NCBI GenBank assembly: GCA_020722415.1
Contig: DYKV01000002.1
Span: 15,718-59,323, forward strand
DNA: 43,606 bases
From: Anaerolinea sp.
Lineage (GTDB): Bacteria > Chloroflexota > Anaerolineae > Anaerolineales > UBA4823
Reading direction: 5' to 3'
Notes under the pieces: generated by a model
Databases searched by the model: none
Told to the model about the DNA's origin: nothing
Seen by the model: the letters and a program-made list of their open reading frames with translations, nothing else
Shown here: one piece after another, positions 1 to 43,606 of the stretch
Layout of the letters: each line of letters opens with the position of its first letter
Position numbering within the stretch: the first letter of the stretch is position 1
Translations under genes and position numbers: made by a program

Positions 1-115
1 TGAACTCTTGGCAAAAGGGGGTGGCAATTTACGTGTCACCCGCCAATATGCTGAACTCTTGGCAAAAGGGGGTGGCAATTTACGTGTCACCCGCCAATAT
101 GCTGAAGTCTTGGCA
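1..115 (+). repeat. 51-bp direct tandem repeat (2 complete copies plus a short partial third), in frame, 17 aa per unit (AKGGGNLRVTRQYAELL)
   Basis: tgaactcttggcaaaagggggtggcaatttacgtgtcacccgccaatatgc occurs at 1-51 and 52-102, followed by tgaagtcttggca at 103-115. The window starts inside the array, so the true copy number is unknown. Confidence 0.95.
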
Positions 116-1432
116 CCTATTAGCGCTATATATGAGGAGAATGTAAATGAATCGCTCACGTTCAATGATGTAGTTGGTGGAGTATCATATGATGAATTAG
201 TAAATGATACACTTACATTTGATGAATGGGTTAGTGGGCCCTTTTTTGTAAGTGTTAGTGACTCTCTTAGTTTTACGGAGACTTTAATCCGTGTGCATAC
301 TGCCGAGGCATCGGATAGCCTTGCATTTGGTGAAAATGTTTTGACATTTCTTATTGTTGGCGATTTTATTCCTATTGCAGAGTCGCTGACTATCACCGAT
401 GCAGTGTATGTTGAAACTGGTAACTGGCGGTATACCAGCACAACATTGAGCATAAGTGATTCTGCTGATTGGCGTGGTCCTCGTTATGCGTCGGCATCCT
501 CGGCTTTTTCAATTTATGACCATGTTCCAACTCCATTTTATTTGGATTTGGAAAATGAACTTGATTTTGATGATTTTGCTGGCAGAGGGATTTGTATTGT
601 TACAACTAGTGAACTTAATTTTTATGATGAGCTATCCAGATTATGTTATTATACTACAACAACTTTTCAGATCGACCAATATGTAAACGCAGCCAAATCA
701 GGTGGCGCAATTGTTACTACAATAGAGGTCGATGGCGCGATTCAGTTACTTGCAGATTATGTTCGCTCTCTAACGACTGATACTGGGCTTGGTCATTCAT
801 TAACATATTTCATTGCTTCACCATGTAGCGACAAAGAGTATGGGTTATTCATTGGCGAGTCTACACTTAGTACCTCACCAGGATTACCCGGGGAGGCATT
901 ACCGCTGGCCCAAGGTTTACCAGTTGGCACAAGATTTATGCTTGCCTATCCTGGTCGAGGTGGGGCTACTGATACCGTTACATTGAGGGCACCAAATTTT
1001 GGTAATTTGGATAGATTCTCAATGGATCGTATCAATCGTGAAACTCGTGGTGGTAATATAATAATCTATGCTGATCCAAACTGGCCTAAAGTTCAAGTTG
1101 TTAGTGTCTCTTTGTCTGGTTTGACTAAAACTGAGGTAAATGATTTACAACGCTTCCTATCCGAACATCTTGGTGAAGAAGTTCATGTGACTGATTGGGA
1201 GGGGCGCGAGTGGCTGGCAGTAATTACAACACCAAACGATCCAGCAACAAACGATGGTCAGGATAATTGGAGCATGGGTTTTGAGTTTGAAGGCACCTTA
1301 TTCGATGGTTATCAGCCAGGTGAGGCTGCAACGATTCAGGATACAGTCTTATTTATGCTTCACAGACAACGAGAGGCTTCGGAATCACTTGAAATTATCC
1401 ATAGTGTAACTTACTTGCATATCCCAGCATAA
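8..1432 (+). CDS. Repeat-containing phage tail-associated protein, 5'-partial (true start probably upstream of the window)
   Basis: Open from the window edge. N-terminal GGGNLRVTRQYAE repeats, then about ten degenerate x-S/D-x-L-x-F/I-x-D-x-V repeats. Sits upstream of tail-tip-like genes. Confidence 0.7.
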   Translation: MAKGGGNLRVTRQYAELLAKGGGNLRVTRQYAEVLAPISAIYEENVNESLTFNDVVGGVSYDELVNDTLTFDEWVSGPFFVSVSDSLSFTETLIRVHTAEASDSLAFGENVLTFLIVGDFIPIAESLTITDAVYVETGNWRYTSTTLSISDSADWRGPRYASASSAFSIYDHVPTPFYLDLENELDFDDFAGRGICIVTTSELNFYDELSRLCYYTTTTFQIDQYVNAAKSGGAIVTTIEVDGAIQLLADYVRSLTTDTGLGHSLTYFIASPCSDKEYGLFIGESTLSTSPGLPGEALPLAQGLPVGTRFMLAYPGRGGATDTVTLRAPNFGNLDRFSMDRINRETRGGNIIIYADPNWPKVQVVSVSLSGLTKTEVNDLQRFLSEHLGEEVHVTDWEGREWLAVITTPNDPATNDGQDNWSMGFEFEGTLFDGYQPGEAATIQDTVLFMLHRQREASESLEIIHSVTYLHIPA

Positions 1433-1434
1433 TT

Positions 1435-1818
1435 ATGTTTCGAATTGAAGCACCATACCCGGCTCCGTCTACAACGGCTATTTTACCCAGCCCACAGTGG
1501 GGTGACTCGCGTGAGCTTGTGTCTGCTATTAGCACAATGCACACGATGAATGGCACTCTATACACATATATCAAACGGAAGAAAGCCCGAAAGAAATTGG
1601 TATGGGATTTTGAGATTGCACGTAACAAAGCCTTGGAGCTTCGTGCGTTTTTCAATATTTATTATCGAACTAAAGTGCGTATTATTGACCATGACAATGT
1701 GACATGGATTGGTTACTTGATAAATAATCCTTTTGAGTTCACTGGTAAAGCCAGAGCACTTGGTTTTCCTGGTAATGAAACAATGAATGTGACAATTGAA
1801 TTTGAAGAGGCCGACTAA
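1435..1818 (+). CDS. Small phage tail-associated protein, unknown function
   Basis: 127-aa ORF immediately after the tail protein and overlapping the 980-aa tail ORF (ATG/TAA overlap). Assignment is mainly by context. Confidence 0.55.
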   Translation: MFRIEAPYPAPSTTAILPSPQWGDSRELVSAISTMHTMNGTLYTYIKRKKARKKLVWDFEIARNKALELRAFFNIYYRTKVRIIDHDNVTWIGYLINNPFEFTGKARALGFPGNETMNVTIEFEEAD

Positions 1819-4760
1819 TGCGTACAATATCATCAGCCGCACAGGCACACATGCAGAAACAACATGGCTGTGAACCAATGTTTATTGTTGGTGTGCGGTG
1901 GTCTGCTGCCAGTCAAGAAATCTTGTATGCTGATCAAGAAGTGCCTGAAAGTGAAGGGTTACAAGTTCGTCCACAAGTTGTTGAGATTAGTGAATTTGAT
2001 GCTGCATTAAAGATTAGCGGATCAAGTGACTCTCAATCAATTAGCATTGTGCTGGATGATGTTGATGGGGCTTTGAAGTTAATTTTGGATACTGTAGATA
2101 TTCATAATGCGACATGTAATATCTATCAGCATTTCAAAGGGCTGTCACTAGCTCATAAGTTTCTTTTATTTCAAGGCAAGATTGTTACACCAGTGGAATG
2201 GGATGAAGGTGCTAGAACATTACGCTTTGATGTAATGACTCAATTAGATGAGATTGAAGTCGGTTTTTCAATGGAAGAAGGACACTTTCCGCATATACCA
2301 GAAGATGCATTAGGTAAAGTGTGGCCTCTTGTTTTTGGTTCAGTTTGTAATATGCAAGCAGTTCAGGTTCGTTCTCCTAGGCGTGGGACGCTATTACAAG
2401 GCGAGGGGATTGTTGATTTTACTTTACCGCACAGGATTTGTCAAGCACAATACATTCAGTGCCCTAGTGTGCCTGCTGGGGAAAAACAAACACTTACGCC
2501 TAATGGAAATGGTGGATATACTTTTGTAACCGCACAATCTTATGCACCTGATCGAACATGTGTTGAGAGTCGGTTTAATACTTTCTGTGAATTGACAGAC
2601 TTACTTGCACAGCAACAAGCATATGAGCATACATATCTTTTGGTTCGTGGTGGTGAGAATTTTCCACAAGGCGAAACTATTGTATTGAATGTAAATAATG
2701 CGAAATTTTGGGGTTATTTTACAAATGAAACATTTCATATTACAAGTCGTATGCATCCTGAATATGAAGAGATATGGCCTACAATAGTTGCTCATCCATG
2801 TAAAGCTATTGATGATTTTGCATATGGACCAGCACGATGGCATTATCATAGTGGATGGACTTTGAATAGTGCTGGTACAACGTGGTATGTTGATCCAGCT
2901 ACATTTCCATATGAAGATTGTAATGATGAGGGCCTAGTAAGTCAAACCAGTGATGGTGGTGCATCGGCATCACAAAAATATTTTGATGAGATGCCAACTT
3001 CCAGTTTCGTTTGGCTACCAGCAGGCACCGAAGTCTTTTTGGAAGATGAGGCTGAGATTCTGTATATTGTTAGCTTGATTCCAGGGACCGTGAATAATGT
3101 AGCAGCATACAAAACACAACCATCGGGACGCGCGTTATTGACTACGGTGCCTACTGATTACTATACTATTTATGAGACTGATTATGCTGGTTATCAAGTA
3201 GTTGAGATCGGTCTTAAGAAACCTTTGAGCCTGTATGATGCTAATTGGCACGATGATCTGTATGTGTCATTTACATCAGATGTTGGGCCTAATCCTGTGG
3301 ATATAATCATTTGGTTGCTGAATAAATATACTAATTTGTCATATGATACAACAACCTTTAATGCTGTTCGCACAAGCCTTACAAACTACCCAGCGAATTT
3401 TTGGGTGAAAGAACGGTTGAATGTTTGGCAGTTGATCCAGGATATTGCTTATCAAGCTCGTTGTGCTGTGTATGTGCGAGCAGATAAAGTGTATATTGTT
3501 TATTTGCCTTCTGAACCAACTTCTATTCGTACTTTAACTGAGAATGATATTATTGCAAAATCATTAAAAGTTGTGTTGACGCCTACTGAGGAAATTGCAA
3601 CAAAACATGTCATCACTTGGCAGGCAGGCGAAGCAGGTATTGAAGACACTGACCCCATTCAGCACAAGATTGTATTAAAGCATAACATTCAAAAGTATGG
3701 TATTCATTCAAAAGAAGTGACCTACTACACGCAAAATACATATGATACTATTTTAAAGTCGGCTACCTTTTGGATGATTCGAGACTCTAATGTTTGGAAA
3801 AAAGTAGAGTTTGAAACACCACTTTTACATCTTGATTTAGATTTATTCGACTGTGTAACAATTGATTTATCTGTATTTGGTGGCCCGATTAAGGGTATAA
3901 TTACCAATGCACAGTATCGAAGTAGCTCGAACACAATACACTTTGAATGTATGACTCCAATTAAATCAGGCGAAACAGCCGCGTATCCTTTCTTTTGGCC
4001 AGCGGCTGTTAATCCGCGATTGATGTTTCCATTGGAGACTGAGGAACAGTATTCAGGTGCAGGCTATGATTTTGAAGTGTCACCACCAGCTAACCATATC
4101 TTAGCAGGTGGTGATGTAACTGACATTGCTGATAGAATTGTGATTATGACCAGCGGTGATCCATTTCCATCTGATCTAGATGATACGTACCCTTCAATAT
4201 TGTGTCTTGATTCGAGTGCCCAGGAAATTAAAGAACCTGATCCTGTATTTGAAGCATTTAGGCGGGCAGCTAACAATAGTTATCAAGCTGCTGATGCTCT
4301 TACAAATTCAGGCGTAGGAAATGGTGGGACATCACAGAATAAAAAGAAACGGCGCACGGCGTGCGGTAGTCCAGTATATGGTGCTGGCTGTATCTATGAA
4401 GTAAACGTTATATATGTAACTCCTGATCTTGTAGCAAACCCCTGTCATTATATTGGTTGTCGTCATGGTACCGGGAACCCATGTACTGGTACAGTGGTTG
4501 GTATGTGTCATTCATTTAGAGCATTATTTGCTGCATCAATGTTTTATTACCAGAAACGAGCAGAAATTGATGCTTTGAAATCTGGCTGTGGTCATTATCA
4601 AACCGGAGTAACTGCTCCATACTCTCTTGGTTTTGCCCCTATATGGATTGTGGATGATCCAACTGATTCCCAAAGGTGCGAAAGTCTTCCAGATTTTCCG
4701 GGTGATCCCAATGCTCCGGGTGCAAATGAAGGTGAAACTTTTGAACCACATACTTTTTAA
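1818..4760 (+). CDS. Large tail-tip/host-specificity-like protein
   Basis: 980-aa ORF after small tail genes. Size, position and organisation are like central tail-tip (J-like) proteins. No decisive motif. Confidence 0.55.
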   Translation: MRTISSAAQAHMQKQHGCEPMFIVGVRWSAASQEILYADQEVPESEGLQVRPQVVEISEFDAALKISGSSDSQSISIVLDDVDGALKLILDTVDIHNATCNIYQHFKGLSLAHKFLLFQGKIVTPVEWDEGARTLRFDVMTQLDEIEVGFSMEEGHFPHIPEDALGKVWPLVFGSVCNMQAVQVRSPRRGTLLQGEGIVDFTLPHRICQAQYIQCPSVPAGEKQTLTPNGNGGYTFVTAQSYAPDRTCVESRFNTFCELTDLLAQQQAYEHTYLLVRGGENFPQGETIVLNVNNAKFWGYFTNETFHITSRMHPEYEEIWPTIVAHPCKAIDDFAYGPARWHYHSGWTLNSAGTTWYVDPATFPYEDCNDEGLVSQTSDGGASASQKYFDEMPTSSFVWLPAGTEVFLEDEAEILYIVSLIPGTVNNVAAYKTQPSGRALLTTVPTDYYTIYETDYAGYQVVEIGLKKPLSLYDANWHDDLYVSFTSDVGPNPVDIIIWLLNKYTNLSYDTTTFNAVRTSLTNYPANFWVKERLNVWQLIQDIAYQARCAVYVRADKVYIVYLPSEPTSIRTLTENDIIAKSLKVVLTPTEEIATKHVITWQAGEAGIEDTDPIQHKIVLKHNIQKYGIHSKEVTYYTQNTYDTILKSATFWMIRDSNVWKKVEFETPLLHLDLDLFDCVTIDLSVFGGPIKGIITNAQYRSSSNTIHFECMTPIKSGETAAYPFFWPAAVNPRLMFPLETEEQYSGAGYDFEVSPPANHILAGGDVTDIADRIVIMTSGDPFPSDLDDTYPSILCLDSSAQEIKEPDPVFEAFRRAANNSYQAADALTNSGVGNGGTSQNKKKRRTACGSPVYGAGCIYEVNVIYVTPDLVANPCHYIGCRHGTGNPCTGTVVGMCHSFRALFAASMFYYQKRAEIDALKSGCGHYQTGVTAPYSLGFAPIWIVDDPTDSQRCESLPDFPGDPNAPGANEGETFEPHTF

Positions 4761-4768
4761 GGTTAAAC

Positions 4769-5155
4769 ATGAAAGAACATTTGTGTGAATATCAAGACTC
4801 TCTTTTAGTTACTGGCGCTGAATCATATGTTTTGTCAAGATGTGTCAATTCACAATGCCCGATGAAGTATAGCCCCATTAATAAAGCTATTTGTATGGAG
4901 TGTTCATTCCGGGTGCCTCCAACACAGGCGGCTCAAGATGATCGTCAAAGTAGATTACCAGCGGTTCCAAATCTTGATTTAGTCAAAAAACGTGATGATG
5001 GAGAAGTTTTGGAGCTTATGACAAAGTATTGTTATCGGTGTAAATTTTATAATCGACAATTGCATATTTGTACAGCATGTGATTGTCTTGCATTTGAATC
5101 AATTAATGATAAAGCTGTGGATGCAACATTTCATTGCCCGTTAAAGGTATGGTAA
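4769..5155 (+). CDS. Cys-rich (zinc-ribbon-like) protein A
   Basis: RCVNSQCPMKYSPINKAICMECSFR N-terminal module and CYRCKFYNRQLHICTACDCLAFESINDKAVDATFHCPLKVW C-terminal module. Confidence 0.7.
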   Translation: MKEHLCEYQDSLLVTGAESYVLSRCVNSQCPMKYSPINKAICMECSFRVPPTQAAQDDRQSRLPAVPNLDLVKKRDDGEVLELMTKYCYRCKFYNRQLHICTACDCLAFESINDKAVDATFHCPLKVW

Positions 5156-5156
5156 T

Positions 5157-5879
5157 ATGCAACTTCCTTGTGAAAAACGACGACGTATACTTCGACGCAA
5201 TCATGATGGCACTGAGCGAGAATTATTTAGATGTGCACATGGTATGGCGGATACTTATGGTAAGGAAGTGTCTGATGATATTTGTCAAGCATGTGTTCTT
5301 AGGATTGCAGGCTTAACTAAGTTACAATCATTATGCAACCAAGCCGCCCCATCTGCTCCAAGCTATGAGCAGCCAGTATTTGGACCTAATTTGGAAATCA
5401 TTTACAAGAAACAGGTAGGGGTTGATCCTCCTCCTTGTCCAGAAGGGTATCATCCTAGTCCAACAAATAATTGGGAGTTTATTTCTGACTGGATTGCATG
5501 TCCAAAACGGATATTCAATAACATACTTGATAAGTCAGGAGCTATTATAGTACAGGCGACATGCAGTTTGACAAATCAGCCTGTAAGTTGCTCAGATTGC
5601 TCTATGTGTAGTGCTTCATTACCACCAGACTACCCAGGTTTCCAGACACAATTAAACAATTACTGGGAGGCTATTAAGCGGTGGGTGTCGGCAGGCAGGC
5701 CAGAACGGTCTGCGGAAGAAGTCAAATTGATTCATGAAAAGCATTGCGTGAAATGTAGCTGGTATGATGCCGAGGCACAACGCTGCCGTGGCTGTGGGTG
5801 TAAAGTGCGGGCTGAAGGGATTGCAATTTTTAACAAAATCAAAATGGCTACGGAGCATTGCCCGCAACATTTATGGTAA
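5157..5879 (+). CDS. Cys-rich (zinc-ribbon-like) protein B, paralogous to A
   Basis: C-terminal CVKCSWYDAEAQRCRGCGC...NKIKMATEHCPQHLW matches the protein A C-terminus. Internal PPPCPEGY...CPKRI module. Confidence 0.7.
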   Translation: MQLPCEKRRRILRRNHDGTERELFRCAHGMADTYGKEVSDDICQACVLRIAGLTKLQSLCNQAAPSAPSYEQPVFGPNLEIIYKKQVGVDPPPCPEGYHPSPTNNWEFISDWIACPKRIFNNILDKSGAIIVQATCSLTNQPVSCSDCSMCSASLPPDYPGFQTQLNNYWEAIKRWVSAGRPERSAEEVKLIHEKHCVKCSWYDAEAQRCRGCGCKVRAEGIAIFNKIKMATEHCPQHLW

Positions 5880-5888
5880 GCAGCAAGA

Positions 5889-6461
5889 ATGGTTGCTCGT
5901 ATGGATTTTTCTTGGCTCTCAGATATATTCAACGGGATACTTAAATTTATTCCGCGACCGGTTATTGTTCGAGCAACACATGGCGGTATTAAATGGGTAT
6001 TTGGAAAAAGAGTACGTGAATTAAAACCTGGATGGCATTTTGTATGGCCGTTAACAACTGACTGGGAAATCATTGTTACCGCACGCCAGACGAATAATCT
6101 TCCTAATCAAGCACTTGTGACAAGCGACAAGCATCAAGTTGTTGTTGGAGCCTTAATCGTATTCTCAGTGAAAGATATTATTCAGGCTATTGGCGAACGT
6201 AACTGGGACGTTGGAACAACTGTAAACGATATTGCACAGGCAGCAATCGTCAGCGTAGTGACAAAATGGCCATTAGATGATCTACTTATAAATTTGACCA
6301 GCAAGGTCGAAGAGGAATTAACTGAGGCATGTAGAAAGCAGCTTCGACAATTTGGTGTATCTGTACACCGATGCTGTTTTACTGACTTTGCTCCGTGTCG
6401 TATTTACAAACTAATGGGAGCGGAGAAGCCACCAGCTTTCAACAGTGCCGAGGGATACTAA
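5889..6461 (+). CDS. SPFH/Band-7 (stomatin/HflK-like) domain protein
   Basis: GGIKWVFGKRVRELKPGWHFVWPLTTDWEIIVTARQTNNLPNQALVTSDKHQVVVGALIVFSVKD has the characteristic SPFH layout (PG.hf..P, ..v.T.D...v.v...i.f.V.D). ATG at 5901 is an alternative start. Confidence 0.75.
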   Translation: MVARMDFSWLSDIFNGILKFIPRPVIVRATHGGIKWVFGKRVRELKPGWHFVWPLTTDWEIIVTARQTNNLPNQALVTSDKHQVVVGALIVFSVKDIIQAIGERNWDVGTTVNDIAQAAIVSVVTKWPLDDLLINLTSKVEEELTEACRKQLRQFGVSVHRCCFTDFAPCRIYKLMGAEKPPAFNSAEGY

Positions 6462-6510
6462 GCGTATTGGGCTTAGACATTGCGGTGCTTTATTGGTGGC
6501 TTCCCGCTCA

Positions 6511-7137
6511 TTAAAATAATGGGATGCGTAGTAGATTTTGATACACCTTCGCTGTGGCAAGTGCATCGTGCAATGCGTCATGGGCCTTCTCCAATGTAAT
6601 GCCAAAGTACTTGCACATGCCGGTGAGTGAAAGTGTTTTAAATGGTAGATCATCCCCTCTGATATATGCTCTATCATTGGCTGCAAGAGCCATGAGCATT
6701 GTATCCCGCGGGTGTGGGTGCCAATAATGATCGAATCCTTCTAGTCCCAACCATGCTCGCAAGAATCCTGCTTCAAATACCCAATTATGAGCCAATGGTA
6801 CAAGACATTTTCGGTAGGGTAGCCGAAGTCGTTGAACCCATTCGTCAAATAAATCTGCAACTCGCCAAGCATCAAGTGATTCACGCGCGATTGTAGCAAC
6901 ATCAAGATGGTTTCTGTTAATCGCCAGTTTCTCAACTCTATCAAGGTGCTGAGGGGCAATATTCATGTAGAACGGCAGTATATTATCCAAAGGCTCAATA
7001 TTTGAGTCGAGTGGTACAATTGCAATCTGAATGATTTCGTGATACCCTGGCATACGCCCAGTGGTTTCCAAGTCAACTGCACAAAGCAAGTTTCCATTGA
7101 AATGCCTGAAACTGCTATAAATAATGTCTGTTTGCAT
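6511..7137 (-). CDS. DEDDh-family 3'-5' exonuclease
   Basis: AVDLETTG (ExoI), AHNWVFEAGFL (ExoII), AHDALHDALAT (ExoIII, DEDDh). Confidence 0.85.
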   Translation of the reverse strand: MQTDIIYSSFRHFNGNLLCAVDLETTGRMPGYHEIIQIAIVPLDSNIEPLDNILPFYMNIAPQHLDRVEKLAINRNHLDVATIARESLDAWRVADLFDEWVQRLRLPYRKCLVPLAHNWVFEAGFLRAWLGLEGFDHYWHPHPRDTMLMALAANDRAYIRGDDLPFKTLSLTGMCKYFGITLEKAHDALHDALATAKVYQNLLRIPLF

Positions 7138-7139
7138 AA

Positions 7140-7622
7140 TTAACCTTTGCGCTTTTGCTTCTTTGCCTTTTTTGTTTTTGGTGCTAGTTTATATGCTAAT
7201 CCTTCACTAGGATTTGTTGGGTCAACACAAAGTGGGTTATCACTAATTTCCAGTGGGTTCCACGGAAGGTCATTCAATTCTGGAGGTAGCAATCCTTCCT
7301 CGATTCTTATACGAGTTTCAATAAGTCCAAGAAAATTCCAGCAAGCCATTGCATCGTGTGGCTCATCACGGTCGCCCCTCAAATACTTCATAGCGTGCCG
7401 CAGCCCACTATCAAGATAACGGCTGAGAGGAATCCCTTTTTCCCAATTTCTGGCAGCATATTTCTTTGCACCGCTTTCATATACTTTTGCGACTTCAAAT
7501 AAGGCTCGCACGGGTAGCAAATCCATTCGACCCTTTCCCTCTTGTAAGTCTCTTTGAGCTCCAGTTCCAAATTTAGAACGCTGTCCTGAATCTTTGAAGC
7601 TCCAACTTGGTTTCTTAGGCAT
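7140..7622 (-). CDS. dATP/dGTP diphosphohydrolase-like protein (DUF5664/dGTP_diPhyd_N-like)
   Basis: GKGRMDLLPVRALFEVAKVYESGAKKYAARNWEKGIPLSRYLDSGLRHAMKYLRGDRDEPHDAMACWNFLGLIE is the typical phage family layout. The start is set at MPKKPSW (about 7622); the ORF is open to 7688. Confidence 0.8.
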   Translation of the reverse strand: MPKKPSWSFKDSGQRSKFGTGAQRDLQEGKGRMDLLPVRALFEVAKVYESGAKKYAARNWEKGIPLSRYLDSGLRHAMKYLRGDRDEPHDAMACWNFLGLIETRIRIEEGLLPPELNDLPWNPLEISDNPLCVDPTNPSEGLAYKLAPKTKKAKKQKRKG

Positions 7623-7641
7623 TTGTTGTAACTCCACGATG

Positions 7642-7842
7642 CTAATACAAGGAATTAAGGTCGCCATTGTCCTCTTCAAATTCTTCAATCGACAAGATTA
7701 CAATATAGTCGCCTCCATGCTGTTTCGCAAAGTTTTTATTATTTAATGGTAGCGGACCATTCATTCGTAACTCACATACTAGGTAAGCGTGATCAGGATA
7801 CTTGTCTGATTTCTTGAATACTTGTACAATATAATCATTCAT
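7642..7842 (-). CDS. Small hypothetical protein
   Basis: 66-aa ORF tightly packed between two minus-strand genes. Confidence 0.55.
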   Translation of the reverse strand: MNDYIVQVFKKSDKYPDHAYLVCELRMNGPLPLNNKNFAKQHGGDYIVILSIEEFEEDNGDLNSLY

Positions 7843-10556
7843 TTTGGCACCAATTGATTTTTAATGGCAATCAACTCGGTAGTTGAGTGATTGATGATTT
7901 CGGGGTTGTTAATAAAACGAATATTTCCGATACATTTTTTACCCATGTAAATGCCAACAGGTAGGTTATGTGGTAATTTATTAATTACAATTTGTTTTGG
8001 CCATTTTTCTCGTTCAAGTGTCGGGAAATTTTCATAAAAGCGATTAAGAAACTCGTCTAGTGTTACATAGCTTCCAGGTGCTTTTACACATTGCTCATCA
8101 ATGAAAATATCTAATGCGGATTTAGCGCTATCTTCCATTTGTGTCTTGCTGCTTGTAGTAACAGCAGGCAATCTTAATCTGTGCTCTACATCAGGGAGCG
8201 AGGTATTCATTAGGGTCCACATGAAATAAGGTGCCTCTTCCTGAAGGCGATCTAGCATGATTTTTTGTGGTACTTCGTGAGCCAGATGATCGACATAGAT
8301 CATGGTCACACGAGTATCACCGGGAAATATGGGCACATGGTCACGTGCGTTTGCGCATTGAATCCAGTGCGTTGTATTGGGCTGCAAATATACTTGCTTG
8401 TGTTTTGCATGAATAGGAATCACAAGTGATGTAACTAAATCTTTTAGCTTATTGTAGACTGAGGCAGCTTGGGCGCTAATGTTTTTCTCTTCAACGACAC
8501 ATAATACTGCACCCGCTAATTCCCCATTAAAATCATTTGGATTCGTCAGGGCTGAGTCCGCTCGCATCATGCCCCCTTGCATGAGAAGTGATATGGCTTC
8601 ATGCAACATGGATTTACCACTGCATTGCGGACCCCAGAGGTACAGATATGGCAGTGGTTCAAAAGGCTCTCGGATCATTAAGGCAATCCATTTAAGCAGA
8701 TAGTCATAGCCTGTATGGATGCCATTACGTTGTGCCCAGCTTAAATCACGTAAATATGGATTAAGGTCTGTGCCAACATGATTTAAAATCATGTCCCAGT
8801 GTGGGTGTGGGGAATCATTATCTTCCTCATAGGCTAGCGGAATGTATTTCAGCTTAGGGGCTTTTAAATTCCATTGACGGTTTCCAGGAAACTCGTCTTG
8901 AAAAGGTAAATGAACAATGGTCCACCCGCTAGATAGCAGGGTACCAAACACTTTGTCAATGTCGGGTATGTCGAGTGAGGCAAGTTTTGATCGGGCATCA
9001 TCTTTATTGGTAAATATCCAAAAACCATTATTGTGTAAAATTCCCCAGCCGTATGTAGCTTTGTCACTTGAAATCAGGGAGCGAACGTGCTGGTCGATTA
9101 GATCATAATCAATATTATCATCATTTTTCAGCAACTTAATGTTGAACACTTTTGTCCATTTGCCTTTTTTATGCAGCCACCCTTCAAGTTGCTGAGGGTC
9201 ATGGGCATCATGCGCAATTTCAAGTTGTACACCTAACTTGCCTTTTATGACGGATACTTGCCGATTGCGCAATTCGGTAGGAATGTCAATGCGTTGACCC
9301 ATTGATCTAAAGGCTGAAACAACTGCATCTCCATTAAGAAATGAATAGCCACTGCCTTTGAGGTCAATGGGTTGACCTTCAAAAGCAGCGGCTGCGTCCT
9401 CCAATGAAAAAGGTCGGTTATAGTAGCAGTAAGTTTTTCCAGTACGCGATGTGCGCCAAGATGGATGTTCTGATGTATTCTGCCCGAAGCGATAAACAAT
9501 CCAGCCATCATTTTCAGTAGGAATACAATAACTGTTTGGTTTTCTAGGATCACGACCTTCGGATACTGTATCAAAATTACCCTTTAGCGGGTCGCCGGTT
9601 GCAGCCCGATCTTCAAAATATTGTTTGAGCAGCCGCGTGTGAGTTTGAAGCAGATGGTGGTCATCAAGCCATTGCGTAGTGTAGTTCGTGTACCCTTTCA
9701 AATCGTTAATTATTCGACGATGTTCCGTGCTCAATGGAACTCGCCGCTGGCTTGCTGCGTGCTGGATTACAGCATCTTCTTCATCGGCAGGTATACCGCT
9801 AATTCGGACTTTTGAACGTTTTCTAGCCGCAACATCAACATACAGGTGCCAATTGTCAGGTACTTGCATATAGGCACGTGACCCATCTGGCAGCACATTG
9901 TCTTTAATAAGTGTTAGTCCACCGTTATCTTTAGTCATCTTTCGATGCCATACCCACATGTTACCACCGCCTACATCCATATTTGCTTGAAAATCAAATC
10001 CAATCCGGCGTGAGATTTCTTTCAAGCAGGCAATCATCAATGCTGCATGTTCAGTGTGGTTGACCGTAGTAGGTAGATTGTCAGGATCAAATTCAAGATA
10101 CAAGTGCAGACCGCCACCACCCGTGCTTTTGAGAACTAGCAATTCTGGTACTTCAAGTGCTCGTCTCTGAATCTCAGCAAGTTGATCGTCGGATACACCC
10201 ACTCCTTTAGCGTGCCCGGTGATGGCATCAAAATCAAATCCGCCGCGAATAGATTTCTGTTGGACGAAGTTCCAACCAGTCATGCCAATTGCTTCGGCGT
10301 GACGATCTAATGGCCAGTTTAATTCATGGTCGTTGTTGATTGGTTCCGAGTTGGCATTCTTTGGAATACGGAAATTGTACCACTTGTACAAAAGATTGTT
10401 ATGGGTGTATACACCTGTTCGCCCGTTGACAGCTTCCCCATTATCCTGAGCGACGAGCACTTGAACCTCCATTTCAGGATTATACCAACGGGCGACCCGG
10501 TCATAATTGTGTGGAAACACCTCAAAGAATTTAACGATCTGTTCGCTTGCTCGCAT
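7839..10556 (-). CDS. Primase(-polymerase)/SF3-type helicase fusion
   Basis: N-terminal AEP-like segment (GGFDFDAI...LVLKSTGGGGLHLYLEFD...GGGNMWVWHRKMTKD) and C-terminal Walker A YLWGPQCSGKSML with downstream AVLCVVEEKN and WIQCANARDHVPI, as in D5/SF3-like primase-helicases. Confidence 0.75.
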   Translation of the reverse strand: MRASEQIVKFFEVFPHNYDRVARWYNPEMEVQVLVAQDNGEAVNGRTGVYTHNNLLYKWYNFRIPKNANSEPINNDHELNWPLDRHAEAIGMTGWNFVQQKSIRGGFDFDAITGHAKGVGVSDDQLAEIQRRALEVPELLVLKSTGGGGLHLYLEFDPDNLPTTVNHTEHAALMIACLKEISRRIGFDFQANMDVGGGNMWVWHRKMTKDNGGLTLIKDNVLPDGSRAYMQVPDNWHLYVDVAARKRSKVRISGIPADEEDAVIQHAASQRRVPLSTEHRRIINDLKGYTNYTTQWLDDHHLLQTHTRLLKQYFEDRAATGDPLKGNFDTVSEGRDPRKPNSYCIPTENDGWIVYRFGQNTSEHPSWRTSRTGKTYCYYNRPFSLEDAAAAFEGQPIDLKGSGYSFLNGDAVVSAFRSMGQRIDIPTELRNRQVSVIKGKLGVQLEIAHDAHDPQQLEGWLHKKGKWTKVFNIKLLKNDDNIDYDLIDQHVRSLISSDKATYGWGILHNNGFWIFTNKDDARSKLASLDIPDIDKVFGTLLSSGWTIVHLPFQDEFPGNRQWNLKAPKLKYIPLAYEEDNDSPHPHWDMILNHVGTDLNPYLRDLSWAQRNGIHTGYDYLLKWIALMIREPFEPLPYLYLWGPQCSGKSMLHEAISLLMQGGMMRADSALTNPNDFNGELAGAVLCVVEEKNISAQAASVYNKLKDLVTSLVIPIHAKHKQVYLQPNTTHWIQCANARDHVPIFPGDTRVTMIYVDHLAHEVPQKIMLDRLQEEAPYFMWTLMNTSLPDVEHRLRLPAVTTSSKTQMEDSAKSALDIFIDEQCVKAPGSYVTLDEFLNRFYENFPTLEREKWPKQIVINKLPHNLPVGIYMGKKCIGNIRFINNPEIINHSTTELIAIKNQLVPK

Positions 10557-10594
10557 ATTTACCTCAAAGATAACACTTTTAGTCTAGCTATTTA

Positions 10595-10676
10595 ATATAA
10601 ACGCCAAAATCACCTTTAATGTTCGTGTAAAATCAATTTTTTCAATGAACATTTAGGCTGGATTTGGCGTTTATAT
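10595..10676. promoter_or_regulatory. Divergent intergenic region with imperfect inverted repeat (30-nt arms, 25/30 matching, 22-nt spacer)
   Basis: Left arm 10595-10624 atataaacgccaaaatcacctttaatgttc. Right arm 10647-10676 has reverse complement atataaacgccaaatccagcctaaatgttc. Lies between divergent genes. Confidence 0.75.
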
Positions 10677-10695
10677 ATATTAAAGGGTTTTTATT

Positions 10696-10974
10696 ATGCA
10701 TATGATACCAAGGCTGCTTCCAGATGGAGTACTGGTTTACCCTAAAAAGGGTACACCACCACCGGTCCCCGAGGGTTATCGCCGGAAGTCTGATAACTTG
10801 ACAAGCCCAGATGCTTGGATTATGCTTCCATTGTGGCGAGATTGCCCATTTCGAATTTGTGAAACAAGCAGGCGAGAGGATTGCCGCTGTATCACCTATG
10901 TTTATTTTTGTGGCCATCCTCATTATAATCGTCCTCGATTAACCATTTCCATGTGCAAATCTTGTACCCTATGA
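10696..10974 (+). CDS. Small Cys-rich protein C, related to proteins A/B
   Basis: PPPVPEGYRR...CPFRICETSRREDCRC...MCKSC parallels PPPCPEGYHP...CPKRI...CSDC in the 5157-5879 ORF. Confidence 0.6.
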   Translation: MHMIPRLLPDGVLVYPKKGTPPPVPEGYRRKSDNLTSPDAWIMLPLWRDCPFRICETSRREDCRCITYVYFCGHPHYNRPRLTISMCKSCTL

Positions 10975-11942
10975 CACACCAGCGCTCATATAAACTTATA
11001 CCGATTCAGTTAATCAATTTTCCGCCTGCGCTGCTTCGATTGATTAACCGGCGTACATTAGAATACATAGAGTTACGAGATTCCATAAAATCGGTCGGAT
11101 TGTTAAATTCGATATGTGTTCGCCCAATATCAAACCAATATCGAAGTAACTATTATGATATAATTGATGGTGTGCATAGGTACGTAATTTGCAAGGATTT
11201 AGGTTGGACAGAGATGCCGTGTATTGTGCTTGAAGGTGTTACAAATGAGGAATTACCGTGGCTTCAAATGCAAGCAAATGCTCATAGACGAACGACTTCT
11301 CCCGCTGAGTATGCGGCACTAATTCGCAAGCTACTTATAGAAAAACCTGATATGAGCATTGATGAATTGTGTGCCCGGTTGAATAAAAAACCCACCTGGG
11401 TTAAGCAAGTTCTATCTTTGTTGCAATTATGCGATGAAGCAAAGAAAGCTGTTGCATTAGAGCAACTTCCCCTATTATCGGCTTATGCATTAGCGAAGTT
11501 ACCTAAGAAAATACAAGAATGCTTGTTGCCTTGGGCTTTAGTAATGGCATCCTCTAAGTTTGTAGAGGTATGTGGTAGCATTATTCGTGGGTATCGTGAG
11601 GCAAAATCTCGTGCGAATTTAGAGGCTTTTCTCACAGAATCATTCGACACTCCAAAGTTCCTGCGATCTTTCAAGCAGATTTGCTTGGAGCATTCAGTTG
11701 GTACAGTAGGGGCGGTATTGATTCAGCAGTATGCTTTGGAACGTCCAATTGATGCATGGCGAATGGCTTTGGCATGGGTTTTGCATATTGATCCAATATC
11801 TACTAAGATATTTAAGACTAAACTTGAACGGAAGCAGCGGGCCTTGAATGAATTAGCAATGACTAAGAAGATGGATAAAAAACGTGAAATTCAAGCTATG
11901 AAAATGAAAATTGAAGGGGATTCGCGAGAAATTTTAACTTGA
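10971..11942 (+). CDS. ParB-like nuclease/DNA-binding domain protein
   Basis: Y(I)ELRDSIKSVGLLNSICVRP...YDIIDGVHRYVICKDLGWTEMPCIVLEG...QANAHRRTTSPAEYAALI. ATG at 10971 preferred over the 10953 ORF start. Confidence 0.85.
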   Translation: MTHQRSYKLIPIQLINFPPALLRLINRRTLEYIELRDSIKSVGLLNSICVRPISNQYRSNYYDIIDGVHRYVICKDLGWTEMPCIVLEGVTNEELPWLQMQANAHRRTTSPAEYAALIRKLLIEKPDMSIDELCARLNKKPTWVKQVLSLLQLCDEAKKAVALEQLPLLSAYALAKLPKKIQECLLPWALVMASSKFVEVCGSIIRGYREAKSRANLEAFLTESFDTPKFLRSFKQICLEHSVGTVGAVLIQQYALERPIDAWRMALAWVLHIDPISTKIFKTKLERKQRALNELAMTKKMDKKREIQAMKMKIEGDSREILT

Positions 11943-11987
11943 TTGGCGTTTGGTTTATGGCTTCTTTAACCCTTTGGAGTTCTGTTT

Positions 11988-12737
11988 ATGTCAAATGAAT
12001 TGGTTTCCGTTGATTTGTCTGATATGTTGCCTTCGGTTGCTGGTGGATTGAGTATCGCAAGTACTGTGTTCAATGATCTTGCGAAGGGTAGTGAGTTTAT
12101 TGGCCGTATTCAACTTTATACAAAGGGCCAATATGTTGATCGTGGTCTGATTCGTCCTGGCAGATATGGTGTTCCCAAGAGTGATGATCAGATTGAAGAC
12201 CTTGGTGAAGAGATTGATATCATTCCGTTGTGTTGTCGAGCTAAGGCTTTAGACCTTCGGGATCATGATGCAATCATCACGTCCTATGAGCCTGAGACGG
12301 ATACATTTCAGACAATCAAAGCCTTAGCTGGGGAATCGAATTCGGGTTGTATGTATGGCCCAACGTTCCTGGTGTTTGAGCGAAGTACTGGCACATTGTA
12401 TGAGTTGTTTTGTGGCACGAAGTCAATGCGAAATGAAGCCGGTAAGATTGGACAGTTTTTGCCGTTGTCTAAGAATGAGGCAGAAGCATTGGAAGCTCGT
12501 ACTGGCAAGCCGGTAGCTCCACATGGTCCACTGGCTTGCACTCTCAAGGTAAAGTATGTCAAGAAAGGCAACTGGGGTTGGCATGTTCCAGTGGCGGTGC
12601 CTTGTTCAACACCGTTTACCAATCTTCCTTCAATTGACACCTTAAAAGCTGAAGTGGCCCGTTTCATGGAAGCCAAGAGTTCAACGGTGGAGAAGGTTGA
12701 GGAAGGTGTAGCTGCAACAAAACGGCGTACCAGATAA
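11988..12737 (+). CDS. Conserved-type phage hypothetical protein
   Basis: 249-aa ORF with good start context, followed directly by a strong terminator. Confidence 0.7.
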   Translation: MSNELVSVDLSDMLPSVAGGLSIASTVFNDLAKGSEFIGRIQLYTKGQYVDRGLIRPGRYGVPKSDDQIEDLGEEIDIIPLCCRAKALDLRDHDAIITSYEPETDTFQTIKALAGESNSGCMYGPTFLVFERSTGTLYELFCGTKSMRNEAGKIGQFLPLSKNEAEALEARTGKPVAPHGPLACTLKVKYVKKGNWGWHVPVAVPCSTPFTNLPSIDTLKAEVARFMEAKSSTVEKVEEGVAATKRRTR

Positions 12738-12743
12738 GGGAAC

Positions 12744-12780
12744 AAGTCTAGGGTAGTCAGGTACTACCCTAGACTTTTAT
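12744..12780 (+). terminator. Rho-independent terminator
   Basis: Perfect stem AGTCTAGGGTAGT-CAGGT-ACTACCCTAGACT (12745-12775) followed by tttatattttt. Confidence 0.92.
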
Positions 12781-12804
12781 ATTTTTAACAACGAAAGGTA
12801 TTTT

Positions 12805-12960
12805 ATGGACAATTTGTTAACGTATGCTGGAATTGTTTATGTTACGGTGGTTGTAGTCAAGGTTGTCAATGCAGGGACAGTTACGAAGGAAACCGTTGTA
12901 GCCGCTTTAAAGTGGCCTTACGATTTGGTCATGGCTATTGTCAATAAGGTTCGAGAGTAA
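12805..12960 (+). CDS. Small hydrophobic protein (51 aa)
   Basis: Manual translation MDNLLTYAGIVYVTVVVVKVVNAGTVTKETVVAALKWPYDLVMAIVNKVRE. Preceded by acgaaaggta. Not in the supplied ORF list (below length cut-off). Confidence 0.6.
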   Translation: MDNLLTYAGIVYVTVVVVKVVNAGTVTKETVVAALKWPYDLVMAIVNKVRE

Positions 12961-12965
12961 TATCA

Positions 12966-13148
12966 ATGCAAAAGACGCTCGAAGCTGTGACAGTTTTCGC
13001 ACTTGGATTTTATTCAGGTGGGCTAACATTTTTGATGACTGTGTGCCATGCAAGGACTGGTGCAATTACCATAAATGATCTCGGGACAATGGTTCTTTGG
13101 CCACTTGAAGTGGTTGACTATTGGCTCAAAGTAGTGCTTGGTAGTTAA
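12966..13148 (+). CDS. Small hydrophobic protein (60 aa), possible paralogue of the preceding ORF
   Basis: MQKTLEAVTVFALGFYSGGLTFLMTVCHARTGAITINDLGTMVLWPLEVVDYWLKVVLGS. Shares the G-x-[IV]-T...WP pattern; ends just before a terminator. Confidence 0.6.
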   Translation: MQKTLEAVTVFALGFYSGGLTFLMTVCHARTGAITINDLGTMVLWPLEVVDYWLKVVLGS

Positions 13149-13163
13149 CCCGCATTGGTTCGG

Positions 13164-13199
13164 CGGGAGCCGATGCTAGCTCGGCTCCCGTAGTTTTTA
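13164..13199 (+). terminator. Rho-independent terminator
   Basis: CGGGAGCCGA-tgctagc-TCGGCTCCCG (13164-13190) followed by tagttttta. Confidence 0.92.
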
Positions 13200-13228
13200 G
13201 TGCATCGATTTTCGGAGGTTTAGGAACA

Positions 13229-13729
13229 GTGGATCAAAAATGGTTACGGGACGGTATGCGTTTAGCCTACCAAATTGCAGAACAGTTAAGCCCAGACCCC
13301 AGCACTCGCGTCGGTGCTTTGCTGTTTCATCCTGAACGTCAAAATGTTTTATTTGGTGTAAATCATCTTCTGACCGGTTATCCAAAAACACCTGCCGATT
13401 TAACCGATCGTACCCGTAAGTACAAGTTGATTGAGCACGCGGAACGTGATGTGATTTACAAGGCTGCACGTATGGGTTATCCAACGGAAGGTGCTATCTT
13501 AGTTTGTCCGTGGGCAGCTTGTACAGATTGTGCACGAGCAATCTGTCTATCTGGAATTATTCGTGTTATATCTCACGCTAATGCACTTGAACAGACACCT
13601 AAACGCTGGCAAGAGGATTTGCAGATTGCAAAAGAATTGTTTGAGTCAGCGGGTGTGGATTATGTCTTCTGGCGCGGCGAGGTTGGTGAGTGTCAAAATC
13701 TGTTTAATGGAAGGTATTGGAAACCGTGA
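13229..13729 (+). CDS. dCMP/cytidine deaminase-family protein
   Basis: Zinc motifs HAERDVIYKAARMG and PWAACTDCARAI. GTG start behind GGAGG. Confidence 0.88.
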   Translation: MDQKWLRDGMRLAYQIAEQLSPDPSTRVGALLFHPERQNVLFGVNHLLTGYPKTPADLTDRTRKYKLIEHAERDVIYKAARMGYPTEGAILVCPWAACTDCARAICLSGIIRVISHANALEQTPKRWQEDLQIAKELFESAGVDYVFWRGEVGECQNLFNGRYWKP

Positions 13730-14244
13730 CTCCGAGTGCTGCTATCATTACTGCGCCGCATCTAAATCAAAACATATTTCTGCCAGTTTGCCAGAATATG
13801 TTAGGATATTCTCCTGCGCGGGCCGCAGATGCCGCCAATTTGACCGGGGTACCGCATTTAATGTCTATTTTGGCAGCATTCAAGAATAAGAATACTCCTG
13901 CTACAATAAAAGCGGCACGCGATATTTATGATTTAATTCATTTCAATTGCTTAATTGCTGCCGATGATTATGATATGATTTCTATATTGGAAGTTTTATC
14001 CGGTATGCCATTTGTAGCAACTGAAACATTAGTGCGTGGTGTTCAAGCGGTTGTTGTTGGTGGGACCTTGCATGAATGGCGTGATGCTATTTATCGAGGA
14101 TGCCGTTTGGATCAAACAACACAAGTGCGTGCATGTTTTGATAAGTTATATTTACAATTTGTGCAACTCGGTTTGACGGATATTTTTGGTCGAACCAAGC
14201 ATCAGGCAGCCGATCAAACTTTTTATTTGGAGGAAAACCGATAA
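13717..14244 (+). CDS. Hypothetical protein
   Basis: 175-aa ORF overlapping the deaminase 3' end. Start is TTG at 13717 or GTG at about 13726. Confidence 0.6.
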   Translation: METVTPSAAIITAPHLNQNIFLPVCQNMLGYSPARAADAANLTGVPHLMSILAAFKNKNTPATIKAARDIYDLIHFNCLIAADDYDMISILEVLSGMPFVATETLVRGVQAVVVGGTLHEWRDAIYRGCRLDQTTQVRACFDKLYLQFVQLGLTDIFGRTKHQAADQTFYLEENR

Positions 14245-14257
14245 CAGGATTTAATTC

Positions 14258-16201
14258 ATGGCAATTCCGCTAAATACACCTTTTGACATTAAGCTGGTAA
14301 CTGAAACAAAATCTGGTGGGCGAATTAAAGTCCCTTCTCGACTTTGTGTTACTAATACCCGTATCGAGTTCTTGAAATCACCCTTTGCATTGAAGGATGA
14401 AATTAAAGTGATGCGTGGTGCCAAGTGGCACGGTTTCGATGATCCGCCTAAGAAAATCTGGTCGGTAGATAATTGCTTTCGTAACTGGTTTCAGTTGCGT
14501 TATCTAATGGGTGAGAATCCTTATGAATGGTTTGATCGACCATTGCAACATTTTACTTATGACCGTCCACTTATGTCCCATCAGCGTGATCTGTCGGATG
14601 CTGGTTTAACTTACCATTATCAGATTTGGGCAGCTCAACCAGGGGTTGGAAAGAGTCTTTCAGCTATTGAAGTGATGGAGCACTCTGGTAAACGTAAGTG
14701 GTGGTGGATTGGCCCCAAATCTGGCTTGTATGCAGTGGAGCGCGAATTCAAGAAATGGGAAATTAGTCCAGAGCTATATATTGAGATAATGACCTACGAG
14801 GGTCTAGTTAAACGTATGTCTAATTGGAAGTCTGGTGATAAGGCACCAATGGGTGTTGTTTTGGATGAATCTAGTCGATTGAAAACTGCTAATGCTCAAA
14901 GAACACAAGCAGCACAGGCATTGGCTGATGGCATCCGTAATGATTGGGGGATGGAAGGCTATGTTATTCTAATGTCAGGCACGCCATCACCTAAGTCACC
15001 GGTTGACTGGTGGTCACAAGCAGAAATAGCATGGCCGGGCTTTCTTCGTGAAGGGTCTGTTGACGCTTTTAAGTTTAGGCTTGGTATTCATCGTAAAGAA
15101 GAAGGCACTCTTGGCAATGCGTTTTTCCAGTTAGTTAGCTGGCGTGATGATGAGCGCAAGTGTGAGGTTTGCGGAGAATATGAGAATGAAGGCAAACATA
15201 AGCATCTCCCCGGCGTCTTGGATGATCCAGACCTCCATGATTTTAAGCCATGCAAGAATGAAGTTGCGCTTCTGTATGAGCGCCTGAAGGGTCTTGTGGT
15301 CGTTAAGCACAAGAAAGATTGCTTAGATTTGCCGGATAAGCGGTATCGTGTAATTAAATGTCAGCCTTCGCCTGCAACCTTGCGTGTGGCATCAACATTA
15401 CTGAAGACAGCGCCTAATACAATCACTGGTTTGACGTGGCTGCGTGAATTGAGCGATGGCTTTCAATACAGGGACAAGGTTGTCGGCAAAGAAACCTGTC
15501 CAGTATGTAATGGAAAATGTACGTGCAAGTATTGGGTTGACCCTAATGATCAAGAGCGAGCGTTCACAATGGTTGATATGCTCGACTCTGAGTATGTTGC
15601 AACCTTGAAGCAGATGGACCTGACTTGTGCTACTTGTAATGGTACTGGTGAAGTTAACAAGTATGAGCGGATTGTTAAGGAAGTTCCTTGCCCGAAGGAC
15701 GAAGCTCTGTTGGATTTGCTTGATGAAAATGAAGAGTGTGGGCGAATGGTGGTGTTCACAGGCTTCACGGGCTCAGTTGATCGTGTGACTCGAATTTGTT
15801 TGAAGCATAAATGGGATGTTGTGCGTGTTGACGGTCGTGGCTGGTTAGTTTATCGGTGTGATGGGCAGCCGACAAACGAAAAGCCATTGGACTATTGGGC
15901 TGATTTTAACAATCCGCGAGTATGTTTTGTAGCGCACCCAAAATCAGGCGGTATGTCACTGACATTGACGGAAGCCAGAACGGCGGTCTTTTTCTCAAAT
16001 GATTTTACACCTGAATCCAGGTCACAGGCTGAAGATCGTATTCATCGTCTTGGCACGGATATGAATAAAGGTGCAACCATTGTTGATTTGATCCATTTAC
16101 CTACTGATGACCATGTCCTTAGCGTCTTGCGGGATAATCGTCGCTTAGAGCTAATGACGCTTGGAGATTTTGAAAATGATTATGTTGGGGTGCCAGAATG
16201 A
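14258..16201 (+). CDS. SNF2-like superfamily 2 helicase with inserted zinc-binding Cys clusters
   Basis: Walker A AAQPGVGKSLSA, DESS box (VVLDESSRLK), MSGTPSPKS, C-terminal VVFTGFTGSVDRV...SQAEDRIHRLG. Inserts CEVCGEYENEGKH, CPVCNGKCTC, CATCNGTGEV. Confidence 0.9.
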   Translation: MAIPLNTPFDIKLVTETKSGGRIKVPSRLCVTNTRIEFLKSPFALKDEIKVMRGAKWHGFDDPPKKIWSVDNCFRNWFQLRYLMGENPYEWFDRPLQHFTYDRPLMSHQRDLSDAGLTYHYQIWAAQPGVGKSLSAIEVMEHSGKRKWWWIGPKSGLYAVEREFKKWEISPELYIEIMTYEGLVKRMSNWKSGDKAPMGVVLDESSRLKTANAQRTQAAQALADGIRNDWGMEGYVILMSGTPSPKSPVDWWSQAEIAWPGFLREGSVDAFKFRLGIHRKEEGTLGNAFFQLVSWRDDERKCEVCGEYENEGKHKHLPGVLDDPDLHDFKPCKNEVALLYERLKGLVVVKHKKDCLDLPDKRYRVIKCQPSPATLRVASTLLKTAPNTITGLTWLRELSDGFQYRDKVVGKETCPVCNGKCTCKYWVDPNDQERAFTMVDMLDSEYVATLKQMDLTCATCNGTGEVNKYERIVKEVPCPKDEALLDLLDENEECGRMVVFTGFTGSVDRVTRICLKHKWDVVRVDGRGWLVYRCDGQPTNEKPLDYWADFNNPRVCFVAHPKSGGMSLTLTEARTAVFFSNDFTPESRSQAEDRIHRLGTDMNKGATIVDLIHLPTDDHVLSVLRDNRRLELMTLGDFENDYVGVPE

Positions 16202-17370
16202 CACGGTGTATTGTCTGTGGTCATAAACATTTTTATCCTGTGTTTAATCCTGGTCCACAACCACTTGCTGCATTGAATCTACCTAATACTCAGGAAGAGG
16301 CAAAAGATGCTTTGCGTTTTCCGATGAAGTTCGTTGCATGTGCGTTCTGTGGGCATGTGTTTAATACAGATTTTGATTACACGATTGTTCCGTATGGTAA
16401 GGATTCTAACCGCATGTACAATAGTGGATGCGTGTGGTGCAACCACTTGCAATATGTTATTGATAAGTTGCTAAAATACCGTAGTCGATGGGAGTCTGGT
16501 ATCGCAATTGACATTGGGTGTGGTGATGGTCAATTCTTTAGTCGCTTGAAAAGCCAGATGCCACAAGCAACATATATCGGTTATGAACCCGGAGTCGAAG
16601 CGGAACGGATTCGGGATTTTACTGTAATAAGGGATTATTTTATTCCTGAGCGTGATCTGAAGCGTTTTCGACCATCGTTGTTAGTATGCCGGCATGTTTT
16701 GGAACATTTAGAGCAACCACGAGACTTTGTAGCAGAAATTGCTTATTGGTCCAGCATGTATGATCTGAAACCTCTGGTATTATTTGAAGTGCCCTGTATT
16801 GATAAAGCAATGCGGCTCGGTCGCATGTCTGATTTTTTATACGAACATGTTTCAAACTTTACGGCTCGTAGTTTTGGTTATCTGTTCGAGACGGCTGGTT
16901 TCACTTCGCTTGATACTGAAGTGTGTTATGACGACGAAGTGTTGGTAGGCTTGTTTGAATGTAATACAGTGCAACTCAATGTAATTCGGGATATAGCCAA
17001 ATTATTTCGGCAACAAGCCAAAAACTCTTTGAAGATGGTAAGCCAGCAGCTAGCTTGTATGCCAGCACCAATTTATTTTTGGGGTGGCACCGGCAAGTCC
17101 GCCGCATTTTTGAATACCTTTGGTGTGGATTCAGATCGTTTTCCGTATGTTGTTGATTCGGACCCAAGTAAGGTTGGTCGTTTTGTTCCTGGAACTAGTC
17201 AAAAGATCAGGTCGGTTGATTGGTTATTGGAACATGAGCCGGGTATAATTGTAATCACAACCCCTTGGCGAGCACGTGATATTTTCAAAGAAATACAACA
17301 ACGTGGTGTCCGATACAAGCAAGTAGTTGTTTTGTGGAAAGGCATGTTGCAACAATATGACAATGTTTAA
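16198..17370 (+). CDS. SAM-dependent methyltransferase with N-terminal zinc-binding domain (sugar C-methyltransferase-like)
   Basis: N-terminal CIVCGHKHFYPVFNPGPQPLAALNLP...CAFCGHVFN, SAM motif AIDIGCGDGQFFSRL, C-terminal YFWGGTGKSAAFLNTF...YVVDSDPSKVGRFVPGTSQKI, the three-part layout of the Methyltransf_13/23/14 C-methyltransferases. Confidence 0.85.
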   Translation: MTRCIVCGHKHFYPVFNPGPQPLAALNLPNTQEEAKDALRFPMKFVACAFCGHVFNTDFDYTIVPYGKDSNRMYNSGCVWCNHLQYVIDKLLKYRSRWESGIAIDIGCGDGQFFSRLKSQMPQATYIGYEPGVEAERIRDFTVIRDYFIPERDLKRFRPSLLVCRHVLEHLEQPRDFVAEIAYWSSMYDLKPLVLFEVPCIDKAMRLGRMSDFLYEHVSNFTARSFGYLFETAGFTSLDTEVCYDDEVLVGLFECNTVQLNVIRDIAKLFRQQAKNSLKMVSQQLACMPAPIYFWGGTGKSAAFLNTFGVDSDRFPYVVDSDPSKVGRFVPGTSQKIRSVDWLLEHEPGIIVITTPWRARDIFKEIQQRGVRYKQVVVLWKGMLQQYDNV

Positions 17371-19117
17371 TTTTGATCCAAAGGTAGCTTTGCAGCATTA
17401 CATGCAGAAACGATTTGACAAAGTAAGTCAAATGTTTATCGATGTGTTTTTGCATTTTGACAAGGTGTGGTATGGTGGGTTTAGTCGCAGTGATTTGTTG
17501 AAGCTAGAAGAATTTGTTGCTACATTTCTATATATCTGGACGCGGCCTGATTTTAAGCTACCTTCACAATATAATACTGTGTTCTCGAATATCGGGCATC
17601 TTATTGCCAATGTTGTTGCCATGTCAAGTTATGGCTCAACTGACGGTGCATTAGGTCATATTTTGGCCCAAGATCATAATTATTATCGGATGCTACCACT
17701 GTTAACGGTTTACAATACAATCCAAATCTCAGCGGAACAAATTGTTAATGTTGACCCTATACATGGCACTTTGTGGTGGCTTGCCTATCAGACGGCTTCA
17801 CCGGGGTCATTGACACAAGAGGTCCATGACAGGATGGTACGCCAGTATTTTGATATACCAAAAGACCTTAAGCTCCGCGATTGTCGTGTAGCTCCCTTAT
17901 ATTTTCAGGTGTCTTATTTTGCACCTGAGCGGGCTCGTGCTGTTAAGACAGTGTTAAATGATCAGATTGCCTCTCAGATTAAAGTGTCTGTTTGCAATAA
18001 ACCCAACGTGAAGAGTATTGCAATTGTGTCTGGTCGCTGGCAGCCAACAACAGCGGTTTACAAGAGCATGGCTCCGCAGGTTCATGCCTTGGCGTCTAAG
18101 TATGATTTAACTCTTGTTCAATTTGGCGAGAATGAATCATTAGTTGATAGGTCGCACTTCAAGTCAGTTGTTCAAGTGAAAATGTTTAAAGATTTTACAG
18201 GGTGCGATATTTCTGCTATCAAAAATAATGATTTTCAGCTTGCATTTTTCCCTGATGTTGGAATGAATTTTGAGTCAACTTGGTTGTCAAATTTGCGGAT
18301 TGCCCCTATCATGGTAACCGGCTATGGACACCCTGTTAGCACTTTTAGCCGACAGATGGATTATTTCATTGGCGGGCAGGAAGTTGAGAGAGCCGATTTG
18401 GCATCGGAAAATTATGATGAACGTTTGGTGTTGATCCCTGGTTTAGGTTGCTATCCTATTGACCCAAAGTATACACGAAAGGGGCGAGTCGATTCCAAAG
18501 AGATTTGGGTAAATTGTTGTTGGACAACACATAAGATTAACTACCCAATGCTCTGTGTATTGCGTACAATTCAACAACTAGCACCTCGCCCAGTGAAATT
18601 TCATTTCTACCCGTCTTGGACACTTGGAAAATACAACAATCTTATTTACTTTGTCAAAACACTCAATCAATTCTTTGGGTATGGCAACTGGCGATATGAC
18701 ACCAACCTTAAGTATCATGATTACCTGGCGTCAATGGAACAAGCAGCGTTTACCATTGACTCCTATCCATTTGGAGGTTATAATACAATCATTGATTCAT
18801 TGTTTGTGGGCTGTCCGGTTGTGGCTATTGAAGGCACACAATTTGCAAATCGTGCATCTTCGGCGTTATTGCGACGTGTTGGGCTAGATGATCTGATTGT
18901 ATCTAATCTAGAAGAATGTGCAGCAAAAGCCTTGGAATTGGCATCAAATCCTGATTACTTGGAGTCAGCACGGAGTAAACTTGCTGATGTTGATAATTTG
19001 CAACAATTGTTGCTTCATGCCGAGGAACCAGGATATTTTGTGAAAGCTATTGATTATTTGATTGCTAATCATGAGCAATTGCAAGCTAGCCCTAAAACCT
19101 GCTTGACTATTGGGTAA
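17357..19117 (+). CDS. GT41 (O-GlcNAc-transferase/SPINDLY-like) glycosyltransferase
   Basis: MVTGYGHPVSTFSRQMDYFIGGQEV and TIDSYPFGGYNTIIDSLFVGCPVVAIEGTQFANRASSALLRRVGLDDLIVSNLEEC parallel the OGT catalytic core. ATG at 17357 preferred over the 17327 TTG. Confidence 0.82.
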   Translation: MTMFNFDPKVALQHYMQKRFDKVSQMFIDVFLHFDKVWYGGFSRSDLLKLEEFVATFLYIWTRPDFKLPSQYNTVFSNIGHLIANVVAMSSYGSTDGALGHILAQDHNYYRMLPLLTVYNTIQISAEQIVNVDPIHGTLWWLAYQTASPGSLTQEVHDRMVRQYFDIPKDLKLRDCRVAPLYFQVSYFAPERARAVKTVLNDQIASQIKVSVCNKPNVKSIAIVSGRWQPTTAVYKSMAPQVHALASKYDLTLVQFGENESLVDRSHFKSVVQVKMFKDFTGCDISAIKNNDFQLAFFPDVGMNFESTWLSNLRIAPIMVTGYGHPVSTFSRQMDYFIGGQEVERADLASENYDERLVLIPGLGCYPIDPKYTRKGRVDSKEIWVNCCWTTHKINYPMLCVLRTIQQLAPRPVKFHFYPSWTLGKYNNLIYFVKTLNQFFGYGNWRYDTNLKYHDYLASMEQAAFTIDSYPFGGYNTIIDSLFVGCPVVAIEGTQFANRASSALLRRVGLDDLIVSNLEECAAKALELASNPDYLESARSKLADVDNLQQLLLHAEEPGYFVKAIDYLIANHEQLQASPKTCLTIG

Positions 19118-19130
19118 ATTGTGCTAAAAT
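19103..19130 (+). promoter_or_regulatory. Sigma70-type promoter with extended -10
   Basis: TTGACT (19103-19108), 16-nt spacer, TGC-TAAAAT (19125-19130), about 27 nt before the RNA ligase ATG at 19157. Confidence 0.65.
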
Positions 19131-19156
19131 TAAGTAGGCTTCTTTATGAGGGCAAT

Positions 19157-20212
19157 ATGAGCACATTGAAAATTGAAACAGTAATGATTGAGTCAGTTGA
19201 TCCGCATCCCAATGCAGACAGGCTTGACGTTATAACTATTGGTGGTTACAAGATTTGCGACAGAAAAGGCAAGTACGCGGCTGGTGATATTGTGGCTTAT
19301 TTTCCACCAGACATTTTAATTCCATCTGATATTGCCACCCAGTTGGGGGTTGCTCAGTACCTCAAAGCAGCTATTTACCCTGGTGAATCCAAGAAATCAA
19401 ATTGCCGTGTTGGTGCTATTCGTTTGCGTGGTGTTCCGTCGTTTGGTTTCATTTTGAAAGTAAATGAGCCTGTTGGTAAAGACTTAACAGAACGATTTCA
19501 TGGCGCAAAGTTTGAACCGCCTGAGCCAATGGGGAATATTACTGGTCTGCGTGCTAAGGATGATATTCGGTTCCATACTTATACAAACATTGAGAATTGG
19601 CGTAAGTATAAAAACGCCATGCCGAATGGTCTACCAGTACGCATCACTGAAAAGATTCATGGCACTAATTCGCGCGTCGGATTGATTGCTGGTGAATATA
19701 TGTGTGGTTCACACAAGACGGCATTGAAACCAGAAGATAATACTGGTCGCCCGTCTATGTATTGGATGCCTCTTACTTCTGATATGAAATCAATGCTTTC
19801 ATGTATCAGTGAGGGACGATATAATGTCATTGTCTTTGGGGAAATTTTTGGCTCGAAGATTCAATTTATGGACTATGGTATCACAGGTTGTGGTGGATAC
19901 CGTGTATTTGATATTTCGGTGGGTGGAGAATATCTGCCGTGGGAGCAGGTAGTATATTATTGTAATCGTTTTTGTATTCCGCTTGTACCTTTGGTATATA
20001 AGGGGGCTTATTCACCTGATATCGTCGAACAGCTTGTCGATGGTCCAACTATGGTTGCTCCACTCGATCAGATTCGTTGCGACTTCAAGGGGCGCGAAGG
20101 TGTAGTCATAACACCTTTGAAAGAAACTTATTCACTAGAATTAAATGGACGACTCATTCTAAAAGCTGTCAGTGTTGATTATTTGGCATCACGGCGGAGT
20201 GATAGTCATTAA
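19157..20212 (+). CDS. RNA ligase with N-terminal OB-like domain (Rnl5/DRB0094-like)
   Basis: Nucleotidyl motif TEKIHGTNSRVG, VIVFGEIFGSKIQ, GREGVVITP. N-terminal VDPHPNADRLDVITIGG resembles an EMAP/OB-type module. ATG at 19157 preferred. Confidence 0.85.
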   Translation: MSTLKIETVMIESVDPHPNADRLDVITIGGYKICDRKGKYAAGDIVAYFPPDILIPSDIATQLGVAQYLKAAIYPGESKKSNCRVGAIRLRGVPSFGFILKVNEPVGKDLTERFHGAKFEPPEPMGNITGLRAKDDIRFHTYTNIENWRKYKNAMPNGLPVRITEKIHGTNSRVGLIAGEYMCGSHKTALKPEDNTGRPSMYWMPLTSDMKSMLSCISEGRYNVIVFGEIFGSKIQFMDYGITGCGGYRVFDISVGGEYLPWEQVVYYCNRFCIPLVPLVYKGAYSPDIVEQLVDGPTMVAPLDQIRCDFKGREGVVITPLKETYSLELNGRLILKAVSVDYLASRRSDSH

Positions 20213-20253
20213 AAAATATTCTTCATGCAACTATATACAGAGGTTTAGAAACG

Positions 20254-21546
20254 GTGAAACTGACCACAGAAAATGTCCGATGTATCAAGAAATTATTAAA
20301 TAAGGGACTTTCGCAGCCAAAGATTGCTAAGCGTTTTGGTGTGAGCCGATCATTGATTTCGGATATTGCGACTGGGCGCGCGTGGACAAAAGTCTCAGGC
20401 AAGCGATCAATTAAGCGCCCTGGTGGGCAGCCAAAGGCAATGGATTATGATCCAACTGATGAGCGTATTTTGACTCTTGAAGCAGAAATTGCTATGCTGC
20501 AAGATGAACGTGCAGCAATGAAGCGGCAGCTTAAAGCCATGACAAAAACACATGGCTTATTTAGGGCAATGGTTGATGAAATGGAAGCGATTGTGACACC
20601 AATGAAGGCGTTACCCAGGGTGATTCCTGTTGAGCCTGTAAAAAATGCCAAGTGTATTGAAGAACATTTGGTAATGCATCTGAGTGATGGACATCATGAT
20701 CAAATTGTTCACCCCTCCGAGTGTGGTGGGCTTGAGTGCCATAATTTCTTGATTAGTATGCGACGGGCCGAACAGTATGTTGACACTGTCTTGAAATGGA
20801 CACAACAGACTCTTGCACCGCAATTCAAGTTTCCTGAGTTGACAGTACTTGCATATGGTGACCATACAAGTGGCGAAATTCACGGGCATACTGAACGGTC
20901 ATATTTTAGGAATCAGTTTAAGAATTGTTTTGCAATCGGTCAGCTCCATGCTTTGATGTATCGTGATTTAGCTCCGTACTTTGAAACTGTGAATATTGTA
21001 TATGTTCCAGGTAATCATGGACGGCGCAGCATCAAGAAAAATTATTATGGTGCTCATGATAACTGGGACTATTTGATTGCTGAAACGGCCCGGCTTCATT
21101 GTCGAGATATAAAAAATATCAATTTCGTGATTCCAGATTCATTCTCCATTAACTTAGACATTAATGGTGTTGGATTCTGCATCTTTCATGGTGACGATAT
21201 TCGCTCAAATATGGGTATTCCGTTCTATGGTCTTGAGCGACGTCAACGTCGAATCATGGCATTGAATCAGGCATTTGGTACACATATCCGGTACTATTGC
21301 TGTGGGCACTTTCATCGACCTAGTTCATTAACTGATCTTGATGGCGAGATTATTGTCAATGGTACTTGGGTCGCTACGGATGCGTTTGCATATAATGCGT
21401 TTGGTGGTTACACTGTACCTTCTCAATTATTACATGGTGTGAATCCTAAGTATGGTATCACTTGGAGGCTTCCAGTGAATCTGCGAACCGATGATGAGGC
21501 TCGTGGTCCTCAACGTTACAAAATTGATATTAGGAACGACAAATGA
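20254..21546 (+). CDS. HTH-fused calcineurin-like metallophosphoesterase
   Basis: N-terminal HTH (GLSQPKIAKRFGVSRSLISDIATGRAW) plus phosphoesterase motifs LSDGHHD, AYGDHTSG, VPGNHGRR, FHGDD, CGHFHRP. GTG start in the shared leader. Confidence 0.85.
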   Translation: MKLTTENVRCIKKLLNKGLSQPKIAKRFGVSRSLISDIATGRAWTKVSGKRSIKRPGGQPKAMDYDPTDERILTLEAEIAMLQDERAAMKRQLKAMTKTHGLFRAMVDEMEAIVTPMKALPRVIPVEPVKNAKCIEEHLVMHLSDGHHDQIVHPSECGGLECHNFLISMRRAEQYVDTVLKWTQQTLAPQFKFPELTVLAYGDHTSGEIHGHTERSYFRNQFKNCFAIGQLHALMYRDLAPYFETVNIVYVPGNHGRRSIKKNYYGAHDNWDYLIAETARLHCRDIKNINFVIPDSFSINLDINGVGFCIFHGDDIRSNMGIPFYGLERRQRRIMALNQAFGTHIRYYCCGHFHRPSSLTDLDGEIIVNGTWVATDAFAYNAFGGYTVPSQLLHGVNPKYGITWRLPVNLRTDDEARGPQRYKIDIRNDK

Positions 21547-22103
21547 AAACATTCTTTACTGCTGACTTGCATTTTGATGGCCCGAAATTTTACGGAAATC
21601 CTCGGTGTACTCGCCCGTTCACTGGCGAGAAATGGAATGCCTTGATGATTGATACGATCAACCGTCTGGTTGACTATGAAGATCGTCTTGTTATTCTTGG
21701 CGACTTTGCTAGCTATAGACCTGGCTACTGGCGTTTGCAGATTCGATGCAAGAATGTAATTTTGATTTTAGGCAACCACGACAATGAAGTTAAATGTCGA
21801 AATGTTTTTGGTGGCAACCTTCGAGTAACTTGTAACATGAAGATATTAGGTCATGTACATGTTTTCTTGTCACACTATCCACACGCATTTTGGAATGGAA
21901 GTCACAAAGGATGGTTGCATTTATATGGGCACTGTCACAACCAACGTGAGGCCGTGCTCGATGCCCTGTGGCCTGAGCGTCGAGCAATGGATGTTTCACC
22001 AGATACAGCGTATGCAAAGTTTGGTGAATGGCGCCCATTTTCCGATACCGAAGTTTTTGAGTTAATTGGAAAACGAGCCGGGCATGATTTGGTTGAATTT
22101 TAG
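21543..22103 (+). CDS. Calcineurin-like metallophosphoesterase
   Basis: TADLHFDG, LGDFAS, LGNHDN, LSHYPH, YGHCHN. Confidence 0.88.
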   Translation: MKTFFTADLHFDGPKFYGNPRCTRPFTGEKWNALMIDTINRLVDYEDRLVILGDFASYRPGYWRLQIRCKNVILILGNHDNEVKCRNVFGGNLRVTCNMKILGHVHVFLSHYPHAFWNGSHKGWLHLYGHCHNQREAVLDALWPERRAMDVSPDTAYAKFGEWRPFSDTEVFELIGKRAGHDLVEF

Positions 22104-22144
22104 CATGGTTATCAAAACGTTTTACTAACACCAGTGGAGACATT

Positions 22145-22840
22145 ATGCCAATTCGTCATAGTAAACGTGCTAAGCAACGTGAAGCAGAACATGAAAAACA
22201 GTCACAAGTTTCATTCGAATTTCTGACAGAAAGGCAGAAAACAGCATGGGAAGAATACAAGCAACATGATGTACTCTTCCTATCTGGTCCAGCTGGCACA
22301 GGTAAAACATTTTTGGCAATGGCTTTTGCTATTTATGATATTCTTACTAAGCAACGTAAGCGTATCATTTTAACTCGTCCGATTGTTGAAGCTGGTGAGT
22401 CTCTAGGTTATCTCCCTGGGGATTTCACCATGAAAGTTAATCCCTACATGATCCCCTTGTATGATTGTTATCATACGATTTGTCCTGGTCAGACTATGAA
22501 GAATAAGATCATTGATAATGCTTTTGAAGTTGCACCGATTGCTTATATGCGAGGTCGTACCTTCCATGAGTCAGTATGTATTTTTGATGAAGCTCAAAAT
22601 GCTACGCTTTCACAATTGAAGTTATTTCTTTCGCGATTTGGACAAAACTCAAAAATCATTGTTACTGGCGACCCGAATCAATCAGACTTGCGGGACAAGA
22701 GCGGTTTGAATACCGTGCTTGACCGTTTGCATGGTTTGTCGGGTGTCAGCATTGTTCGATTTACCAAAGACGATATTGTTCGTCATCCGCTAGTAGGGGA
22801 AATTTTAGCACGGTTAGAAAGATGTATGCCAATGGCATGA
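22145..22840 (+). CDS. phoH: PhoH-like ATPase
   Basis: FLSGPAGTGKTFLAMA, ILTRPIVEAGESLGYLPG, FDEAQNATLSQLKLFLSR, IIVTGDPNQSDL. Confidence 0.92.
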   Translation: MPIRHSKRAKQREAEHEKQSQVSFEFLTERQKTAWEEYKQHDVLFLSGPAGTGKTFLAMAFAIYDILTKQRKRIILTRPIVEAGESLGYLPGDFTMKVNPYMIPLYDCYHTICPGQTMKNKIIDNAFEVAPIAYMRGRTFHESVCIFDEAQNATLSQLKLFLSRFGQNSKIIVTGDPNQSDLRDKSGLNTVLDRLHGLSGVSIVRFTKDDIVRHPLVGEILARLERCMPMA

Positions 22841-22848
22841 AATTTGCA
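22833..22848 (+). promoter_or_regulatory. Sigma54-like -24/-12 element upstream of tRNAs (copy 1)
   Basis: TGGCATG-AAAT-TTGCA. Nearly identical to the element at 37136-37151. Confidence 0.4.
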
Positions 22849-22874
22849 ATTATTTCAAGGTATGTATAAAACTG

Positions 22875-22947
22875 GCTGCCGTAGCTCAATTGGTAGAGCG
22901 GCTGACCTGTAATCAGCAGGTTGAGGGTTCAAGCCCTTCCGGCAGCT
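22875..22947 (+). tRNA. tRNA-Thr (anticodon TGT), anticodon loop CCTGTAA (C33)
   Basis: GCTGCCG/CGGCAGC acceptor, GCTC/GAGC D stem, GCTGA/TCAGC anticodon stem, GAGGG/CCTTC T stem with TTCAAGC loop. CCA not encoded. Confidence 0.93.
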
Positions 22948-22961
22948 TTATAATAAAAATG

Positions 22962-23034
22962 GCTGATGTAGCTCAACTGGTGGAGCAGCTGATGTGTAAT
23001 CAGCAGGTTGAGAGTTCAAGTCTCTCCATCAGCC
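22962..23034 (+). tRNA. tRNA-Thr-like (anticodon TGT), anticodon loop TGTGTAA (G33)
   Basis: GCTGATG/CATCAGC acceptor, GCTC/GAGC D stem, GCTGA/TCAGC anticodon stem, GAGAG/CTCTC T stem with TTCAAGT loop. CCA not encoded. Confidence 0.9.
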
Positions 23035-23065
23035 TTACAGTATTTTGTTTTAACATGAAAGAGAT

Positions 23066-23947
23066 TTGAAAAGAATGGTACCGAAGATCACTGATTTTTT
23101 GCTATCACGTGCTGAACAGGTTGCTGAAGACGCAGTGAAAATGCAACTCGATGTTAAGGTTTATCAGGAAATCCGAGCACATCTTCCACGTTTATTTCCG
23201 GCTCCTGATAAAATCATTCTGTGGCCAACAGACGCCTGCGAGGTGCTGTTTGTTTACATGATTAAACCCAAAGAGCAAGCTGAAGCCTTACGAATGGCAA
23301 TTAGTTTAGCGTTTGCAATTAGCAAGGATGGTTGGTATGGTGAATTACAAAAGGAAGACAATACATTTTCTGTCTTTAGTGCCTGCACGATTAATAATCA
23401 CTGTGTATTAATAAAGTTGATCGGGGCAAATTTTGAGGATTATGAATTCAATGTGGAGCAAGATACAGGCACGCGACTTATTGGTCCTGTGCAATGTTCT
23501 AAGTTTGTACCATTCGATATTATCCGGCCTGATGCTTCGGACGATATTCTTATTGAGCATAGTAAGAAAGTTGATTTGACAGCATATTACGCTAAGTATA
23601 AGGCGAAGATTCTTAGTCTTGTTGGTCATAGAATACCGGCTCAGACGCCAGTTCCTGATGATGTTGTTGTAGGAATTGGTACGACGTTTGATTTGGACTT
23701 AGTGTATAATGAGGATAAGAATGGAAGCCTTCGAAAAAGGCTTGATAAGCATCTCGGCTGTCAGGATGGTTGGACATTGCTTGTGCATAAAGCAACTTTT
23801 ACCCAGACTTTGTATAAGATTATTGATGTGGCGTGTGACTCTTGGACTATTAAAGTGCGGGTATCAATTTTGAAGCCGTATCTTGAGGTTGAAAATTTAT
23901 CACTCACCAGTGACAAGCAAGATTATTTATTGTATCAATATAAATGA
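23066..23947 (+). CDS. Hypothetical protein
   Basis: 293-aa ORF with compact spacing to its neighbours. No recognisable motif. Confidence 0.65.
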   Translation: MKRMVPKITDFLLSRAEQVAEDAVKMQLDVKVYQEIRAHLPRLFPAPDKIILWPTDACEVLFVYMIKPKEQAEALRMAISLAFAISKDGWYGELQKEDNTFSVFSACTINNHCVLIKLIGANFEDYEFNVEQDTGTRLIGPVQCSKFVPFDIIRPDASDDILIEHSKKVDLTAYYAKYKAKILSLVGHRIPAQTPVPDDVVVGIGTTFDLDLVYNEDKNGSLRKRLDKHLGCQDGWTLLVHKATFTQTLYKIIDVACDSWTIKVRVSILKPYLEVENLSLTSDKQDYLLYQYK

Positions 23948-24720
23948 TCATGACGCAACAAACATTTGACCATATAAAATTTGATCCTAATGTGCCTGTA
24001 GAAAAAATCTACGCAGACCCAGCGTTTAATTGCCGTGGACTATTGGATGCTACGCGATTGATGGAATTGGCTGACAGTATTTCTCTACATGGGTTACAGT
24101 TGCCAATTATGATTCAGCCGTTGGACTTACCTGATCCATTTAAATATCGCATCATCTCTGGGCATCGTCGCTTTTCTGCTTGTACAAAGTTTTTGCATTG
24201 GGTAACAATACCGGCATTGATCAACTTACAACCAATGTCAGACAATGATGCAAAATTTCTCAATCTTGTTGAGAATATCAACCGGCAAGATTTAACGCAG
24301 CTTGAGGCTGCTTATATACTTCAGAATTTTATACAATCAGGTTACTCGGTTCATGAATTGGCAAGCAAAATCAATAAGTCTGTTGGATGGATACAATCAC
24401 AGCTTTCCATTTTATCCTTGTCTCCTGTTATTCAGACTACAGTTATTAAAAAGAGACTTTCAGTAGATGACATTGACTATTTAGCTTCATTGCCAGAATC
24501 TAGTCAGGAACAAGGCTTACAATTTTTGCTTTCGCGCAAACGCAAATATCAGAAAAAGTCAAAAAAGTTACAACAGCGCCCTAAGCTCGCTGATTTACGA
24601 CATATGATGCACTTCTTAATGGATTGTAATTGTGATATTGCTGCCAGGACACTTGCATGGGCACTAGGACTAGTCCCTACAGATGTGTTCAAAAACGAGG
24701 CACGTGCTGCAACCAAATAA
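23944..24720 (+). CDS. ParB-like domain protein (second copy)
   Basis: LADSISLHGLQLPIMIQPL...YRIISGHRRFSACTKF...FLNLVENINRQDLTQLEAAYIL. Confidence 0.9.
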   Translation: MIMTQQTFDHIKFDPNVPVEKIYADPAFNCRGLLDATRLMELADSISLHGLQLPIMIQPLDLPDPFKYRIISGHRRFSACTKFLHWVTIPALINLQPMSDNDAKFLNLVENINRQDLTQLEAAYILQNFIQSGYSVHELASKINKSVGWIQSQLSILSLSPVIQTTVIKKRLSVDDIDYLASLPESSQEQGLQFLLSRKRKYQKKSKKLQQRPKLADLRHMMHFLMDCNCDIAARTLAWALGLVPTDVFKNEARAATK

Positions 24721-24746
24721 AAAGACGTATACTTGGATTAAGTTTA

Positions 24747-27125
24747 ATGCCGGATTCTAAACAGGTATTTCTTGATACTGAAACAGTTGGCCTACATGGT
24801 TTGCCTGTCCTTTTGCAATATGCAATAGAAGATGGCCCTATTATTTTGTATGAGATTTGGAAGCAACCAATAAATGAAACATTACGATTGATTGAGTATC
24901 TTTGTGGCCAACAAATTATTGGTTTCAACTTGGTGTTTGATTGGTGGCATCTTGCAAAGGTTTATACAATCTGGCGGCTCTGTCCAGGTGATTGGATTCC
25001 AGAGCAACATATTAACGAGATTGCCTGTAAAGAACATGAAGGATGCGATGGCCCTTGTATCAAGCCGGTTGCAGCCTGCGACTTGCTTCTACACTCGCGA
25101 CGCGGTCCTTATCAATCTCTTATGGATCGTGAAGATATTCGTATTAAACGAGTTCCTACTGCATTAGCGTATGCGCTTGCACAAGAGTTAGAAAAGCAAA
25201 TCGAGCTAGATGGTATCTACTTTGCTAGGCGAGCAGATAAGGAAGCACCGCGATGGAAGGTTATGGATATTATATCCAAAACTGGTAAAGTTAATCAAGA
25301 CTTCAAGGATGTTGTGTTAAAGTTCAATCCCGCTGGCGGTCTGAAGTTCTTGGCAGAGTATGCATTGAAAATGAAGCCAAAACATTACTTTGGCGATATT
25401 GATTTAGATGATTCATGGAAACCTTATGAATTAGGCTATGCCCCATATTGCACTGCAATTGCACAACCTCCCTCGTGGGAGTGCTATGATGATAGTGGAA
25501 AGATCATTGGTAAGGCGTGGCCAGCATTGATTAGTGAACATATTCGACATTGGCATGAAAATGAAGCAGCGCGCGAATATGCTCGTGATGATGTGATCTA
25601 TACGCGACTTTTGTATAAGCATTTTGGCAGCCCTGTTCCTGGTGATGATGATTCTGAGCTAGCATGTATGGTTGCTGTAGTGCGGTGGCATGGTTTCGAA
25701 ATCAACCGCGATGGTATCGAAAAATTGTTGCAGAAAGCAACAGCTAAGGTTGCACAAGCCCCAATCAATGTAAATCAGCCTCGCGCGGTGCGTCGATACC
25801 TGACGGATGTGATGGATGATTTGGAAGCTATCATTATTGAGGAAAGTACACGTAAACAGAATCTTGAACAAATTGCTCGATGGGTAATTGAAAAGGAAGA
25901 GGTTTGTAGTAAGTGTGGCGGTGATGGATGTTCGCGTTGTAATGGCACCGGCAAGCTACAACCCGGTGTACACCCTGCGGCGATCCGTGCAAAACAGATT
26001 CTTGACATTAAGATTGCTGGCAAGGAGATTGAACTCTATACAAAATTGCTCCGCGCAGGTCGCTTGCACGCTAGCTTCAAAGTCATTGGCACACTATCTT
26101 CTCGTATGTCAGGCAGCGATGGCTTAAATGCCCAGGGCATTAAACATACTAAGGATGTACGCAAGATGTTCCCATTGACATGGGACGATTACGTGTTGTG
26201 TGGTGGCGACTTCGATTCATTCGAAGTTGTTCTTGCAGATGCAGTATTCAATGATCCTGCACTGCGACAAACATTGATGGAAGGTAAGAAAATTCACGCT
26301 TTATTGGGTGTCGAATTATTCCCAGGAAAAAACTATCAGGATATAATTGATTCAGATGGCAAAGAGATTGATTATTATATAAAAGCAAAACAAAGCATGT
26401 TCGGCTTTTTGTATGGTGGTGACTTTAATACTTGGAACCAGAAGTTAGGGATTGATCTCGATCAAGCTAAGAAAGCATTCGATAAGTGGTGTGCAAAGTA
26501 TCCTGGCATTGGTGAAGCACGTATGCGAATTCACGATGCCTTCTGCTCGATGCGTCAGCCAGGTGGCATTGGAACAAAAGTCATATGGCATGAACCAGAT
26601 GACTATGTTGAAACCTTTCTTGGCTTCCGCCGATACTTTACCTTGGAAAACAAAATCTGCAAAGCTCTTTTCAATCTTGCCAATAAACCACCGTCTGCAT
26701 GGCGACAATGTCCAATTAAAGTAGTCAGGCGGGATCGGGTACAGACAGCTGGCGGAGCTGTGGCTTCTGCGTTATACAGTTGTGCATTTCAGATTCAGGC
26801 TGCCAATATGCGGGCTGCCAATAATCACTTAATCCAGTCAGCAGGTGCTCAAATCACAAAGATTGTGCAGAGGAAAATTTGGGATGCACAACCGGCTGGG
26901 ATTCATCCTTGGCATGTGGCTCCAATGAATATCCATGATGAAATTATCTGCGTTACAAGACCGGATATGGTTGACGTAATTGCACAGATAGTGTCTGACA
27001 CAGTTGAATCTTTCCGGGCACAAGTACCCTTGATTGGTATGAAATGGAATCTGGAAATGGAAAATTGGGCAGAAAAGAAAAGTGGAAGCAAACAAATTCA
27101 TATTACTTGGAGAAAATCAACATGA
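24747..27125 (+). CDS. Family A DNA polymerase with 3'-5' exonuclease domain
   Basis: Exo motif VFLDTETVGL; palm motif A CGGDFDSFEVVLAD; motif B KQSMFGFLYGG; motif C MNIHDEIICV. Internal CSKCGGDGCSRCNGTGKL zinc knuckle. ATG at 24747 preferred. Confidence 0.93.
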   Translation: MPDSKQVFLDTETVGLHGLPVLLQYAIEDGPIILYEIWKQPINETLRLIEYLCGQQIIGFNLVFDWWHLAKVYTIWRLCPGDWIPEQHINEIACKEHEGCDGPCIKPVAACDLLLHSRRGPYQSLMDREDIRIKRVPTALAYALAQELEKQIELDGIYFARRADKEAPRWKVMDIISKTGKVNQDFKDVVLKFNPAGGLKFLAEYALKMKPKHYFGDIDLDDSWKPYELGYAPYCTAIAQPPSWECYDDSGKIIGKAWPALISEHIRHWHENEAAREYARDDVIYTRLLYKHFGSPVPGDDDSELACMVAVVRWHGFEINRDGIEKLLQKATAKVAQAPINVNQPRAVRRYLTDVMDDLEAIIIEESTRKQNLEQIARWVIEKEEVCSKCGGDGCSRCNGTGKLQPGVHPAAIRAKQILDIKIAGKEIELYTKLLRAGRLHASFKVIGTLSSRMSGSDGLNAQGIKHTKDVRKMFPLTWDDYVLCGGDFDSFEVVLADAVFNDPALRQTLMEGKKIHALLGVELFPGKNYQDIIDSDGKEIDYYIKAKQSMFGFLYGGDFNTWNQKLGIDLDQAKKAFDKWCAKYPGIGEARMRIHDAFCSMRQPGGIGTKVIWHEPDDYVETFLGFRRYFTLENKICKALFNLANKPPSAWRQCPIKVVRRDRVQTAGGAVASALYSCAFQIQAANMRAANNHLIQSAGAQITKIVQRKIWDAQPAGIHPWHVAPMNIHDEIICVTRPDMVDVIAQIVSDTVESFRAQVPLIGMKWNLEMENWAEKKSGSKQIHITWRKST

Positions 27126-27376
27126 AGAATCGAGCCGGAGGCATCACACTACTCAATGCACGTTATACGGCACTCCCACCAACAATCCGAATTGAGTGGG
27201 GGCAACACAAGGATTCAATATATCTTGGCTTAATGTATATAAAAACTCCAGAGCAGCCGCTTTCGGTAATGGGTGGCACAGCCAAGTTTGTACTTCGTAT
27301 GATTGCATTTTCATTTCTCTGGTGGTTTATTTCATTGAATTGGACAACTTATCGTTATTCGGAGAAGACTCGATGA
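27122..27376 (+). CDS. Small hypothetical protein with C-terminal hydrophobic segment
   Basis: MKNRAGGITLLNARYTALPPTIRIEWG...FVLRMIAFSFLWWFISLNW. ATG at 27122 overlaps the polymerase stop (ATGA). Confidence 0.6.
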   Translation: MKNRAGGITLLNARYTALPPTIRIEWGQHKDSIYLGLMYIKTPEQPLSVMGGTAKFVLRMIAFSFLWWFISLNWTTYRYSEKTR

Positions 27377-27726
27377 TTAACGACACAGCAAAAATCCTGA
27401 CAAAGTTAGCAGCAAATCAAAAGCTGCTCCAACTGATTACATTGATGTACATATCCCAGGAAGATGGCATCGAATTTCCCCTTGACAAATTGGTTGGTGA
27501 TTGGGATAATGCAAAAGCAGGTATGCGGGTCAAAGTGACTTTCACAGACCCGTATAAAGTTGAAGATGGCATCTTGATGGTGTTGCCGGGTTTAGCAGAT
27601 GATCTACTAAAATGGGGTATTGTGTATGTCCCTGATAGTAACCTATACGAAGGGAATCAAACTTGGTATTGCTTGAAATACTTAGCATGTTTATGTGATA
27701 CAATTGAATTGGAGACACTATGGTGA
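27373..27726 (+). CDS. Hypothetical protein
   Basis: MINDTAKILTKLAANQ..., ATGA overlap with the preceding ORF. Confidence 0.6.
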   Translation: MINDTAKILTKLAANQKLLQLITLMYISQEDGIEFPLDKLVGDWDNAKAGMRVKVTFTDPYKVEDGILMVLPGLADDLLKWGIVYVPDSNLYEGNQTWYCLKYLACLCDTIELETLW

Positions 27727-27944
27727 ACATTGAAAATGAAATTACAAAGCTCACTACTCAACAAGTGCGTGCGCTAGCCAGCCAATACAAGCTGGCCGAC
27801 TGGCGCACCGCTGATATTGGCACCATTCGACGCAAATTGATTGTACTTGCAGAAACAACCCCGATTCTTGAAGGTCAGCGGACGTATGAATCTACCAACC
27901 TAGATTTTTGGAGGTTTAGGGACGGTGAACAAACCAAGGATTAG
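27720..27944 (+). CDS. Small hypothetical protein
   Basis: 74-aa ORF overlapping both neighbours. GTG/ATG start near 27720. Confidence 0.5.
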   Translation: MVNIENEITKLTTQQVRALASQYKLADWRTADIGTIRRKLIVLAETTPILEGQRTYESTNLDFWRFRDGEQTKD

Positions 27945-28329
27945 AAAAGCTCACGGCCCTGAGTATGGAATTCAGCGAGAGGTAATCCGTTTTCTCCGTA
28001 CTCGCGGCTGGCATGTAGAGCGGTTGGTTGGTTTCGCCTGGCAATATGGGCTTCCAGACCTATTGGCAGTGCATCCAAAGTTTGGTTTACGATTCATTGA
28101 AGTCAAGAATCCAGATGAATATACATTTACTCGTGCTCAAAGAATTAAATTCCCAATTCTTGATTCCTTTGGTATGGGTATTTGGATTATCACAGGGGCA
28201 ACCGATGAAGAATATGACAAGTTGTTTGGTTCCCCCAATTGGCGTGATTACTGGAAACCACAATGGGGAGCCATTAATGTAGACGAGTTGTTAAAACAGA
28301 TTGAAACGGAGGATAATGATGCCGTTTAA
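27925..28329 (+). CDS. VRR-NUC domain nuclease
   Basis: GIQREVIRFLRTRGWHVERL...GLPDLLAVHPKFGLRFIEVKNP (PD...ExK). GTG start in the shared leader. Confidence 0.85.
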   Translation: MNKPRIRKAHGPEYGIQREVIRFLRTRGWHVERLVGFAWQYGLPDLLAVHPKFGLRFIEVKNPDEYTFTRAQRIKFPILDSFGMGIWIITGATDEEYDKLFGSPNWRDYWKPQWGAINVDELLKQIETEDNDAV

Positions 28330-28450
28330 GAGTAAAGCTCAACGCAGGTGGATGTACGCTAACAAGCCGGAAATGGCTAAGAAATGGGAGAAACATACAC
28401 CTAAGAGCAAAAAGCTCCCTGAAAAAGTTTCAAAGAAAGGGAAGAAATGA
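28316..28450 (+). CDS. Small basic phage protein (KSKAQRRWMYA...KKLPEKV family)
   Basis: Manual translation MMPFKSKAQRRWMYANKPEMAKKWEKHTPKSKKLPEKVSKKGKK. Short conserved-type phage ORF absent from the supplied track. Confidence 0.75.
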   Translation: MMPFKSKAQRRWMYANKPEMAKKWEKHTPKSKKLPEKVSKKGKK

Positions 28451-28902
28451 ATCCTTGGTCTTGTATGGGAGTCTCATTTTCTCGTGCCATTGGCATCGAA
28501 TTTGCAGACTTTGTTAAATGTGTCGGGCATAGTGGAGCTGGGGAAGCTAATCATAATGGCTTTCATCCACAGGAATGTATCGACGTTGCTTTACACTATG
28601 GTTTTAGTTGCACGCCTATTCAGCTTTTTGCAGGTATGATCTATGGGCCAGGACAACCCCCAGTTGTGTTATGGTCCAAGGAGGAAGCAACTCGACGGTT
28701 TGAAAAGTATGTCAATAGCACAAAACGAGGCGTTTTCGAAGGTATCCGGCTAAAGGAAGGCAACAAAGGCATTGGTCACGCGGTAGCATTGATTGACGGC
28801 ATGATTTATGATAATGAAACAAAGTACCCGGTAGCCGAGTGTACTGCACACAACTTCCATCCGCAAACATTATGGATTATTAAAAATGAGCAAGTTTTAT
28901 GA
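28447..28902 (+). CDS. Putative papain-like/C39-like cysteine hydrolase
   Basis: Possible catalytic layout WSCMG...GHAVALIDGMIYDN. Weak motif-level evidence. Confidence 0.4.
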   Translation: MNPWSCMGVSFSRAIGIEFADFVKCVGHSGAGEANHNGFHPQECIDVALHYGFSCTPIQLFAGMIYGPGQPPVVLWSKEEATRRFEKYVNSTKRGVFEGIRLKEGNKGIGHAVALIDGMIYDNETKYPVAECTAHNFHPQTLWIIKNEQVL

Positions 28903-29513
28903 TCAGACCGGTAAAATATATTTTCACGTATGATAAACAAAAATTTGCTAATGCCCTGAAAACATCCCTGGATCAAGGATTACCGACAGAGGATTTGTAT
29001 ACACAAGTGCTTGGAATCGGTCAAGAAGTGATTGGGAGATTGTTGCAAGAGAACCCATTGTACGCGAATTATATTGATGATCTTATCAGCGACTTGGATG
29101 AACGCTGTGTTGAACTTGTTCAGCATCTTATGACAAAGCCAAAAAAGTATCCTGTGGCATATATCCGTCGTGCCATTTGGAATAGATTTTTGGATGTTGT
29201 TAACAACACGAAAAGTGTACGAGAGACCCGACAAACAAAAGTTCGGCTAACAAAAAAAAATAAACCAACACTCCAACAAACCCCCTTAAAAAGTGACACC
29301 CGAAGTCATATGCCGGAATATTTGAAAGAAACATGGGAGATACTATGCAAAATAGCAAAAACAGATTTTGAAATTAAAGTTATGAGGTTACGGGCGCAAG
29401 GATATACTAAAATTGAGATTAGTAAGCAGCTTGGTGTACATAGACTAAAAGTATTACGCACGTTGAAGGCGCTTTTAATTCGTTACAAAGACTACATGGA
29501 GAACAAAAAATGA
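28899..29513 (+). CDS. Sigma-factor-like protein with region-4-type HTH
   Basis: C-terminal FEIKVMRLRAQGYTKIEISKQLGVHRLKVLRTLKAL. Helical N-terminal region. Confidence 0.6.
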   Translation: MIRPVKYIFTYDKQKFANALKTSLDQGLPTEDLYTQVLGIGQEVIGRLLQENPLYANYIDDLISDLDERCVELVQHLMTKPKKYPVAYIRRAIWNRFLDVVNNTKSVRETRQTKVRLTKKNKPTLQQTPLKSDTRSHMPEYLKETWEILCKIAKTDFEIKVMRLRAQGYTKIEISKQLGVHRLKVLRTLKALLIRYKDYMENKK

Positions 29514-29995
29514 GAACAGTAATTTGGTCCGTTGTAGCAGCCTTGACACTATGCATTGTTGTAGTTGATCATTATTCCATCAATATGGCTTTAACAGAAT
29601 TTGAATCAGCCAGAGACTATAATACTGCTGAAATGACTCAAGCCTTTCAGATGCAAGATTCTGTTCGCTTTGCAGCAGTATCACAAGAGGTTGTTCGGAT
29701 GCAGGCACAGCGAATCATTAAACTGGAAAATGCCCTTGAGGAAGCTGGTAAAATTGTACAAGCAACTATAGCAGAGAAAAAACGTGTAGAGCAGGTGCTT
29801 GAAGAGACTGCTAAAACTGTGGCTGAGCTAAATAAAGAAAATGCCGAGCTACAAGCGGAAGTTGACACCCTCGCCCCGGTGTTTGAGGAAAAGGTGCAAG
29901 AGGCAAAGGAGTTACAGAAACAGCTTGCAACAATTCAAAAGACACTTGACAAGTTGACTTCTAGGGTTATTGAAAAATTGGAGAATACTGACTGA
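29510..29995 (+). CDS. Membrane-anchored coiled-coil protein (spanin-like architecture)
   Basis: N-terminal hydrophobic segment TVIWSVVAALTLCIVVVDHY followed by a long E/K/Q coiled coil. Confidence 0.5.
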   Translation: MRTVIWSVVAALTLCIVVVDHYSINMALTEFESARDYNTAEMTQAFQMQDSVRFAAVSQEVVRMQAQRIIKLENALEEAGKIVQATIAEKKRVEQVLEETAKTVAELNKENAELQAEVDTLAPVFEEKVQEAKELQKQLATIQKTLDKLTSRVIEKLENTD

Positions 29996-30297
29996 TGAAG
30001 ACTGCCATTATTGCTTTACTAGCTTTCGGGTTGATTGGTCTTGGCACTTGTTTTATTACTTACAAGCGACAAGCCGAGAATACAATTGACCACTATCAGC
30101 AACGAGCACTCAAAATTCGCTTCGAGAAAAATGAGGCACAGCGAAAGATTAACATTCTCATTCAGACGCTCAATGACGTGACAGCTGAGAATGCTTTAAT
30201 TATTCGTCAATTACAGGCCGAGATACAACGACTTCGTCGTGCGGCCCCACCTATATCAAAGCCAAATGGAGTAACCGATGCCCGGTGTCGATATTGA
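29995..30297 (+). CDS. Second membrane-anchored coiled-coil protein
   Basis: MKTAIIALLAFGLIGLGTCFITYKRQ transmembrane segment then a helical stretch. Confidence 0.5.
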   Translation: MKTAIIALLAFGLIGLGTCFITYKRQAENTIDHYQQRALKIRFEKNEAQRKINILIQTLNDVTAENALIIRQLQAEIQRLRRAAPPISKPNGVTDARCRY

Positions 30298-30520
30298 AGT
30301 TATCCGTCATGTCTCTGGCAATAAGACGAAACGCATCAAGCTGACAGCCGCACATGTTTTAGAGTATCTAAGGTCCAAACGTGTGCGTCTGCCAGATTCT
30401 TTGCCAGAAGTCTATATTCGTGTTCCACAAGACGGTGAGTATAGTACAGGTGAAAAGATAACTATCGGCGGAAATACATGTATTGAAGTGGTATTTTATG
30501 AGCAAAAGCGAGGCCTCTAA
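30278..30520 (+). CDS. Small hypothetical protein
   Basis: 80-aa ORF overlapping its neighbour. Confidence 0.5.
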   Translation: MPGVDIEVIRHVSGNKTKRIKLTAAHVLEYLRSKRVRLPDSLPEVYIRVPQDGEYSTGEKITIGGNTCIEVVFYEQKRGL

Positions 30521-31515
30521 TGCGACAACCAGCCTATTTGAGTCCATCTCAATTAGCACTATGGGGCACTAACCGGGAAGAATACTATTTGAGGCATTTG
30601 GCTGAGCTTCCTGCTCCTAGAATTCCCCAAGCAAATTTCATGGCGATTGGGTCAAGTTTCGATGCATATGTGAAATCAGCACTTTATGAAGCCATCAATG
30701 GCAAAGGGGCAGACCCTAAATATGAATTTGATTCAATCTTTTGTGATCAAGTTGAGCCGCAAAATCGTGACTGGGCACGTGAACATGGCTTGTATGTTTT
30801 TAACTGCTATAAGGCAACAGGTGCCTATGACGAGTTACTTGAAATCCTACGTGGGAGCGCGTATGCTTCACAATTTGAATTCAAGATTACTGGCACCATT
30901 GAAGGCGTTCCGCTTCTCGGTAAGCCTGACTTGCGATTTATTCACAAAACAGGCGCGCACGTAATTTTGGACTGGAAGGTGTCAGGATATTGTAGCAAGA
31001 AAGGAACAAGCCCATGCAAAAACTACAAGCTAATACGCGATGGTTGGAACAAATCTGTTGCACCACCTTCGCGGGGTGCTAACCAAGCCCACAAAAATTA
31101 TAAGCCAATGGATTGGAAAGGTGTTGAAATTCATAATGGTTGGCTCGAAGATGCCAATCGTGATTGGGCAGATCAACTTGCCATTTATTCATGGCTGCTT
31201 GGTGAATCGGTTGGTAGCGAAAATGTAATTGTATGCATTGACCAAATTGTTGCGACACCGACATATGGGCTGCCACTTTTACGTGTAGTAAACCATCGAG
31301 CGAGAATCTCTGCTATTCATCAACGAAATCTTTTGTCACGATTGCAATCTTGCTGGAAGGCTATTACCAGTGGCTATATCTTCACGGATATGTCGCGTGA
31401 GGATAGTGACGCTAGGTGTGAAATGTTGGAACGACAAGCAATAATGGCAAACATTGATACACCGGAATTACGGTTTCTCAATGAAGTTGCCCGTGAACAA
31501 AGGTTTCATAAATGA
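30520..31515 (+). CDS. PD-(D/E)XK (RecB/Cas4-like) nuclease
   Basis: LSPSQLALW...GKPDLRFIHKTGAHVILDWKVSGY...DWADQLAIYSWLLGE. Confidence 0.82.
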   Translation: MRQPAYLSPSQLALWGTNREEYYLRHLAELPAPRIPQANFMAIGSSFDAYVKSALYEAINGKGADPKYEFDSIFCDQVEPQNRDWAREHGLYVFNCYKATGAYDELLEILRGSAYASQFEFKITGTIEGVPLLGKPDLRFIHKTGAHVILDWKVSGYCSKKGTSPCKNYKLIRDGWNKSVAPPSRGANQAHKNYKPMDWKGVEIHNGWLEDANRDWADQLAIYSWLLGESVGSENVIVCIDQIVATPTYGLPLLRVVNHRARISAIHQRNLLSRLQSCWKAITSGYIFTDMSREDSDARCEMLERQAIMANIDTPELRFLNEVAREQRFHK

Positions 31516-31534
31516 CTAAAACTACAGGTGAAAC

Positions 31535-31783
31535 ATGCTTTCTGACACAGTATTAAAACGTTTGCTTGGAGCAGATTTGACAGGCGACAAACTGACGGGA
31601 TTGTTTACTGACATGGCTAATATGATGATTTTATCCGATGCAGCGCAAGCCTCGCTGGTTTTAGGCTATGTCGATGATCTTCGTGAATTACAACCTGGAG
31701 ACTTCATTCCTACAATCACAATGTCCCTTACACGTTATACCGAGGTCAAGGATATTGCGACAAATGCTTCAGACCATCATTGA
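31535..31783 (+). CDS. Small hypothetical protein preceding the BCS1-like gene
   Basis: 82-aa ORF with a 20-nt overlap with the next gene. Confidence 0.5.
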   Translation: MLSDTVLKRLLGADLTGDKLTGLFTDMANMMILSDAAQASLVLGYVDDLRELQPGDFIPTITMSLTRYTEVKDIATNASDHH

Positions 31784-33050
31784 TTTTATTAGTTCACAGT
31801 TAGCAAATAATCAATTCCTCAGTGGCGGTGCTGTGCTTGCCGCTGGTGGCATCTTGTTGGCATATTTGCGCAGTGTGCCATCGTGGATTTATAATTGGCT
31901 GAAACGCCAAATAATGACTGAAATTGATGTACCTGATCGTGATGAGTCCTTTAAGTGGTTATGTGTTTGGTTATCCCAGCATCCATATCGCAAGCGTTGC
32001 CGTCGGTGGACGATTCAAACTCGTCGCAATCGTAATAGTGAATATGAAAATGATAGGCATGACTACAAGAAACCACAAATCATTTTATCACCTGCACCAG
32101 GAGTTCATTTTCTATGGTACAAAAATCGGTTAATGATTTTGCAACGTGACCGCAAGGATGGTGGTCAAGATAAAAATGTTGCTTCAGTATTGGGATATCG
32201 TGAAACCTTCAACATTCGATTGTTCAGCCGCAATACTCAATTGATTATTGATTTGATTGAAGAAGCTAGAAGAACAGCAAATCCAGTAGGAGAAGAACGT
32301 ATTAGAATCTTATGTCCGGGTTACAATAATTGGTATGAGGCTACACGACGTATGATTCGTCCATTGGATTCTGTGATTCTAGATGGCAATTTATCTAACC
32401 TGTTATTGACAGATGTTAAGCAATTTCTTGACTCCGAAAAATGGTATAATAAACATGGTATCCCATATCGACGTGGATATTTATTACATGGTCCACCTGG
32501 TAATGGAAAGTCTTCTATTGTCACGGCTATTGCTTCCCATTTAAAACTCGATATTTGTGTATTAAATCTCAATGCATTTGGACTATCAGATGAAAAACTC
32601 ATGGAGCTAATGACATCAGTTCCTTTGAATAGTATCATCCTCATTGAGGATATTGATTGTGTTTTTTGTGACCGAAAGAGGGTTGATGAGAACGAAAATA
32701 TTACTTTTTCAGGACTACTTAATGCTATAGATGGAGTTATATCGAGTGAGGGTCGAATCCTATTTATGACAACCAATCACAAAGAAACTCTTGACCCTGC
32801 TCTAATTCGTCCTGGCAGAATTGATTTAGATTTATTCATTGGTAATGCCTCAAAGGATCAAGCACGTCGTTTATTCTTGCAATTCTTTCCTCAGGCAGAA
32901 ACCTTAGCAGACAACTTTGCTCAAAAAGTTGCCTCTAGAAATCTTAGCATGGCTCAATTGCAAGGTCATTTACTTAAATTTCGAGATAACCCAGTTGATG
33001 CTTCTACTCAACCGGTGCAAGAACTTGTCAACCAGGAGATTCCATGCTAG
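31764..33050 (+). CDS. BCS1-like AAA+ ATPase with N-terminal membrane segment
   Basis: N-terminal hydrophobic segment, BCS1_N-like region (YNNWYEATRRMIRPLDSVILD), Walker A RGYLLHGPPGNGKSS, Walker B SIILIEDIDC, TFSGLLNAIDGV, FMTTNHKETLDPALIRPGRID. Confidence 0.88.
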   Translation: MLQTIIDFISSQLANNQFLSGGAVLAAGGILLAYLRSVPSWIYNWLKRQIMTEIDVPDRDESFKWLCVWLSQHPYRKRCRRWTIQTRRNRNSEYENDRHDYKKPQIILSPAPGVHFLWYKNRLMILQRDRKDGGQDKNVASVLGYRETFNIRLFSRNTQLIIDLIEEARRTANPVGEERIRILCPGYNNWYEATRRMIRPLDSVILDGNLSNLLLTDVKQFLDSEKWYNKHGIPYRRGYLLHGPPGNGKSSIVTAIASHLKLDICVLNLNAFGLSDEKLMELMTSVPLNSIILIEDIDCVFCDRKRVDENENITFSGLLNAIDGVISSEGRILFMTTNHKETLDPALIRPGRIDLDLFIGNASKDQARRLFLQFFPQAETLADNFAQKVASRNLSMAQLQGHLLKFRDNPVDASTQPVQELVNQEIPC

Positions 33051-33103
33051 ATTTGTTTAGTGGAACAGGGACAACGCTTCGAGTATTTGGAGTCACAAAA
33101 TGA
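33044..33103 (+). other. 19-aa ORF resembling the extreme N-terminus/motif I of a DNA methyltransferase (remnant or microprotein)
   Basis: MLDLFSGTGTTLRVFGVTK*; DLFSGTG is the SAM-binding motif of DNA MTases. Overlaps the BCS1-like stop and, by ATGA, the next start. Confidence 0.55.
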
Positions 33104-33357
33104 GTCTCGCCCCGGTTGATTTTACTGGCCGCACAATTGAAATCGGCCACATTATTGCCTACCCCGTTAGACGGGGTTCTGAAATGTGGCTTCGCCGGTT
33201 GACAGTTGAAGCTATTGAAATTATTCAATCAACACCGCCAACATTTAAACTACATGGACACAATGACAATGGCCGGCCTGCTATAATTGAAACGCCAAAC
33301 CGATGTGTTATTATTAACTACCAATCTCAACAAAGGGTGCTCCATGAAAACATTTGA
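33100..33357 (+). CDS. Small hypothetical protein
   Basis: 85-aa ORF with ATGA coupling. Confidence 0.55.
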   Translation: MSLAPVDFTGRTIEIGHIIAYPVRRGSEMWLRRLTVEAIEIIQSTPPTFKLHGHNDNGRPAIIETPNRCVIINYQSQQRVLHENI

Positions 33358-33595
33358 TTATACATGTTCAAAGTGTGGATTCACATTCACCTATTTGCAA
33401 CATGGTGATGTGCCCCCGCCATATTGCCCTAAGTGTAGGGGGCATGTTACTAGGATTATTAGCGCCCCGCGTGCAGTCAATTATAATGGTCCCTGGTCGG
33501 CTCGATTCCGCAGAGGATTGAGCGGACAAAAGCCTACTCCCAACTACCCTATCTTTTGTGACACAGATTTCAATGCACCCAAAACAAGCGTTTGA
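33344..33595 (+). CDS. FmdB-like zinc-ribbon protein
   Basis: MKTFDYTCSKCGFTFTYLQHGDVPPPYCPKCRGHVTRIIS. Confidence 0.75.
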   Translation: MKTFDYTCSKCGFTFTYLQHGDVPPPYCPKCRGHVTRIISAPRAVNYNGPWSARFRRGLSGQKPTPNYPIFCDTDFNAPKTSV

Positions 33596-34022
33596 AGAAT
33601 ACTTTAAGTTTCGGCGTACAACCTGCTTCAATAAAGAGAAGCAGCCTGCAAAGGAACGTAAAGACTGGTTGTCGCATGATAAACGTTATCGCATTACATG
33701 GCGTCGTGTTGTTTTGGGCGTTCATGTTCCAGCACGATACTATGCACTAAAAAAGCTATGGGTCAGTCACCCGGACGGCGGGTGGCCTATATGGGATTTT
33801 GTAAAAGATCGACGCCCTTACAGGACACTGTATGCGGCAGTTAAAGCCTGTATGCAATCTGAAAAGATAGAGATTGAAGCGCAGCTTGCGCCAAAACGCA
33901 GACAGCGTAAAAAAACTGAGTCTACTAAAACACGTACCCCCTTGCCTGTCGAGCAGCCAAAGAAACGTGGGCGTCCCAAGGGGTCAAAGAATAAAAAACC
34001 TCGTGTGGACAAGGGACGATGA
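33573..34022 (+). CDS. Hypothetical protein with C-terminal AT-hook-like motif
   Basis: C-terminal QPKKRGRPKGSKNKKPR (KRGRPKG AT-hook core). Confidence 0.65.
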   Translation: MHPKQAFEEYFKFRRTTCFNKEKQPAKERKDWLSHDKRYRITWRRVVLGVHVPARYYALKKLWVSHPDGGWPIWDFVKDRRPYRTLYAAVKACMQSEKIEIEAQLAPKRRQRKKTESTKTRTPLPVEQPKKRGRPKGSKNKKPRVDKGR

Positions 34023-34576
34023 ATAGATTAGCTCATAGCCGTGTCTATCTTGTAGGTCCAATGGATCGTGCACCAGATGCCGGTATCGGGTGGAGGCAAC
34101 GGATTCAACATGATCTAGCCGATCTTCATTTAGTTTGGCTGGACCCGACACAAAAACCCATTGATATTGGAATAGAAAATCCAGAAAGCCGTGCACGGCG
34201 GGTTGCCGCCAAGCTAGCCGGTGATTATGATACAGTCGCAAAAGAAATGAAAATCATACGGCACGTTGATTTGCGTATGACAGATGTTGCCGACTTCATT
34301 ATTGCACATATTGATACAAGCATTTATTCATTTGGCACAATTGAAGAATTGGTAACAGCCAATCGAATGAAAAAACCAATCATTGTTCATGTTGAGCAAG
34401 GCAAGAAAAACACGCCTGATTGGCTGTTCGCAATGATACCACATCAAATGATTTTCTCAACTTGGGACGAAGTATATGGATATTTGAGACATATTGCATC
34501 TACTGAAAATGTAGAATCTTCAGGTCGCTGGTTGTTCTTTGATTGGCAAGGTGAAGTAATTGGGAGGCCTTTTTAG
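34019..34576 (+). CDS. Nucleoside 2-deoxyribosyltransferase-like protein
   Basis: RVYLVGPMDRAPDAGIGWRQRI...VADFIIAHID...FGTIEELVTANRMKKPIIVH. Confidence 0.7.
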   Translation: MNRLAHSRVYLVGPMDRAPDAGIGWRQRIQHDLADLHLVWLDPTQKPIDIGIENPESRARRVAAKLAGDYDTVAKEMKIIRHVDLRMTDVADFIIAHIDTSIYSFGTIEELVTANRMKKPIIVHVEQGKKNTPDWLFAMIPHQMIFSTWDEVYGYLRHIASTENVESSGRWLFFDWQGEVIGRPF

Positions 34577-34992
34577 TGAAAATAACCTATGCACAAATTA
34601 CTTCAATGATTTGTGAACTTGCCACAAAAGTTCGACCATTTATGAATGGTTATACGAACATTGTTGGCATTGCAAATGGTGGTTTGCATGTCAGTCGGCC
34701 ATTAGCCGCTATGCTAGGGTGCTCGCATAGCAGCGTGCGAATTAGCCACTATGATGGTTCAGTAAGACGCGCGATTCCTATTGTTGAAGGACATTTGCCA
34801 CAATCAACAGGCAACTTGATTGTGGATGATCTGATTGATAATGGATGGACAATGCAAACTTTTGCCGATCATTTTGGTCTTGAAGGCAACATGACGGCTG
34901 TATTATTTTGGAAGCCAGGTAGTTTTAAGCCAGATTTTTATGTTGCCGAGAAGCCAGAAGGATGGGTTCACTTTTTGTGGGAGGTTGAATGA
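34576..34992 (+). CDS. Phosphoribosyltransferase-like protein
   Basis: IVGIANGGLHVSRPLAAMLG and PRPP loop NLIVDDLIDNGWTM. Confidence 0.8.
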   Translation: MKITYAQITSMICELATKVRPFMNGYTNIVGIANGGLHVSRPLAAMLGCSHSSVRISHYDGSVRRAIPIVEGHLPQSTGNLIVDDLIDNGWTMQTFADHFGLEGNMTAVLFWKPGSFKPDFYVAEKPEGWVHFLWEVE

Positions 34993-35993
34993 TGTTTATT
35001 GAAGAAGGTATTAAGCTGGATTTTTGTGACGTATTGATCCGGCCAAAGCGTTCCAATGCACCGAGCCGCAAGGCGATTGAGCTAGTACGAACTTTCAAGA
35101 TGCCACATACTGGTAATATGTTTGAGTGCTTGCCGTTGGTTGCTGCAAATCTCGATACAGTCGGCACTATGCCAATGGCAAAATCTTTGGCAAACTTCAA
35201 GGCCTGTACGGCTCTACATAAGTTTCATTCACTTGATGACTTGGAAAGATTCTTTTTGCAGAGCCATTCATCTTTTAGTTTTTATACGATGGGTATCCGA
35301 GATGAAGACCTGACAAAACTGACAACATTGACGGCTCGTATTGGCAACTTGCCATTGATCTGCATTGATGCCGCTAATGGCTACACCAAGTATTTTATCA
35401 ATCGAGTACGCACTATTCGAAAGTTATATCCCGATTCTATTATCATGGCAGGTAACATTGCGACACCTGAAATGGTACAAGAATTGATTCTGGAAGGTGC
35501 TGACATTGTGAAGGCAGGTGTAGGGGGAGGTTCGTTCTGTACCACTCGCTTGATGACAGGCGTTGGTTATCCGCAACTTTCAGCAATTATTGAATGTGCC
35601 GATGCCGCACACGGGTTAGGGGGTCTTATCTGTGCTGACGGGGGTTGTCGGACACCAGCTGACGTAGTCAAAGCATTTGGTGGTGGGGCTGATTTTGTAA
35701 TGCTCGGCGGGATGCTAGCTGGTACTGACGAATGCGAAGGCGAATGGACTGATGGCGGTCTTAAAGTCTACGGTATGAGCAGCCGCGAGGCACAAGAGCG
35801 ATATTATGGCGGTGTCAAACAATACTGTGCCCCAGAAGGTCGTATGTCGATTGTGCCCGCCAAAGGCCCAGTACATAACATTATTCTTGAAATCTGTGGA
35901 GGTCTGAGAAGCGCGTGTGCATATGTGGGTGCTGAGCGGTTGAAAGATTTGTCAAAGTGTACTACCTTTGTTAGGGTGAACCGTATTCAATAA
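34989..35993 (+). CDS. guaC: GMP reductase
   Basis: GGSFCTTRLMTGVGYPQLSAIIECADAAHGLGGLICADGGCRTPADVVKAFGGGADFVMLGGMLAG, YGMSSREAQERYYGGV, GGLRSACAYVGA. Confidence 0.92.
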   Translation: MMFIEEGIKLDFCDVLIRPKRSNAPSRKAIELVRTFKMPHTGNMFECLPLVAANLDTVGTMPMAKSLANFKACTALHKFHSLDDLERFFLQSHSSFSFYTMGIRDEDLTKLTTLTARIGNLPLICIDAANGYTKYFINRVRTIRKLYPDSIIMAGNIATPEMVQELILEGADIVKAGVGGGSFCTTRLMTGVGYPQLSAIIECADAAHGLGGLICADGGCRTPADVVKAFGGGADFVMLGGMLAGTDECEGEWTDGGLKVYGMSSREAQERYYGGVKQYCAPEGRMSIVPAKGPVHNIILEICGGLRSACAYVGAERLKDLSKCTTFVRVNRIQ

Positions 35994-36004
35994 AACATTG
36001 TAAC

Positions 36005-36033
36005 TTGACAACCGACGTTTTATATGATAAGAT
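36005..36033 (+). promoter_or_regulatory. Sigma70-type promoter with extended -10
   Basis: TTGACA (36005-36010), 17-nt spacer, TGA-TAAGAT (36028-36033), upstream of the ATG at 36073. Confidence 0.65.
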
Positions 36034-36072
36034 TTTGATAAGAGGGCCGCACTTTAATCGGAGATACATTTA

Positions 36073-36726
36073 ATGTTGCCTGCGTCAACTCGTACTGTTA
36101 CAATGTACGGTGAATCTGTTACTTGCTACTCGCATCCATGCAGTAGACTTGATGAATGGGTCATTGAGCAAACTCACGGGATGCACGATGGGTTTTTTGT
36201 TGAGGTAGGGGCTTTCGATGGTTTTCGATACAGTGATACCCTTACCCTTGAACGTCATTATGGATGGCATGGAATTTTAGTCGAGCCTGATCCTGATATG
36301 TTTCGGGAACTCCGCATGAATCGGCGAAAGTGTATTTTGTGCAATCAGGCTCTTGCCCCTTATGAAATAGAGAATGATAAGTTTTATCGTAGGGGCCCGT
36401 TGGCAGGACTTGCAGCCTACATGAAGGAGCCTCACTACCGTACAAATGATCTAATAACGGTATCTACAATCCGATTAGACACTTTGCTTAAAGCTGCACC
36501 TGATTCTGTAGACTATCTCTGTTTAAATGTTAAAGGCGCTGAATATGATATTCTTTCGGATTATTTCACTTGCCACATGAATCGACATATTCGCTTGTTG
36601 ACTGTTGAATTCAACAATGATTACAACAAACTACGTAAATTGCAACAGCTTTTAGAGCCACATGGTTTCGAGTTGCATTTTATTCGTGGTTGGGATGCTT
36701 GCTTTCGTAACTTGCTTATGTTATAA
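36073..36726 (+). CDS. FkbM-family methyltransferase
   Basis: FVEVGAFDGFRYSDTLTLERHYGWHGILVEPDP and DYLCLNVKGAEYDIL. Confidence 0.88.
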   Translation: MLPASTRTVTMYGESVTCYSHPCSRLDEWVIEQTHGMHDGFFVEVGAFDGFRYSDTLTLERHYGWHGILVEPDPDMFRELRMNRRKCILCNQALAPYEIENDKFYRRGPLAGLAAYMKEPHYRTNDLITVSTIRLDTLLKAAPDSVDYLCLNVKGAEYDILSDYFTCHMNRHIRLLTVEFNNDYNKLRKLQQLLEPHGFELHFIRGWDACFRNLLML

Positions 36727-36741
36727 TTGGGACGGTGAACA

Positions 36742-37134
36742 ATGCCATTAAATGTCAAAATGTTAGCTGAATTTGTCGCTGATTTGCAAGGAATTGTCCC
36801 TGAACCTTCTCGCACTTTGATTTGCCGCCGACTTAGTGCATTAATCGCTACAACTTTGAAAAAAGATGACCCGGATAAGTACCGGCGTTGGCTAGAACAC
36901 GATAGGCTTGTATTTGCCCGCGAATGTGAATTAACATGCGAAGACCGTTGGGTACCAGATGATTTGCATGTTGAAGCTACTGAATTGGCACGCTTCTGTG
37001 ATAAGTGGATGAGTGTTGAAGCCTTTCGCCTGAAAAATGATCCGAACGCCGACTGGCAACCAATCTCACCTGAACAAAATGCTCTACGGGTGACAATGAT
37101 TAACGAATTGAAAGCTCTTGCAAAACGACAGTAA
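36742..37134 (+). CDS. Hypothetical protein
   Basis: 130-aa ORF. Confidence 0.6.
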   Translation: MPLNVKMLAEFVADLQGIVPEPSRTLICRRLSALIATTLKKDDPDKYRRWLEHDRLVFARECELTCEDRWVPDDLHVEATELARFCDKWMSVEAFRLKNDPNADWQPISPEQNALRVTMINELKALAKRQ

Positions 37135-37135
37135 A

Positions 37136-37151
37136 TGGCACGAAATTTGCT
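37136..37151 (+). promoter_or_regulatory. Sigma54-like -24/-12 element (copy 2)
   Basis: TGGCACG-AAAT-TTGCT matches the TGGCACG-N4-TTGCW consensus. Lies just after the 37134 stop. Confidence 0.45.
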
Positions 37152-37177
37152 CTTATAACCTTGGATATGGTATTAAA

Positions 37178-37315
37178 ATGGGACGTACCTATAGAACCAA
37201 TGAAACATTTGCGGATAGAAAATACCAGCGAGAACTACAAAAAGCTCAAAAGAGGCAGGAGAAAATGTTGCGTAAGCGGCTAAAACGCCAACAAAATGCA
37301 CCCATAGTAAAATAA
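37178..37315 (+). CDS. Small basic protein
   Basis: MGRTYRTNETFADRKYQRELQKAQKRQEKMLRKRLKRQQNAPIVK. ATG at 37178 preferred to the TTG at 37118. Confidence 0.5.
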   Translation: MGRTYRTNETFADRKYQRELQKAQKRQEKMLRKRLKRQQNAPIVK

Positions 37316-37334
37316 CAAATAGGAGTTCCATTTG

Positions 37335-37682
37335 ATGAGCTCAAATGAACCGTGGATTGGAGTAGACTTTGATGGCACACTTGCCTTATATGACACCTGG
37401 AAAGGTGCAGAACATGCAGGGATGCCAATTAAATTGATGGTGAGCCGGGTAAAAAATTGGCTTGCACTTGGCAAGAAAGTCAAAATTTTCACAGCGCGAG
37501 CTGATGAAAATCTTCCTGATTATGCAACCAATATCAAAACTATACAGGAATGGTGCTTTCAAGTATTTGGTCAAGTGTTGGAAATTACCAACAAAAAAGA
37601 TATGGCGATGACTCAATTATGGGATAGTCATGCAATTCAACTTATTGAAAATACAGGTGCTCGTGTAGACGGGAAAGTGTAA
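37335..37682 (+). CDS. HAD-like phosphatase
   Basis: WIGVDFDGTLALYD...GKKVKIFTARAD. The track start at 37332 (MMSS) is equally possible. Confidence 0.75.
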   Translation: MSSNEPWIGVDFDGTLALYDTWKGAEHAGMPIKLMVSRVKNWLALGKKVKIFTARADENLPDYATNIKTIQEWCFQVFGQVLEITNKKDMAMTQLWDSHAIQLIENTGARVDGKV

Positions 37683-38393
37683 ATGCTAATTACTGTCATA
37701 GAGCCGGGTTTTGAGTTACTAACCCCACTCGGCCCTGAAACATTAATGTTATTAGAATTAGCTGGACGGACTTGCTACAAAAGTGAAGATCGTATCACTG
37801 AGGGGTCGGCTGAACGATTTGTTAGAGCAATAAGAAAAAGTGGCCATGAAAGCGTTCTTGAACACACTGTGGCAACTGTGCGAATTATTGGTTCTCGCTC
37901 TATGTCCCATCAGCTTGTTCGGCATCGAATTGCAGCCTACAGTCAAGAAAGCCAGCGATACTGCAACTATGGTAAAAAAGGGTTTCAAGTAATCTGTCCA
38001 CCTACGATCGGGTTGCATCCCGGGGCTTACTATTTTAGAAAAAAATATCCCACAGTTTTCTACACTGATCCCGAATTTGTTAATTTATGGCTCGACCACA
38101 CAGAGTTTAATTTTCGATGGCTTTGTGGGAGAACTGCGGAATGTATCGAGTACCTTGATTATATTAACAATGGTATCCCGCCAGAGGATGCCCGTGAATG
38201 TTTACCAAATGCAATGAAAACCGAAGTCGTTGCAACATATAATCTGCGTCAGTGGCGGCATGTATTCTGTGAAAGAGCATTGAATAAGCACGCTCAATGG
38301 CAAATTCGAGGCATCATGTTGTCGATTCTTAATGAGTTTGCACGCCGCTTGCCTGCGGTGTTTGAGGATTTACTTGAGAAGGAAAATAGATGA
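37683..38393 (+). CDS. thyX: FAD-dependent thymidylate synthase
   Basis: ThyX signature HQLVRHRIAAYSQESQRYCNY. Confidence 0.93.
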   Translation: MLITVIEPGFELLTPLGPETLMLLELAGRTCYKSEDRITEGSAERFVRAIRKSGHESVLEHTVATVRIIGSRSMSHQLVRHRIAAYSQESQRYCNYGKKGFQVICPPTIGLHPGAYYFRKKYPTVFYTDPEFVNLWLDHTEFNFRWLCGRTAECIEYLDYINNGIPPEDARECLPNAMKTEVVATYNLRQWRHVFCERALNKHAQWQIRGIMLSILNEFARRLPAVFEDLLEKENR

Positions 38394-40978
38394 ATTATAC
38401 ACGACAATTTGCTACAACTGATCCCTTTGCAATTGACTGGAAAGAATGTACTGCCGAGATACGACACGGGGATACTATTGTCTTTCGGCAAGAAAAGGTA
38501 CGAGTCCCTAGTACATGGAGTCAGCTTGCTACAAACATTGTTGCTAGTAAGTATTTTTATGGAGCTTTGGGCACACCTGAGCGTGAAACAGGTGTAGATC
38601 AGCTAGTTGCCAGAATTGTAGATACAATTTCAGATTGGGGGTTGCAGGACGGTTATTTTACAAACAAGTCGGATCGTGATGAATTTCATGATGACTTAGC
38701 ATTTTTGCTTTTGAATCAATATGCTGCATTTAATTCTCCGGTGTGGTTTAACGTCGGTCTATATGCAAAGTATGGTGTGACTACCAACCCATGTAACTGG
38801 TATTGGGATAAGCAAACCAATCGCGTCAAACAACCAACAAACCCATATGAATATCCACAAGTATCCGCTTGTTTCATTCAGCATGTTGATGACTCAATGC
38901 ATAGCATCATGGACCTTGCGAGGTCTGAAGCTATGCTCTTTAAGTTTGGGTCAGGTTCAGGATCAAACCTTTCAACTTTGCGGGCATCATGCGAAGGGTT
39001 AAGCGGAGGTGGCAAGCCGTCTGGTCCAATTAGCTTCATGCGCATCTATGATCAAGTTGCTGAAGTTGTGACTAGTGGCGGTCGGACACGTCGCGCCGCT
39101 CTCTTAAAGTGTCTTGATATTGGGCACCCGGATATTGCTCAATTTATTACATGCAAAGCTGAAGAAGAATCTCATGCACACATGCTAATCAGTCATGGCG
39201 TGTCACCTGACCGGGCCGCGAAGTCTGTCATGTATCAGAACATGAATATTAGTGTACGTGTAACAGATGCCTTCATGCAAGCGGTCGAAGCTGATGAGAT
39301 GTGGACAACACACTGGGTTACGGACCCAAATCGAGAAGGCCCTACATTCAAGGCACGCGAATTATGGCACAAGATTGCAGAGTGTGCTTGGGCATGTGGT
39401 GATCCAGGGTTACAGTATGATACGACCATTAACAATTGGAATACTATTCCAAAGACAGGGCGTATCCGTGCAAGTAATCCTTGCAGCGAGTTTATGAGCA
39501 TTGATGATTCTGCGTGTAATTTGGCATCCATCAATTTAATGCGCTTCTATCATCCGGTTAATGGCTTTGATTATGAAAAATTTCGGCGTGCGGTTAAAAT
39601 ACTGATTATTGCACAAGATATTCTTGTTGATCGAGCAAGTTACCCAACAAAAGAAATTACTCGCACAGCACACCGATGCCGTCAGCTTGGTTTGGGTTAT
39701 ACAAACTTTGGTGCTTTGTGTATGGCACATGGCTTCCCGTATGATTCTGATGAAGCACGTCATTTATGTAGCTGTGTGACAGCAGTAATGACTGCTCAAG
39801 CCTACATCACTAGTGCCGATTTGGCGTCTGAATTAGGCCCATTTGATGAATGGGATACTAATGCAGAAAGTATGTTGCAGGTACTTAATCAACATGCTAA
39901 TGCCGCCAAAAAGCTCAGCAATCAATATGCACAAGAGCTATGGGAAATGGCTTTAGCTGCTGGACGACAAAGTGGCTATCGTAACTCGCAGGTTAGTTTA
40001 GCACAACCCGCGGGCACTGTCAGTTTTATGATGGATTGTGATACCACAGGCATAGAACCAGATATTGCATTAGTCAAAACAAAGCAACTCGTTGGCGGTG
40101 GTGTTCTTCAACTAGTGAATACAGCCGTTGATGTAGCGCTAGATCGGCTCGGGCTTAGTGCTGAAGCTCATAAAACAGCAATGCAGTATCTGCACACTAA
40201 GGGAACTTTGTTTGGTTGCGAGGTTCTTACCGAAAATGAACAGCGTATCTTTGCCACTTCATTAGGTCAAAATGCAATTCCGTGGGAGGCCCATATCAAG
40301 ATGATGGCGGCAGCACAGCCGTTCTTATCAGGGGCTATTTCTAAAACTATCAATATGCCAAGCAACGCGACTGTCGAGGATGTTGCTACAGCCTACATGC
40401 TTGGATGGAAATTAGGGTTGAAATCACTAGCACTGTATCGAGATAAGAGCAAGGGGTCACAACCTATTAATGTCAACACAGAAGAAAAAACATCTCCTTC
40501 TGTGCTTCAACATAATAAGGGCACACGTGTATGTTTACCTGATACCAGACAATCAATCACACATCGGTTTGAGATTAATGGGCATACTGGCTATTTTACT
40601 GTCGGCTTGTATCCTGATGGAAAACCCGGCGAATTATTTATCTCAATGTCGAAAGAAGGTAGCACACTGGGAGGGTTGCTTGATTGCTTTGGTATTGCAG
40701 TGTCCATCGGACTACAATATGGTGTCCCCTTGTCAACGTTTATTGACAAATTTGCATATACACGATTTGAGCCAAATGGCTGGACAAAGAATTCTAACAT
40801 TCGTATAGCAAAATCTATTGTAGATTATATCTTTCGTTGGCTGCAAGTCACATTTCCTGATAATGAGTCAACTGTTTCCGCAGACGCCGCTATTTGCGAT
40901 CAATGTGGGTCTTTAATGATTCGAGTTGGAACATGTTATTTATGTTCTGTCTGCGGTTCTAGTGGAGGTTGCAGCTAA
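38390..40978 (+). CDS. nrdJ: Adenosylcobalamin-dependent (class II) ribonucleotide reductase
   Basis: NSPVWFNVGLY, GSGSGSNLSTLRA, NPCSEFMSIDDSACNLASINLMRF, QPAGTVSFMMDCDTTGIEPDIALV, C-terminal CDQCGSLMIRVGTCYLCSVCGSSGGC. Confidence 0.95.
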   Translation: MNYTRQFATTDPFAIDWKECTAEIRHGDTIVFRQEKVRVPSTWSQLATNIVASKYFYGALGTPERETGVDQLVARIVDTISDWGLQDGYFTNKSDRDEFHDDLAFLLLNQYAAFNSPVWFNVGLYAKYGVTTNPCNWYWDKQTNRVKQPTNPYEYPQVSACFIQHVDDSMHSIMDLARSEAMLFKFGSGSGSNLSTLRASCEGLSGGGKPSGPISFMRIYDQVAEVVTSGGRTRRAALLKCLDIGHPDIAQFITCKAEEESHAHMLISHGVSPDRAAKSVMYQNMNISVRVTDAFMQAVEADEMWTTHWVTDPNREGPTFKARELWHKIAECAWACGDPGLQYDTTINNWNTIPKTGRIRASNPCSEFMSIDDSACNLASINLMRFYHPVNGFDYEKFRRAVKILIIAQDILVDRASYPTKEITRTAHRCRQLGLGYTNFGALCMAHGFPYDSDEARHLCSCVTAVMTAQAYITSADLASELGPFDEWDTNAESMLQVLNQHANAAKKLSNQYAQELWEMALAAGRQSGYRNSQVSLAQPAGTVSFMMDCDTTGIEPDIALVKTKQLVGGGVLQLVNTAVDVALDRLGLSAEAHKTAMQYLHTKGTLFGCEVLTENEQRIFATSLGQNAIPWEAHIKMMAAAQPFLSGAISKTINMPSNATVEDVATAYMLGWKLGLKSLALYRDKSKGSQPINVNTEEKTSPSVLQHNKGTRVCLPDTRQSITHRFEINGHTGYFTVGLYPDGKPGELFISMSKEGSTLGGLLDCFGIAVSIGLQYGVPLSTFIDKFAYTRFEPNGWTKNSNIRIAKSIVDYIFRWLQVTFPDNESTVSADAAICDQCGSLMIRVGTCYLCSVCGSSGGCS

Positions 40979-41418
40979 TGAAAGCGGTTCCAGACTATGA
41001 TATTATCGGGGTCGTTGGGAATTTAACACCAACTCAGAGTGGCCTGATTGAAGCCGGGAAAGTGTTTCCAGGTGCCCATGTCTGTGAGTCTGAGATTCAT
41101 TCCATCTTGATGGAAATGGCAACCCGTCATGCTTTGTATCAGGCAACTAAAAATACCCAAGGACACCAATTTTTTCAACAACGTGTTGAAGAATTGTATC
41201 ACACAATGGGGCAGTATGCCTATGCAGAAATTTGCGCAGAGTCGTGGAAATGGCAAGAGCATGATACCATGTTAGCCCTTGGAGAAGAAATGTTCAAATG
41301 CTGGAAACAATCACCAGGGCATTGGTCTGTCGCTTGCAAGAAACATAAGTTCTTTGGTGCTGATATGGCTAAAGGAAGTAAAGGTATATGGTACAGTTGC
41401 ATCATCGTTGCCGATTGA
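40978..41418 (+). CDS. Hypothetical protein, possibly CAP/SCP-like
   Basis: C-terminal CWKQSPGHWSVACKKHKFFGADMAKGSKGIWYSCIIVAD resembles the CAP-domain SPGHW...G.....G.WY layout. Confidence 0.45.
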   Translation: MKAVPDYDIIGVVGNLTPTQSGLIEAGKVFPGAHVCESEIHSILMEMATRHALYQATKNTQGHQFFQQRVEELYHTMGQYAYAEICAESWKWQEHDTMLALGEEMFKCWKQSPGHWSVACKKHKFFGADMAKGSKGIWYSCIIVAD

Positions 41419-41436
41419 GACCCAATGAAATTTTAT

Positions 41437-41465
41437 TTGACAACTGACCCAAAACATGCTAGAAT
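41437..41465 (+). promoter_or_regulatory. Sigma70-type promoter with extended -10
   Basis: TTGACA (41437-41442), 17-nt spacer, TGC-TAGAAT (41460-41465), upstream of the ATG at 41495. Confidence 0.7.
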
Positions 41466-41494
41466 TGATATAGAAAATGATGGAGAGATAACCT

Positions 41495-41746
41495 ATGAAA
41501 CCTAATTGGCCAACACCAAGATTGCTACTGGAAGTTCGTGAAAATGGTGTATGGGTACCTGTGAAGATTTACGTACAGTATAAATCCGTGCATACTCTGC
41601 TTAGTCAGCTACCAGCCATTTCACAAACCTTTGGTGGTATTGAAAATGTTAGAGTAAAAAATCTTCGAGAAGATGCCGAGATTGCTGCTGCAAAGCTAGA
41701 AATTTATAAGCGAGAGGATAAAAAACGACGACGACGTAAGCACTAA
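41495..41746 (+). CDS. Small hypothetical protein
   Basis: 83-aa ORF preceded by ggagag. Basic C-terminus. Confidence 0.6.
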   Translation: MKPNWPTPRLLLEVRENGVWVPVKIYVQYKSVHTLLSQLPAISQTFGGIENVRVKNLREDAEIAAAKLEIYKREDKKRRRRKH

Positions 41747-41763
41747 CATAGGAGACTACGAAA

Positions 41764-41985
41764 ATGAGCAGCCCGCTTGTTGGCCGATATACAATGGCTA
41801 AAGATTTGCGTGAATTACTAGACAGAGTGCCTGACTCTACCCCTGTCATTATAAAGGATCACCGTATCTTAAGGGAGCCTTCAATTCGCATTGGGGAGGC
41901 AACACACATGCAGGGGGTGTATTGGGACGAAGAAACCAAGGATGAAGACCCAAAGTGCATTTACAAAGTGGTATTTCTTGAATGA
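41764..41985 (+). CDS. Small hypothetical protein
   Basis: 73-aa ORF preceded by taggaga. Confidence 0.6.
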   Translation: MSSPLVGRYTMAKDLRELLDRVPDSTPVIIKDHRILREPSIRIGEATHMQGVYWDEETKDEDPKCIYKVVFLE

Positions 41986-42275
41986 GCCTATCAGCTGAAA
42001 CAATTCTTGATAAGCTGACTAATAGATTAAAAGAAGTAGGCTATCATAGATTCCAAATTATAGTCCATCCGCTGTGGGGTGCTGAACTAGTTGTCTTTGA
42101 AGACATTCGGGTGGGCAGAGACCCTGCTGCATGGGTAATCATAGAAAAATTAGGTATCCTTGATGGATGTGGTTCAGCAAAGTGGGAGGATAATAAATAT
42201 ATATGCTACCATCAACTTGACATGCGGGCATTTTTGTGGTATACTTTAAATGTTGACTTTGGAGAACAAAAATGA
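41982..42275 (+). CDS. Small hypothetical protein
   Basis: 97-aa ORF, ATGA overlaps at both ends. Confidence 0.6.
   Translation: MSLSAETILDKLTNRLKEVGYHRFQIIVHPLWGAELVVFEDIRVGRDPAAWVIIEKLGILDGCGSAKWEDNKYICYHQLDMRAFLWYTLNVDFGEQK
42217..42245 (+). promoter_or_regulatory. Sigma70-type promoter with extended -10, inside a CDS
   Basis: TTGACA (42217-42222), 17-nt spacer, TGG-TATACT (42240-42245), about 27 nt before the ATG at 42272. Confidence 0.65.
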
Positions 42276-42631
42276 TCGACATTGGAATGGTCTCATACGC
42301 CTTAACTGAAGGTAAAAATAATATCGAGATCGCAAAGAGATGGTTGCGTAGCACCATTCGGACCCTTGAGGAAGCAGGAGCAACTGAGGCGGCAGGCGAG
42401 TTTAACATTATCTTACAGGACCTCAATAATCTCGCCCCCTTTGATGGGCCGCTTACTTCCTTGAAAAATGTTTATGCAAAACATAAGGAATCGCTTGAAA
42501 CAGCTAGCCGCACGATTCGCGCCCGTAAGATTGTTGCAAGTCTTACAAACTTGCCAATTGATGAAACCAACCGAACAATTACAGAAGAAAATATTGTCAG
42601 GGTTCTTTCTGAGCTTGACAAGCAACATTAA
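42272..42631 (+). CDS. Hypothetical protein
   Basis: 119-aa helical ORF. Confidence 0.6.
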   Translation: MIDIGMVSYALTEGKNNIEIAKRWLRSTIRTLEEAGATEAAGEFNIILQDLNNLAPFDGPLTSLKNVYAKHKESLETASRTIRARKIVASLTNLPIDETNRTITEENIVRVLSELDKQH

Positions 42632-42984
42632 TGGCACACATAGACAAATATTTCCGATTAGCACGGCAAATTGCCTTGCATGGTGATACGAAGGAAGCAA
42701 CCCGACAGTATCGTCTAGGAGCAGTCGGGGTGCGCACGGACGGGGCTATTGTCACCGCAAGCAATGTGCCACAGCGAACACCTGAACCTAATGCCCATGC
42801 CGAAGCACGACTAGCAAAGAAACTTGACTGGGGGTCTGTTGTTTATGTTGTTCGAATATATAGCAATGGTAAACTTGCAATTGCTCGCCCTTGTAAAAAA
42901 TGTCAAATTGCTCTACGTTTGCGTGGGGTAACGCGTGTTTATTACTCTATTAGTGAAACCGAATATGGAGTTCTGTGCCTATGA
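42631..42984 (+). CDS. Cytidine deaminase-fold protein
   Basis: HAEARLAKK and PCKKCQIAL zinc motifs. Confidence 0.75.
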   Translation: MAHIDKYFRLARQIALHGDTKEATRQYRLGAVGVRTDGAIVTASNVPQRTPEPNAHAEARLAKKLDWGSVVYVVRIYSNGKLAIARPCKKCQIALRLRGVTRVYYSISETEYGVLCL

Positions 42985-43247
42985 AACTGTTACGCTGGAT
43001 TACCAAGCCTAGTGACGTATATGTTCTTGTCTGTGATAAAGATGAAGAATTTCGTGCCTATTATTACCTCTTTACACGCATGAATGACGCCGGATATTAT
43101 GACAACTCTCTTGAAGGTGAACAAAGTAAGTGGTACGCAGCTGCCATGCAAGGCGACCGTGGCGCAGCACGAAAATTGTTGCGTTATCGTAGTAACCACG
43201 GTTATGAGAATGAAACTGTTTACCTTGAAAATGTAGTCATTCCATAA
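42981..43247 (+). CDS. Small hypothetical protein
   Basis: MKLLRWITKPSDVYVLVCDKDEE..., ATGA overlap. Confidence 0.55.
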   Translation: MKLLRWITKPSDVYVLVCDKDEEFRAYYYLFTRMNDAGYYDNSLEGEQSKWYAAAMQGDRGAARKLLRYRSNHGYENETVYLENVVIP

Positions 43248-43269
43248 ACAAAGTACTGTGGATTGTCAA

Positions 43270-43605
43270 ATGAGAGGACGAATAGTTGATTGCTACGATC
43301 AGGAAGTGCGGATTGGCGACCGCATATTTGTTTGCGACATTCGCTATTACTACCTTCCTGGCGACCCAGGGGTACGATATTACCCCGATGGAACTGGCTG
43401 CCCACCCACGGGACCAGAGATTTACATTCACAAGGTTACAGTGAATGCAATCTATTTACTCGACACCACGTATGTCGATCGTGAATGGTTGGAAACCAGT
43501 GGGTGGGCAGCTTGGGCAGATAATACTGCTTGGGATAAAATTGATAATAATGACGACATATACTATATCCTTTGTGAAAATGCAGAAGCTGATTATGATT
43601 CATAG
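43270..43605 (+). CDS. Small hypothetical protein
   Basis: MRGRIVDCYDQEVRIGDRIFVCDI.... Stop TAG lies at the window edge. Confidence 0.55.
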   Translation: MRGRIVDCYDQEVRIGDRIFVCDIRYYYLPGDPGVRYYPDGTGCPPTGPEIYIHKVTVNAIYLLDTTYVDREWLETSGWAAWADNTAWDKIDNNDDIYYILCENAEADYDS

Positions 43606-43606
43606 T

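What the first reader, a model, noticed from the sequence alone, without database searches (positions are those of the whole stretch)
22875..23034. Two tandem tRNA-Thr(UGU) genes both lack U33 (C33 and G33) and sit beside an RNA ligase/phosphoesterase/PhoH cluster
Both sequences fold as complete cloverleaves with 5-bp GCTGA/TCAGC anticodon stems and 7-nt loops, CCTGTAA and TGTGTAA. Both carry a TGT anticodon, but the base before it is C in one and G in the other instead of the near-universal U. G1-C72 and C2-G71 fit threonine identity. Two copies for the same codon with different substitutions at the same otherwise invariant position argue against random decay. Phage tRNAs with altered anticodon loops have been reported to escape tRNA-cleaving defences. 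The adjacent RNA ligase makes a combined repair-and-replace anti-anticodon-nuclease cassette a plausible hypothesis.
Basis: partly seen in the sequence, partly recalled or inferred. Interest (0 to 1): 0.72.

Follow-up and report, generated by a model that had tools for sequence, protein, structure and literature searches.

The report
Two phage threonine tRNAs lacking U33
A roughly 63-kb uncultured tailed phage carries only two tRNA genes, both well-folded threonine tRNAs for the codon ACA that lack the almost universal U before the anticodon; they are most likely ordinary translation helpers, because the same loss recurs in other viruses and in a few bacteria that appear to depend on such a tRNA.

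Summary
Window 22875-22947 and 22962-23034 are two intact tRNA-Thr(UGU) genes with anticodon loops CCUGUAA (C33) and UGUGUAA (G33). They are the only tRNAs on a 63,495-bp tailed-phage contig binned in a MAG. They differ at 14 of 73 positions, with three two-sided compensatory stem changes and no broken pair, so neither is decaying. The "repair-and-replace" cassette is not supported: the RNA ligase module is conserved in kin phages without tRNAs beside it; RNA ligase is no commoner in phages with C33 tRNA-Thr than in those with U33; the ligase resembles the Naegleria/Rnl5 type, not T4 Rnl1; no polynucleotide kinase was detected on the contig and no PrrC/RloC-type nuclease in the MAG. U33 loss is not private to this phage: C33 tRNA-Thr(UGU) occurs in 25 viral contigs, about 3% of tRNAs in uncultured viral contigs lack U33, and several bacterial assemblies (Ureaplasma-like, Lachnospiraceae, the isolate Staphylococcus auricularis) show a U33-less tRNA as their only detected tRNA-Thr(UGU). 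ACA is nearly twice as frequent in the phage as in host contigs. Best reading: working ACA-decoding phage tRNAs in which U33 loss is tolerated. Nuclease evasion remains possible but untested.

The parts
22875..22947 (+). tRNA-Thr(UGU) copy 1, anticodon loop CCUGUAA (C33), U73, CCA not encoded
   Evidence: ARAGORN; Rfam tRNA 66.7 bits; all stems paired
22962..23034 (+). tRNA-Thr(UGU) copy 2, anticodon loop UGUGUAA (G33), also G21, C73, CCA not encoded
   Evidence: ARAGORN; Rfam tRNA 60.6 bits; 14/73 differences from copy 1 with three two-sided compensatory pair changes
22145..22840 (+). PhoH-like ATPase, ends 34 bases upstream of copy 1; in kin phages other tRNAs (Met in L010, Thr with U33 in L012) lie beside phoH
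   Evidence: Pfam PhoH 2.8e-69; kin loci
21543..22103 (+). calcineurin-type phosphoesterase
   Evidence: PF00149, phrog_547
20254..21546 (+). HTH domain plus phosphoesterase/exonuclease (phrog_284)
   Evidence: 65-70% identical in L008-L010
19121..20212 (+). RNA ligase with N-terminal OB fold (Naegleria Rnl/Rnl5-like); context, not shown to belong to the tRNAs
   Evidence: PF09414 5.6e-21 and PHA02142 OB-fold; PDB relatives

Best explanation
The two genes are working phage-encoded threonine tRNAs that supplement reading of ACA (and probably other ACN codons), which this phage uses nearly twice as often as host contigs do. They arose by duplication and divergence of a phage tRNA-Thr(UGU) that had U33; both copies then lost U33 while keeping every helix. 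In this tRNA U33 is dispensable enough to be lost: similar C33 or G33 tRNA-Thr(UGU) genes are the only ACA decoder detected in several bacterial assemblies. Shown: intact structure, constraint between copies, ACA enrichment, recurrence elsewhere. Inferred: charging by host ThrRS, CCA addition by the host, use on ribosomes, and the MAG being the host.
For: Intact cloverleaves with compensatory differences between copies. The phage's only two tRNAs both match ACA; ACA is 23.3 vs 12.5 per 1000 codons, 38% vs 23% of Thr codons, chi-square 50.6, p about 1e-12, fifth most enriched codon. C33 tRNA-Thr(UGU) in 25 viral contigs. U33-less tRNA-Thr(UGU) in cellular genomes, several inside ordinary tRNA operons, and as the only detected Thr(UGU) gene in Ureaplasma/Mycoplasmataceae MAGs, S. 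auricularis DSM 20609 and Lachnospiraceae MAGs. About 3.4% of tRNAs (31/912) in two uncultured viral samples not selected on those tRNAs' position 33 lack U33.
Against: All 118 tRNAs with a standard anticodon at 14 GenBank phage loci have U33, so loss is not the norm. Changing U33 is reported to degrade decoding (PMC3664417, PMC11415595; [quoted passage not shown]), so these tRNAs could be poor decoders. The host assignment is only by binning, and the host codon sample is about 60 kb. The 'sole gene' evidence comes from draft assemblies.
Confidence: 0.55

Rival explanations
1. Nuclease evasion: the loops were changed because a host anticodon nuclease or Cas13-like enzyme cuts host tRNA-Thr(UGU) in a way that needs U33; the phage pair replaces the cut tRNA.
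For: Both copies changed the same base by different substitutions. The tRNA-Thr(UGU) of the MAG has U33. Precedent: phage anticodon-loop changes predicted to block VapC cleavage (PMC10264068).
Against: No PrrC/RloC-type ATPase detected in the MAG. U33 loss in viral tRNAs is spread over anticodons and not enriched for U34, U36, C32 or A37. RNA ligase is not associated. U33-less tRNA-Thr(UGU) also occurs in ordinary bacterial tRNA operons.
Confidence: 0.2
2. Relaxed constraint: phage tRNAs are non-essential, so position 33 drifts; these are slightly impaired tRNAs without a special role.
For: About 3.4% of tRNAs in uncultured viral contigs lack U33, over many anticodons.
Against: Every helix is kept and three pairs changed on both sides; nothing else in the two genes looks decayed; ACA is enriched.
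Confidence: 0.16
3. Modification-independent decoders: without U33 the loop cannot collapse by U33-A37 pairing, so t6A37 is not needed, or slow decoding is itself useful.
For: [quoted passage not shown] The U33 relative is predicted to collapse to a 3-base loop while the G33 copy keeps a 5-base loop.
Against: C33 in other viral tRNAs is not enriched in t6A-class anticodons (7/31 vs 360/1079) or in A37. The C33 copy has a predicted competing fold 6 kcal/mol better than the cloverleaf.
Confidence: 0.06
4. Assembly or sequencing error.
For: Metagenome assembly; reads not available.
Against: Two different substitutions in two distinguishable adjacent genes; the same loops recur in unrelated assemblies, and C33 also in the draft of a named strain, S. 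auricularis DSM 20609.
Confidence: 0.03

Closest known systems
Phage-encoded tRNA genes (codon supplementation)
   Same: Intact tRNAs on a tailed-phage genome; anticodon matches a codon more frequent in the phage than in host contigs
   Different: Both lack U33, and two isoacceptors with the same anticodon are the whole tRNA set found
Anticodon-loop-altered phage tRNAs proposed to evade VapC-type nucleases (van den Berg et al. 2023, PMC10264068)
   Same: Anticodon loop differs from that of the MAG's tRNA with the same anticodon
   Different: No nuclease known to target tRNA-Thr(UGU) was identified; the change is at position 33
T4-type tRNA repair (Pnkp + Rnl1) against PrrC
   Same: An RNA ligase gene lies within 3 kb
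   Different: Ligase is Naegleria/Rnl5-like; no PNK detected; no PrrC-type target system detected
Natural tRNAs lacking U33: mistranslating tRNA-Ser with G33, bacterial tRNA-ProX with A33 (reviewed in PMC11415595)
   Same: U33 replaced; copy 2 also has G21, as tRNA-ProX does
   Different: Acceptor stem and anticodon here agree on threonine; no dual identity

Membership tests
tRNA (RF00005) | Covariance-model score above gathering threshold with complete cloverleaf | tested here: met
   66.7 and 60.6 bits vs 29
tRNA (RF00005) | U33 in the anticodon loop (near-universal, but not a requirement of the model cut-off) | tested here: not met
   C33 and G33
tRNA-Thr | G1-C72, C2-G71, anticodon with G35 U36 | tested here: met
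   Sequence; charging itself not testable
T4-type tRNA repair cassette | Rnl1-family ligase | tested here: not met
   Best solved relatives are Naegleria Rnl and T4 Rnl2; PF09414 + OB fold
T4-type tRNA repair cassette | Polynucleotide kinase/phosphatase in the same phage | tested here: not met
   No PF13671 hit on contig C307; an unrelated kinase family is not excluded
T4-type tRNA repair cassette | Conserved linkage of ligase with the tRNAs | tested here: not met
   Ligase block conserved without tRNAs beside it in L008-L010; no enrichment
Nuclease-evading phage tRNAs | Anticodon loop differs from the host tRNA of the same anticodon | tested here: met
   The MAG's Thr(UGU) loop is CTTGTAA; host assignment by binning only
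Nuclease-evading phage tRNAs | Host version is cut and phage version is not | not testable with these tools
   Needs biochemistry
tRNA-ProX mistranslators | Proline acceptor identity with a non-Pro anticodon and A33 | tested here: not met
   G1-C72/C2-G71 acceptor with Thr anticodon; C33/G33

The most novel reading that the evidence does not exclude
U33 is naturally dispensable in elongator tRNA-Thr(UGU): C33 and G33 forms have arisen repeatedly in phages and in bacteria, where they are the only ACA decoder, possibly as t6A37-independent or nuclease-resistant isoacceptors; this phage carries both forms side by side.
Probability: 0.35. Interest if true: 0.6.

Novelty: new variant of a known kind. 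Interest (0 to 1): 0.4.

Why it matters
U33 is taught as essential for the anticodon U-turn. Structurally intact tRNA-Thr(UGU) genes without it, in phages and apparently as the only such gene in some bacteria, give a natural system to test whether U33 is needed in an elongator tRNA, whether its loss couples to loss of t6A37, and whether it changes sensitivity to anticodon nucleases.

Tried and rejected
(1) C33 linked to U34 anticodons: suggested by the first sample, gone in the larger one (13/31 vs 518/1079, p = 0.59). (2) C33 linked to t6A-class anticodons or A37: no. (3) RNA ligase association: none. (4) Shared trait within a phage: other tRNAs beside C33 tRNA-Thr lack U33 somewhat more often than beside U33 tRNA-Thr (7/186 vs 2/350, p = 0.01), but the generic viral sample has 29/562, so this is not distinctive. 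(5) Close relatives of the tRNA region in 37 other genomes of the MAG's family: only short tRNA-like matches. (6) Relatives of the downstream ORF 23081-23947 in viral contigs: none. (7) A C33 tRNA-Thr in GenBank phages: the 14 loci opened all have U33. (8) Literature on C33 in phage tRNAs: nothing found in the held library. (9) The first version of the sole-gene pattern had wrong spacing and was replaced.

Full report
The window has exactly two tRNA genes, both Thr(UGU), at 22875-22947 and 22962-23034. Their loops are CCUGUAA and UGUGUAA, so position 33 is C and G. All helices are complete in both. The copies differ at 14 of 73 positions. Three stem pairs changed on both sides and one changed from G-U to G-C, with no broken pair. 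That is constraint on structure, not decay. Neither gene encodes CCA. Copy 2 also has G21 instead of A21.

The window is part of a 63,495-bp contig in a 652-contig MAG. The contig is a tailed phage: terminase, portal, scaffold, major head protein and tape measure, primase, helicase and RNR, DNA polymerase A and PhoH, ThyX. No exact terminal repeat of 16-200 bases was found, so completeness is not shown. No other tRNA was found on it. The MAG has its own tRNA-Thr(UGU), with a different anticodon stem and the canonical loop CTTGTAA. The phage pair is therefore not a recent copy of it. The nearest viral tRNAs, found with positions 32-33 left free, have TTTGTAA, so the ancestor probably had U33.

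Is U33 loss private to this phage? No. In GTDB genomes 22 stretches match: CCTGTAA, TCTGTAA, TGTGTAA and one TATGTAA. Two of these (L202, L203) are not complete tRNAs with that loop. Several others lie in ordinary bacterial tRNA operons, such as Phe-Met-Tyr-Thr-Val-Asp in Lachnospiraceae and Val-Thr-Lys-Gly-Leu-Arg-Pro-Ala in Staphylococcus auricularis DSM 20609. A pattern for tRNA-Thr(UGU) blind to position 33, and a BLAST with a U33 tRNA, found no other Thr(UGU) gene in S. auricularis, Ureaplasma/Mycoplasmataceae MAGs, the Aerophobetes MAG or several Lachnospiraceae MAGs; the other BLAST hits are almost all Lys, Arg, Thr(CGU) or neighbouring genes. In three genomes (G086, G099, G100) a U33 copy coexists. 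These are drafts, so 'sole' means sole detected. It is nevertheless the strongest evidence that C33 and G33 tRNA-Thr(UGU) work in translation.

Background rate. In loci fetched without selection on those tRNAs' own position 33, 31 of 912 viral tRNAs (3.4%) lack U33, mostly C33. The 118 tRNAs with a standard anticodon at 14 GenBank phage loci all have U33 (p = 0.04 against the uncultured set). C33 is spread over Glu, Ala, Val, Cys, Ile, Ser, Pro and others, with no enrichment for U34, U36, A37 or C32. The A33/G33 cases among those others mostly look like doubtful predictions by eye. Well-formed G33 tRNAs were seen only in Thr(UGU).

The cassette. The RNA ligase ends 2.66 kb upstream of the tRNAs, with two phosphoesterase genes and phoH between. 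In kin phages L008-L010 the block methyltransferase-glycosyltransferase-RNA ligase-phosphoesterase is conserved (43-70% identity), and no tRNA lies beside it. tRNAs do lie beside phoH in kin: Met in L010, a U33 tRNA-Thr plus odd tRNA-like genes in L012. So tRNA content varies next to phoH, and the ligase is a separate conserved module. RNA ligase is as frequent per Mb in C33-Thr records as in U33-Thr records. The ligase has an N-terminal OB fold and resembles Naegleria RNA ligase and T4 Rnl2, not Rnl1. No PNK was detected on the contig, and no PrrC/RloC-type ATPase in the MAG. Other nuclease classes (VapC, Cas13, Toprim) were not searched.

Function. ACA is 23.3 per 1000 codons in the phage and 12.5 in host contigs; it makes 38% versus 23% of Thr codons (chi-square 50.6). 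With two tRNAs and both for ACA, codon supplementation is the simplest account. U33 loss should cost something: U33 mutations are reported to degrade translation (PMC3664417), and G33 seems to curtail decoding by a mistranslating tRNA-Ser (PMC11415595). [quoted passage not shown] In silico the U33 relative collapses to a three-base loop through U33-A37, while the G33 copy does not. A tRNA without U33 might therefore need t6A37 less. This is a hypothesis; the lack of enrichment of C33 in t6A-class tRNAs speaks against it as a general rule.

Verdict: real and unusual, and best read as working phage ACA tRNAs in which U33 loss is tolerated. Nuclease evasion is possible but nothing here favours it over tolerance, and the ligase link is not supported.

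Noticed in passing
L208:675-750 (Staphylococcus auricularis DSM 20609), L198, L200, L214, L217 (Mycoplasmataceae/Ureaplasma MAGs), L206, L209, L213, L215, L216 (Lachnospiraceae and Butyrivibrio MAGs): Cellular tRNA-Thr(UGU) genes with C33 or G33, several in normal tRNA operons; in most genomes checked the only Thr(UGU) gene detected.
   Followed up: partly
L012:5424-5527 and about 5658-5730: In a kin phage, next to a U33 tRNA-Thr and phoH: a tRNA-like gene with a 38-base stretch in place of the anticodon loop (36.5 bits) and, by eye, a tRNA-like element with a degenerate T arm and a GGU anticodon.
   Followed up: no
L012:8400-9410: Helicase gene in the kin phage appears interrupted by an intein-like in-frame insertion (read by eye; not tested).
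   Followed up: no
L203:4458-4486 and an intact U33 tRNA-Thr in the same locus: A 3' half of tRNA-Thr with CCTGTAA in a locus that also holds an intact tRNA-Thr, as expected of an attachment site of an integrated element.
   Followed up: no
window 31668-33050: AAA ATPase with a weak match to the defence protein IetA (1.7e-14) and a strong match to phrog_7485 of unknown function.
   Followed up: no
L047:1311-2138 and 3164-4138 (contig C307 right end): Glutamine amidotransferase-like and amidoligase genes near the phage contig end.
   Followed up: no
window 22904-22922: The C33 copy has a predicted competing hairpin (ACCUG with CAGGU of the variable loop); the fold containing it is 6 kcal/mol more stable than the cloverleaf in the unmodified RNA.
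   Followed up: partly
window 23066-23947: ORF directly downstream of the tRNAs, no match in Pfam, PHROGs or PADLOC and no relative found in viral contigs.
   Followed up: partly
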